From Sialis fuliginosa (Eukaryota; Arthropoda; Insecta; Megaloptera; Sialidae), in NCBI GenBank assembly GCA_961205875.1, contig OY540811.1, positions 33,945,340-34,009,339 on the forward strand: a stretch of DNA of 64,000 nucleotides. The letters run 5' to 3'. Shown here piece after piece: positions 1-64,000 of the stretch. A model generated the notes under the pieces. It did no database searches and had not been told where the DNA came from. It saw only the letters and a program-made list of their open reading frames with translations. The position numbers and the translations under genes are program-made. Each line of letters starts with the position of its first letter. The first letter of the stretch is position 1.

Positions 1-663
1 AAAAAAAAATAATTGTATACCAAGACGTGTGGGATGTCAAAATGTACATCTCAATTATGACCATACTTTTTAATTTTTTTCTAACTAAAAAAAGACGTCT
101 GTAAGGGGCTAAAAGCAGTATTTTATTTTGTCCCCCTACCGATTCAAAAAATCTAAAAAAAATTGGCATCGAGGTTTTGGTGGAACTAACAACGACAAAT
201 ACTTATATCAACAATATAATTTTAAATTTTGGAATTATAGGGAGGGGTGTCATAGAATTTAAAAAAATTATTTTCATATCTAGGCATGTGGGATGTCAAA
301 ATGTACATCTCAATTAATAGAACATGACTATATTTTTGATTTTTTTTCTAACTAAAAAATGTCACCTGTAGGGGGCTAAAAGCAGTATTTTTTTTATCCA
401 CCCTACCTCTAGCTCGGTAACTACTGGCTCAAAAAATCTGAAAAAAAATTGGTAATGAGAAACGGAAAATACTAAATTCAACAATATAATTTTAAATTTT
501 GGAATAATAGGGAGGAGCGTAATAGAATTTTTTATTTTGATATTAAGGCAAGTGGAGTGTCAAAATGTAGATCTCAATTAGTAGAACTTGACACTTTTTT
601 ATATTTTTTTCAAACTCAAAAATGCATGGCTCCAAACATTCCACGTATTACGTACTTCGGAAC
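1..663. repeat. Dispersed repeat made of ~260-bp tandem units (family R1)
   Basis: Three successive units can be aligned by a shared core (TGTCAAAATGTA followed by GATCTCAAT or CATCTCAAT) at about 35, 294 and 558, giving periods near 259 and 264 bp. Each unit also carries GGGGCTAAAAGCAGTATT. The same family, also with three units, recurs at 42.63-43.65 kb, where it ends in a Helitron-like terminus. This copy runs off the left edge and is interrupted on the right by a hAT MITE. No coding potential was seen. Confidence 0.7.
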
Positions 664-671
664 CCTTATGG

Positions 672-1101
672 CAGTGGTTCCCAACCCTATGCCCGCGGGC
701 ACCATGGTGTCCGCCGACCGTTTTACGTGTGCCCGCCGCTGTGCGACTTTGATAAAACATTTATTTTTATTTTTCTATATTTAAAAAAATATATTATATC
801 ATTTTAACAATATTTTTTTTTAGAAAATATTGTAATTGTATACTTGTGTATTCTCAATCACAGTAAAAGAATCAATCATTTCCAAAATTAATTTAAAAAT
901 ATATTGTTACTTTTTATTTGTGTATTGTTGTGTATTATTAAAGTAAGTGGTACCAACCAAACCAACGAATGAAAAAAAAATTTCAACAATTTGGAAGGTT
1001 ACGCAGGCGAGTGAAACATTTTGGTGAAATTGAAAAATTATGAAACGCCCGACCGGTATTCTAGAATGTGCTCTTAGGTACAAAAAGGTTGGAGACCACT
1101 G
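672..1101. mobile_element. hAT-type MITE, 430 bp, near-perfect 8-bp target duplication
   Basis: The ends form imperfect terminal inverted repeats: CAGTGGTTCCCAACC on the left and, in reverse complement, CAGTGGTCTCCAACC on the right. The flanks are CCTTATGG (664-671) and CATTATGG (1102-1109), matching at 7 of 8 bases, as expected for an aged 8-bp hAT duplication. The interior is AT-rich and non-coding; short open frames in it look fortuitous. It split the R1 repeat. Confidence 0.8.
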
Positions 1102-1134
1102 CATTATGGCATACACTCGTGTATGTCTTGCCCG

Positions 1135-1212
1135 AATTATTTTGTTTAAAATAACATTCTCGATCTACTATTAAATTTTTTACACTACATAGTTGTAAAT
1201 CACTCTGTATAT
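1135..1212 (-). repeat. Terminal fragment of palindromic TA element (family T)
   Basis: The motifs TCGATCTACT, TTTTTTACACTA and AGTTGTAAATCA followed by CTGTATAT match the end of the complete family T element at 26323-27407. Only the outer ~80 bp remain. Confidence 0.6.
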
Positions 1213-1219
1213 AAAAACT

Positions 1220-2030
1220 ACTTCTATAAAAAGTACTGAAATTTCAATATATGTTTACTGGAAACAAGTAACTACATACATTTTGTAGATGTTCTTTATT
1301 TTAATTAAAAAATGTATTACGTTCTGTAATATGCTTGTATATTATATGTAAAAATAATGAGATTTTTATTATGTTATTACACAATGTTATATGTGTTCTT
1401 TTTTTAAAGAAATAGTCTTTCATTTTATAGGTAGGTACGTTGAATATGCGATAATGCTTGCGAAACTTTTCAATATAAATATAATATTTATATGATAGTT
1501 TCGTTAATGTAACAGGAAAGTTAACAAACAGTGTAAAAAGTTGTATGTACAAAATAATAATTAAATTATACTGTACAAAATTATTTTTCATTTTGAAAAA
1601 TAAAATTATTATTCTATGCTGATTTTTGTTAACAAATATATATTTTACATATATTTTAATTTCATCATTTTAACTTTTAAAGAATAAAAATGTGTGTTAG
1701 ATAAATCATCTTTATTAATCCAAGCATGATTTCTAATTCTATTAATTCAAGATATTCATTCATTTTCTAAAATGAAAATAATTCTGCATTTTTCGACATT
1801 TTATAATGAAAATCAAGAACTGTGTAAATTGAGAGTTAATTGAACTAAATAAACTTGTATTTTTCCCCAGGGCCTCCACCATCTATTTGCGTCCATGTAC
1901 GTAAATGCGATGCCCCTAACCCCCTCTACATAGTAGTTGGGATTTATCTGTGGCATTATTACAGTAGCTGCGGGGGGTACAATATATGTTTAAATAGACA
2001 TAACCTCACACTAGTTCCATAAATAATTTG
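1220..2030. other. AT-rich stretch without a recognised feature
   Basis: Open frames here (for example a 96-codon frame at 1301-1591, minus) are low-complexity and rich in Ile, Tyr, Phe and Lys. They show no domain, no splice context and no repeat match within the window. Confidence 0.5.
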
Positions 2031-2036
2031 GATATA

Positions 2037-2596
2037 AGGTACTGGCATCCGTCTTGGCCCCTTTAAGTTCAAGGTATACTGTTTTTTGGGATTGATGGGC
2101 TTCTTTTTTGTAATTCTCATGAACTCATATTGCTTATAAAACAAGTACGTCTTTATTAAATCAATTTAACTACCAAAGTCCGAAAATATAGTTTTTTTTA
2201 ATTATAGCCTTTTATTTTGTTTGTTTTTTCTCCAGTAATGGATAAAGTAAAACCAGTAATTGGCACCTAGTGATGGACATTTGATAATGATTACAAAATG
2301 GTAAGTACCACGACACAAAAGTTATATAATAAAGAATCGTAAAATTTGAAACAATGTAAAGCAGATACTATGATAATATAATAATTAATAAATAGATTAC
2401 ACTAATAATTTAAATGTTCACCATTTTGACATCCATTGACCTATTATCATCAAGTTAATCTGTTTTACAGTTAAGTGTCTGTAGATTATGATTCAGTAAT
2501 GGCAGTAATTAAACATAAACAAATAGTTTTAATTTAGTACATTTAATTAAACAAGAATCCAACACTGGGGTATGATCCAATACTGGTGCCACCCCT
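2037..2596. mobile_element. 560-bp MITE, copy 1 (family M1), TA-flanked
   Basis: TA at 2035-2036 and 2597-2598 flank short inverted ends: AGGTACTGGCATCCGTCTTGG on the left matches, with differences, the reverse complement of the right end, which reads AGGGGTGGCACCAGTATTGG. A collinear second copy of 558 bp lies at 9723-10280 and a truncated third at 50505-50860. The interior shares the poly-T stretch, the CTCCAGTAATGG motif and the ATAATATAATAATTAATAAAT stretch with the other copies. It is non-coding and probably belongs to a TA-target superfamily. Confidence 0.75.
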
Positions 2597-2599
2597 TAA

Positions 2600-3040
2600 A
2601 GTTTAAACAGGTGTATGACTTTCGTTTTGCTTAGTGCTCAACCCTCTAATGAGCTATCGTAATTTAACATAGCCGTATCACGTCTGGGATCCTGAGGAAT
2701 AACCCACTAAAAGTTAAATCAAATTCGGACTAGTGGTTTTTTGTATTCTTTGAACACTATTAGAGCTCGAATTATTACGGTAATTATATTATTGAATATT
2801 AATTAAATAATTTTAATTGACTCAATACACGAAAAAGCAATTACAATAGTCGAAATTGTTTTCAATTTACATATTTTAAAATAATTAATTAAAAAAAAAA
2901 CTTTAGGTAAGTAACGATTTTGACTCTCCACCCACGTAAGGACTCGAGGTTTTCCGGACCCCCCGCCCTAATCTAAATTAAGTAGATAAATGTACATTTT
3001 TTATTTTCAGTATTACGTGTAAGAAAGTCCATTTGCACCT
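2600..3040. other. Stretch without a recognised feature
   Basis: AT-rich sequence with a short GC-richer patch near 2930-2970. No repeat partner or gene signal was seen. Confidence 0.4.
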
Positions 3041-3044
3041 ATAG

Positions 3045-3415
3045 CAACTTTTTTTGTTTATGAAACACTTATATTTAGTGTCATATAATCTTCTACAAGA
3101 ACCCAACTTAGGAAAAAATTAAAGAACAAAAAAATACTTTATAAAAATAGGCGGGCCCACTGGCCATATACACCCCTGGTCTTATTATTGTTTGATACTA
3201 GAAATCGATAATACTTATTAACATAAACCGAGTATCAAATTTCATAACTGTAACACAATGGGTTCTCTAGTTTTGAGTAAAATCTTTGAGGGTCTGTAGC
3301 TCCTTCACGAAGAATTTCCGGACACATGTTCAAATAAAGTTTTTTACTGAAAATAACATCCTCGATTTACTTTTAAATTTTTTTACACTAGTTGTAAATC
3401 ACCTATATATTAAGG
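3045..3415 (-). repeat. Family T fragment (one arm)
   Basis: It is collinear with one arm of the 26323-27407 element: CTACAAGAACCCAACT, AAAGAACAAAAAAATACTT, ACACAATGGGTTCTCTAG, GAATTTCCGGACA and TTACACTAGTTGTAAATCAC occur in the same order. It is a single arm without its mirror partner, so it is a truncated or half element. Confidence 0.75.
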
Positions 3416-3489
3416 ATTAAGGATATATTTTCTGTGGACTAAGTCATTTTGGCAATTGAACAACTGAAACACAAGTAAATATAAAATGT

Positions 3490-3830
3490 TCCCAGGGCCA
3501 CTAACTACCATCTCGAAGCGACTCACACACATTTTTGAAATATGCTAACACATATTTACATAATACCCCCGCCCCACACACGCACAGAAATGCTCGTCGG
3601 GATTACCCCTGCCTCATGACAGTGATTTTACAACTATGATCCGGCCAAGACGCCGCGCGCGCCCGACAAGGGTACTTTGAAACTATTACAAGACGCGACC
3701 GGCAGCTATATATAGGCGATGTGGGGATCCTGCACTGCGACAATAACGTTCTTATCGTGTAAAAACTACAACACTGTCTTCCCAAGTTTGCACTGCGGTC
3801 GCAAGACTTTATTTTATGTTGTTTCATCGG
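3490..3830 (+). promoter_or_regulatory. GC-richer island with TATA motif, possible promoter
   Basis: Within strongly AT-rich surroundings this ~300-bp patch is GC-rich (CGCCGCGCGCGCCCGACAAG near 3650) and holds a TATATATA at 3707-3714, followed by GC-richer DNA where a start site could lie. No repeat partner was found in the window. An open frame of 71 codons begins at 3719 but resembles no family I know. A promoter or first exon is one reading; a fragment of an unrecognised GC-richer repeat is the other. Confidence 0.2.
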
Positions 3831-3939
3831 TATTATCTTACTTAAGTAGTTCGAGTTACTTGTTTATGTGCTATTGGTTAGGTTCATTAATCTTAAACTT
3901 CTTTTTTATTAGTGTTTTTGTATATTTGATTTAATTTAA

Positions 3940-5830
3940 GGTCCTTGCAAACCAGTGAGATACTAATTTTTGGTTAAATTGAGATAATTTCTGTTAGAAA
4001 AAAAAAAGTTAAATCCATTTAAATCGATGTTTTATATATTATATAATATAGTCGGTGGGTTCACATCGTGTAGTTAAAGTGGATGTCGGAATGTTGCCAA
4101 ATCTGATTTGTTTAAATACTGTTACAGATTTTAATGAAATTTAAATATATTGCTTAAATTACTATAGATACAATTAATCATGCGTCATTAAAAATGTTTT
4201 AAAATTTTCATATATATCGAAGATTCGATTTAAAAAAAAGAAGATTATTGCAAATATATACATTTGAAAATATCGATCTTGTCTATAAATTAATAACGAA
4301 TTCAAAATTGCAGCAATTTGCATTTCTATAGTTTGATGAAAAAAATAGTAGTACAAAATTACTAATCAAACAATTTAATTATACATTAAAAATCCAACAA
4401 TCCAATATATCTAAATCAATAAACTGTCATCGTATAGTCCGAAAAAAATTCTATGAACTAAAAGAACTAGAACGAACTAGTTCATTAAATACCACTGAAC
4501 TATAGGGGAGTGCTCTCTGTCATGAACTAAAAGTACCGAGTACAGTACATCCTGTGGTGGGGGGTAGCACTCGGCTTAGCGAATAGAATGCGTGTAAACT
4601 ATAGACGCTTACTCGGTCAATATTGGTGCTCGGCCGAGTGCTCGTCTCATGTAAACTAGGCTTCAGATATATTCAGGTGGTAAGTTTTAAAACGCACACG
4701 GTATACTAATATACTCGTAGTACAATATAGTAGAACATTTTAAAATATAGTACTATACTATACAACGTCATTGTCTCTATAATGTACTATATATATTATA
4801 ATATTGATTTGAGAAAACTTCTTCATTGTTGCTTTTATATATAAAAATATATTTTTCCATATGCATAAACCTAATATATATGTAGGTATAACGTATAATG
4901 TATATCTGTAGCATATTGATTGAAGATAGGATTTGTTAACTCTAAGGTACAAATATATGTATATTATTGTAAGTATAAATAAAGCATTACCAAAATTTAG
5001 AAAGAAAATGTCAGACAATATTATTCTACGGTTTCACTTTTTACTTCCATGTTCTGAAAGAAATGGGTTGTAATACCGTCGAAAAATCGTGTCCGAGAAA
5101 ATGACAGACTCTGATTGTACTAACTTCAAAACGTAAAGAAAAGTTAATTTCCGCATAGCGGCTGTATGTGTCTGTGCGGATGTAGAATTTTTTTTTGTTC
5201 ACGATAACTACTGTAAAAATTCACCGATCTGAGTTATTTTTGGGGAAAATATTTGTCTTAGTGAGTACTCCAGACCTATTAATTTTGGTGCTAATATGAT
5301 TAGGGGTTTTGGAAATATTCGAAATTTTGTAACTTTTATCGTCTAAAAAGTGAACGTTGCGAGTATTATCTCACTAATTTTGATAATACTTGGTACATTT
5401 GTAGTTCAATTGAACCTAAGGGGCATTTAATATTTGTATGTTTCTAAACAGTCATTGAAGGGGTGAAAAACACTCTCAAAATATGAATTTTTAATACTAA
5501 TTAATACGTCATTAATTCATGTTGCTTTGGAAACAAATACAAAACTAAAATCAAATTGTCAAATTAAATAATTATAAATTATAAAGTTTTGATACTACTA
5601 CAAAATTATTTAAAAAGAGAGAAGGAACATGGAAGTCATGTATGGTGCTCCATACGTACATATGTATATTATTGAATATATTCATGATATAAGAAATTGT
5701 TTATTAATCCATGTTAGATATGTATATGATAAAACATTGAAAGATAGAATAGTAAAATTGTATATGCATATTATTTTTATTTGTTTGCATGTACAATATA
5801 TGTACATACATACGTAAGTTAGTATCATAC
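3940..5830. other. Long AT-rich stretch without a recognised feature
   Basis: Low-complexity AT-rich DNA. Around 4480-4660 there is a patch with repeated CTAGTTC/GAACTAG and CTCGGCCGAGTGCTCG motifs. Around 5040-5400 the text resembles the 3' region of an old interspersed repeat, but no partner was found in the window. No gene was seen. Confidence 0.4.
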
Positions 5831-5833
5831 ATA

Positions 5834-7680
5834 GGCCCGGTATTATAAAAGCCAGATAACTTTTACTCTAGGGAATAAATTTATTCCACAAATAGTTTAC
5901 ACATTCTATGAGGTCCTTATTTGAGAAATGTCATTGTCAGAAATGTCATATCGATTTCGGTTTTTTTACACAAAATAATGTTGAGACATATTAAATACAA
6001 AGTAAAAAGTGATTATATACATATAAAAACTCCAAAATATCAATTTTTAATTCAATATTATGGAGATTTCTAATAAATTTTTACATTTGAAAATATTGCA
6101 ACCAATAACGTCTATATGATTTCTTTATCTATGTACATATTGAAACGTCAAACGTGCATCAAACAAATAACCTAAAACTTCATACGTAAATGCATATAAC
6201 GCATAACATGAAATTTGAATTTTTACAGTATTTAAAATTCTTATGAATTTTATTATGTGCTCAAAATGAAGGTTAAATTTTATTGATATATAATAATACA
6301 ACAATATTGGCACATATTTCTTCATTTTTAGATGGGATGGTATAAAACATGCAGAAAATTATTTAAAAAAAAGGTTTGATAAAATAAAAACTTGAATGTA
6401 TTTGAAAGTCCATAAGACAGTTCGGTATCTTTAGGTCTTTAATTTTCTATATTACTGTATTCCTTCGATCTAAATTTATACAATTTTTCCTCATATAAAT
6501 GTCCAAAAAGATTTTAGAATCGATAACGTCTTGCAATCGCAGGTATAATTGACTGCGTATTACATTATCATTTAAAATTTGCTGGTTTATTAAAATTAGA
6601 CTACAGTTAAAAGAAACAGGAATGATTTAATACTTCATTTTATTTCTTATTGATGTTATCGTAGAGTAAAGCTTCGGGTATGAAATAAAAATGTAAATAG
6701 TTATGCAAAAAAATTTATTGATTATAATTATACATTAATTTTCAAAACAATGTACAAGAAACAAAAATATATTTCTTGTGAAACTATTAATAAATATGAT
6801 TTCTAGTTTTAAAAAAATTTATATGTACTTACGATGTTGTTCGGTACAAACCTTTAGAAAACATTAATTCCTTTCCGTAACAAACAGCAAAGTAATTTTG
6901 GTTTAGTTTTTTGTATTTATTCGTATAAATACGATGTTATTTTGTTCGGTACAAACCTTTACAAAACATTAATTTCTTTACGTATCAAACTGCAAAGTAA
7001 TTTTGATTTAATTTTTTGTATATTCGTATGTGCTTCAAATGAAAAAATCTCTTTTGTCTTTTTTTATGTTTCTTTTGCTTGAGTCATATCACATACATAT
7101 GTACAATGTATGGATATTTGTATATATGTACTATGTACATATAAATAAACAGGCTTGTTTCTAAAAATTATAAAAATATAAAACTAGCACAAAATCTACA
7201 TTATTATAAGCACAAATAATTATTAATTAAGTTACCATGTTTTTGAAAAAATATTATTAAAGCATTCCTAGCTGGTCGCAGTTTCAATATCTTCATAACA
7301 TTATATATTACTCCTTAAATAATACACAAAACAAATTTGACATTTACGTGTGAATTGTAGGTAAGCATATTTCCACAAAACAGCTGTGACCTATGACTAT
7401 GGCTGCCACAATTTATTCTTATTACCACGTGACCAAGTAAATATTTATTCCTTGCAAAAAGATGGGAATAAATTTAATGGTATGATATAGTGATATTTAT
7501 AGTGAATTTGTTATTTTTATTCCGTTTTTAGTAATTTTTCGTTCCGAATGTTGAACTAGTCGACATCAGAAAGAGAAGAACTTATCTGTAGCAAGTGAAA
7601 CAACAATACTATTTTTACTACCTAGTACTGTCGCTATTTATTCATCGAGTAAACTTATCTGCCTTTTATAATACCGGCCC
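5834..7680. mobile_element. 1.85-kb non-autonomous TIR element, PIF/Harbinger-like
   Basis: The left end GGCCCGGTATTATAAAAG and the right end (reverse complement GGGCCGGTATTATAAAAG) are near-identical terminal inverted repeats extending ~30 bp with differences. ATA flanks both ends (5831-5833 and 7681-7683), compatible with a 3-bp target duplication. GGGCC-starting ends with a 3-bp A/T duplication are typical of PIF/Harbinger relatives, although the usual target is TWA. No transposase or Myb-like frame is present, so it would depend on a partner in trans. It contains a ~100-bp internal tandem duplication. Confidence 0.65.
6831..7028. repeat. Two-copy tandem repeat, ~100 bp, inside the 1.85-kb element
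   Basis: TTCGGTACAAACCTTTA, AAAACATTAATT and GCAAAGTAATTTT recur in order about 100 bp apart with a few changes. The units are joined by TATTTATTCGTATAAATACG. Confidence 0.8.
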
Positions 7681-8259
7681 ATAGACAATGGTATGTTATG
7701 AAATATTATATAAGATAACTTGTGATGATACAAGATATTGTACTTACATATGTATATACATATAGTATAGCTTCTGTTTAGTAAACGAAGAACAAAAGCG
7801 TTGGAATTTGTTTATATTTGATATTTTGTAGATCTTAGGACAGTGGTATTGCATTTTTGTTCACTTACGTTAAATGTAGGTACAGATAAATTTATATTAA
7901 AAATAACGCAATGGACACTCAGGGTCAATCTAGGAGAGCGCAAGCAAGGCAACTCTTCAGAGCGGCAAATTTTGGAGGCATCAAAATTGGTTGAAAAAGA
8001 AAATTAAAATCAATAATCTTAATATATAAAAATCTATGTTTTGGTGTGTATGTACATGAGATCATCACGCCTAAATCACTGGACGTATCGAAGCCATATT
8101 CACAACATATGTTCGTTTGGTGCTCCGTTGGGTTATCTTTTTTTGGACCCGGTAGGTGTCGCTGGAATCGAAATATTTTTGAAAATGTGTATTTATGGTC
8201 TGATTTGGCTCACATTCAGAATATGTGTGTACAAAATATTGTTATGTACAAATACTTCC

Positions 8260-8420
8260 GATAGGTGGCATTAGGGGTCTCACGTATGGTATTTTTACCG
8301 CCGTATCTAATGAAACTAATTTTAACCTTGCATACGTGATAGGGGGTGAAATATTAACTAACTTAATCCTCTAGTAACTAATGAAAATCATAGTAGGTAT
8401 ACATCTTCTTCTATGGCAAA
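8260..8420. repeat. Relic of Helitron 3' subterminal sequence
   Basis: TGGTATTTTTACCGCCG and GTGATAGGGGGTGAAATATTAA match, with divergence, the internal module of the Helitron units near 33.75 kb (TGGTATTTTTCCCGC, GTGACAGGGGGTAAAATATTAA). No terminus is present. The 8041-8260 flank has longer open frames but no recognisable protein. Confidence 0.55.
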
Positions 8421-8474
8421 GCGTGTATGATAAGTTTGATGTTAATCATTCTACTTTGAATTTATTTTAATCTA

Positions 8475-8968
8475 AGGTAAGGTGCAATATACTCGGATAA
8501 ATTTTAGGTTAAAGTTTATATTACCATCAATATAAAATTAACCGATGTAAATATTTTGAAGATTTTTCTTTAATGCCAATTGAAATTTTATGTTTTTTGA
8601 AGAAAGTTGCAAAAAAATATTTTAATAACCGCCTTTACGCGTACAAATAATATTTAAAAAAATATGAAAAAATATGTATATGAACGTAAAGTGGGACACA
8701 TTCACATATGCTAAAACGTATACTTGGACATAGAAGAGACGTAAAGTGGGACAAATTGAAATTGTATGTAATTTTTTTCATATATGTAGTATAATAGGTT
8801 TTTGTATTATAAAAACTTCAATTCCATATTGTAGCTAAGGTCTTGAATTATACAAATATATTTTTTTTAGCATTTTTATTTATAAAGAATATTAAAAAAA
8901 GGTATTTTTTTCGAATGTCCGACTTTAGACCCCGATTTCGCTTTGTCCGAGTATACAGCACTTTACCT
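8475..8968. mobile_element. 494-bp TA-flanked MITE
   Basis: TA at 8473-8474 and 8969-8970. The left end AGGTAAGGTGCAATATACTC mirrors the right end (reverse complement AGGTAAAGTGCTGTATACTC). The interior has GTAAAGTGGGACA twice (near 8687 and 8740) and no frame. The ends begin AGGTA like family M1, so the two families may share a transposase source. Confidence 0.75.
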
Positions 8969-8974
8969 TATATC

Positions 8975-9720
8975 CTAAAGTTGTATAAAAATAATTACTG
9001 AAAGCAGTAAACTAATACTCTTTCAACTGAAGTTCAACCGGAGCTCCTGTTGAAAGCGCGCGACACTTTTGTTGTTTCATAGGCGAATTTTCGCGCGCAT
9101 TGAATAGAAGGTCATTTATACCAGGTATTATAAAGAATTTTCTCGAGTGCAAAAGCTAATTAACTTGTGACCAACGTTATCTGCTAGGCATTGAAATGCA
9201 ACACACTCACAGATGTAGCAAATGAAATCGTACATATGATAACCTTGACGTATGCGAGTTAAGTAGAAATCATACATTTACATTATTATACATTTATTAA
9301 CACTGCTCTAGAATCCCGAGCAAATTCAACGATTTGACACCTCGCAGGTAACGTTAGCTCCCTAGCAAATAAGCTTTGCTCTCGAGCAAATTCTTAATAA
9401 TATCGGGCATTAGAGGCTCCGATCGAAACCGCAGGAGACTACAACGTAATATACCGTGTTCTGTATCGAAATCGGAAAAAATGACTTTTTCTAGAAACAA
9501 ATATCTATAATAATTTCACTCACTGTCAAAAATTAAATTTTAAAACAATTATCTATAATTAAATGTACATAATAATAATGTTATTAATATGTTACTTTTA
9601 TGACTATGTGATATTATTCTTGACAAAATTATAATTTTAATGAAGAATATACTTTTGAAAGATAATAAACTTCCTTCGCAATAAAATTAAACATTAATTA
9701 TTATTAAAGTAACTTTAATA
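8975..9720. other. Stretch without a recognised feature
   Basis: Mixed AT-rich DNA. A GC-richer patch at 9040-9100 contains GAAAGCGCGCG and TTTTCGCGCGC. GAGCAAATTC occurs near 9320 and 9385. No gene, TIR pair or repeat partner was identified. Confidence 0.4.
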
Positions 9721-9722
9721 TA

Positions 9723-10280
9723 AGGTAAAGGCACCAGTTATGGCCTCTATAAGAGCAAAGTTTCGGGTTTTTTTTTATTAATGGGCTTGTTTTTTGTAAT
9801 TCTCATGAACTCATGATACTAATAAAACAAGTAGGTAACTCTTTATTTAATCAATTTAATTACCAAAGTCCGCAAATATAGTTTTTTTTTAATTATAGCC
9901 TTTTATTTTCTCCAGTAATGGTAAAGGTAAAACCTGTAATGAGTACGCAGTGATGGACACTTGCTAATGCTTACAAAATGATAAGTACTACGACACAAAA
10001 GATATAAAATAAAGAATCGTCAAATTTGAAACAATGTAAATCAGTTGTTATGATAATATAATAATTAATAAATAAATTATACTAATAATTAGTTTAAATG
10101 TCCACCATTTTGACACCTATTGGCCGATTGTCATCAAATTACGCTGTAAGACAGTTAAATGTATATAGATTAATATTCAGAAATGGTAGTAATCAAATAT
10201 CGACACATATTTCTAATTCAGTATATTTAATTAAAAATTTTCCATTACTGGGGTCCTTGCCAAGACTGGTGCCACTACTT
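9723..10280. mobile_element. 558-bp MITE, copy 2 (family M1), TA-flanked
   Basis: TA at 9721-9722 and 10281-10282. The left end AGGTAAAGGCACCAGTTATGG mirrors the right end (reverse complement AAGTAGTGGCACCAGTCTTGG). It is collinear along its length with 2037-2596. The 69-codon open frame at 10098-10307 lies inside and is not shared as a clean frame, so it is regarded as fortuitous. Confidence 0.8.
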
Positions 10281-10289
10281 TATCCAAAC

Positions 10290-10790
10290 GTCTACCATTT
10301 TGTGTAGTAGTTTTTATCTATCAAAAGTCTAGGATCCCAGTTTTTAACTTTTATTGTAAACTCTCAACGATATTACCATAAAAATCAAAACTAATTTAAC
10401 TCGGAACAAATAATTCGATTTTACGACCAGGGCCATAGAATCGAGTGCGTGTGGACAAATAGAAACTGTGTTTCTCAATCAGTGGCACATGTATCTTTTC
10501 TGATGTTTTTATAATATTTTCCGTTTGATTTAAATTCAAACTGAGCATTTATAAAAAAACGTAAATGCTTTTTATGCACATTTTGTTTGTTTTAATAATA
10601 AGTACTTTGTTTTCTATGATATAATAGTTTTCCTTTGTAAAATGCATTATTTTATGGTAAGTAGTATACTTTTTACAGTATTAAATCATTATTACGTACT
10701 GTAATGTACCTATTTTGTTTCATCTCAATATTCGAAGGATAGGGAGAAGCTATGTATGTTATCATTGGAAAGTAGAAAGATTTTCATTTA
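10290..10790. other. Stretch with a hAT-end-like motif only
   Basis: TGTGTTTCTCAATCAGTGGCAC near 10468 resembles a hAT terminus (compare 25435-25452), but no partner end or duplication was found. The rest is AT-rich and unassigned. Confidence 0.35.
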
Positions 10791-10794
10791 AAAT

Positions 10795-10970
10795 AAATCC
10801 TTTTCGTTTCGTGTCTGTCTATATGTATGTTTGTCCCTCGAATTCTTGTCACAAAAATTACTTATGAACCACTGAACGGATTTTAATGAAACTTTTTGTT
10901 AATTGAACATCATTTATTGCTGAACATTAAATTTTCTATATGAAAATTGAAATAAATATCAGATTGTGTT
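10795..10970 (+). repeat. Fragment of dispersed repeat family F2
   Basis: TTTTCGTTTCGTGTCTGTC, AACCACTGAACGGATTTTAATG and GAAACTT match the start of the fuller copies at 30350-31060 (+) and 18890-19600 (-). Only the first ~170 bp are recognisable. Confidence 0.6.
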
Positions 10971-10999
10971 TAACCCAATTTATTTTCAGTACCTATAAC

Positions 11000-11780
11000 T
11001 AATATTTTGTATTTTTAACAAAATTATTTGGTAAATGTTAAAAATACACGGCGAGCAAAAAAGAAGTAATCGATTGAAAGAAATAAAAAAAGGCCATTCA
11101 AACATTCCTATGATTTTTTTTTCTTATTGAAAAACCTAATAAAAGGTCATTCGAAAAAAAACCTGGTCTAAAAAAAGTTTTTATGGTTCATGTTCAGTTC
11201 TGGTTCAACAAAAAATTTCGTTCTGAAACCGTTTTTTTTTGGTTCGGGTTCGATTCGACTCCCTGATTGAAATCGACCATAAACTGTATACAAATATATA
11301 AGATAGTAAAGTCAAGGATCCCAATGGCGTAATAGGGCCGTTAGAATGCAAGTTGAACAGTGGCGCGCGATAAGATTAATTCCGGGGGACGTGTGGTCGG
11401 CCGCCTCCAGACACGTAACGGGTGGGTCTTGTGTTTTATAGCGAGTACATGATCCCATGCTTTATCTACGACAATCGACTGATTACTCTCTATTTTATAG
11501 TTGCGAGAATTGTGTGTGTGATGCGTCGCATGTCTTGTAGATTTGCTCTCAGGGTTTTAATGCCACTGGATGTTTAATTTTAAGTGTGGTTATAAAATAT
11601 AAAATAAGCCATTTTCATATACATATATGTATATGTACTATGGGATTCAGAAGACGTCTGCCAACCTAAAGGTCAGAATTGCTTACAACAGATTCAAAAT
11701 TATTAAGACAAACATAATCGGTTATCTTTTTCTAGAGCGGAGTTTATATAGCTACATCATCACTATATATATAAATGAAT
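11000..11780. other. Unassigned DNA with a GC-richer island at 11330-11600
   Basis: The island contains GGGCCGTTAGAATGC, TGGCGCGCGATAAG and GTCGGCCGCCTCC, standing out from its surroundings. No repeat partner, long frame or splice-bounded exon was recognised. It may be a host regulatory or exonic fragment, or a unique relic. Confidence 0.3.
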
Positions 11781-11784
11781 GATC

Positions 11785-11945
11785 GCTTGTATGAGGCTTA
11801 TAGACTCGGGAATTACTTAACCGATTTCAATGCGGTTTTCACCAGTAGTTAGATAATTTTTCTGTACAAATTCGTGGCTATTAATATTTTATGAAAAACC
11901 TAAGATTTAACATCAAAAGACTAAACAAATCTTCATCAAGTTGTG
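11785..11945 (+). repeat. Short dispersed repeat (family F3)
   Basis: TATAGACTCGGGAATTACTT, AACCGATTTCAATGC and GTTTTCACCAGTAGTTAGAT recur inverted at 42530-42620 and 55085-55240, with a weaker copy at 54845-54930. The wording is typical of the 3' part of arthropod interspersed repeats. No class could be assigned. Confidence 0.6.
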
Positions 11946-12019
11946 TTTTGATGATATCAGAGCATACAACTGTCATTTATATAAAGCCATTGAATAAAGA
12001 ATTCTATAATAATTTACGG

Positions 12020-12350
12020 TTACAGTATTTTATTAAAGAACAAAAAAATACTTGATAAAAATCGGCAGGCCTACTGGCCCTATACACTTGTGGTATAAAC
12101 TATTATTATATGATACTGTAAATCGATAACACTTATTAATAATAAACCGCTTATCAAATTTCATAACTGTACCACAATGGCTTCTCTAGAAATTAAATAA
12201 ACACTTTTTTGGACAAAATTTTTGGAAGACTATAACCCCCTCACAAATAATTTACGGACACAGGTTCACATGAAGTTTTTTGCTTAAAATTACATCCTCG
12301 ATCTACTGTAATTTTTTTACACTAGTTGTACCTAAATCATCCTGTATCAT
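12020..12350 (-). repeat. Family T fragment (one arm)
   Basis: AAAGAACAAAAAAATACTTG, ATAAAAATCGGCAGGCCTAC and TTACACTAGTTGTACCTAAA match one arm of the element at 26323-27407. The mirror arm is absent. Confidence 0.75.
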
Positions 12351-12929
12351 AATCATCTTTTGTATTGTACATTAATTATTAATTAAAAGATTAGTATCAA
12401 ATAGTAAATATTTACTCATTATTGATGATAACCTTTTAAAACCGGAAGGTTCAAAACGTGGACTCGAAAAAAGTAAAAAATAATTTTTTGAGCGAGAAGT
12501 TAAAAATTTCAAAATAATAAAGGCCACCCAAGACTTTTCCGTTTGTAAATGTCTTTATATTATAACACTGAGCAAAATAACAAAATATATAAATTATTCA
12601 AATAAATAATCGATTTATGTAAAGTAAATAAATAAATTACGTATACAACAATAAACAATTAATGTATGAGTAAAAAATGATATTAATTATTCTGAATTAC
12701 CAAATAACAAAATGTTCATTTTTACTAATTCATGTCAACATTTTGACAGAAAATATAATTTATACACACTATGAATCATTAAACAGAATTATATACATAT
12801 GTTCTACACTTTTATACATATGCATTTGTAAATTATAGAGATATGATTTTAATAGGACAATAAAATTAACAAAAATCATTAATACAACATGATTTTTTTA
12901 ACTTACTTATACGATATGTATTTCATATA

Positions 12930-13640
12930 CATATAGTATAAGTAAGTATACTAAAGTTGATTTTTTTCGAAATCTGGATTTTGATGTAATTATCCATTTT
13001 GATCTTCCCTGAATCCATTCTGACTATTTTCGTCATGATATCTGTGTGTCAGCTGTATGTACATATGTAAATACGACAAATTGTAGAAAGATGAAATTTT
13101 ATATATAAAATTCATTTTTGTCTGGGAAGAAAACGTCCTATTTTTGAAAACGGTCTTTCAACCGGATACGGATGTTTACTGGTGTCAATTTTTCAATTTT
13201 TCGAATTATTTTTAAAACGGTGCGAATTACAGAAAAATGGTCAGGCAAAAAATTGTAGGTAATATTATTATCTATTTTATGTTCTTTTTATTTTTTTTTC
13301 AAAAAAACAACAGAGAAGAAATATCTCCTATGAGTGCCATGGGACTTGTTTATACTTATTACAGAGATTGAACAATGTTCGTGTTTGCCATAGGTACCAT
13401 AGGACTTTCTTATACGTAATAGGTACTGAGAGTGAATAGTGTGGGTGATTCTTATTAATTATTTTAAAAAAATCTTTCTGGCTAAATCATAAATCAAAAA
13501 ATGAATGGGGAATAAATTATAGATAAAAACAAAATTGACATTTTTTATCAAAAACATTTTTTTCTTATTTCAAAAATAATTCAAAAATTGAGAAGAGTGA
13601 ACATCCGTTTCCGGTTTAATAATTACATTAAAAAAATTCA
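12930..13640 (-). repeat. SINE/LINE-tail-like repeat (family F1), ~0.7 kb
   Basis: It matches, in inverted orientation, 49735-50480: TCCATTCTGACTATTTTCG, AAATACGACAAATTGTAGAA, GGACGTTTTCTTCCCAG in reverse, and ATAGGACTTTCTTATACGTAA. Further partial copies are at 18310-18750, 24035-24145, 32575-32867, 41085-41830 and 55570-55850. The 3' end of the family is rich in TATAAGAAAGTAAAAAT, resembling a retroposon tail. Confidence 0.65.
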
Positions 13641-13644
13641 TTTG

Positions 13645-15015
13645 ATACATGTTGTAGAGAATATTATTATGTATAATTTATGTCCCATTATTTTTATTCT
13701 ATTTTGTATTAGTTTGTATAAATTATTAAATTATTGTTCATTTTAGTTAATAGAAATAAATAAATAAAATAAATAATGATGTGGTTGGGAGGTGGGGGTT
13801 AACGGTTTCATTTTTTTGAATTTCTACTGTTGTCATTTGAAAGAGCACAAAAAATCATAAAAATGTTATATTATAGATTTTTTAAAATCTTCATTAATTT
13901 CCGAATTATTTGAAATACATGATTATTTTGCACATTTCCATAGGGGTGTTTCACCCCCTTAAAACGTTTTACCGCAGCTAAGATATTTTTTTTCTTACTT
14001 ACCCTGACCCCCTCTAACTATATACAAAATTTAAACTTGATCCAAATATGCCACTTGAAAAGGTTCCCTTGTAAGAAAGTTGATTCAGAATGCAATTTTG
14101 TAACCCTATACTGAATTTTAGAGCATTTAAAAAAATAACACTTTCAATAAATTAAATAGATATTATATTGTGGCGTTAAAAGTAGGGTTGAAAACGCATT
14201 ATTATTTAGTTATTAACAATAAGATTTTTCCAATTAAGTTGTATCCTGGGACACACTGTATTAAAAAAACTTTTCGTAAAGGAAAATCACTCACAAAATA
14301 CTAATTAGAAAACATCTACTTTCACGTTCTTATGTTCGAACCCTCTTTAATTCATGTTTAAAAGAATTAATAAATCTACGCTTATGACTTTTATTTGAGG
14401 ATAATTTTTAGAGGCGGTCATCATAAAAGAATTGCACTTTCTAATAAATATACTCTGTTGTTAATTTGCTAAACTTGTTTGGTTTGGAAACTTCGTAAGA
14501 AGTTCATTGTTTAGATAAATATTGTTGAAGACTTATTTGTTCTATTTACATCTCCTTTGATCTCGAAGCAGAAAGCTGTGTCCATAATTACATAATTTCA
14601 GAGCGTCTTTATTTGATAATATAATAATAAACAGTACTGAGGTTTTCATAATAAATGAAGACAATAAAAAAATAATTACATTCAAAACGGAAATTTGAAT
14701 AATGTATTATTACAGCAATTTACATCTTTTTGAACATATTTTGTTAATGTTTCATATTATATTTTATTCATAAAAACATTTTAAAACGTTATTATTCTGA
14801 ATGTTCATTAAACGCATAGGCGTACTTATTTTTTCTTCTTATTATTATTAAATATATATTATATCTTAACATATTTAAGGCAAGCTTACGCATAAATTGT
14901 AGAATTACGACCTCATGAAACTGAAGTTGAAGAAATCTGACTTTTATTTGAAAATGCGTATGTTACAATCAATACACAGATAAAAAAATAATTTGGGTCA
15001 AGATATTTTTGTTTT
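13645..15015. other. Unassigned stretch with one isolated element end
   Basis: GTATCCTGGGACACACTG at 14241-14258, followed by TA, is the reverse complement of the terminus at 15019 (CAGTGTGTCCCAGGAT). It marks the right end of a decayed TA-target element whose left end was not found. The rest is AT-rich DNA with no gene signal. Confidence 0.4.
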
Positions 15016-15018
15016 ATA

Positions 15019-15402
15019 CAGTGTGTCCCAGGATAGATGTAACAAGAGGTGTAAAGAACACATTTTTTCGAATTTCGGAATCACATTTGGGGATCGAGTC
15101 CTGCTTGATGTAGAACTAACGTATTGAAACAAGAATACTAGAGACACATTATTTAGTTGTTATTGTCTATTTGTTAGACGTGGCGTTGTCTTATTACATT
15201 TTAAACTAACTTTTCTTAGTAATTTTCTTTAAATTTTGAAAAATAAAGGATTTATTCTTGGTAGTTTTTTCATCTTTGCTTATGAAATACCCTGTAGACG
15301 ACCAAACCAACAAATTTTTGGTATACGTTAGTTTTACATAAAGCAGAACTCGATCACCAAATGTCATTCCGAAGCTCGAAAAAATTTTGTTCTTTACACC
15401 TC
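15019..15402. mobile_element. Partial TA-target palindromic element
   Basis: After TA (15017-15018) the element begins CAGTGTGTCCCAGGATAG. The subterminal block AGGTGTAAAGAACACA with CGAATTTCGGAATCACATTT (15043-15090) is mirrored at 15350-15402 (ending GTTCTTTACACCT). The right terminal CAGTGTGTCCCA is missing, so the copy is truncated on that side. Confidence 0.6.
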
Positions 15403-15409
15403 GGAAAAA

Positions 15410-16480
15410 AAACGAAAAAAATCTTTAATTACAAATTACAATAGGGATGGGGGGCTTTTTTCAGTTTTCGATCTCTAGCTACGCCACTGCTCTGAAGTAA
15501 ATTTTGGTTTGTATTATTAATTAAAGATTATGAAAAGATACTGTCTTTCTGTCTGATTACAATAACTTTAAGTATTATCTACTATTTAAATGGAAATTTC
15601 TTACTGGCTGCAAGATGTTAATCTTACATTTTTTCGTTCTTATAAAATCATATAACAAATAATACAGGCATTTCTCTACTAACATGGTCACTTTCAAGGG
15701 TAGTATCCCAATGATATTTTTGCTTGATTGATGCAATTAAGTGCATTAGATTGAAGATAAAAATAAAACAAATACAGTTAATCATGGGACTCAAAGAAAT
15801 TTGCAGTATTATACGATATAATAGAGATTAAAAAAAAAACTACACAGGGGACTGTGCTCAAAATTTTTTAATTTTCTAAACTCATGATCATCTCAATCAC
15901 CCCCCTATCTACACCACTGCAGCAACACGGTGTTTAAAAACACATTGTATTTAAAAATGCATAGGGTTTATTGTACTTTTGTCAAAAAGACACGATGTTG
16001 CTGTTTTGTTTTTTCGGTCTAAACACGGCATAAGAATTGTCAATAATCCATGGAAAAATAAAGTAAAGAAAGGTATATATTATTTTCATGACAATTTATT
16101 ATTTCATACATGTTGCTACATGTATAAAGAGATGGGGGTAAGGAGGACATGATATTGATATGAGCAATTACAGATTCTCATCTTTAATATCATTAATTCT
16201 ATCTTGCTGTACTTAATTTAACTTTTTAGATGCGTCAATTATTATTTTTATTGTTTTATAAGAAGTGTCAATACTACATGGAAAAATAAAGTAATACATA
16301 TATATGTCACCACATCTATATCCATCAATATATTATTATTGTAATTAAGGTAAAATGGTGAGTAATATATTTAATCAGGGGTTATTTTAGTGTGTAGTTG
16401 TAGCTTGTTTCTGTAGTTCTAAAAATTAAAAGTGCAGTTGAAAAAGTCAATTTATGTAGTAAAATTATAAAATATATGTA
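15410..16480. other. Stretch without a recognised feature
   Basis: It holds a possible hAT-type word (CAGTGGCGTAGCTAGA in reverse at 15470-15492) and AT-rich DNA. No paired ends and no gene were seen. Confidence 0.35.
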
Positions 16481-16482
16481 TA

Positions 16483-16680
16483 CAGGGTGTTCGCCAGAAT
16501 CGAATGATCATTGATAACTTTGTTATTATTGGAGCTAGAAGATGAAATGAACAAAACAATTGAATGTCGAATTTCAGAGAAATATTGAAAAATAACGTTT
16601 TTTTAAGTATAAAAATGCTACAAAAAAATGTACATCCAGTTGAAAAATTATTAGTAGAAAGCAAAAAAAAATAAAAAAAA
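16483..16680. mobile_element. Left end of another TA-target element
   Basis: TA (16481-16482) is followed by CAGGGTGTTCGCCAGAATCG, a typical Tc1/mariner-type terminus. No mirrored end was found within 1 kb, so only the terminus is supported. The 16690-17030 stretch beyond it is unassigned. Confidence 0.4.
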
Positions 16681-17036
16681 AATAAGGAAAATGTGCTGTT
16701 GTAAAATTTTCTTAAAATAACGCCTGTATTTAATTACGTATCACATAATATAAAACAAAGTCTCTCGCCGCTGTCTATTTGTGCACGATTTTCTCAGTAA
16801 CTACTGAACGAACTTTATTCGGCTCGTTGCATTCCAGCAACATAAAGTGTCAAGCCGATATATCGACTCGCCTCATCTAAAGGGTTAACAGAGATTCAAG
16901 ATTGTCAGATTTTGTAAACAACATTTCAGGATTTTACAGTAAGAGTAAATAAAACCCTATCACCAAATATATTAAACTATCTGTGCCGCGTGGACTACGG
17001 AATTATTGTTTAGGATCTTTGAAAAATATAGTTGAA

Positions 17037-17450
17037 CTAGCTACTACCCGCGGCTTCGCTAGCGTGAATTTTGAAACCACCATCCACTCATATGTAAAAG
17101 AGTGTGAAATATAATTTTTTTCTATTTTTTGGTTTTCATTCATTATGCAAAATCGTAAATATCTCGACTGCTATGCGAGATAGGGGGATGTTTTTCCTTC
17201 TATATACCCCATATATAAATACCCGACTCCTGTGGTATTTTTCCCGCCGGATTGAATAAAACTAATTACAACCCTTCATATGTAACAGGGAGTGAAATGT
17301 TTATTACTAAAAAAAAATTCCCCATACAAATTTTTCAACCCTTTTGCAATCCCTTAAGGGTTCAATTTTCGTAATACGAAGTAGCCTATGTCCTTTCTCG
17401 GGATGCAAGCTATCTCACTGCCAAATTTCATCAAGACCGGTCACCATTTG
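17037..17450 (-). mobile_element. Helitron 3' end, truncated copy
   Basis: On the minus strand the sequence reads GCTAGCGAAGCCGCGGGTAG followed shortly by CTAG and then T, the hairpin-CTRR-T layout of a Helitron 3' terminus. Inward it matches the 3.74-kb units at 33.6 kb: AAAATCGTAAATATCTCG, TGCGAGATAGGGGG, TGGTATTTTTCCCGCCGGAT and CTATCTCACTGCCAAATTTC. No TC-starting 5' end was found; homology fades near 17450. Confidence 0.75.
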
Positions 17451-17579
17451 ATATATACAATGTTGAACAAAATCAGTCAACCACGGCGACGCTATATCAA
17501 AAAAACGATGAAAGTTATGGGCCCCAATATTTCTCTTGTCGGACCTTATAGGGATAAATGTAATACTTAAAAAAAATTA

Positions 17580-18305
17580 ATAGTTAAAATTACAAGACAA
17601 AACGATTTATAAAAAGTATAAAGTTATAAAGTAGTTCATTTTTTAATTTAGTGTGAAAATCATGAATAAAGTACTGTTTATCGGAAATCTGGATTGCAGT
17701 TTTTAAATCGGAACTTCCTCGCCGAAATCCAGACGCCTGACATCCCTGCAAAGGTTTAAGAATCATCTGTGGAGTATTTCAGAGCAAAATGAAATCAAGG
17801 GAACCCCTGCGCTCCTGGCATCATACACACAAATAAAAAACAACAGAGAAAACAACAAAACAACTTCATTTATTAATCATAACAAAAAAACCAGAAGCTA
17901 TAAAATACTTTACACAGATTATTTTAGTAAACTGCTTCATACGAATTATATTCACTAAATAACTTCATAATGCGTATGTATTATACATGCTTTTCTTTGT
18001 TCTTTATTTTGTTTTTATTTCATATATATATTTTTTCTTCCGGTTGTACTGTTCACTGACCCATTTCGGACATACAAAGCTGGGATAGAGCTAACGGGGG
18101 TGAGTGGAGGGGTAAGGGGTTGAGTCAACTTGGTTTTGCAACCACCGAATGTAGGTATTTATTTTAGAGACCGAACTATTACTTGTTTATATAACCTAGT
18201 GAATAAATATTATTACATAGAACGTATTGTATATGGCCTCTTCAAAGCAAATTATGGAGGGGTGAGGGTCATAATGTGGAACTTTTAGTATAATAAAGTA
18301 TCATG
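17580..18305. other. Stretch without a recognised feature
   Basis: AT-rich DNA with a GC-richer patch at 17700-17820. Nothing paired or coding was recognised. Confidence 0.4.
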
Positions 18306-18309
18306 GTGT

Positions 18310-18750
18310 TTTTTCTTTCTTATACGTAAGTATTGGGAAGTCAATTCTTTTCAAAATCTGGATTCTGATGGAATCTCCATTTTGACCTTCCCTTAATCCA
18401 TTCTGACTATTTTCGCCATATATCTGAGTGTCGGTCTGTTGATCTGCAGACGCTCGCGTTGTAACTCAAATACGACAAATCGTAGAAGGTTGAAATTTTA
18501 TTAATTTTTGTCTGACAAGGGGACCACCAGACCCTTGTCGCACCAATTTGCTTTAAAAAAATAGGGTTGTAGTTGTGGCATAGGCAAACCTGCATAAACA
18601 AGAAAAAAAATTATGAAATTTCTCTGTAAATTCGCTTAAACGTGTAGGTAACTATCTATCAAAAAAAAAATCAATCGCACTGAGAATCGAACCCAGCCAT
18701 TCACGATTGTCGTTTGTAACTAATCCTGTGAGTAGCAAATCTGTACTCGA
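18310..18750 (-). mobile_element. SINE-like repeat with tRNA-type B box (family F1 tail)
   Basis: Read on the minus strand, the 5' part (18680-18750) contains GGGTTCGATTCTC with flanking CTGGG and CTCAG, forming a T-arm-like stem-loop that matches a pol III B box. The 3' part (18310-18500) matches the tail of family F1 and ends in an A-rich run near TTACGTATAAGAAAG. A tRNA-headed SINE is a reasonable reading. An A box and a full cloverleaf could not be traced, so the head is degenerate or the likeness is fortuitous. Confidence 0.45.
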
Positions 18751-18889
18751 AAAAACCTGTATGAATATTTATTTCGAAAATTAAACAAATTACTTAAAGA
18801 CTAATCAGACATAAGTTATAAAGTTTGGGGGGGGGGGTCACTTTTTATTTTTTATTTGTGGGTATTTTTATAGTTTTTTTAAATGGTAA

Positions 18890-19600
18890 CTTTGATTTTT
18901 TAATAAAAACCAAAATATCTGCCAAGTAAATGCACATTCCTCGTGCTAAATTCACCAAAGATAGTTAATTATTGAAAAATTTAAATAAAAACCGATAAAG
19001 TATTCAGATGAACTGCCATTGATTAACAATTGAAGTTTTATACATTCTTATTAAAAAATATTAATTCGAAATTTTTCATAATACGCTCTTGAATATTTTT
19101 AAATTTTTGAAAGTTTCCATCTATGTAAATCTAAATTTTTCTCTGATGTAAACGTCAAAATGGCATATAAAACGTCAAAATGGCATTTAAAACGTCAAAT
19201 TGACATTTACAACACCAAAAATTATAAAAATTTGTTTTAAAATGACGATTTTTTAAAGCAATTTGTGATGAATCTTTGTAATAGGGATTATTTTACAACA
19301 GAAGTTGTGCTGACCTATATTATAGAAAAATATTATATACAATTTCCACATAACATGTATCGTTCTTGAGATATTTTCAAAAAATTAATATTTTGGAATG
19401 TTATCCCTCCCCCTCATACACGATATTGAAATGGGACCGTCCTCAAGTCAGATCAAACCAACCAACCAAGTTTCATTAATATCGGTTTAGTGGTTCATGA
19501 GTTATGCGCCTGACAAGGATTCGGGGGACAGACAGACAGACAGAGACACGGGACGAAAAGTATTTGTCTTGACCTGAAACGAAAAGATCAAGTAAAAATT
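18890..19600 (-). repeat. Dispersed repeat family F2, long copy
   Basis: It is inverted relative to 30350-31060 and collinear over ~700 bp: CAAAATATCTGCCAAGTAAA, GTGCTAAATTCACCAAAG, CATTTACAACACC, GACCTATATTATAGAAAA, AGTTTCATTAATATCGG and GACAGACAGACAGACAG in mirrored order. Partial copies lie at 10795, 42415, 57112 and 60480. Neither terminal repeats nor a frame was found, so the class is unknown. Confidence 0.75.
19151..19210. repeat. Three tandem 20-bp units inside F2
   Basis: AACGTCAAAATGGCATATAA repeats three times with exact 20-bp phasing at 19151, 19171 and 19191. The last unit is the most diverged. The equivalent F2 copy near 30770 carries fewer units. Confidence 0.9.
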
Positions 19601-19609
19601 TTAAAATTG

Positions 19610-20160
19610 AAGAAAAAATTTTGTTCTTATTTTCAAACTATTACAAAGCTTATCATATCTTCGATATGACGAGGAAATAATATTTTTGTTTTAAGGATCT
19701 GATTCTATGTAAGAATTTTGTTTATCCATGGACATTTTTTGCAAATGAATTTACCGCAGGAGAGTTTGTCATTTGAAATAAATTTAAATCACATCACAAC
19801 TGTATTAAGCAATTTTTTTTAGTAAACTTTATTAAAAAATAAAAAAAAGGAAAAAACACGCCTAGGGATAAAAAATGCTTCGAACAAAAGTTTACATTAT
19901 TTTCACAAAGAATCAGATTCTTAGAACAAAGGTATTGGTTCTCGTTTAAAAAATCAAAGTTACTATATAAAAAAAACCTAAAAAAATCAAATAAAAATTA
20001 AAATAGCTAACTTTTCGAAATAAAAATTTATAACGTTTTATTTTAAAACCAGGTATATTTAAATAATCATTAATTTGCCAAAAATCACTACAAAGTTCTG
20101 AGAGCTGGTGATTTAACTAATAATCATACAGAAAAATATTATTGGTTAACATTTTTATAT
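19610..20160. other. AT-rich stretch; possible 3' UTR of the exon candidate
   Basis: On the minus strand an AATAAA lies at about 20038-20043, roughly 130 bp downstream of the stop of the exon candidate at 20171-20344. The remainder holds no recognised repeat. Confidence 0.3.
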
Positions 20161-20170
20161 AACGAGCACT

Positions 20171-20344
20171 CTACTTCCAATCTCTTCTGAAGTTAGATCT
20201 CCAACCACAACTGTCACATAGACCAGAAATACGTTCTCGAACATATCCTACATCCGAACAAACTTTAGTTATTACACTAAAAAGCTCTGTTACGTTGCAG
20301 TTAGTGTACTCTATTGTACATACTGATATAGAACTGCTTGTGTC
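20171..20344 (-). CDS. Candidate Cys-rich terminal exon, unknown protein
   Basis: I do not recognise this protein. A good acceptor context (pyrimidine-rich run ending TATTTTACACAG) precedes 20344. The open frame then runs 57 codons to a TAG at 20171-20173, with an AATAAA about 130 bp further on. The peptide has five cysteines (spacings C-x6-C-x12-C-x17-C-x2-C), includes the stretch ERISGLCDSCGWRSN and ends in a basic tail, as in some small secreted or hormone-like proteins. The frame also extends upstream to a possible ATG at 20446, preceded by another pyrimidine-rich AG (about 20472) and an in-frame stop. So it could instead be a 91-residue single-exon frame. It matches no repeat in the window. 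A chance frame in AT-rich DNA remains quite possible. Confidence 0.25.
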   Translation of the reverse strand, partial: DTSSSISVCTIEYTNCNVTELFSVITKVCSDVGYVRERISGLCDSCGWRSNFRRDWK

Positions 20345-20775
20345 CTGTGTAAAATATAGACAATAGTAAATGTTGAGACAAAAGTAATAAACTTTAGATA
20401 GCAGGTAGTCAAACATCTTGTTAGAGTTTATTGTTACTACTGACATCAAATTGAATTGGAATTAAACTGGAAGAGAGCAGACAACAACGAAGATTAAAGG
20501 AATCAACACGTTAATTTATTTAATATCTGTATGGAAACAAGTAATTTTACGACGATCTTGAAGTGAATATGTACTAGAACAAAGAAAATCTAGCTTTCTT
20601 ATTAAAAGGGGAAATATATTGCTTTCAAAAATTGGTAAGGGACTATATAAATTTCGTCATGCTACTTTATTCTTTTTGACCTAGTTATACTTTGTCACAA
20701 TCATAAGAATCCCCCTCCCTTATAATCCTTCACAACAACACTCATTTCCTCCCTCCCTCCTTAATATAAAAAATA

Positions 20776-20959
20776 CAAATACACCTTGAACATTTTTTTT
20801 AAAAGCCAACAAAAACATCCTGGTATGGCAAAAAAAAACATTGAACTTTTGTTTCTGTTTTTTTTTCTTTTTTTCATTTTCTTTTTTTCCTTTTTCTTTT
20901 TTTTTGCAATACCAGGTTGTTTTTGTTGGCTTTTAAATAAAATGTTCAAGGTGTATTTG
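20776..20959. mobile_element. 184-bp hairpin MITE with ~55-60 bp arms
   Basis: The left arm CAAATACACCTTGAACATTT through ATCCTGGTATGGCAAAAAAA is mirrored by TTTTTTGCAATACCAGG through AAATGTTCAAGGTGTATTTG. The loop is a T-rich run. No clear target duplication flanks it, so the superfamily is unknown. The frame of 108 codons crossing it is a by-product of the poly-T loop. Confidence 0.75.
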
Positions 20960-21755
20960 TTCAATTTAAACATTTTATTTGACTTGTGTGTATTTCAAAA
21001 TGTCAATTTTCAAACGTCATTATTCCGAAAACCAATGATTTTAGAGATATGGTATGTTGTACAAAAAGTATTCAGAATACACTGTAGAATTCAAAAATGG
21101 CATAATATATAACAGATACTGTATATGTTCTTCTTCAGACACAATTTTCTTATCTCAAAAAATCCGCAATTAAAAATACTAATCGACGTGTCCGAGCGTT
21201 TTTGTACAAAATAATTACCTGAATTTTAAACGAATTTGTTCCTTTCATCATATATTTTGCTACCTCCTCCCCTTACTAATCAACTAAAAACAATTGTTTC
21301 AAATGAACCACACTACGTGTCTAATATTTACAGATAAGAGTTATAGAAAAAGTACATATTGTCTCTAAAGTATGAGGAACCATAAGGCGGGTGTTTGCCC
21401 CTAAAAATGGTTAAAAATTTAAATAGGTATATCCTATTAATATAATAATAATTATGTTTTTTTATTTTTAGTGCGTTTACTTTAAGGTTTAAACAAATCC
21501 TTTTGATAGGATTTATGTATCATTTTTTTGCATATTTAACCGCATTTTTTAATACAAGCGCAATTACGTGAATTACATAATATTTCAATTAATTATTCTG
21601 TTTACAGAATTTATTTAACGAAGGCATACATACGCCAGGAGAAGAAATGACCGTAACTACCAATTTTGACACGCGCAGTTAATTTTAGTACCATTTCGCC
21701 AAATTTCATTGGATTACGTTAAAATTTTAACACAATTAAGAAGATAGATAAAGCT

Positions 21756-22619
21756 TCTTCTTCTTCTTCTTCATCCATTTATGTCTCCTGGCTTGGCCTT
21801 TTCAGACAGCTCCTTCGTGGTTGGTTTTTACTTTGGAGAATGTGTAGTGCGTGTATTGTATGTGTATATGAGTATTAGGGGGCATAGGGACACAATATGG
21901 ACTAGGAAGTTGCTGATGGGCCAATCATAGCAGGATTTAACGAATAGGGTGACCGGGATAATAGGAATTATGTAGGGAGTCACATAGGTTGTTCACATAT
22001 AACATACATAGGATTTATTTTTTTATTTTGGAGTTTCGCAGATAAGTAATTATGTGGGAATAGTGTGCTTTATTTTCTAATAATTCTTTTGTTGTGTGTA
22101 TTTATATTCCTTTAATGCTTTCTCGCAATTTAGTTCTTTCCTTATTGTATTTAGGACATTTCAGTATTATGTGATTAATGTCACATATGGTTCGGTAGTT
22201 GCAGTCGCATAAAGGGTTATCCAATGCTTTAATCTTGTGCATATAGTGTAGTGTATATGCGCAATTTAGTCTTAAACGGTTTATTGCAGTAATATCTCTT
22301 TTAGATTTCTTCATTGAGTGAAACCATAACTTTTTGGGTAGCTGGGGTTGAATGCTCTTGTAAAACTTCCCTTTATTATATATGCTTCTGTCGTATTTAA
22401 CTTGCCACTTTTCTTCGGCTTGTTTATTTAAGTGAGATTTTAGGTCTGTATGTGGGATTAGTATATGAGATTCATCTTCTAACGTAGTTGCTTCGTTAGC
22501 TAAAACATTCGCCTTCTCGTTACCTTTTATATCAACATGGCTTTTACACCATACAAAAATTACCTCTATTTGTAGTTTTTCGTACAGGTCGACTAATTGA
22601 ATTATTTCCATGATAACGT
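21756..22619 (-). mobile_element. 5'-truncated non-LTR retrotransposon (LINE), 12-bp target duplication
   Basis: Both sides carry the identical ATAGATAAAGCT (21744-21755 and 22620-22631), an exact target duplication. The 3' end on the minus strand is a short GAA repeat tract directly abutting the duplication, a microsatellite tail seen in several non-LTR clades. The insert keeps only the last part of the second frame and ~345 bp of 3' UTR: classic 5' truncation during target-primed reverse transcription. The exact duplication and intact remaining frame suggest a fairly recent insertion. Confidence 0.9.
22102..22611 (-). CDS. RNase H and C-terminal Cys/His domain of a LINE ORF2 (partial)
   Basis: The 169-residue frame holds the end of a retrotransposon RNase H: VIFVWCKSHVDIKGNEKAN carries the late His and the GNE.A motif typical of the third and fourth catalytic segments (roughly residues 17-36). 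After a linker comes a Cys/His cluster, CDCNYRTICDINHIILKC (about residues 133-150), matching the zinc-finger-like tail after RNase H in I, R1 and Jockey-type elements. The frame is open back to the truncation point at 22619, so the first Met is not a true start. Endonuclease and reverse transcriptase are absent, so the product would be inactive. The clade (I, R1 or Jockey) is not resolved. Confidence 0.85.
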   Translation of the reverse strand: MEIIQLVDLYEKLQIEVIFVWCKSHVDIKGNEKANVLANEATTLEDESHILIPHTDLKSHLNKQAEEKWQVKYDRSIYNKGKFYKSIQPQLPKKLWFHSMKKSKRDITAINRLRLNCAYTLHYMHKIKALDNPLCDCNYRTICDINHIILKCPKYNKERTKLRESIKGI

Positions 22620-22639
22620 ATAGATAAAGCTACAAATAC

Positions 22640-24030
22640 ATCTATTTAACAGTGAGTCAGCATTCTAGTTACATCGTAAGTCTATGGACACATTACACGC
22701 CTGCTGTCGGGATAAAACAAATACAAGCCATCACAGATCACACCTGATTCCGGGTCGGTAATAAAGAACTCTGTATGTGTCTAAACGCAGGTGCGACGAT
22801 CTGATTTATCACTTCTCGCGTTACACGATTGTTGTTGTTGTTGATTGCTATCTGTCTGTGTGGATACATTACTCTCAGTGTAGTCATTCTTGGACATGTC
22901 CTCTTCAGTCCTTCTCCTGTCCAGACGGTCTTGTGTGTATGATACTTCATATTTTTTGCTGTCGTAGACGTTACGTTCTATTATTACATTTTTTTGTCGA
23001 ATGATGCTTGTAATGGTATACTCGAATATTGTTTTTGATGTTGAGAAAAACGATATATGCGTACATGTGGAAGGGATGAAGAAGCTAAAATGATTGAGTA
23101 TATAAAAAGAACGGTTGAAAAAAAACGATAGTTTTTTTATACTACCTATGTATAAGTTATTAAGTAGGGGAGAGTGGAGTACTTACGAACACCTAAGGAA
23201 GAAATCAAATAAATTAAAACCTGATTAATAAACCAATAGATGTATTGTGTATTATTATTAAATAATCTGTTAGTTATACATTTTCAGTACCTATCAATTT
23301 TAATAAAATATGAAAATTAAATTAAAATTAAAGACTAAAACAAAACCCTACGTGTTCGTGATTACCTGACTAGCATGGAATAATTAAACATAATTAGTAC
23401 TAAATTCGCAGCAAAAGCATCTGGATGTACTTTGACCACTGGTACACTTATCATGTGTCCATAAATTACACTTGAAGAACATTACCTAGTCTTCAATCTC
23501 GATATTTTTTATTATAATAACAAAATTAGTTATTTTCTTTATCAACATCTACGTTTCTTCTTCTTCTTTACTTGGCACTTTTTCTTTTGGTTATTTTCTT
23601 TAAAACGACTGCGATTCCTCGAACTTCAGTTTTAGTTTTCATCAGTCTTTTTTTACAACGTTCGGATTTACCCCCATTTAATTTGTTCGTCATTAAAAAA
23701 AAATATATTTTTTTGGGGTTAGGATCATATAATAAACAGTTCAAATACTGTTTGATCAAGGCTTACTTAGGCATAACTTAATCACATTTATATTAATTAC
23801 ATATCAGTTATTAAATGGCTTTTATTTTAATAAAAAATTAGATTAAATATAATATAAAATGGAATTAAATCAAACTTAGTTTGTAATGTGAGCGTGATCT
23901 ACACTGACCGTTAACGGTCCGATTCTAGACGTAGGCCCAACTATCAGTTAGTGAAGAGAGAATATTAGCTTTCTTCTTCACACTGAAACCACTGAATTTG
24001 CGACTACCTCGCGTTCGTGATTACCCCACT
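22640..24030. other. Stretch without a recognised feature
   Basis: It contains several short frames on both strands near 22740-23000 and 23570-23780 that overlap each other and have no domain. ACGTGTTCGTGATTACC near 23350 and GCGTTCGTGATTACCCCACT near 24012 suggest a short shared word at the edges of an old repeat (about 23165-24035). The right side reads TACCCCACTCCCCCTA and the left GTAGGGGAGAGTGGAGTA, which are approximate mirror images, so a decayed TIR element is possible. Confidence 0.35.
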
Positions 24031-24034
24031 CCCC

Positions 24035-24145
24035 CTATAGAAATGATGAAAATTTTCGAAATCAAAATTTTGATGGAAATATAATTTTGATTATTTTCAG
24101 CATGGTTTTTGTTGTGTCTGTAAGTATGTCTGTAGACACTGTAAT
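24035..24145 (-). repeat. Family F1 tail fragment
   Basis: The text TCGAAATCAAAATTTTGATGG through GTTGTGTCTGTAAGTATGTC follows the same order as the F1 tail at 12958-13050, with divergence. Confidence 0.5.
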
Positions 24146-24378
24146 TAAAAAATGACATAATATTGACGTGTTGATGGCAGATATTTTGATATTTGGACTT
24201 ATAAGGAGATTTTTTTAAAAGTGGGGTCTTTCAGATAATTTTTATAATTACTTTGGACAATGTAAATACAATATTTATGGCAAATCTGTCGGTAAATTCC
24301 TTGGAGTATGAAGATTAAAATTAATAAGAATTAATCTGAAGAAATTCCTCTAATATAATTTAAATAATCTAGGTACAG

Positions 24379-25313
24379 CACGACTGGTCCGCGACGCTTT
24401 TATGTGCGGCCCGCGGCCAAATATGAACAAATTATGTTTTTATAATGTATGTTTTAATTATCAGGTGTTTCAGAATGACTGAGGTTGGTTTTAATTTCCC
24501 GTTGTTTTGTTTAAAATATTGTTTTATTTATGTAACTTAACTAATCATTTTAATTGATAATATTGTTTTATAATATAATACAAAATTATTTATACATACA
24601 TTTAATATAATACAAAAGTATTTTTGTGAATAAATAAAAACATTATTTATTAGTAGGTATTTTAAATACTTGAAATCATACTGATATATTTTGTTGGTTA
24701 AATATTTTTTTAAAATTTACTATGATTGAACTTCTGTTTTTTCCCCTCGAATCGAATGAGACAAATTACAACCCTTTATCTGTGACGGGGCGAAATATCG
24801 AGATATTTTTCGCTATTTATTTACTATACAAAATCGTAAATATCTCGCATTCTATGCGAAGTAGTGGGTAATTTTTTTACTAAAACTCCTGCACTTATGT
24901 AGGATTTTTCATAATGAATAAGATCAATTACAACCCTTCATCTGTGACAGGGAGCGAAATATTGAAGGTCGGCTATTTGTATAAAATCCTATGAAAATTA
25001 ACTTTACATTTTTTATACTAGTACATTTAAAAGTTTTGTGTGGGGGGTTAAAATTGATTATATAAGCTATTTATTGGCTTTTTATTTATTGCTCTATGAT
25101 TATTAGTTCTGAAGATATAAGCTTTCAAAGTGTGACATATTTTCGATACATTCGTGTTTCCGAGGTTATTCCCTAATATAAAATATATATAAAATTGATT
25201 AAAAAAAATTCAAGACAAAAAAATTACAATTTTTTTACAAAATTATGTGCGGCCCTCAGAAAATTTTAGATCGTCAATGCGGCCCGTGGTGCAATTTGGT
25301 TTGGCCAGGCCTG
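24379..25313. mobile_element. hAT-type element, 935 bp, 8-bp target duplication
   Basis: The ends CACGACTGGTCC (left) and CAGGCCTGGCCA (reverse complement of right) are imperfect inverted repeats. The flanks AGGTACAG (24371-24378) and AGCTACAG (25314-25321) match at 7 of 8. Both subterminal regions carry TGCGGCCC, the GCGGCCCGCG word common in hAT MITEs. The interior includes a relic of Helitron 3' sequence (24736-25000). No transposase frame was seen. Confidence 0.75.
24736..25000. repeat. Helitron-derived block inside the hAT element
   Basis: TATACAAAATCGTAAATATC, TATGCGAAGTAGTGGG and ACAACCCTTCATCTGTGACA match the internal module of the Helitron units at 33.6-34.3 kb. It lacks a Helitron terminus. 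Confidence 0.65.
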
Positions 25314-25452
25314 AGCTACAGTATGAGTATAACAAAGAAAAGATAAAATGGGTATGATTTATCAAATAGCTACAGTGTTTTTTAAACTTACAACATACAC
25401 ATAATTTTATCAATGTACTTGTGGTAATTACAACACTTTGAGAAACACTGTG

Positions 25453-25767
25453 CAGTGGCGGATTTACGTTAACTGCCGCCTGGGCAAAAAAAAAATTGTC
25501 GCCCCTCTGTCCAACCGCGGGCCAGAATATAAAACTGAAGACGTTTTTTTTTATCGCGTCAATTTTTAATTTTTTAGTGAATAATTAAAATTAAATTACA
25601 AAAAATAAAAATTAAATACCTTTTTTTTAATTATCCTCGCGGGCCGCGGGCTGCACAAGCATGTATTAAATTAAAAAAGTTGTATTTTCCCAGAATCTGC
25701 TGCCCCCCCCTAAAATTTTGCCGCCCTGGGCAGTAGCCCATATTGCCCATGCCTAAATCCGCCGTTG
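25453..25767. mobile_element. hAT MITE, 315 bp, perfect 8-bp target duplication
   Basis: ACACTGTG occurs exactly at 25445-25452 and 25768-25775. The ends are CAGTGGCGGATTTACG and, in reverse complement, CAACGGCGGATTTAGG. Both subterminal regions are GC-rich and CTGCCGCC/GCCGCCC-like. Its target is itself an older hAT-like end (TTGAGAAACACTGTG), so this is an insertion into an older element. Confidence 0.9.
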
Positions 25768-25966
25768 ACACTGTGGCATAGCTATCAATTTATTGATAAA
25801 TATAAATACTACAATGTCTTTAGAAAATTTGAATATGGCACCTTGAGGAAAATAAGTTAATCTTCGACTATATTTAATCATTTTTATATGTTCAACAAAA
25901 TACAAACAATAATAATTTTTATCTATCCATAGACAGTACTTTAGCCAGATAGCTTTCTTTACATAC

Positions 25967-26048
25967 ATTGCATTGGAACTTGATGTTGCAGTAATAAAAG
26001 AAATATAATCAAAATATAAAGCACTCTGTACAACTGATACTCGGCCAT
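25967..26048 (-). CDS. Candidate first coding exon with signal-peptide-like start
   Basis: From ATG at 26048 (context ACAGATGG) the frame encodes 27 residues: a polar start (MAEYQLYR), a hydrophobic core VLYILIIFLLLL and a short polar end QHQVPMQ, fitting a secretory signal. It then meets a consensus donor (GTATGTAAAG; the G is complementary to 25966), leaving one base of a split codon. Upstream to ~26160 is GC-richer DNA that could be 5' UTR, with a TATATT-like motif near 26190. An overlapping 135-codon frame (26160-25753) runs into the neighbouring hAT MITE and is less plausible. Direct joining to the Cys-rich exon at 20344 would create a stop because of phase, so another exon would be needed if they belong together. 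No homologue is known to me. Confidence 0.25.
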
Positions 26049-26322
26049 CTGTTTTCTGTGAAGATGTCTGTCGGTGATAAACGGACGAGTGCGATTCTTC
26101 CAGCGCCATTGTATCAGCGTCCGATAAAAGTTCACAAACCACACACAGAACAAAGAACAATTGGGTGTATATGTGCGAGGAGGAGAAGATAATATACTCC
26201 CAAGCTAGAGAGCTCTATGTGTGTGCCCAATAGTTACAATATTCAGAACATATAGGGATGTGTATTGTTTAACTTTTCTTCATATTTATGATTTCTTGAC
26301 AACATTTTTTTCAAAATTTATA

Positions 26323-27407
26323 CAGGCTGATTTACAACTAGTGTAAATAAAATTAACAATAAATCGAGGGTGTAATTTTAAGCAAAAAATCTTATGTCCA
26401 GAAATTCTTCCTGAGGGAGCTACAGTCTTTTACCCAAAATTAGTGTTTATTTAATATCTAGAGAACCCATTGTGCTACAGTTATGAAATTTGATACAGGG
26501 ATTGATATTAATAAGTATTATCAATTTACAGTATCAAATAATAATAATTTAGATCAGGGCTGTATGGGGCCAGTGGGCCTGCCGATTTTTATCAAGTATT
26601 TTTTTGTTCTTTAATTTTTTCCCGAGTTGGGTTCTTGTAGATTATATGATACAAAATACACGAAAATATACTTTATTTATTTGTCAAAAGATCAACCGTT
26701 TTCGAAAAATATCGAAAAAAAGAAAATACTCTGAAATTTTACTTAATATGGATGCTTCAAATTACACAAAATAAGGTTATATTCTTGTTATATAATTAAA
26801 AATAAGATAAAAAAGTTAATATAAATATACCTCCTAGCCTAATACTTATCATTATAGAGTTATAGCCAGTACTACTGTTACACATATTGTACTATAACAT
26901 GTTTAAAAAACGAAACTATAAATGGCTGTTTGTTGTTAAAAATGCAGTTTTATATTAACTTTTCATATTATTTTTAATCATAGAACAAGAATATAAACTT
27001 ATTTTGTATAATTTGAAGCATCCATATTAAGTAAAATTTTAGAGTATTTTATTTTTTTCGATATTTTTCGAAAAAGGTTGATCTTATGACAAATGAATAA
27101 AGTATATTTTAGTGTATTTTGTATCATATAATCTACAAGCAACCCAACTCGGGAAAAAATTAAAGAACAAAAAAATACTTGATAAAAATCGGAGGCCTAC
27201 TGGTCTCATACACCCCTGGTTTAAATTATTATTATATGATACTGGAAATCGATAACATTTATTAATATCAAACCCTGTATCAAATTTCATAACTGTAGCA
27301 CAATGGGTTTTCTAGATACTAAGTAAACACTAATTTTATGTAAAAGATTGTAGCTCCCTCAGGAAGAATTTCCGGACATATTTTTACACTAGTTGTCAAT
27401 CACCCTG
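26323..27407. mobile_element. Complete palindromic TA element, 1,085 bp (family T)
   Basis: TA at 26321-26322 and 27408-27409 flank inverted ends: CAGGCTGATTTACAACTAGT and, in reverse complement, CAGGGTGATTGACAACTAGT. The arms extend nearly to the centre (about 26323-26820 against 26940-27407), sharing GAGAACCCATTGTGC, CCCGAGTTGGGTT and GATGCTTCAAATTACACA in mirrored order. The middle ~110 bp is unique. No frame is present. The TA target and CAGGGTG ends suggest a Tc1/mariner relative. At least five single-arm fragments of the family occur in the window. Confidence 0.85.
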
Positions 27408-27836
27408 TATATTAATACGAGAACATCGAAAATTGTCGTACGTTTTTTTAGTATTTATTATAAAAGGAGATGAATGAAACTATGTTAAAGTATTGTTCCA
27501 TAGATGTGCACAAAAATGGTCGAATTTCGACCATAGGCGATACTAGTTCTATCTAAACGCCCGTGCATACCACAGATTTTTAGTTAGCTCATAGTCGGCT
27601 GATAATGATTGGATTTGAGCTGCAAACCAATTTGTCTCCGATTAAGGTGGTTCTATCGTTAGACGAGTTATTAGATAGAAATGTGAATTTAAAGTATGTC
27701 ATAAAACAACAACATTCAGTGAGTTGATATTTGCAGTTTGAAAGATTTACCGTACAGTTTAATAGAAATTAATTATTATTAAAGTACTTTTAACATGGGA
27801 TATATGGAGAATCATACCGGCAACTACTTGTATACA

Positions 27837-28210
27837 GGGTGATTTACAACTAGTGTAAAAATATTTAACAGTAGATCGAGGATATATAATAATTCTACAG
27901 CTTTCCAAAAATGTTGCCAAAAATTTGGTTTATTTAATATCTAGAGAACCCATTGTGATACAGTTATGAGATTTGATACAGCGTTTAGTACTTATAAATG
28001 TTATCGATTTCCAATATCAAACAATAATAATTTAGACCAGGTGTGTATGGGGCCAGTAGGCCCGCCGATTTTTATCAAGTTTTTTTTTGTTATTTAATTT
28101 TTTCCTGAGTTGGGTATTTGTAGAAAATTATATGATACAAAATACACAAAAATACACTATGTTCATTTATCATAAGATCAACCGTTTTCGAGAAATATCG
28201 AAAAAATAAA
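27837..28210 (+). repeat. Family T single arm with intact terminus
   Basis: TA then CAGGGTGATTTACAACTAGT at 27837, followed by the same arm text as 26323-26700 (GAGAACCCATTGTG, TTTTTATCAAGT, CGAGAAATATCGAAAAAATA). The mirror arm is missing. The 27410-27830 interval before it is unassigned. Confidence 0.75.
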
Positions 28211-28479
28211 GTACCTGTGCCCTATAGAAACCAGAGTGCCAAAAAAAGTCAAAACATGTTATTATAGCGAGATAAGAAACTAATGTCACTATATAAATAA
28301 ACGATAATAGTTTAAACTACGCGACAACAAGGTAATGACAAATTTACTCACCGTTCACAAAAATATTTCACATCATTTTTAGGAATGAAATTTTAATTTT
28401 TAATTTTTATTGCATATTAACAACAAAATGTTTTTTAAAATGTTTTTAAATGAGATTATATTCATAGACATTATTGACA

Positions 28480-29430
28480 GTTGAATAATTGCTGTCAGCC
28501 TTTTGGTGTACCCGGTACAAAAAGTTGTGTTTACCCGAAATGACCCTGCGTTAAATTTAAAGGGGGAGTAATTATTTGAGCAGTTTTTTTTAAATATTCG
28601 GGCGGGTACACTGGGCAGTTAATAATTCATTTGGGCAGTATTAAACTTTTTGTGCGTTAATTAAATCAATTGTGGCAGTAAAATGTAGTAAGTAATATAC
28701 AAGATTTTGGTAAGTTATTTACCTGACAGCGGCAGTTAAAAACCTACTCCAGCAGTAGATTAAATAAATGGCCAGTGCAATAATTATTTAAGCGGTAAAA
28801 TAATTGAATTTTACAGTTAAATAAATAGTTCGACAGTTAGATAAATAGTTCGGTAGTTTGGTAAAAGTCAAATTACTTTTGGTTGAAAAAAGCGACACGC
28901 GTTTGTTAAAATCTCCCCCCCCCCCCCCCTCCTACAAATCCCGGTCTTTTAATTATAAATAAAAATCGGGATCATTATAAATGTGTAACATAAGACTTAT
29001 TATTTTTAAACAAAAAATTATTTTGGAACATTATAAAATTTCAAAATTGAAGTTAAAATAAATAAATAATTTTAATTTAAATTTACCCCCCCGCCACAAA
29101 AAAACTACCAGGACCCCACCCTCCATTACCTTGAAAAAGTCGGTCCCGCATTGCCTTCTCAGAAAAAAATGGTTACCGCTTACTCCAATATTTCTAACGG
29201 ACCGATCATGATTCATAATTTAGTTATTGCTTACGTGTTACTACCCAATCAGTTATTTTACTTCCCAAAGTATTTATTCAACCACCCATTTCATTATATA
29301 TTACTGCTCGTTTCCATTTTTTTACTGCTCACATTTTATCACCCAATATGTTATTGAACTTACCATTTTTATTTTAATACTGACCGAAACTGTAATACAT
29401 TACCGTCCGTTTAAATCATAGCCAATTTAA
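28480..29430. mobile_element. Foldback-like structure: inverted arrays of ~20-bp degenerate units
   Basis: The left half (about 28575-28865) is a run of units close to GGGCAGTTAATAATTCATTT: GGGCAGTTAATAATTC, GGGCAGTATTAAAC, GTGGCAGTAAAATG, ACAGTTAAATAAATAGTTCG and so on, each ~18-23 bp. The right half (29170-29420) carries the same units in reverse complement (TTACTGCTC, CACCCATTTCATTATA, TACTACCCAATC). Between them lie a 15-base C run (28915-28929) and GC-richer DNA. Inverted arms built of short tandem units are the hallmark of Drosophila Foldback and Galileo elements. The exact ends and target duplication were not found. Confidence 0.5.
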
Positions 29431-29465
29431 AGTGCACTGAGTATAGCCTAAATATTAATTGTCAA

Positions 29466-29555
29466 CGCTGAGTTTTTGGCTATCTTATTTTTTGGTTCCA
29501 AATAACAGATTTAGGTGGCGTCCCATTAATATTTCAATATGAGCGGACACCCTAA
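29466..29555 (+). repeat. ~85-bp repeat with inverted partner at 62 kb
   Basis: GAGTTTTTGGCTATCTTATTT and GCGTCCCATTAATATTTCAA match, in reverse complement, 62068-62150. The word CGTCCC.TTAATATTTCAATATG is the best conserved part. The class is unknown. Confidence 0.65.
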
Positions 29556-29559
29556 TGTA

Positions 29560-30345
29560 CTGCATCGGGGTAACGTCGATACATAATACTCGGTAATACT
29601 ATTTTAAATAAAAAAGCTCTTAAATTTTTTCTTACATTTAAAATATACAATTTTCCACCCCATATTCATAACAATCATTAAAAAAGAAACAATTTAATTA
29701 AAATCTGCCCACCCCTTGCCTAAACCGTCATGGACGGAATCCAAGAGTATAACACTAGAGAGTAACACAGTAGGATGGGGTAGATGGGGGTTACATGATG
29801 CCGGAGGGTGGCAACAGGTTCATTGCGAAGAAGCAACAGCCCCATCGACAGAATCAACCCCGCATTTTTTGTACAAGGGGTGATGATTTGTGGACGTGTT
29901 TATGGTATGATTAATATTTATTATTTATCCGCCAGAGCGCGTTAGAGAAGAAATATATAAAGTTATTTATCGTAATGAGTCCTTTTTTACATGGCCGACT
30001 ACAGAGACTGTTAGGGTTCTTATCTTTAACAGAAAATATGTATGCTACGATTTCAAACCACTGTCCGACTGATGCTGATAAAGTCGCGCTTCTTTTTTAA
30101 ATTTTATTTATTTCTTTATGGATCACTTGTTTTCTATTTTACTGTTTTGTAAGGAAATAAAATGTAGTGTATATACGAGTATAACCAAATGTAATTTTTT
30201 AAACATGCATTTAAAAGTATGCCGTCTTGATAATAATTTTTATTTAATATTACATTTGTTTATGTAATAGGTAAATTAATTATTGCTTCCCCGCCATATC
30301 GAAGATGCATGAAGCATTGTAATCGTTTTAAAATGAGAAAAAAAT
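29560..30345. other. Stretch without a recognised feature
   Basis: It includes a GC-richer patch at 29740-29960 (ATGATGCCGGAGGGTGGCAA) with no partner in the window. No exon structure was recognised. Confidence 0.35.
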
Positions 30346-30349
30346 GTTC

Positions 30350-31060
30350 TCCGATTTCAAAATTTTAACTTAATTTATCCGTTTCAGGTCAAGACAAACA
30401 CTTTTCGTTCCGTGTCTGTATGTCTGTGTGTTTGTCCCCTGAATCGTGTAACTCATGAACCACAAATCCGATATTAATGAAACTTGGTTGGTTGGTTGTA
30501 TGAGAACGGTCCCATTTCAAAATCATCAAATTGTGTGTAAAAGGGAGGGGTGACGTCCTAAAGTATTAATTTTTTTTAGATATTTCAAGAACGACGCATG
30601 TTAAGTGAAAATTTTATAGAATCTTTTTTGTAGAGTATTCAATTTTCTATAATATAGGTCACCAAAACTTTTCTTGTAAAATATTCCCGTACAAAGATTT
30701 ATCTCAATTTGCTTTAAAAATCGTCGTTTGTTTTTTTGTATTGCTATTTACTTTGACATATTAAATGTCATTTTCACATTTGCATAGCAGAAAAATTTAG
30801 ATTTAGATTAAAAATGTCAACAATTAAAAAATATACGAAGAAATATTCAGGCGCGTATTAAGAAAAGTGTCGAATAAATATTTTTAAATCAAATTGTATA
30901 AAAATTAAATGGTTAACCAATGGCAGTTCATGAGAATACTTTATCGGTGTTTATTAAAATTGATCGATAATTAAATAACTACCTTTGGTGAATTTAACAC
31001 GAGGAATTACTGTGCATTTACTTGGCGGATGTTTTTTTCATAAAAATTACATCAAGAAAA
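30350..31060 (+). repeat. Dispersed repeat family F2, long copy
   Basis: It begins near GTTTCAGGTCAAGACAAACA, continues TTTTCGTTCCGTGTCTGTAT and AACTCATGAACCACAAATCC, and ends near TTTACTTGGCGGATG. It is collinear with the inverted copy 18890-19600. Confidence 0.75.
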
Positions 31061-31064
31061 TACG

Positions 31065-32570
31065 ATGAAGTTAAATAAAAAAACGAAAAATTAATTTTCT
31101 CGCGAACTTCTCAAATAAATTTAATAAATTAAACTAAAATTTGATTTCATCTTCGGGTAGAAAATTGTATCGAAGCAATCTTGTTTATATTTTGCAAAAC
31201 GCGAGAGCGTAGGAATGAATAATTGCAAAAAAGTAGATATGCAACGTACCAAAGAGAAAAATAAAACAAATGTGCTTAAAAAACTTGCAAATATAATTCC
31301 AACTTCTGGGAAACGTGATATAAAAAATATCTAATTTAAAGATGGTGAGTTTTACATGAGTTTCTCTTACAGATTTGTTTCAATGTCTTTGCCGCAAACA
31401 AAAATAAAGTGAAAATACTTCACGCCTTACTTACACTTAATAATTTCATTTTTATTTTGTATATTTATTTTTTATTGAAACACTCGTTAAAAAATTAAGT
31501 TAAAAAAGGAAATAAAGTGGCAACATAGAGATTTTATTTTCCGTTTCGTATGCGCGATTCGTGTATTCCCGATGATAGCTACGTATTATTTCATGTTTTG
31601 ATTTGATAACGTGTACTGTTATCTGCTCATGAATTTATTATTTATTATAAGATTATAATCAAGAAATAGTTTTTATTATTTTTATTATTCCTTGAAATTA
31701 AAATAACAATATATTTAGCGCGTATGATTTTTAAATACCGCGACAATTGTCTATACTTTGCGACGTTGTCATTAATTTCTTGATTTTCCTTCGCATAAAA
31801 TTATTTACTTTTTCGTTGAAAATCCGCTTAAAATGTCGAAATCTCTATACTTGCAATGTTAAATTTTTGATTTTATTTTGACGATATCTTCGCTCACAGA
31901 CGGTCCATCGTTATAAGATTTTGAATGAAGTTTCAAATAACCTTTTTTTAGCTTATTACAAAATTTGAGCTTCCTCTTGAATCTTTTAATTTTTCCGAGA
32001 AATACCTTAATAAAAAAGGTAAAATTCAAATCATTACATCTTCGTTAAAAATAGTCGAAAAATGATTATTCAAAATGCATTTTAAAGCGCGTCATAACTA
32101 ATTTTTAATGTTTTGCTCTGATTTAAATTCAATTGATTTTTGAAAAGTTTGATAACAATAAATCGTAGCCGGGTAAAGTCAAAATAAGGCATACCCCTTA
32201 AACTTTTTAGATTATATTAATTAGTAAGGTTGTCAACTTTGTCAATTTTAGTAACAATAGTGACTATGTAAGTACATGTATAATGCTCATTTTATCAATG
32301 TACATACGTAAAAAAAATAAAGACGAGAATAGAAGCATAGCTTGGGATATGCAATTTATTTCAAACTTTGTAAAGTTCTAACTCGATGTAAAAAATTGTG
32401 GAAGGGTAAAATTTCTTACATTTTAAAGTTTTATTTTTTGTTCTCCGATATTATTTATTTTAATGCAAAATTTAAGTTTAAAGCAAAATAAACTGTGAAT
32501 TACTAGGTATATTTTTGAATTCCTACAATACGAGTATACCTAGCGTTTACCAAAGAGAATATTTTTATAG
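31065..32570. other. AT-rich stretch without a recognised feature
   Basis: No paired repeats, long frames or splice-bounded exons were seen. Some CG-bearing words (AAACGCGAGAGCG near 31197) stand out slightly. Confidence 0.4.
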
Positions 32571-32574
32571 ATCA

Positions 32575-32867
32575 TAAATAAGCCACGGGACTTTCTTATA
32601 CGTATTACTGCCAGTGAACAGTGTACGTGATTCTTATTTTATTATAACATATTTCTGACAAACTAATAAAAGATAGAATAAAATGAATAGGACATAAACT
32701 ATATTCTCTACAATATGTACCAAATTAATTTTTTTGAAAAAGTAATTACTAAACCGAAAACGGATTTTTACTCTTGTAAATTTTTGAATTTTCGAATTAT
32801 TTTGAAATAAAAGAAGAGTTTTAGATAAAAACTGTCGAGTATATTATTATATATAATTTATGTCATA
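32575..32867. repeat. Family F1 partial copy
   Basis: CGGGACTTTCTTATACGTAT, AGTGAACAGTGTACGTGATT and TATAATTTATGTC match 13400-13690 and 49738-49990. Its last 14 bp became the target of the Penelope-like insertion that follows. Confidence 0.7.
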
Positions 32868-32955
32868 ATACAATAGTAGTGACGTTAAATATAAATAAAA
32901 ACAAACTTGTTTGTTTAAACGTCAAAAATTTATTTAAGAAAAAGTAATCGCAAGC

Positions 32956-32980
32956 TTTCGATTCACAGAATCATCGTCAG
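32956..32980 (-). ncRNA. Hammerhead-ribozyme-like core, left arm
   Basis: On the minus strand: CTGACGA, T, then GATTC-TGT-GAATC (perfect 5-bp stem), then GAAA. This follows the conserved hammerhead order CUGANGA, stem II, GAAA, but with one extra T before the stem. It is the mirror copy of 33462-33486. Confidence 0.4.
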
Positions 32981-33461
32981 ACTAAAATATAATAAATAAC
33001 AATTAATATAATGCAAAATATTGATATTTTAAAATAAAAATTCAGAAATATACATACATATTAATAAAGATTCAATAATATTCATGTGACTACGGAAATG
33101 TTTGAAAAAATAACAAATCTCTTAGTAACTCAAATAGTTACTAAGGAACGAAAAAATTGATTTAAAAAATTAATGACAGAAATAATTAATTAATTATTTA
33201 AAATTGTGTTGTAAATAGTAGATAATGTGGATATGTCAGTTTTCTTGTTAATTGTATTATTGTTTCTTTTTATGTGTAACATTTCGGAAATGTAACGTTT
33301 AGCTTTATGTTTTTCATTATCTAAAATTTTAGTTTGTTTATAATCAAAAATATTGAGATAACAACATCGTTCTCAAATTTAAATCTTTATTAATTTCTTA
33401 ATTTTTATTTTAAAATATCAATATTTTGCATTATATTAATTGTTATTTATTATATTTTAGC

Positions 33462-33486
33462 CTGACGATGATTCTGTGAATCGAAA
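33462..33486 (+). ncRNA. Hammerhead-ribozyme-like core, right arm
   Basis: CTGACGA (33462-33468), T, stem GATTC/GAATC with loop TGT, then GAAA (33483-33486), followed by GCTTGCGATTAC. The full fold (stems I and III and the cleavage site) was not established by eye. Minimal hammerheads with short stem III are documented in Penelope-like elements, which supports the element call; activity is not claimed. Confidence 0.45.
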
Positions 33487-33564
33487 GCTTGCGATTACTT
33501 TTTCTTAAATAAATTTTTGACGTTTAAACAAACAAGCTTGTTTTTATTTTTAATTTATGTCATA

Positions 33565-36500
33565 CTAGCTGCTACCCGCGACTTCGCTCGCGTGGATTTC
33601 GAAACCCTTCATATGTGACAGGGGGTAAAATATTAAATTTATCTTATTTTTAGTTTTCTTTAATTATACAAAATCGTAAATGTGTCGGCTCCTATGCGAG
33701 ATAGAGGGGTTTTTCCGCCCTAAAACCCCCACCCCCGTGGTATTTTTCCCGCTGGATCGAATAAAACCACTTACAACCCTTCATATGTAACGGGTAAAAT
33801 ATTAATTACTAAAAAAAATTTAAAATTTTCCTCCCCCTTGCAATTCCTTAGGGGTTGAATTTTCGAGATATGAAATAGCCTTAATCCGTCCTTGGGATGT
33901 AAGCCATCTCACTGCCAAATTTCATCAAAATCGGTAAAGCAGTTTAGTCGTGAACAGGTAACAAATAGACAGACTGAGAGATACACTTTCGCATTTATAA
34001 TATAAGTCGCGACTCCTATGTAAGATAAGGGGTTGTTTTGTCCCCCTAATAATCCCTCTTCCGTAGTATTTTTGCCCGCCAGATCGAATGTAATCAATTA
34101 CAACTCTTCATATGTGACAGGGGGTAAAATATTAAATTTTTCTTATTTTTAGTTTTCTTTCATTATACAAAATCGTAAATATCTCGGCTCCTATGCGAGA
34201 TAGAGGGTTGTTTTGCCCCCTAAAACCTACGCCCCCGTGGTATTTTTCCCGCCGGATCGAATAAAACCACTTACAACCCTTCATATGTATCGGGGGGTAA
34301 AATAATAATTACTAAAAAAAATTAAAAAATTTCTACCCCCTTGCAATTTCTTAGGGGTTGAATTTTTAAGATACGAAATAGCCTATGTCCGTCCTCGGGA
34401 TGCAAGCTATCTCACTGCCAAATTTCATCAAAATCGGTAAAGCGGTTTAGCCGTGAAAAGGTAACAAACAGAAAACAGACAGACAAACACACTTTCGCAT
34501 TTATAATATTAGTATGGATATCGTAAAATGTCCAAATATTACTTTACTTAATATTTTATTAACTAATTAAAATTTGAACAATAAAACTTAAATTTTTCGA
34601 AAAATTGTTCATTCGAAGAATTTTGATTTGAAAAATTGTGATTCGAAAAATTGTGTTTCGAAAAATTTACACCAAACCTAATAATTAATTTCGATATTTT
34701 ACCTTTCATAGAAGTGAAATGTTTCTTCATATTTAAATTTTCAATCAATATAGGCATTTCAAAATATTTAATTGTTAATATGTGTCAAAAATCATTTAAT
34801 TGTTCGACAAAATATTTTAAAGAGACATAATCATAGTAACCTAAATTAATAAAATAAAATATTGAAACCGTAAATTATAAAATTCCGTATTCCATGGCTA
34901 GGTACTATGTTTTTATATACCTAAATTATAACATACCTGGTTAAATTATTTCTATATCGTCCCCTCCAAGGCAAAGTATCGTAAGATACACTTTTTGCGA
35001 AATTGAGTTATCGATTCTAAAAATCTCATATATAAGCGACAAAATTCTCTTTTCCGCTAAAAAATCTGTTAAAACTTTTATCGTATTCCTCCAGACAATG
35101 CATTCTAAGCACCGATATCTGTTTTATGAAATATCGTAACCAACAATAATATAGTATCGTAACCAGTGACGTAGCTAGCCCTGAGTGGATCCTGACTGGC
35201 CTATATGGTAGGTACTTTCCCGCGACGGAATAATATAGTGCTGTGACGGAGTGCTTTCTTATTTATTCATTAGAGCTGGGTTTTTATCAATTTTAATTTT
35301 ATTAATTTTAAGATATTTTAGAAAAATCGTACCTGTTAAAACTTTATTGCACAAACTAAATATGGTTTCTCTATGAGGTTTTTTCAATATATTTTTTACC
35401 CTCAATAACTCAATTTGGTTGATATTGAAGTATGATGTAGAACAGTGCTTCCTAAACTTTTCCTACGACAGAACACTTCACAAATCCTGAAATTTTAATG
35501 GAACGTCTTGGTTATTTTGTAAGTAATATATAAAATAAGGAAAAAAGTAAATTTAAATCAGTCAAGCATGTTTGAACTTCTCGCAGCATTTAAAAACATT
35601 GAATATTAACTTTGATATTTTTTACGCTTAAACTGATAAGACATACGTTATATATCGTAGTACAGGTATTCCTCGACTTACAACCGAGATAGGTTTCTAA
35701 ACATCGATCGTAAATAGAATAAGTTGTAAGTTAACACGTACAATATGTACATATTTTTGCTTTGGACGTTTTCCTTGATGTGAAGCGAATCGCATTTTCT
35801 ATACATAACAAACAGTTGCGGGTTCCCAAAAATATCTACATAAATAATAATAAATTACATTTTTGGGAAATTCCCGGAACTGTTTGTTTCATTTATGTAA
35901 TATGTGCATGTAAGAAAGAGACAAAGACAATTATAAGTCGAGGATTACCTGTATATTTGTTTACGATGCGTTTTCAACTCTTGTCGTATGAAAATATATT
36001 GCATACTAAATACATATTATGACATTTGTTTCTGATATGACAACGACAAAAAATTATTTTATGACTTCTGGTACATGTATTGTATTACATCATGTACTTA
36101 CATGATTTGAACATTTTATGAATATTAAAAATAATTTCATTTTTGGTTTTTCTGCTCGTGTCTTTCAAAAATTCATCAATGTGTCTATATAAATACATTA
36201 TTAGCTCTTGTAGATACTCGTACACCCTTTGTACAATTAATTAATTAATTACAATCAAATATAGGTCTTGTCAATTGAATGAAGCTTTCGTAACAATTTG
36301 CAATAAATCAACATCTTGTTTTAATTTTGTAAATGTACATTTTAGGTTAGTACATTGGGTAAAGATGACAGATATACAGTTTCAAACAACAATTAAAATA
36401 ATATCATTTAAAATTACAATGTTAATTTGAAATTATATAAATTCTTCTGATATTTATGATTACAAATAAATATAATAAAATACCTATACCTATGAAAGTA

Positions 36501-37300
36501 AAAATATTGATAATTCAATGACTTAAGATTAAAAAAATGTCATTATATACTTAATTTTTATTTGTACCGGGAACACATATCTATCGCCGAATGTTGGTCG
36601 AATTGTGTCCGAATGCTGTAATTGTTTGTCTTCAATTTTTTTGTCAAATTTATTTATGAAAATTTTAATTATATATTACATTAGAGTTGTGCATATTTTT
36701 TCATTCGTTATGTTCTTTATATTTCTTTTTTGTTATATTTTATTGTTCACTTCAAAATTTTAAATGGCCACTGACATTTAAATTTTTTTTAAATAATCAA
36801 TAAAATATAATGTATCCATAGTTACGACATTTGCAATTAATTTAGTAAATGCTTAAAGCGCATTATATGTAAACGTATTTTGTTTATTTTCTCCTCTTTA
36901 ACATATCTTTTTCAAAAATCAGACACGGGTTTATGGTTGTCAATTAACCAAAGTATTTGAAAAAAATTAAAAAAATCTAATATCGGTTTTCGTTTTGATA
37001 CTTTTTTACATCAAAACTTTTTTTTTCCTTTTTTTTTCTTTTTTTTTAAATCTGAAATTTGAACCTTACATTATATCGCCCAAGGAATATAAAAAAAATA
37101 ATAAAAAAATTCTAACTTTTTTTTTGAAAAATTGGGGGCCCCTTGTTACCCCATTTATAAACTTTTTCAAAAAAGGCCCACTAGTTGTTATTTTTTACCC
37201 CCAAGGAATATATATACCAAATTTCAAAGTTCTCCGATGAGTGGAAATGGTCAAAAAAATGATTATCAGTCAGTCAGGGCACTTCGTTATATATAGTAGA
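33565..37300 (-). mobile_element. Helitron, unit 1 of a head-to-tail pair (3,736 bp)
   Basis: On the minus strand the unit begins TCTACTATATATAACGAAGT and ends CGCGAGCGAAGTCGCGGGTA followed by GCAGCTAG. That gives the 5' TC start, a near-terminal hairpin (CGCGA/TCGCG) about 10 bases from the end, and the 3' CTAG of a Helitron. The 3' CTAG is followed by T of the host. The 5' end abuts unit 2 with no spacer. No Rep/helicase frame exists; the unit is non-autonomous. Its 3' portion holds two to three copies of a ~420-bp module (33597-34515), and a TA-flanked MITE sits at 35663-35951. Confidence 0.88.
35663..35951. mobile_element. 289-bp TA-flanked MITE nested in Helitron unit 1
   Basis: TA then CAGGTATTCCTCGACTTACA at the left and ATTATAAGTCGAGGATTACC, TG, TA at the right form inverted ends, like pogo/Tigger-related MITEs. 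The insertion predates Helitron duplication because unit 2 has it at the same place. Confidence 0.8.
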
Positions 37301-40300
37301 CTAGCTGCTACCCGCGACTTCGCTCGCGTGGATTTCGAAACCCTTCATATGTGACAGGGGGTAAAATATTAAATTTATCTTATTTTTAGTTTTCTTTAAT
37401 TATACAAAATCGTAAATGTGTCGGCTCCTATGCGAGATAGAGGGGTTTTTCCGCCCTAAAACTCCCACCCCCGTGGTATTTTTCCCGCTGGATCGAATAA
37501 AACCACTTACAACCCTTCATATGTAACGGGGGGTAAAATAATAATTACTAAAAAAAATTAAAAATTTTCCTCTCCCTTGCAATTCCTTAGGGGTTGAATT
37601 TTCGAGATACGAAATAGCCTTAATCCGTCCTCGGGATGTAAGCCATCTCACTGCCAAATTTCATCAAAATCGGTAAAGCAGTTTAGTCGTGAACAGGTAA
37701 CAAATAGACAGACTGAGAGATACACTTTCGCATTTATAATATAAGTCGCGACTCCTATGTAAGATAAGGGGTTGTTTTGTCCCCCTAATAATCCCTCTTC
37801 CGTAGTATTTTTGCCCGCCAGATCGAATGTAATCAATTACAACTCTTCATATGTGACAGGGGGTAAAATATTAAATTTTTCTTATTTTTAGTTTTCTTTC
37901 ATTATACAAAATCGTAAATATCTCGGCTCCTATGCGAGATAGAGGGTTGTTTTGCCCCCTAAAACCTACGCCCCCGTGGTATTTTTCCCGCCGGATCGAA
38001 TAAAACCACTTACAACCCTTCATATATATGTATCGGGGGGTAAAATAATAATTACTAAAAAAAATTAAAAAATTTCCACCCCCTTGCAATTTCTTAGGGG
38101 TTGAATTTTTAAGATACGAAATAGCCTATGTCCGTCCTCGGGATGCAAGCTATCTCACTGCCAAATTTCATCAAAATCGGTAAAGCGGTTTTCACGGCTA
38201 GAAAAGGTAACAAACAGAAAACAGACAGACAAACACACTTTCGCATTTATAATATTAGTATGGATATCGTAAAATGTCCAAATATTACTTTACTTAATAT
38301 TTTATTAACTAATTAAAATTTGAACAATAAAACTTAAATTTTTCGAAAAATTGTTCATTCGAAGAATTTTGATTTGAAAAATTGTGATTCGAAAAATTGT
38401 GTTTCGAAAAATTTACACCAAACCTAATAATTAATTTCGATATTTTACCTTTCATAGAAGTGAAATGTTTCTTCATATTTAAATTTTCAATCAATATAGG
38501 CATTTCAAAATATTTAATTGTTAATATGTGTCAAAAATCATTTAATTGTTCGACAAAATATTTTAAAGAGACATAATCATAGTAACCTAAATTAATAAAA
38601 TAAAATATTGAAACCGTAAATTATAAAATTCCGTATTCCATGGCTAGGTACTATGTTTTTATATACCTAAATTATAACATACCTGGTTAAATTATTTCTA
38701 TATCGTCCCCTCCAAGGCAAAGTATCGTAAGATACACTTTTTGCGAAATTGAGTTATCGATTCTAAAAATCTCATATATAAGCGACAAAATTCTCTTTTC
38801 CGCTAAAAAATCTGTTAAAACTTTTATCGTATTCCTCCAGACAATGTATTCTAAGCACCGATATCTGTTTATGAAATATCGTAACCAACAATAATATAGT
38901 ATCGTAACCAGTGACGTAGCTAGCCCTGAGTGGATCCTGACTGGCCTATATGGTAGGTACTTTCCCGCGACGGAATAATATAGTGCTGTGACGGAGTGCT
39001 TTCTTATTTATTCATTAGAGCTGGGCTTTTATCAATTTTAATTTTATTAATTTTAAGATATTTTAGAAAAATCGTACCTGTTAAAACTTTATTGCACAAA
39101 CTAAATATGGTTTCTCTATGAGGTTTTTTCAATATATTTTTTACCCTCAATAACTCAATTTGGTTGATATTGAAGTATGATGTAGAACAGTGCTTCCTAA
39201 ACTTTTCCTACGACAGAACACTTCACAAATCCTGAAATTTTAATGGAACGTCTTGGTTATTTTGTAAGTAATATATAAAATAAGGAAAAAAGTAAATTTA
39301 AATCAGTCAAGCATGTTTGAACTTCTCGCAGCATTTAAAAACATTGAATATTAACTTTGATATTTTTTACGCTTAAACTGATAAGACATACGTTATATAT
39401 CGTAGTACAGGTATTCCTCGACTTACAACCGAGATAGGTTTCTAAACATCGATCGTAAATAGAATAAGTTGTAAGTTAACACGTACAATATGTACATATT
39501 TTTGCTTTGGACGTTTTCCTTGATGTGAAGCGAATCGCATTTTCTATACATAACAAACAGTTGCGGGTTCCCAAAAATATCTACATAAATAATAATAAAT
39601 TACATTTTTGGGAAATTCCCGGAACTGTTTGTTTCATTTATGTAATATGTGCATGTAAGAAAGAGACAAAGACAATTATAAGTCGAGGATTACCTGTATA
39701 TTTGTTTACGATGCGTTTTCAACTCTTGTCGTATGAAAATATATTGCATACTAAATACTAATACATATTATGACATTTGTTTCTGATATGACAACGACAA
39801 AAAATTATTTTATGACTTCTGGTACATGTATTGTATTACATCATGTACTTACATGATTTGAACATTTTATGAATATTAAAAATAATTTCATTTTTGGTTT
39901 TTCTGCTCGTGTCTTTCAAAAATTCATCAATGTGTCTATATAAATACATTATTAGCTCTTGTAGATACTCGTACACCCTTTGTACAATTAATTAATTAAT
40001 TACAATCAAATATAGGTCTTGTCAATTGAATGAAGCTTTCGTAACAATTTGCAATAAATCAACATCTTGTTTTAATTTTGTAAATGTACATTTTAGGTTA
40101 AAGATGACAGATATACATTTTCAAACAACAATTAAAATAATATCATTTAAAATTACAATGTTAATTTGAAATTATATAAATTCTTCTGATATTTATGATT
40201 ACAAATAAATATAATAAAATACCTATAACTATGAAAGTAAAAATATTGATAATTCAATGACTTTAGATTTAAAAAATGTCATTATATACCTACTTAATTT

Positions 40301-41051
40301 TTATTTGTACCGGGAACACATATCTATCGCCGAATGTTGGTCGAATTGTGTCCGAATGCTGTAATTGTTTGTCTTCAATTTTTTTGTCAAATTTATTTAT
40401 GAAAATTTAAATTATTTATTACATTAGAGTTGTGCATATTTTTTCGTTCGTTATGTTCTTTATATTTCTTTTTTGTTATATTTTATTGTTCACTTCAAAA
40501 TTTTAAATGGCCACTGACATTTAAAATTTTTAAAAATAATCAATAAAATATAATGTATCCATAGTTACGACATTTGCAATTAATTTAGTAAATGCTTAAA
40601 GCGCATTATATGTAAACGTATTTTGTTTATTTTCTCCTCTTTAACATATCTTTTTCAAAAATCAGACACGGGTTCATGGTTGCCAATTAACCAAAGTATT
40701 TGAAAAAAATTAAAAAAATCTAATATCGGTTTTCGTTTTGATACTTTTTTACATCAAAACTTTTTTTTTCCTTTTTTTTTCATTTTTTTTAAATCTGAAA
40801 TTTGAACCTTACATTATATCACCCAAGGAATATAAAAAAAATAATAAAAAAATTCTAACTTTTTTTTTGAAAATTTGGGGGCCCCTTGTTACCCCATTTA
40901 TAAACTTTTTCAAAAAAGGCCCACTAGTTGTTATTTTTTACCCCCAAGGAATGTATATACCAAATTTCAAGTTTCTCCGATGAGTGGAAATGGTCAAAAA
41001 AATGATTATCAGTGAGTGAGTGAGTGAGGACACTTCGTTATATATAGTAGA
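37301..41051 (-). mobile_element. Helitron, unit 2 of a head-to-tail pair (3,751 bp)
   Basis: It has the same start (TCTACTATATATAACG on the minus strand from 41051) and the same hairpin-CTAG end as unit 1. The CTAG end joins the TC start of unit 1 directly at 37301/37300. On the outer side the host base is A (minus strand AATGAA then TC), so the pair as a whole sits between A and T, the Helitron target. Differences from unit 1 are few: a 12-bp gap near 40098, a short local inversion near 38190, and GTGA-repeat expansion near 41012. The units are therefore young and independent enough not to be a simple assembly echo. Confidence 0.88.
39408..39696. mobile_element. 289-bp TA-flanked MITE nested in Helitron unit 2
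   Basis: Identical in position and length to the copy at 35663-35951, with the same CAGGTATTCCTCGACTTACA end. Confidence 0.8.
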
Positions 41052-41084
41052 TTCATTGTTTTTCATTATTTATGATTTTCATAG

Positions 41085-41830
41085 CTAGAAATAATTTTTA
41101 AAATAATTAATTAGAGTCACCCACACTTATCATTCATTCACGTAATACGTAACATTCAGAAGTATTATGTATAAGAAAGTCCCATCCAGTGCCGGATTAT
41201 CCATGTAGTAAGAGTAGCAAATGTTACGCGTCTCTGGGGGCCCCGCGGTTTTTCGTAAAAATATCTCTTATTGTATTTACTATCTATCATCCAATGATTG
41301 ATACGGGGTGTCCAAATCTAAAGTAATAAATAATTTAATTTTAGGGTTTCCAATTTCGATTTGATTTAATCGAAAAATCGATTTTTAAAGTTCTGATTTT
41401 TTAATCGATTTTTCTAAATTAGCCCGCATTAATCGCCCCGGGTGACACACGTCTCATTTATTAATAAAATAAAGCCTACCTCTTTTTTTTGGTTATTTAA
41501 ATCTTCCAAGGGGTAAAATGTCTAATAAATTGAATCAATTGACTTTTGAGTCCACTGATATTTATCTGTCGTAAAAAAATCACAGGGGGTGACACTCGCC
41601 TAATGTAAAAAAAATAAATCGTATTGACTTTTTTCTCTGTAATACGTATAAGACAGTCCCATGACACTCATGACAGATATTTTTATTCTCTCTCATAAAC
41701 CATTTGAAATATAATTAAATTTTTCTTTCAAAAATTTATTTTTTCGAAAAAATGAATAGAACATAAATTAAAAATAATAATATTACCTAAAAAATTTTAA
41801 CTTGGACATTTTTATAATCATTCAACCTGT
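41085..41830. repeat. Family F1 partial copy, interrupted
   Basis: TTATGTATAAGAAAGTCCCAT (41165) and CTCATAAACCATTTGAAATA with TGAATAGAACATAAATTA (41695-41770) match pieces of 49980-50100. Between them, CAGTGCCGGATTATCC at 41186 looks like a hAT left end without a partner, and 41330-41420 is an AATCGATTTTT-rich low-complexity patch. Confidence 0.5.
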
Positions 41831-41834
41831 ATAC

Positions 41835-42410
41835 TGTATATGGTGGTATCAGAAAGTAAAAACTTCTATTTGCTATCCAAAAACTTTATAATATATCAAC
41901 AATGATAAAAAATCTAACATTAACAAAAAAGTTAATTCATCCATTATCTTAAACTCTACCATTTGACGTATGAAAAATAACTGGAACTCAAGAAATTAAT
42001 CCGTACTTTTATTTTAAGACCAATTGTTCTTGTATTCTAATTCTCAAGTTGTTGTCAACATGACTTACAACGTTATGGCCGTCAGTTTTTATACAGACAA
42101 AAATACACAACAAAAGTACACGGCTTACCGCATTACAGAGCATCTTTTTGTTTGCCGGCAAAGCAAACAAATCAGCTCGGGCAAAACTTAGACGAAACTC
42201 ATTCTAGGTACCTACCGTCTTTAAATTGGAACGCTTTTTATATCTGGAAGTTTGAAATTGTGCATATTTGCAAGAATTCTTATTTATGGGTTCGTGTGAC
42301 ATGATTTAAGAGACAAATGAGCCGTTTAAAAACCAAAGCAACTAATGTTAATTTGTTGTAGATTGGATACCGTCTTAATTTTGATGATGTTTTTTAGTAT
42401 TCTGTATCAA
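41835..42410. other. Stretch without a recognised feature
   Basis: AT-rich with moderate-GC words around 42060-42190. A ~60-bp stretch at 42220-42290 (GGAACGCTTTTTATATCTGG, TTGAAATTGTGCATATTTGC) recurs at 43750-43800 in diverged form, pointing to an old repeat. Confidence 0.4.
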
Positions 42411-42414
42411 AATC

Positions 42415-42620
42415 AAAAATTCACAGTGCTTCCTCGTACTAAATTCACCAAAGGTAGTTAATTATCGAACAATTTTAATAAATACCGATAAAATATTCAG
42501 AACTGCCTGCCTATTTAATTTTCATACAATTTTGAAAAATTATCTAACTATTGGTGAAAACTGCATTGAAATCGGTTCAGTAATTCCCGAGTCTATAAGC
42601 CTCGTACAAACGAACATTAA
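42415..42620 (-). repeat. Adjacent fragments of families F2 and F3
   Basis: 42415-42525 matches the distal end of F2 (GTGCTTCCTCGTACTAAATT, ACCAAAGGTAGTTAATTATC). 42530-42620 matches F3 (AATTATCTAACTATTGGTGA, CGAGTCTATAAGCCTCGTAC). The order F2-F3 is not seen elsewhere in the window. Confidence 0.6.
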
Positions 42621-42625
42621 TTTTT

Positions 42626-43649
42626 AGGGTTCCGAAGAAACCCTATTAATCTCACCTTGTCGTCCGTCCGTCCATCCTTTTCACTCAAAGCTAAATAACT
42701 CGTAAACTATATAAGCTAGAAACTTGAAATTTTTACTGAACATGTAAAATGATGCCCTCTAGTAAAAGATGTACAAATTTATTGAAAAAATATTTTTTCA
42801 GTGGGGGGGGGGGGGTCTAACTAGGTAAAAAAATTCTTTTTTTTATACCAAGGCATGTGGCACGTTAAAATGTATATCCAAACAAGCGGAATTTGACCCT
42901 TTTTCTAATTTTTTTCTAAATTCAAAATGATGCCTGCAGGGAGCTTAACCCATTTATCCCCATAGTTGCGTAAACGAAACATTTAAAAACAATTGTTTTT
43001 TTAAAATATGTCATTAAATGGAATGTATGCCAAGTATCAAGAGCATCTACAAACAAACTGTTTTTCCAACGTTGCGTAAACGCAACATTTTGTTATAAAA
43101 AAAATATGTAATTTTTTTTAACTTCATAAACAGTTATTTGAGTATATGTTTAGTAATAAAATGTAATAAATTAAAAACATCGAATTAGTTTTATTTTCTA
43201 ACCTTGGGAATTAATGGGTTAAAGCAAATCCAAAAAAAATAAAAAAATTGTGTACCAAGACGTGTATCAAAATGTACATCTCAATCAGTAGAATTTGATA
43301 CTATTTTTTATTTTTTTTAAACTCAAAAATGGCACAACCAGGGGGCTAAAAGCAGTATATTATTTTGTCCCCTCCCCCTCTAACTCTGTAACTACTGGCT
43401 CAAAAAATCTGAAAAAAATTGGTAATGAGGCTTTGGTGGGACTACCAACGACAATTACTAAAGTCAACAATATAATTTTAAATTTTGGAATAATAGGGAG
43501 GGGCGTCATAGATTTTTTTTTATATCTAGGCAAGTGGGGTGTCAAAATGTAGATCTTAGTTAGTAGAACTTGACACTATTTTATATTTTTTTTATAACTC
43601 AAAAATGCATGGCTCCAAACATTCCACGTAGTACGAATTATTATATATA
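42626..43649 (-). mobile_element. R1 repeat, second copy, with Helitron-like ends
   Basis: On the minus strand it starts TCTCTATATATAATAATTCG (43649-43630), resembling Helitron 5' ends, and finishes with the hairpin AGGGTT-TCTTCGG-AACCCT (42644-42626). It contains three ~260-bp units shared with 1-663. The 3' end is not a textbook CTRR after a hairpin, so the Helitron or Helentron assignment is tentative. A 270-bp piggyBac-type MITE has split its first unit. Confidence 0.5.
42949..43218. mobile_element. piggyBac-type MITE, 270 bp, TTAA target
   Basis: TTAA lies on both sides (42945-42948 and 43219-43222). The element begins CCCATTTATCCCCATAG and ends CTTGGGAATTAATGGG, giving imperfect inverted ends with the CCC...GGG boundary of piggyBac elements. 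GTTGCGTAAACG occurs twice inside. The R1 copy at 1-663 shows the unoccupied site (GGGGCTAAAAGCAG against GGAGC-TTAA-AGCA). Confidence 0.85.
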
Positions 43650-43654
43650 GAGAT

Positions 43655-44500
43655 TTAAAATATAAACTGATCGTTCGGGTGTCAAAACGACTAATAACTT
43701 CTTGAATTGGAACAAAATATCCTAAAGTTATATATTTTTGTACATTTTCTAAATTGGAACGTTTTTATATGAAGTTTGAAATTGTGAATATTTGCCAGAA
43801 TTTTTATTTATGGTTTGGTGTGAATTCATTCTGACACCAACGCGACAAAATTCTGTTTTTGTTGATTGTCTTATGATATTTTTTAGAAAATAAAAATATT
43901 GCTGAATTTCACATATTTACAAATGTTTCATATCTTATATTTAACATCACAAACAGCAATTTTATTTTTGTGCTTTCAGACTTATAAGGTTATAATTAAA
44001 ATTGTAATTAAATATCAGTTTGATTATTCATTTTATTTTATTTCCTTTATTGCCCCAGCCTTTTATCTATCCAATAATCTGTGTTTTTTAAGGAAAATTT
44101 GATACCCATAAAATAATCATTATATTTAATTTTATTATGATCACTTCCTAAATAAAGTTTCGCACAAAACAAGACGAGTTAGGTAAGTCTCGTTTCGGTC
44201 TCGAATTTCATAACTGACAGTGTCGTACATGTGATTGAGACTGTCTTAATTTTGTGTGAATTTATTAAAAAAAAATATTTTTTACATTTATTCTTTAGGA
44301 GGTTGGTTACCTAAAGCAATAGGGTTTTTAACACTATTAATAATAAATACTAAAATGTTGTAAATAGTGTAGTATAAAGGTATTACTTTAATTTACAATC
44401 AAGTGGTTTTTACGTGAAATAATGTCAGTATTTTAATAATAAACCTAATTTAAAATTGTAATTTTTAGCCTGTTTATCACGTGATCACAAACGCGTCTAT
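43655..44500. other. Stretch without a recognised feature
   Basis: A 67-codon frame at 43899-44102 is hydrophobic but lacks context. There is a perfect TCACGTGA at 44477-44484. No repeat partner was found apart from the diverged word near 43750. Confidence 0.35.
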
Positions 44501-44512
44501 GTCTTAGATCAA

Positions 44513-44575
44513 GCTTGTCCAACCTGCGGCCCGCGAGGATCTTTGGTGCGGCCCTTACAGATAATATTTTTTAAA
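44513..44575 (+). mobile_element. Isolated hAT-type left end
   Basis: CAAGCTTGTCCAACCTGCGG followed by CCCGCG and a later GTGCGGCCC is the familiar end of hAT MITEs and resembles 24379-24415. No right end was found before 45.28 kb. Confidence 0.5.
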
Positions 44576-44730
44576 TAGGTAATATCGATTGACAACTTAT
44601 TTAAAAAAATATATATTAATACAATTTTAAAATCAAAACAAATTTGAATATTTCAGAATATTAACATAACACAGTTTATCAAATACAAATCCCCTAACCA
44701 TAAAAATTGTAAGAGTTTAGACTTACACGT

Positions 44731-44758
44731 GTTTCAATAGCAATGCTATCATCATCAG
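44731..44758 (-). ncRNA. Second hammerhead-like core, Penelope-like relic
   Basis: On the minus strand: CTGATGA, T, stem GATAGC-ATT-GCTATT, then GAAAC. It has the same layout as the cores at 32956 and 33462, including the extra T, but a different stem sequence, as expected if the stem is kept by compensating change. The flanks (44590-45050) are AT-rich and probably belong to the decayed element. Confidence 0.45.
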
Positions 44759-45059
44759 AGTCCTAATTATTTAAAGAATTATATCAGTTATCAAGAACTA
44801 AGTGTTATACTAATCAGGCTTTAAATTTCATAAAAAAAGAAATAAACTAACCTATAGACAACAGGTCGCAACAGTATATTTTATTTGTAGATTTTTTTGA
44901 AGAAAACCTTGCACCAGCCATTTCCGAAGAACTTTTCATATTTTTCATTAGTTATACTTATTTTCTTTATAAAAGAAATTAAATACACTAATTGTTAAAA
45001 GTATACATACATATAATCACTGATTTAATTATTTAATAAACACCATTTAGTTAGGTTAG

Positions 45060-45280
45060 ATGACAATTGACCCGATTGCGTTAGTTTCAATATTTACCAC
45101 TGAACGCGTCGCTACCATCGCAACACATATCAATAACGTCAGAATATATTAAAAACGTTAGAAAACTGGATCCCTATTGGTTAATTTCAGTTTACTTATC
45201 AGACACTGACGTCACATATACCACGTGACTTTAAATTCGCGTTTTAGCGGGAATTTTTATTTTTTATAAATACATTTTTG
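45060..45280 (+). promoter_or_regulatory. Cluster of CCAAT, CRE and E-box-like words
   Basis: Within ~60 bp occur ATTGG (45176-45180, inverted CCAAT), TGACGTCA (45207-45214, perfect CRE) and CACGTG (45222-45227, E-box), followed by a TTTTATAAATA run at 45261-45272. The spacing is promoter-like. It may be an element-borne promoter of the neighbouring relic or chance; no transcript is visible. Confidence 0.2.
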
Positions 45281-45286
45281 ATAATA

Positions 45287-47565
45287 CACTCACGGAAAAA
45301 ATTAAAGGACCACTTTTATTTTTCGAAAAAATTGCTCATTTTCAAAGTAATGCCGATAGGTCAAATATGATCCATTTTTTACTTATAGGATATGAAAATT
45401 GAAGGAAATTTTATCATCTTTTCGAATTTAGGGGTATATTTGTTTTATTAAATTTATTATTGTGACCAAATCGCGGTTTAATAAAAAATAAAAAAATTGA
45501 TTTTTTTTTTCAATTTTGAAAGATACCCACGGGGATGTTAAATTTTTTTTCTAAAATTTCAAGATAACCATTTTGTAGGAAATTTGTTCAGCTTTAAAAT
45601 GCTTTTTCAAATTTGTTTTATAATTTTATGTTGTTACGATATTCGAGTTTGAATGAAAAAAGTACCAAAAAGTTTTAAACGACCATAAAGGGCCTAATGT
45701 TAGTTGCACAGAAAAGAAAAAAAAAGAATATTAAAGCTTAAATAATTACCTATTGTCTAGTAGCATTTATAAAATGTTTAATTTTAACTTAACCCTTCAA
45801 ATACGAAAAACAAAACAGTGTTCGAATTTAAATAATCCTGTAAAAATAACCTTTTTTTAATCATAGATCTAATGTTTAGAATGTATCCAGAAATTAAGTT
45901 CTATCAAAGAATATGAAAATTAGACTTATTACCTTCTATGTGAACAAAGGTTCCAGTAAAAATCTTTTAATTTGGCTGAGAAATTGCATTTTGAATTTTT
46001 TGTATACGTTTAGGATTTGACCGTACTTTTTATAACAAGTTTTACTTTGGGATTTTTTTTTCGAAAAGCAATCAATTTTTGAGAAAAATTGTAAGAAGGA
46101 AAAAGTTTTTCTTTCTTGTTAAAGAATATTCTTAATTTTTTTCAGATGTTTTATATCAATATTGTGGGATTAAATTTATTTTTAATAGGGTACTTTTTCA
46201 TTCAAACTTGAATATCTTGGCATCAAGAAATGTGACAATCATTTTTTAAAAAGCATTTTGAAACTGAGAAAATTTACTAAATGACGAATATCATGGAATT
46301 TTGAAAAAAAAAATAATCATACATCCCCGTGTGAAACTTCCATAATTACAAAAAATTTCAATTTTTAATTTCAGTCAACTGCGTGTGGTCATGAAAAAAC
46401 GTTCAACAACATATTAAAGACTCTTGATTTCGACAGTTAAATTAATTTTCATTGAATTTTCACCTTTTATTCGTTCAAAGTAACTAATTTTTTTTGGTCC
46501 ACACGTAGTTAACTAAAAAAAATTAATTATTTATTTGCAGTTATAGAAATTTCACACGGGGATGTATGATTATTTTTTTTCAAAATTTCATGATATTCAT
46601 CATTTAGTAAATTTTCTCAGCTTCAAAATGCCTTTAAAAAAATGATTGTCACATTTTTTGATGCCAAGATATTCAAGTTTGAATGAAAAAGTACCCTATT
46701 AAAAATAAATTTAATCTCACAATATTGATATAAAACATCTGAAAAAAATTAAGAATATTCTTTAACAAGAAAGAAAAACTTTTTCCTTCTTACAATTTTT
46801 TTCAAAAATTGATTGTTTTTCGAAAAAAAAATCCCAAAGAAAAACTTGTTATAAAAAGTACGGTCAAATCCTAAACGTATACAAAAAATTCAAAATGCAA
46901 TTTCTCAGCCAAATTAAAAGATTTTTACTGGAACCTTTGTTCACATAGAAGATAATAAGTATAATTTTCATATTCTTTGATAGAACTTAATTTCTGGATA
47001 CATTCTAAACATTAGATCTATGATTAAAAAAAGGTTATTTTTACAGGATTATTTAAATTCGAACACTGTTTTGTTTTTCGTATTTGAAGGGTTAAGTTAA
47101 AATTAAACATTTTTTAAATGCTACTAGACAATAGGTGATTATTTAAGCTTTAATATTCTTTTTTTTTCTTTTCTGTGCGACTAACATTACTTTTTTCATT
47201 CAAACTCGAATATCGTAACACCAAAAAATTATAAAACAAATTTGAAGAAGCGTTTTAAAGCTGAACAAATTTCCTACAAAATTGTTATCTTGAAATTTTA
47301 GAAAAAAAATTTAACATCCCCGTGGGTATCTTTCAAAATTGCAAAAAAAAATCAATTTTTTTATTTTTTATTAAACCGCGATTTGGTCACAATAATAAAT
47401 TTAATAAAACAAATATACCCCTAAATTCGAAAAGATTATAAAATTTCCTTCAATTTTCATATCCTATAAGTAAAAAATGGATCATATTTGACCTATCGGC
47501 ATTACTTTGAAAATGAGCAATTTTTTCGAAAAATAAAAGTGGTCCTTTAATTTTTTCCGTGAGTG
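45287..47565. mobile_element. 2.28-kb foldback element, near-complete palindrome, TA target
   Basis: TA at 45285-45286 and 47566-47567. The end CACTCACGGAAAAAATTAAA is mirrored exactly at the right. Mirror pairs continue inward to about 46391 and 46499, so each arm is ~1.1 kb around a ~107-bp centre. A ~30-bp indel near 45670-45700 and scattered changes separate the arms. There is no frame. TA targeting and the CACTCACGG end suggest a Tc1/mariner relative carried in trans. Each arm contains its own older inverted pair. Confidence 0.88.
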
Positions 47566-47569
47566 TATT

Positions 47570-49730
47570 ATCTTAGATTTATGTTTACAGGCCTTTAGGA
47601 GTCCGTGTTTTATTATGGCAACTGTCTAAGGTTTTCTAATTGTTGATTTTTGCCTACATTTACTTAGAAAATGTAGATTTTTTCTTTAATTACTTGTCAT
47701 TAATAAATAAAAGATAAAGATTAATTTTGTTTTTATTTCCTTACACTTATATTTATCGAGATATCAGCGTTTTAAATAAGGTAGGTCTTATTTGTATCAG
47801 GTACTTTATATTTTATTAGAATAATATAAATATTACTAAATTTAATATTTAAACATTATATATCACCAGATATTAACAAAATCCTGTAATAAACGATGTT
47901 CAATTTTACAAATTAATGGTTCGATACTCGAACGTGAGATAAAAAATAAACAAAATGGGTATTTTATTTCCGAGAAATATGTTCTTTAAACGTGTAAATT
48001 TCATTATAAAAATTTCAAAACAAAAATACCGGTTCGATTTTTATTCAGCATTCTTTCTCGTGCGATGTTTTATTTAATATTATTTTTAACTTTTAATTCT
48101 CTGATAAAATTATAGAGATTAAAAATTATTTTATTCAGCGGTGAATGTTTTAGATTAAATTGATTGATTTAATAGGTACACGGAGTAAAATATTTTATAA
48201 CAATCACTTAATTTTTAAAGAAATATTACTATGTAGTATTTTAAAACGGGAGACAATTTTGTAATCTATAATTTGTGACCAAAAGCCGCGTGGCAACTGC
48301 TCTGAATGTTGAGATACATTGATTATAAATTTTCGCTAGCGTTACATCAAGTTTCTGAAATGCCCACCCAGTATCTGGCGTAAAACATTAGACGTTATTT
48401 CCGTCAAAACTATTAGTACTTTTTTTTACAACGACCAATAATTTAGTAAATCGATTTCAAAAAATTAATTAATTATAATAAATAAAAGATATTCTTTTCA
48501 TCTTTTATGCATAAAAATTGGCTCGTTGATATCTCGTGGGTAACAAATGGTAGAGGGATATTATTTTTTTTGTAGATTTTTTATGTATTATACTATACGT
48601 GGCGCTAAAGATGTTTAAAATCTAATTTTTTGGGTTTTTGTTTTTGAAAAATTTTCTCCGTGTTGAATCAATAAGTTTAACTCAAAACTTTTTTTAATCC
48701 GATTTTGTAAAAAAATACCTTCGGACCCCGAAAATATAAAGTTTTTTTCAAAAAGGTCAAAAAAATTGCCTCCAGAGGTCATCCAATGTAAAGATTTCAG
48801 TACATAAGTAATCCCTATGAAGCGTAAAACAAGTTTATAAAAATTGCTTCTAAAATTTCGCTAATATGACTCCACTATACTAACAATTAATTTATTATGA
48901 CAAAAATAAAAATAACTTAATTTTAAAATAAACGAGGGTGAAGCAGCGGGAAATTCATACTAAATTTTAAGAATCTGAAAAACTGTAAAAAATTGTTTTT
49001 ACATCAGACATATCACATTTTAGTGTAGAGTATAATTATAATTATTTATCTTTTAATTAAAATACTCATAACTTGCACCCTTTGATATTTAGAATATTTT
49101 CCGAAAAATTCATGAGCAAGCATTAAATCGACTCATAACTTTTCCAAGAATTAAGACACAACAAAAAAAGCAACATTAGCAGAACTGTGAGTGGCTTTCA
49201 TTTTATTTTGCAAGCAGCGGCGGTCAGTCGTAGTGCGCCATGGAAACGGCTGAGAATCACAAATCTTTAACACCAGCGGCGCTTGGATGAAAAATGTACT
49301 AATGTAACTTACTGTAGCACCAGTTTTACTGGTTACTTTAGAACATGGATCGCAGTTGTGTTTTATTGTCCGGCTATGAAAAGAAAAATGATGTACTCTG
49401 GTAAAGTTAGTTAGTTAGTGACTGTTGTATATCATGTTTCATATCATTCTTTTTATTTATAAGTATACTATTTTATGATTAATCTGATAGTTTGAAGATT
49501 ATTTTCAATGACATTCAATTTTATTCAGAGTTTTCACCATTATCTTTATATGTATATTGTATCTATATGTATAGTACATGTTTGTTATAGTTTTAAGGGC
49601 TCCGTGAGTCGATAAAGTTTGAAGAGCAATTTTGGAACAAAAACAAAATAAATAAACAAACTTTTTTGGGGAACTCCCTTCCCAACCTTAGGAAAGCATA
49701 TTTTAAAATAATATCTAAATATCTGCCTTG
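47570..49730. other. Mostly unassigned stretch
   Basis: 48340-48380 (TTACATCAAGTTTCTGAAAT, GCCCACCCA) is shared in inverted form with 58490-58517. 49190-49330 is GC-richer (GCAGCGGCGGTCAGTCG) and unique here. No exon or gene was recognised. Confidence 0.4.
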
Positions 49731-49734
49731 GGAA

Positions 49735-50480
49735 CCACGGGACTTTCTTATACCTAACCTAACCTAACCTAACAGTGAATTGTATACGTGATTCTTTGTT
49801 TATTAAAACATTTCTAACAAACTAACAAGAAAGAACAAAATGAATAATTTTATATTTATATAACAAGTGATTTTTTTTAACGTAATAACTGAAAACGGAT
49901 GTTTACTCTTGTAAATTTTTGGATTTTTAAATTATTTTTGAAATAAGAAAAAAATGTTTTAGATAAAAAATGTCGAGTATGTTATTATCTATAATTTATT
50001 CCCCATTTTCTCTGTTATGAACCATTTGAATTATAATAAATTTTTTTCTTCAAAAATTCGTTTTTACAAAAAATGAATAGAACATAAATTATAGATATAG
50101 ATATTAACCTACATTTTTTAACTTGACCATTTTTCTCTATTTCGCACTGTTTCAGAGTAATTCGAAAAATTAAAAAAATCGACGTAGGTAAACATCCGTA
50201 TCCGGTTGAAGGATCGTTTTCAAAAATAGGACGTTTTCTTCCCAGCCAAAAATTAATCTTAAATATAAAATATCACCCTTCTACGATTTGTCGTATTTGA
50301 GTTACAGCGCTTACAGACAGACAGACGGACACACAGACATCATGGCGAAAATAGTCAGAATGGATTTAGGGAAGGTCAAAATAGATAATTCCGTCAAAAT
50401 CCGGAGTTCGAAAAAAATCTGCTTCACTATACTTACTTATACTAATGTATATTTCATATACATGGTATAAGAAAGTAAAA
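49735..50480 (+). repeat. Family F1, long copy
   Basis: Inverted relative to 12930-13640. It ends AACTCCGGATTTTGACGG in reverse complement, then TACATGGTATAAGAAAGTAA. It includes GACAGACAGACGGACAC and an open 60-codon stretch at 50288-50470 that reflects the repeat. A CCTAA run replaces part of the repeat at its left edge. Confidence 0.7.
49753..49773. repeat. Interstitial CCTAA (TTAGG) run, 4 units
   Basis: Four perfect CCTAA units plus one C lie inside a copy of F1 exactly where other copies read TACGTATTACTGCC (compare 32595-32615). TTAGG is the common insect telomere unit. Confidence 0.85.
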
Positions 50481-50504
50481 ATATTAGTGACTCGACGAGA
50501 ATTG

Positions 50505-50860
50505 GTTATTGCCCAGTCTTGGATCCTTTAAGAGCAAGGTATACTGTTTTTTGGGATTGATGAGCTTCTTTTTTGTAATTCTCATGATAGAACTCACGTT
50601 ACTAATAAAACAAGTACATCTTTATTAAATCAATTTAATTACCAAAGTCCACAAATATAGTTTGTTTTTTAAATTATAGTAATATAAGTTAAACCAGTAA
50701 TTAATCACTGGGTGATGGAGACTTGCTAATGATTACAAGATGATATGTACTATGACAGAATTGTTATAAAATAAAGATGCTATGATAATATAATAATTAA
50801 TAAATATATTACACTAACAATTCATATATAGGTCCACCACTTTGACATTTTGAGGTTCCA
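50505..50860 (+). mobile_element. Truncated M1 MITE, copy 3
   Basis: TTGCCCAGTCTTGGATCC, GGTATACTGTTTTTTGGGAT and AAACAAGTACATCTTTATTA follow the order of 2037-2596. The distal ~200 bp are missing. Confidence 0.7.
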
Positions 50861-50884
50861 TATTTAGAGGAATATTTACATCAA

Positions 50885-51315
50885 CTTTTTTTCGTATTTT
50901 TAATCCTAGGACAAGAATATACATTTATTTCGTGTAATTTGAAGCATCCTTATTAAGTAAAAATCGTAAACGGTTGATCTTATGACAAATTAACAAAGTA
51001 TATTTCTGTCTAATTCGTCTCATTTGAGCTAAAAAATCAAGAACAAAAAAATACTAGATAAAAATCAAAGAGTCCACTCGCCCCATACATCGCTGATCTA
51101 AATAATTATTAGTTGATAACACGTATTAATATACTAAACCGGGTATCAAATTTCAATACTGCATCGCAATGGGTTCTTCAGATATTAAATAAAAACAAAT
51201 TTTAGACAAAATTTTATGGCTCCTCGGCGAAGAGATTCAGGATACATATTCATATAAACTTTTTTGCTTAAAATATTTTTCTCGATCAACAAGTTTGTTA
51301 CACTTAATATGACTC
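50885..51315 (-). repeat. Family T single arm, diverged
   Basis: TAATTTGAAGCATCCTTATT, AGAACAAAAAAATACT and GCAATGGGTTCTTCAG match the right arm of 26323-27407. The terminus reads ATGACTCACCTGTAC rather than the intact CACCCTGTA. Confidence 0.7.
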
Positions 51316-51319
51316 ACCT

Positions 51320-52145
51320 GTACATAGATAAATATTTATGAATTTTATCTCCTTTTTAGTTTGAGAAAAATAATTGTAAGTTAATTGTTTTTCCTTGTGG
51401 ACAATTTATCAACATTTGCTTTTTCTTATTAGACAGGTAGGAAATCATTAAATTTATAAAATAACATTTTTTAAATTCCAATAAAAATTCATATTTGGAA
51501 TACCTACCTTTTTCTGTAAAATGTTTATACTCAAGTTAGGTTGATTTATTGCAGAAATAAAGAATGAACAATAAATTACATTGATGAAAAATAATATTAG
51601 AATACATCGTTTGTATATCCTTCAAATATGCTTTCTCAAAATGTAAAAAAAACACTAAAATATTGATTTTATTTTATACAAGTTTTAATAGTGCTTTAAA
51701 AATTGTTAATATGTATATAAATCAAGTAATTTAGCATAGTAAATAATGTTTTATTAATGAAAAAAAAAGTTATTTAGTTAGTTATTATAGGTACCTATTT
51801 CTGTATTTGAAACCTAAAAAGATCAACTAAAATTGTGTGTTCATATATCATAATTAGGTAGCTGCGATTTTCCATGTTACCCCTGCAAAGCCAACATATA
51901 TATTTGAATGAAGTAGACAGTGTTATAGCTATCATAAAACTTGGAATGTCGTTAAAGCTGTTCCTATGAAACATATTTTTAACCCTTTTATTTGATTTTG
52001 TTTTTTATTATTTCAATTTTTGTTGAATCTTAATTTAAATGTTTCTTAATTTTTTTTTAGTAATTCGTTGAAATGCTTTTTTTTAATGATTCGCTTATTT
52101 GATTTTAGATATCCATCATCGATTTAATTTATGATATAAATCAGA
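51320..52145. other. AT-rich stretch without a recognised feature
   Basis: No repeat partner, frame or paired ends were found. Confidence 0.45.
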
Positions 52146-52149
52146 TCTT

Positions 52150-53019
52150 GGGTCAATCCATATGAAATGGCCCAAAATTAAATTAAATGGTTGCTTGACC
52201 ATTCTAAAAAAAATTGGTTTTTTGTATGTAATTATCCTAACATGTTGGTAGTTCGAAATTACCATTATTTTAATTTTATTGTTTTTTGTTTTCGCGTGAC
52301 GGCCATATTTGTTTTACAGGTCGCAGCATTTTTTGCACTTTAAAGGGTTTGCGGAATCTAGAATATCTAAGCTTCTATCAAACCTTTTACATGGGACTAA
52401 AAGCAAATTGTTCAGAATAAAATGGGCTACAAGATTACTTCTAGACATTTTCACCTAAATGTTATCCTAAAGGGTGAAATTTCAGCCTTAATTCTTAGTT
52501 CTTTTTTTGAAAAAATCCCATTTTCAAGGGGATGTTTTTGCAAGAAGAGGAAAAGTTAACAAGTTAAATTATTTTTTACAAATATGTGGGTATTAGTTAT
52601 ATTCACATACCAAAGTTCAACTCTGAGACTTTCCCCCCTTTATTTAAAAAAATTCTCAAAATTTGAAAATTCGAGAAAATGGCACTTTTCAAAGGTTAAT
52701 AACTCTGGTGGGGGACCAGATAAAAATCTGAAATTTTAGCCCATAATAGTGCTACATAATGGTATTACGTACCAAAAATTTTGAGATTGAGATTTAACTA
52801 TATAAACTGAGATATTCTAGTTTCCGGAAACTCTTCAAAGTGCAAAAAATGCAGCGACCTGTAGAACAAAAATGGGCGTCACGCGAAAACAAAAAACAAT
52901 AAAATTAAAATAATGGTCATTTCGAACTATCAACATGTTAGAGTAATTACACACAAAAAATAATTTTTTTTAGAATGATCGAGCAACCAGTGCTTGACCA
53001 CTTCATATGGATTGACTCT
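52150..53019. mobile_element. 870-bp palindromic element
   Basis: The left end GGGTCAATCCATATGAAATG is mirrored by CTTCATATGGATTGACTC at the right. Mirrored blocks continue: AATTTTATTGTTTTTTGTTT, CGCGTGACG/CGTCACGCG, AGGTCGC.GCATTTTTTGCAC. The outer ~240 bp of each arm are close; the inner part is diverged. No target duplication was identified. It is non-coding. Confidence 0.75.
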
Positions 53020-54935
53020 AATTGTCATTTCTTTCAACATGTTTAAATTTTGGCCCTTTAAGTATTGTTTGAATTCGGCACTGGACAACAAGAGGTTTTA
53101 TTATGTGCGTGTGTTCGAACTCCGGCTCATTGGATTCGATCGGTCGCCATCGATAAGTATTTAACCAGTAGGTACTATATGATTGAACACGTGTTTGTTT
53201 TTCAATCCATTGAAGTGAAACAGTGTTCTCTTTTATCAAATTCACGGACGATTCATTCGCATAAATAACAACGCGCCGATAAAAATGTTATTTATTTCAC
53301 AAAAAAGCTTCAAATAAACTTCATTACAGAACATAATAGGAAGATGGGGATAAATCAGATATAGGATAACTCAGACAAAGTACAAGTGTTAATAGGAATT
53401 ATAATTGTATTGTTTTCAAATATCTTTTTTTAAATTGCTTTTTTAGGTGGATTTGTTGGTATTGGATTTTTTTTGTTGGCTTTATTTTTTGTGAGGAGTT
53501 TTTTTGTACCTACTGATATTTTTCTTTTTTTATTTGATATGAATATTAACTATAGTCATTATAAATGATCTGTATAATATTAGTGTTGTTTCAAATAATA
53601 ATATTAGTATTTACAATAAAAACTTAAAAATATGAAATATATATTTTATTATTATGATTCCAACTTTAAATTTGCACCATAGATATATAAAAGTATAATC
53701 AGTAGTTATCATTGGTTAGAAACATACTAACGCTTTTTATTTTTTATTTCAGAAAGGAGCCTTCCCAAATTCGACGTCGTTCCAGGTAAATACAATTTAA
53801 CTTTCTTTTTAGTTGTTAAGGGTAGCATTTCTCAACTAGCGGTCCACAGAGTCTTGAATTTCTGCGAATTGTACCTGAGGGACTGATCTAACTTGAGTCT
53901 TACATACACTGTTATTCTTCACAATCTCTAGCATGAGCTAGCATCTCACAATAAATCTTTAGTCATTATTGTTTTAACTTATTGTTAACTTATGCATCTT
54001 ATATTATAGTGGGAATATGCAAAAAGAGCACTAAAATACAACTTGTACCCAGAAACCCAGTAATAATACTAATAATGAGTTAAGTATGTCTGGTTTCAAG
54101 TTTCAACAAACGTAGTTATTTGTATCATCCTAGTAAATTTACAAATGCACCAATCAGAGCCTACTTCTAAATACTGTGTTCTGATTAGTAGAAATAATAG
54201 AATGGTAACTACAGGGCCGTACTCAGATATTTTGAGACCCGAGGAAAAAAAATAGTAGTTTTTATTGTTTTTAGAAATGACTGTCGATGACCAAAAAAAA
54301 GGTCAATACGTATATTACGCGAGGCCTCCAGTGAGCGCCTTGTGCGCCTATTTATAAGTAAGTAAGAAATAAGGTATTATAATATGATTTTTTAACTCAA
54401 GCTATTTTAATAATTTAAGTGTACTGATTAAAAAGGCAATACATTGATTTTGAAGCTTCCGTGGTGATCAATCGATCGTTTTATTATATTAATCTTCATT
54501 CACCATGTATATTTTAATTGTTATGTACATACCCATAATATAATGAGAGTTAAAAACATTTTGTGAAATAAAACTAAAAACAAAAATAGTAAAAATCGAT
54601 ATTTTAAAATTTATATGATACACAGTAGGTACAAGCTCGCTAATCGTACGTTAGACAAGATAAGTAATTAGATGTTTTTGAGCTTGCGGGCACCCAAGCA
54701 ATGTTTTATAGTTAAACGGTAATTGGACTCCCTGTAGTTCGACGTTGAGAGAAACAAAAACAGATGTTTATTTCTTAATAAAAATATATTTTTGGCGAAC
54801 AGATAAAAGACAGAAAAATGAATGAGACTTAAATTATAGATGACTAGGGTATTGGGCCCGATTTCTTGTGAAACACTCTTTCCATTAGTGAAAACCGGCA
54901 TAAAATCCGTTCAGTAGTTAAAAAAGTTAGCAACA
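53020..54935. other. Mostly unassigned stretch with hAT-end-like words
   Basis: 53065-53270 is GC-richer, with overlapping open frames on both strands but no recognisable product. GCATTTCTCAACTAGCGGTC (53827) and CAGGGCCGTACTCAGA (54212) look like isolated hAT ends. No partner ends were found. Confidence 0.35.
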
Positions 54936-54936
54936 A

Positions 54937-55075
54937 TCATAATCAATTTCGATATCTTACCTTTCTTGGAAGTGAAATGTTTCTTTATATTTCAATTTTC
55001 AATCAATTGTTCGACAAAATATTTGAAAAAGACCTAAATTAATAAAATATTGAAACCGTAAATTATATATGTTTT
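54937..55075. repeat. Relic of Helitron interior
   Basis: AATTTCGATATCTTACCTTTC, GAAGTGAAATGTTTCTTTAT and AAATATTGAAACCGTAAATT match 34685-34880 in unit 1, with gaps. It is an older, unlinked relative of the 3.74-kb Helitrons. Confidence 0.7.
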
Positions 55076-55084
55076 TATAAAAAT

Positions 55085-55240
55085 AACTTTTGTATGGAAC
55101 AAAACACGACTTGATAAAAGATTTTTTAGCCTTTTGATGTTAAATCTTAATAGCTAAGAACACCCACTGAATAATTATCTAACTATTGGTGAAAACCGCA
55201 TTAAAATCGGTACAGTAGTTTTCGAGTTTACCTGGAACAT
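55085..55240 (-). repeat. Family F3 copy
   Basis: CTTTTGATGTTAAATCTTAA, AATTATCTAACTATTGGTGA and AAACCGCATTAAAATCGG match 11785-11945 inverted. Confidence 0.65.
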
Positions 55241-55365
55241 ATAGAAAATAAAACTGTGTGCAGAGACAATATTTTCTACAACTTTCTAAAATATAGGGTA
55301 ATGCAATAAAACATTAGATTTCTTTTTTCGAAATGTTTTTTCTTTCATCGTGTTCTTTAGTCTAT

Positions 55366-55568
55366 GTATGAAACACAATATCCGTTAAATGCCCACCACG
55401 TTTCTTCTGACATACCAAAAATGCTTTGTATCTTAGTTATAACAAGTATGATTTCGTACTTTAGCTCTAAAATCATCTTGGACTCAGATATTGGCATAGA
55501 CCTTAATTTTCACGTAGCCCCAGAGAAAGAAGTCCAACGGTGTCAAATCGAAAGATCTCGACGGCCAT
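55366..55568 (-). pseudogene. C-terminal remnant of Tc1/mariner-type transposase
   Basis: On the minus strand the peptide WPSRSFDLTPLDFFLWGYVK is the conserved stretch around the last catalytic Asp of an IS630/Tc1/mariner-type DDE/D transposase widespread in insects (family form W-P-P-R-S-P-D-L-T-P-L-D-F-F-L-W-G). Past it, KIKVYANI and later RRNVVGI fit the family tail with stops in frame, so the copy is dead. The rest of the transposase is not present upstream. Confidence 0.7.
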
Positions 55569-55569
55569 T

Positions 55570-55667
55570 TGATCTAAATGCATATCTGAAGTATACAAGA
55601 AGTTTAAAATTTCATGTCTGTAATCTCACCGTTTTGGCTGTAGACCGTTCAAAGGCAAACAAACACA

Positions 55668-55706
<39 letters not shown>

Positions 55707-55850
55707 GTCATTGAGATAATGGTCGTACGTAATTAAGGGACACTCAAACCGTGTAATTTCGTTAAAATCTCGAGTTCGAATTTTTTCATGATCACTATAC
55801 TTTATTACAGTACATTTCATGTACATGTGTATAAAAAAGTAAAAATCTAA
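55570..55850 (+). repeat. Family F1 tail fragment with CA microsatellite
   Basis: GTTAAAATCTCGAGTTCGAA, TACATTTCATGTACATGTGT and ATAAAAAAGTAAAAATC match the F1 tail at 50395-50480. The CAGACAGA stretch of other copies has become a long CA run here. Confidence 0.6.
55671..55703. repeat. CA dinucleotide microsatellite
   Basis: An almost pure AC repeat of ~33 bp with one AAA interruption at its left. Confidence 0.95.
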
Positions 55851-55862
55851 CGACAATCTAAA

Positions 55863-55990
55863 TTAATTTAACAAACGTCCAAAATGATGTCCATTGTTGT
55901 CTAAACATCTCTGTATTCTTTTTCTAAAAGACACTCTTACATTTTGTAAAGTATGACCATTTTTCGCAAGTTTCAGTAATTTTTCAAGGC
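55863..55990 (-). pseudogene. Second transposase C-terminus remnant
   Basis: The last ~42 residues read NVRVSFRKRIQRCLDNNGHH then FGRLLN and a stop (55863-55865). The R-x-C-x3-NG(G)HH pattern before the stop is the usual C-terminus of the same transposase type as the preceding remnant. The two remnants lack each other's missing parts in a collinear way and are split by an F1 fragment. Confidence 0.6.
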
Positions 55991-55994
55991 TTAT

Positions 55995-56720
55995 TTGGAA
56001 ATTGTAATTAATGTGTATGAAATATCATAAAAATTTTACAAGGTTGCACGCAAAAAATTAAGATCTATTCATAGAATCAATAAAAAGGTAGAGTTGAATA
56101 TCATAGTCACGTAACTAATAGCATCATTTTATTTTTTAAGTTTGGCATTACCTTCATCGGAAATAATTTCTCTAAAAACTTTTTCTAAAACATTTTTTTT
56201 AAATAATGAATATTTTAGAAAATATGAGCAATATTCCATATTTTTAACTCATCCTGTAATTCACAAGTTTGGAAGAATAGTTAATTAAATTTTGAAAATC
56301 AACAAATCACAAAAAGTATTTATGAAGAAAATGGAAGTTAATTATTATGTTGAAAATAAGGATCTACCCGTTGGAAATAATTAGTGGGAACATTAGCAAA
56401 TGTAAACATATCCATTAATGAGGCATAAAAAACAAACATGCAGTATCTAATTACGGGCCTGTCGGCAATCTTGTTAAACCTATACGAAAATAAACTGTTG
56501 ACTTCCAGTTAAGATTAATTAGAGAAATAAGAAGAAATAGAGTTGTCTTATACACTAGCGCTCGTAGTTATTCGTCGACAGGCGTTTACCAGGACCGTAA
56601 CCAGTTAAATTGTATGGGCTCATGAAATATGCAAATAATAAAATCATGTTTTGTGAGTTCTTGAATCGAGTATGTACGTTTATTTTCACAATACGTCTGT
56701 GTTTGTCTGTATGTCAGAGA
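55995..56720. other. Stretch without a recognised feature
   Basis: AT-rich DNA; part may be the decayed body of the second transposon remnant. 56690-56720 resembles the F2 start (CGTCTGTGTTTGTCTGTATG). Confidence 0.35.
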
Positions 56721-56738
56721 ATGCACTACACTCTACAG

Positions 56739-57079
56739 CAGGGATCACCAAAATTTTCGAGAATCGGGTCGGATCGAATTTTTTTTAAACATAGGAGGCC
56801 GGACGAAAAATATTCTTGTTGGAATCCTATTAGAACATTTATTTACATGTGCAATTAGTATGTAAATAGAGTATATATCGAAAATAATGGAAAATATCTA
56901 TTCAAATGTAGATAAATACACATACATCAACATCACATACATATTATGTACATGTACATCAAATCTTTAAATTTTATAAAATTAATATTATTTATATATT
57001 TATATATAAAAATCAGGTGCCGGATGAAAACCTTTGGAGGGCCGGATCCGGCCCGTGGGCCGTAGTTTGGTGACCGCTG
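56739..57079. mobile_element. hAT MITE, 341 bp, perfect 8-bp target duplication
   Basis: CTCTACAG occurs exactly at 56731-56738 and 57080-57087. The ends are CAGGGATCACCAAA and, in reverse complement, CAGCGGTCACCAAA. The right subterminal region is GC-rich (GGGCCGGATCCGGCCCG); the centre is a TA-rich run. It is non-coding. Confidence 0.92.
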
Positions 57080-57111
57080 CTCTACAGCCATGAAAATTAC
57101 TATCTTTAATT

Positions 57112-57425
57112 ACACTTTTAGTTCCGTGTCTATTTGTCTGTCTGTCTCTGCGAATCCTTGTCACACTCATAACTCATGAACCACTAAATCGATATTGATA
57201 AAACTTGGTTTGTTGGTTGGGTCTGGTTAGTATATGATCCTATTGAAAAATCATCAAAATCGTGTTCAGGAAAAAGGGTGGTGTTCCAAAATTAAAATAA
57301 TATTCAGGAAAGTAATAAGAAAAATTTCGAATAATGTTTTTAATAAAATTTTATAAAAATTATATGGTTAACAGATGTTAGTTCGTCTTAATATTTTATT
57401 GGTGGTATTATATTGTAATTTTGGT
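57112..57425 (+). repeat. Family F2 fragment
   Basis: TAGTTCCGTGTCTATTTGTC, AACTCATGAACCACTAAATC and AAAACTTGGTTTGTTGGTTG match 30390-30510; the middle of the family is deleted and the distal part is diverged. Confidence 0.65.
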
Positions 57426-57439
57426 ATTAGGTACAATTA

Positions 57440-58367
57440 AGGGTGGTCCTTATATGGGGTTAGGACGAATTTTGACCGGGCCGCCCCCCAAATCAGCTCC
57501 AAATAATTCAAAAAGAATGTAGAAAAAGTTTTAGCCCTCTATCTTATAAAATGGCCATTACCAGAGGGGGGTGATTTTCCCATTTAAAATACACCTGTTT
57601 TTTCGATTTTTCAAAGACCTGCGTACGAGAGTGTCTTAAACTCTTTCTAAAAATCTAGAATACTCATGAAAGCATCCCTGGTACTCATATTCCATATCTT
57701 GATGGATAATGTAAACTTCTGATTCAACGTTGATAGCTATGAGTCATTGGGTCATTTCATTAAGAGAAAATTAAAAAACAAAAATTTTTTGTATAATTTC
57801 TGGATAATTTTGTCAGAAAAACGTTTGACAATGAAAATATTGATCTTTGCAATAAAAAATTTTGATTCTAAAATTAAAATTGAAAAAAAAATTGGTCGCG
57901 CCAGTTAGAAATGATATTAAATGATCTTTTTTGATTTTAGAATCAATATTTTATTTATTTCAAGTTCAATGTTTTTATTGTTAAACGATTTTCTGACAAA
58001 ATTATCCTGAAATTATACAAAAAAAAAATTATTTTATTTTCTTGGTGGAATGACCCAATGACCCATATAGCAGACAAAGTTGAATCAGAAATTTACTTTA
58101 TCCATCAAGATATGAAATATGATTACCAGGGATGCTTTCATGAGTATTCTAGATTTTTAGAAAGAGTTTAAAACACTCTAGTACGCAGGTCTTTGAAAAA
58201 TCGAAAAAACACGTGTATTTTAAATGGGAAAATCACTCCCCTCTGATAATGGCCAATTTATAAGATAGAGAGCTAAAACTTTTTCCACATTCTTTTTGAA
58301 TTATTTGGAGCTGATTTGGGGGGCGGCCCGGTCAAAATTCGTCCTAACCCCATATAAGTACCACCCT
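57440..58367. mobile_element. 928-bp near-complete palindrome
   Basis: AGGGTGGTCCTTATATGGGG at the left is mirrored by CCCCATATAAGTACCACCCT at the right. The mirroring continues to ~57880 and ~57935 (GTCATTGGGTCATT against AATGACCCAATGAC), leaving a ~50-bp centre. The arms have scattered differences. Flanks GGTACA occur at both sides slightly offset; a target duplication is not clear. It is non-coding. Confidence 0.82.
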
Positions 58368-58449
58368 AAGGTACATAGTTAAGTATTGTGTAATTACTTA
58401 GTAGATGGTTTAAAAAAATTAATGTACTATCTGGTTGACTTTTGACGTG

Positions 58450-58760
58450 AATAACGTCTAGTGTTTCACGCCAGCCTGATACTGGGAGAAGGGGGTATTT
58501 CAGAAACTTGATGTAACGTTTTCAGGGTGAATAACTCAGAAACTAAAAGTCCGACTGGGGTGATTTTGGTATCATTGTAACCGGCGTATTGGTCCGTACA
58601 CATTAAACACTGAGCCACCCCCGCGGAAATGCGGTACGAATGAACGGGTACCAAATCATTTTGCGCACTATTTTCACCAATTTTCATTCTGCTATTTTTA
58701 CAAATTTTATTTATACGAATGGCTTTGGGCAGAACGGGAAGTACTGACATTTTGATGAAA
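58450..58760 (-). repeat. Old repeat with open frame, partner at 48.3 kb
   Basis: GGGTATTTCAGAAACTTGAT with GTAACG matches 48343-48377 inverted. A 94-codon frame on the minus strand (58466-58750) covers the block. Because part of the block is repetitive I treat the frame as repeat-derived, not as a host gene. Confidence 0.4.
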
Positions 58761-58769
58761 CTGAGTTAT

Positions 58770-59485
58770 ATATATTTTCTTATAGTTTCGACCAAGCCCG
58801 ATCGTTTGGTTAAGGGATGGTTCTACCGTTTAAAATAGCCAAGCTACGTACATTACAAATGCACGTTTGGTGCAAAAACAGAAGTACTTCAACGATTTAA
58901 AACGCTGATATTTAAAATGATTAGCGAAATTCAGGAAATATTTTACTTGGTTTTAAATATAATACAACAAAATACCATATAAATGGATTATGTAGAAAAC
59001 GTCTGTCTGTCTGTTCTTATAACTCGAGAACCACTTATTTGATTTACGAGTTTTTTTTTTTAATTCATAGATATGTTCCTTGGCCATGTTATAGGATATA
59101 TTTTGTTACGTTAGGTAACATAAACAATAAACAGTGACGATAATAGTAAATCTAATCGGAAAAAAGTTTGCCGCCAGCACGCTCTTTTGCAATACGCTGC
59201 CTAAACCGTTAAATATTGAATAATATAATGCAGTAAAGAATTGTGTGGAAACAAAAGATCTAAAACAAAGTCCGGGAAACCATAAAGCTTACTTTTATAT
59301 TTAAGCCACATTGACTGCTTTTATGTTACAAAGAAAATTAAAAATGTTTGGGTTCTGTTTACTCGGACTTATGACCTGCAAAACATTAATCCTTATCGAA
59401 TTAAATGATTTTGTCGTCATAAGTACTTAATGTATATAAAATTTTCCCTTTAAAGCATCCAATTTGTCTTTAAATATACATACGG
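58770..59485. other. Stretch without a recognised feature
   Basis: Near 58995 AACGTCTGTCTGTCTGTTC with TAACTCGAGAACCACTTATT is a weak F2-like word. Nothing else was recognised. Confidence 0.35.
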
Positions 59486-59489
59486 TAAC

Positions 59490-59832
59490 ATATTGTTCGC
59501 GCGAACTAAAGAAAACCCGCGTCGGGGGGTGGGGTACGAAGGAGCGATTCGCGTGCGTTCGGCCGGCATTCGGACTTATTAGAAACTTTGATTGTCAATT
59601 GTTTATTTTGTTTTCAATAATTAATTTTTAAATTTAAACAGAACAAAAAATTATTTGTACTTTTTGTTCTGATTCGTTGTAGTTAGGTAATTTAGGTGTT
59701 GATTAGTTATTAGTAATAATAACTATTGTTGTAAAACAATAACCAATTGTGTTTGTACTTAATTCAACTATATTCAAAAATCCTAAACAATAATTCCGTA
59801 TTTCACGCGAGCGAAGCCGCGGGCATAGCTAG
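59490..59832 (+). mobile_element. Helitron-type 3' end with upstream GC island
   Basis: CACGCGAGCGAAGCCGCGGG followed by CATAGCTAG and T (59833) is the plus-strand form of the Helitron 3' terminus at 33565. The sequence inward does not match the 3.74-kb unit, so it is a different non-autonomous family or a captured segment. A GC island at 59490-59575 (CGCGTCGGGGGGTGGGG) lies ~250 bp upstream. No 5' TC end was identified. Confidence 0.6.
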
Positions 59833-60089
59833 TATGTTTATATTTGTGATTCGAAATAATCGATTTAACCTCGATTATCATGAAACAATTTTTGCTTTCC
59901 TTTCTGCACATAGCTATTCATATATTTTGATAATTATCATATTATCGAGGGAGTTATAAATAATTATAATGTCAATAAGAAAGGAACATTTTAAGTTATA
60001 TATAATAGTACTATATCAGTATTAATAATTAACAAATAGTATTTTGAAATGAAAAATACTACCCTGTCGCCAAACATTTGGCCAAAGAG

Positions 60090-60215
60090 CAAAGCAGTTT
60101 AGGAGGGCTGGCCAAGCAAGACTTTGCCGGGTATGGGGGACAGACGCGCAGAATGCATACGAATTGCTCATTCCCACGGGAGAGAAATCCGGCGTCGGCC
60201 AGCCCTGATTACTGG
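60090..60215. mobile_element. Short GC-rich dyad, possible hAT-like MITE
   Basis: AGGGCTGGCCAAGC at 60103 is mirrored by GTCGGCCAGCCCT at 60195-60207. The CAGGGCTGGCC type of end is common in hAT MITEs, but no 8-bp duplication matches. Confidence 0.35.
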
Positions 60216-60479
60216 CGAATGTGTTAGCAGTGCTTTTTTTTAAGGAACATTTAAATCCTGCATTATTATTCGTAGATGCACATGTGCAAGAAATGCAGCC
60301 GGGTAAATGGATTTAGTACGCTCTGTGTAGGAAAAATGAGGTTAATAGTTAATCTGGATGTGAATATCCGATGTCTGGATGCTGGGGAAGTTTTTAGTTA
60401 TAGGATGATGGATGATCTTAGATAATCAATCAATAGTAAACGAATATTTATTAATAATATGTACTTTAATATCTGCGAA

Positions 60480-60800
60480 TGTTTTGTATTCTTTAAAAAC
60501 ATTTGCCAAGTGAATGCACAGTGCTTCCTCGTGGTAAATTCTTCAAACAGTTTTACTATTTGATAATTTCAATCTAAATTTAAATTATTCTGTTATGCAA
60601 ACGTTAAAATGACATTTGATATGTCAAAGTAAATGGAGGTTGTAAAAATAAATGACGATTTTTAAAATCAAATTGAGATAAATCTGTGTAAGGGAATATT
60701 TTACAACAAAATTTGTGACCTATGTTATAGAAAACTGAATGCTTTACAAAAAGATCCTATAAAATTTTCACGTAACATGTGTCTTTTTGAGATATATTCA
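60480..60800 (-). repeat. Family F2 fragment
   Basis: TTGCCAAGTGAATGCACAGT, AAATTCTTCAAACAGTT, ATGACATTTGATATGTCAAA and CACGTAACATGTGTC follow the F2 order in reverse. Confidence 0.7.
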
Positions 60801-60804
60801 AAAA

Positions 60805-61180
60805 AAATCGTGCACAGACATAAAAGTTAGAACCTATACGCTATAAAATTAATAACAAAATAATAATTCAGTTCAAGTCAAGGGCGCCCGTAGAAAATTT
60901 TCTCAAGGGCGAGGGGAGGGGGACGGCGTTTTGTTTTTACGAATGACTTTTGAAGATAAAAAAATTATATAATTTTTTACCCGCATTGGGTAGGTAACAG
61001 ATCAATTAGCTTTGTTTTTCCCAATCAGGGATAATCGGTTAAATTTTTTATCATTTAATTTGTGACAAAAATTATTTTTGGGTTTGCATTAATTTTCTCG
61101 TTCCCAGGAAGGGTAGGGGGGTGCTAAATTACACCAAGCTTTGGAATGATAGAAAATTATTTTGCTATTTAAATATTTAC
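60805..61180. other. Stretch without a recognised feature
   Basis: A G-rich patch near 60905-60930 (GGGCGAGGGGAGGGGGACGG) stands out. No paired ends were found. Confidence 0.35.
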
Positions 61181-61186
61181 TTAATA

Positions 61187-61695
61187 CAGTAAGACCCCGT
61201 TTAACACTATTTCGGTTTAACGCGGTTTTTGCAATTACTTTTTTTAAATTAATTTTTCATTTACATTATTTTCATCACTCAAGTGCAATTTTTAACATCG
61301 TATGAACACAAAGTGCCTGAGCGTAACAGCACAGGCAAACAACGTTAGACGATTTCTTTACAAAAAAAAATAAAGTATCAAATAACAAGGAACTTTCCAC
61401 GTCAACATAATCACTCATTCAAATATTTTTTGTTTTCATGAATACTTATTTTTAACATATTGATATTTAAAATAATTAAAAATAAAAGTTATCAAAATAT
61501 TAAAAACATATTTTATAATATTATATTAACATTTTTTGCATTTAAATATTTACGACATGTATTGTTACAATTTTTTTTTTATCGTTTTTTAATTATCCCC
61601 ATTATTTACATGTTAAGATAACCCCTTTTAACGCTGTTTCATTTAGCGCTGGTATTTCCTGGAACGTATCCCCCGCTTTAAGCGGGGTCTTAAAG
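61187..61695. mobile_element. pogo/Tigger-like MITE, 509 bp, TA target
   Basis: TA at 61185-61186 and 61696-61697. The left end CAGTAAGACCCCGTTTAACA and the right end GCTTTAAGCGGGGTCTTAAA form inverted repeats of the CCCCG-TTTAACGCGG type typical of pogo-like elements. The word TTTAACGCGG/AACGCTG is repeated just inside each end. No DDE frame is present. Confidence 0.75.
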
Positions 61696-61704
61696 TACAT
61701 CTAT

Positions 61705-62790
61705 TGTGTGATATGTATTCAATAATAATAATCGAGAAATATATTGAATTAACAATAAATAGATAGGTATGTTTATATAAAAGCTCTATATTCACCTCAG
61801 CTTTGCTTTTAATACGGTTTTTATTAGAAAAGATCTATGTAATTTTTTTTTATTACGGGCCTGCCTTAATTCCAACTACCAACATGGACTGTACTGCTTA
61901 AAAACGGCATTTTAAATTATACAGATTTTTATATTAGTATCGAGTATTTTTATATATTGTGGCCATCAAATGTTTCATATATTACGTTAACCGCATAGTT
62001 TTATTTTGATTCATGTAAGTATTAAATTTAAATTAAAACTAAAATCAGTAGATGGCATAAATATGTATCCCGTTCATATTGAAATATTAACGGGACGCAC
62101 CATCAAACTGTTTTTTGGGATAAAAAAATAAGGTAGCCAAAAACCGTGTATTTTAAATAGCAATTTTCACGTTTTTTTTAAATACCTACCTCTTTTCTCT
62201 CAATTTGTCATGTTTTTTCCTTTATATTATGGCTTTTTGTGGTAACTGGCAAATTTTTAAAGAAGATTATAGTTTTTTTTTATAATTTATAAATTCGGCC
62301 TCCACAGAAAATCGATTAAACATAAAAATTTGTTAAATAAATACAAATAAAAAAAAAACGTAAATAACGATTATTCTTGTATTTATCATCTTACATTATA
62401 ATATAAGCCGTAAGATATATATTTATATATAAATTTATATGTCTGTCCGGCCACAATCAATTTATAGCCCGTTAAACCTTTCAGTGGATTTTTTTCATAC
62501 TTTGCCTGTTTTTAGATTCGTCCTTGGTACAACTTAATGGCTATTTTTTCTATTCAAAACTACAACAGTTTCTGTGATATGTATTTTTTTCCGAGAAACG
62601 GCATGTAAAATTGGCACAAAATTTTGCTTTCTAACGTTTAATTTGAAATTTAAGAGTTTCGACACTTGGCTTTTGTTTTTGGAATTCCTAACATTTCGTC
62701 ACTCTGATTGGTCGAAAATTGACATTTCGTAAAAATTTTAAACACTCCACGTGGACTTGATATTTGCCTGTCATAAACAGCTGTTTTTTA
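61705..62790. other. Mostly unassigned stretch
   Basis: 62068-62150 is the inverted partner of 29466-29555. A GATTGGTCG at 62708 and CACGTGG at 62750 are isolated promoter-like words. No gene was recognised. Confidence 0.35.
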
Positions 62791-62796
62791 TTTGAA

Positions 62797-63440
62797 ATAC
62801 GTCAGGGGCGTGTACAGAAATGTGTCAAATTGGTACATTACAATTAAATTGTTTATAAATGAAAATTTTAACCAAAATTGGTTAGTATATTGATGTAATT
62901 AATATAATTTATATTTAATAAGAATTACGTCAGGAGCGTGGTTACAAGAACATTTTTTATTGCTTTTTTGATATAATTTTATTAAAATGAAACAGTTATT
63001 TTAGTAATTGGAGATTGATGTAATTTGCCCAAAAATTTATATTTATTAACAATTAACTTAGGTGCGGCGTAGTAAAAAATATTTTAAATTGTTATTTTTT
63101 AAGAGTTGTATAATAAACATTTTTGAAAACCATTTGGTAGTTCAAAGATATATGTAATGTATCAAACAATTTATATTAAATAATAATAAAGACAGGGCTA
63201 TTAAGGGGAAACACTACTGAGATATGTTGAAAAATTGATGAATTTTGCGATTTTTTAAAATTTATTTAATAATTTCTTTTAGAATTGTCAGTGGCATCGC
63301 ATTAAAAAATATTTAAAATTGCTATTTTTTAATCGTGACGAAAAAAAATTGATTTGATTGAAATTGAATAAAAGTTAAAAACTTAAGAAATTTATAAAAA
63401 TATAAGTCAAATTCAGGTGTGTGGCCTTGAAATATTTTTT
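62797..63440. repeat. Degenerate tandem array, period ~125 bp, about six units
   Basis: The unit starts ACGTCAGGGGCGTG (62801), ACGTCAGGAGCGTGG (62927), ACTTAGGTGCGGCG (63055), a weak AGACAGGGCTATTA (63189), GTCAGTGGCATCGC (63287) and TTCAGGTGTGTGGCC (63411). Each is followed by a TAAAAAATATTT..AATTG(T/C)TATTTTTT stretch, clearest in the later units. Spacing is near 125 bp or a multiple. Confidence 0.55.
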
Positions 63441-63654
63441 TTGCTATTTTTTCATAAGATTGCGTAAACATAAATTAAAAATCGTAATAAAATAATTTAA
63501 CCTAATAAATAACATCGAAAATGCATCAACGCATTCGTTGAATATGTTGTATGCAAAAAAATGTGGAAATTGATATTTACAATGATTTTTTAGTAATTTC
63601 TTAAAGGTTTTATCGAAATTAATGATAAAGGTATAAATTACGAAGAATACGAAG

Positions 63655-63868
63655 GTCGCAGCCGAAGGCTGAGACCCGAGTACGTTTGAGGTTATGGTGA
63701 TTTGTACATATAAATTGTAATATTACTGGAAAACAATTATAGTGAAATATTTTACGAAAATTTGATAAGATAATATAAAAAAATAATTTATATTTTATCA
63801 ATCAATAATTATCAAATGTGGCACGATTTGGGGTTGGGGCGCGTAGCGCCCAGGGGCAAAGCCCCTAG
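63655..63868 (+). mobile_element. Helitron/Helentron-like 3' end with stacked GC hairpins
   Basis: In AT-rich DNA, three compact hairpins occur: CAGCC-GAA-GGCTG (63659-63671), GGGCG-CGTAG-CGCCC (63837-63851) and GGGGC-AAA-GCCCC (63853-63865). The last overlaps a terminal CTAG (63865-63868) followed by T. Hairpin plus CTAG-T is a Helitron-type end, but the hairpin abuts the terminus more closely than in the 33.6-kb units. With the array upstream it recalls Helentron-derived elements. Confidence 0.5.
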
Positions 63869-63874
63869 TAATCT

Positions 63875-64000
63875 TATATACTAATATTCTTTAAAATATA
63901 AATATTAAAAAGAACACAGTGCTACCAAAAAACATCATTAAAAATTATGTTCCCTATCATTCCGCGCCTTCAGCCGGTTCGCAATCAGTTTTATTATAAA
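63875..64000. other. Right edge, no recognised feature
   Basis: Unassigned AT-rich sequence. Confidence 0.4.

Follow-up and report, generated by a model that had tools for sequence, protein, structure and literature searches.

Head-to-tail Helitrons in a Sialis fuliginosa genome and the resident 5' edge as a candidate insertion hotspot

How do two Helitrons come to lie exactly head to tail? The question is raised by the window analysed here (the whole stretch of 64,000 nucleotides from Sialis fuliginosa), in which positions 33565-41051 hold two non-autonomous Helitrons in this arrangement, both on the minus strand. Head-to-tail Helitron junctions have been cited in support of rolling-circle transposition (PMC5876387). 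Those of the bat Myotis lucifugus were read as tandem repeats (Pritham and Feschotte 2007, cited in PMC2267711), with the argument, given in the same citing paper, that an independent insertion would leave an A between the units. In maize, one pair of unlike Helitrons with a perfect CTAG/TC junction has been described, and consecutive insertion into the A-T formed by the host A and the element T is one of the two routes proposed for it (Du 2008, PMC2267711). Related cases come from fungi: in Fusarium, a self-insertion placed one FoHeli element 2 bp upstream of the partial 5' end of another; for the Metarhizium triple, either repeated 5'-end insertion or a rolling circle has been proposed (PMC5148889). 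Helraiser, a reconstructed bat Helitron, produces circles with joined ends (PMC4778049, PMC5876387); its transposase can cleave and join the ends precisely (PMC5876387) and its retransposition shows no clustering round the donor sites (PMC4778049). These accounts are given as far as the excerpts of the cited papers go.

Structure of the window pair

On the minus strand the pair reads ...AACAATGAA/TCTACTATATATAACGAAGTG...GCAGCTAG/TCTACTATATATAACGAAGTG...GCAGCTAG/TATGACATAAA, where the slashes mark the element boundaries (Table 1). CTAG abuts TC with zero bases between them, and the host A and T are found at the outer edges only; the exact head-to-tail arrangement claimed in the initial annotation is therefore correct to the base. 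Alignment of the 3' unit (u1) with the 5' unit (u2) gives 3689 matches, 34 mismatches and 8 gap runs. The longest open reading frame listed in the region has 86 amino acids, so both units are considered non-autonomous.

Table 1. Positions of the Helitron pair and its parts in the window
Feature	Position	Strand	Length or basis
u1, 3' unit, non-autonomous Helitron	33565-37300	-	3736 bp
u2, 5' unit, non-autonomous Helitron of a sub-lineage different from u1	37301-41051	-	3751 bp
Flanking host base at the 3' side of the pair: A on +, T on -	33564	.	
Flanking host base at the 5' side of the pair: T on +, A on -	41052	.	
Putative subterminal hairpin of u1, upstream of CTAG (33565-33568)	33575-33595	-	fold prediction
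5' terminus of u1, TCTACTATATATAACGAAGTG; edge abutted by the second element	37280-37300	-	
CTAG/TC junction, 35-bp search pattern	37288-37322	-	genome search
Stretch of u2 with the micro-inversion marker, absent from u1	38185-38229	-	
Outer 5' terminus of the pair	41031-41051	-	

The Helitron identity of the units, their termini and their AT target, which had also been proposed, are supported. TC...CTAG termini, corresponding to the canonical 5' TC and 3' CTRR of Helitrons, are present in u1, in u2 and in copies throughout the genome. The canonical insertion between A and T without target duplication is seen at the outer edges of the pair, at the 3' side of all 40 insertions sampled and at the joined flanks of one array. 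The described portions of the Helraiser system share the TC/CTAG ends, the AT target and an AT-rich flank that is strongest on the 3' side (PMC4778049, PMC5876387). For the 3' hairpin of u1, a statistically weak stem of 7 bp is predicted at the expected place, roughly 10 bases from the 3' end (-5.7 kcal/mol, z -0.65), and 44 of 200 shuffled sequences fold as well. The termini of the window units presumably resemble those of moth and butterfly Helitrons.

Two minor features accompany the pair. To the left of the pair, at window positions 32880-33562, lies an inverted repeat (186-nt arms, 92% complementary) that stops 2 bases short of the Helitron edge and has the look of an independent inverted-repeat element. 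Towards its 3' end, each unit has an internal duplication (window 33603-33728 and 34102-34227, with a spacing of about 500 bp). Beside that of u1, at about 34514 on the minus strand, a TC sequence is found which, by its resemblance, we take to be possibly an old internal Helitron 5' end.

Origin of the units and recurrence of the junction

At 29 of the 34 substitutions between u1 and u2 both states are present in other copies of the genome, and private substitutions are few (three in u1 only and two in u2 only), so that both units look recent and yet of different sources. According to a genome search with up to 3 mismatches, the micro-inversion of u2 occurs in u2 and three other copies only; beyond the 3' end of these three, the 5' end of this family is absent in every case, and at L099, one of the three, the 5' edge is itself abutted by a CTAG end of another kind. 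Among the copies compared at full length the nearest to u2 is L100, on another contig, with 10 mismatches and 4 gaps, as against the 34 mismatches that separate u2 from its neighbour u1. The first 1001 bp of u1 have 14 other full-score matches in the genome. Judging from these comparisons, u1 and u2 already differed before they were joined. The distribution of the micro-inversion and the substitution states contradict a tandem dimer made by rolling circle from a single source as the origin of the window pair. That the pair was inserted as a unit, as originally stated, was an interpretation that finds no support, the u1 and u2 lineages occurring separately elsewhere. What is found at this locus is what characterises a consecutive-insertion pair of the type of Du 2008: unlike origin, nothing between the units, and A and T outside only.

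The junction was searched for in the 392-Mb, 20-contig genome, represented by a single assembly. The 35-bp pattern gave 57 matches with up to 3 mismatches (37 exact ones, the window junction among them, and 5, 2 and 13 with one, two and three mismatches, respectively), and the reversed pattern used as a control gave 0 matches in the same genome. Since 42 matches with at most one mismatch stand against none in the control, the junction is neither due to chance nor specific to this locus. These 42 sit at 36 places, six of which hold two junctions 3.2-3.7 kb apart. The outer flanks of the junction loci, sampled on nine left and eight right sides, differ by eye, the right flank of L128 being 8.2 kb from its junction, so that it may belong elsewhere. 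The 5' terminus followed by T has 518 matches with up to one mismatch (the first 100 listed are all exact), a count that partly includes junctions because the permitted mismatch may fall on the T; the 3' terminus with its leading A has 816 matches with up to three mismatches. Thus the junction, for which the initial annotation had proposed a genome-wide search, recurs in the genome, and the ends of single copies elsewhere coincide with the TC and CTAG ends that it had named. Besides, 51 edges of this 5' end are followed by CTAG (up to 1 mismatch), 39 of them already in the junction list and 12 others. This means that roughly a tenth of the copies of this 5' end are abutted, at the exact edge, by a further CTAG end (51 places versus 518 matches, the latter partly including the 51).

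The partners were compared at 30 junctions, the window's included, over 1.5 kb per side. The search pattern requires the right unit to have the 3' end of this family, whose excess on the right is therefore a matter of selection. At 13 junctions the 3' partner belongs to this family (at least 1.4 kb at 96% or better; L026 is rearranged). At 12 it is clearly unlike, the alignment either not exceeding about 90% identity or covering fewer than 190 bases (L010-L013, L015, L016, L019, L022, L031, L033-L035). The other 5 are intermediate, with 620-785 bases in common at 96-99% before they depart (L009, L017, L024, L029 and L036); in L024 at least, the departure is only an interruption by an insertion, and the family sequence resumes in L052. 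On the left sides of L029 and L036 the partners contain two 5'-end regions, separated by about 620-630 bases, which recall the multiple 5' termini of Fusarium Helitrons. In 8 of the 12 unlike junctions the 5' unit is of this family (96.5-99.9%; L010, L012, L015, L016, L019, L022, L031 and L033) and the 3' units are recognisably related but different elements. The unlike pair L016 sits at one A-T site, and its joined flanks form an uninterrupted sequence in u1. A Helitron on the left side of L013, which has only 13 bases in common with the 5' end, is putative.

Pairs within the family were compared with 50 sampled copies, two further pairs being dropped because the 3' end of L103 and L104 was not found. 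In 7 of the 10 testable pairs, including the window pair, other copies are closer than the partner; in 3 the partner is unsurpassed among the 50 (one tied), and all of these lie in arrays of at least three units. Near-identical neighbouring units occur in three arrays (L020/L021, L026/L027 and L106/L107, L106 and L107 being near-identical over 0.7 kb on each side), which could reflect true local amplification. The window junction and, as far as partner structure can tell, at least eight more cannot stem from one copied source, and therefore a junction of this kind alone is no evidence for circles or read-through. A perfect CTAG/TC junction, which the initial annotation took for a direct record of a joined-end intermediate, is accordingly no such record by itself, as many such junctions join unlike elements.

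Proposed sequential insertion at the 5' edge and its alternatives

The window pair most probably results from two separate Helitron insertions, in which the newcomer entered between the A and the T of the resident's 5' edge. A resident Helitron has the host A next to its own TC, so that its 5' edge is itself an A-T dinucleotide; a second Helitron entering there in the same orientation would give A-[TC...CTAG][TC...CTAG]-T, with zero extra bases. We infer that the RepHel transposase may recognise and nick the resident 5' end, its normal initiation site, and that the incoming strand with its free CTAG 3' end would be joined at this nick and not at an ordinary AT site. The newcomer would thereby come to lie 5' of the resident, equally oriented and directly abutting it, the 5' unit being the presumed later arrival. 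In this genome the resident 5' edge appears to be a strong, orientation-specific hotspot for several Helitron types.

As to orientation, the genome search for head-to-head joins gave no real case, the lone match (3 mismatches) fitting the family end on one side only. Such joins would be equally expected if orientation were free, and the instability of long palindromes could account for part of their absence. As to position, no insertion was found elsewhere within 30 bases after ATGATTAT, compared with 4 at the edge, in a search (exact motif plus 30-base gap) that misses most edges and served for other-position insertions only. As to the target, the 40 sampled 3' ends outside known junctions (the first 40 on one contig) all have a host A alongside on the + display, and positions -12 to -7 of their flanks are almost all A or T; among these 40, L083 and L084 are at a second 5'-end type and L087 is near an edge. 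A flank model built from 38 of these sites, leaving out L084 (duplicate flank) and L087 (near-edge), predicts for an assumed 560 edges a share of 2.4e-6 of insertions, whereas 13 of the first 100 exact 3' ends listed, one of them L013, are at such junctions. The model gives this edge a score of 0.62, towards the bottom of the range of the sampled sites. Chance or a plain AT-rich preference was accordingly rejected as the cause of the junctions.

Among the alternatives, the one that survives best differs in order only: two insertions, with the newcomer at the resident's 3' edge, between G and T. It would yield an identical junction and was left open for maize in the part of that study concerned with the pair (Du 2008, PMC2267711), and the comparison of ages is uninformative, with 27 private substitutions in the 3' units versus 24 in the 5' units of 14 within-family pairs (Wilcoxon p 0.78). 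This order is nevertheless unlikely, since the base at the 3' side was the normal one in all 40 sampled insertions and Helraiser, in the data quoted from PMC4778049, missed AT in 46 of 1,751 insertions, most prominently at TT, AC and AA. In addition, the nearest relatives of the 3' partner of the unlike pair L015 are at 97%, while other copies match its 5' unit at 100% over 1001 bp, and the 3' partner thus looks older than the 5' unit.

The initial annotation had favoured a dimer formed by read-through or rolling circle, the product of two rounds of copying of one source or joined-end circle, inserted in a single event. The joined-end circles of Helraiser (PMC4778049, PMC5876387), tandem arrays elsewhere that have been so interpreted (PMC4067079, in the part cited) and the near-identical neighbours in the three arrays mentioned above speak for it; it is contradicted by the different lineages of u1 and u2, each present elsewhere, and by the many junctions of unlike elements, and we regard it as quite improbable for the window pair. 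Equally improbable is a composite that arose at another locus by sequential insertion and was later transposed whole, with read-through past its inner CTAG: Helitrons are known to skip their 3' terminus ('end-bypass'), as PMC5148889 mentions, but none of the three further u2-lineage copies that the marker revealed is joined to a u1 unit. Integration of a joined-end circle into a resident copy by homologous recombination would also give a perfect junction between elements that have their 5' region in common, but it is very improbable, as both junction sides should then agree with the circle for a variable distance, the last kilobase of the 3' partner is unlike at several loci (85-89%, e.g. L010, L016, L019, L022, L031 and L033), and differing 3' types at one edge do not fit.

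Beyond the single pair, we consider it fairly plausible that sequential insertion at the 5' edge has a general form: Helitron 5' ends would be a shared, oriented docking site, the transposase steering several types to the initiation site of residents and stacking them 5'-ward. If true, this site would be a safe landing place for the elements and a seed of tandem arrays. The contribution beyond the known cases lies in number, unlike partners, specificity and orientation, and a measurable targeting rule for resident 5' edges is indicated. The maize report, in the part consulted, has one case (PMC2267711), whereas here 42 junctions of one kind and other types are accompanied by controls. The junction geometry is like that of Myotis lucifugus, as cited in the maize report, but the two partners in the window do not derive from a single source. 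The excerpts of the Helraiser papers (PMC4778049, PMC5876387) make no mention of insertion directed at resident 5' ends, and the Fusarium and Metarhizium cases concern isolated non-canonical Helitrons, inexact or undecided in the passages of PMC5148889. In the literature searched, as far as the excerpts extend, no statement was found that describes resident 5' ends as an insertion hotspot.

Other end types and putative autonomous partners

The 12 further edges of this 5' end (11 newly read, and L099) carry 3' ends of other types than that of this family: six CTAGCGCGCTGG, three CTAGCTGGGCCC, two CTAGGGGCTTTG and one CTAGTATCG, the last (L127) being a candidate Helitron end only. Allowing up to 3 mismatches, the CTAGCGCGCTGG type is found 77 times in the genome, the six at this 5' edge included. 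A presumed second 5'-end type, TCTATATATATAAAAATGAATG, forms 8 exact junctions with CTAGC, two of which have duplicated flanks in common, and one with CTAGG; these nine junctions carry 3' ends of four types.

Related to these edges, the 3' end of this family lies in L087 (C1:31028782-31028866) 3 bases beyond a 5' end, TAGTAGAAGA/CTAG, which is possibly a variant edge. The 3' ends L083 and L084 (C1:29865072 and 29868003) are 2.9 kb apart with an identical 60-base flank, which suggests a tandem duplication taking in neighbouring sequence.

A genome profile search with the model of the RepHel N-terminal domain (PF14214) gave 30 matches. At three RepHel loci the same 5' terminus followed by T is found on the + display, with a CTAG 3' end of another type, unlike that of the window units, 15.3-15.7 kb away (lengths worked out by hand from the ends). 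These loci may be autonomous partners that have the 5' end in common. In the same genome (G000), four RepHel matches at C3:36036353-36050669 are arranged in two mirror-image pairs whose scores are identical, which may point to an inverted duplication.
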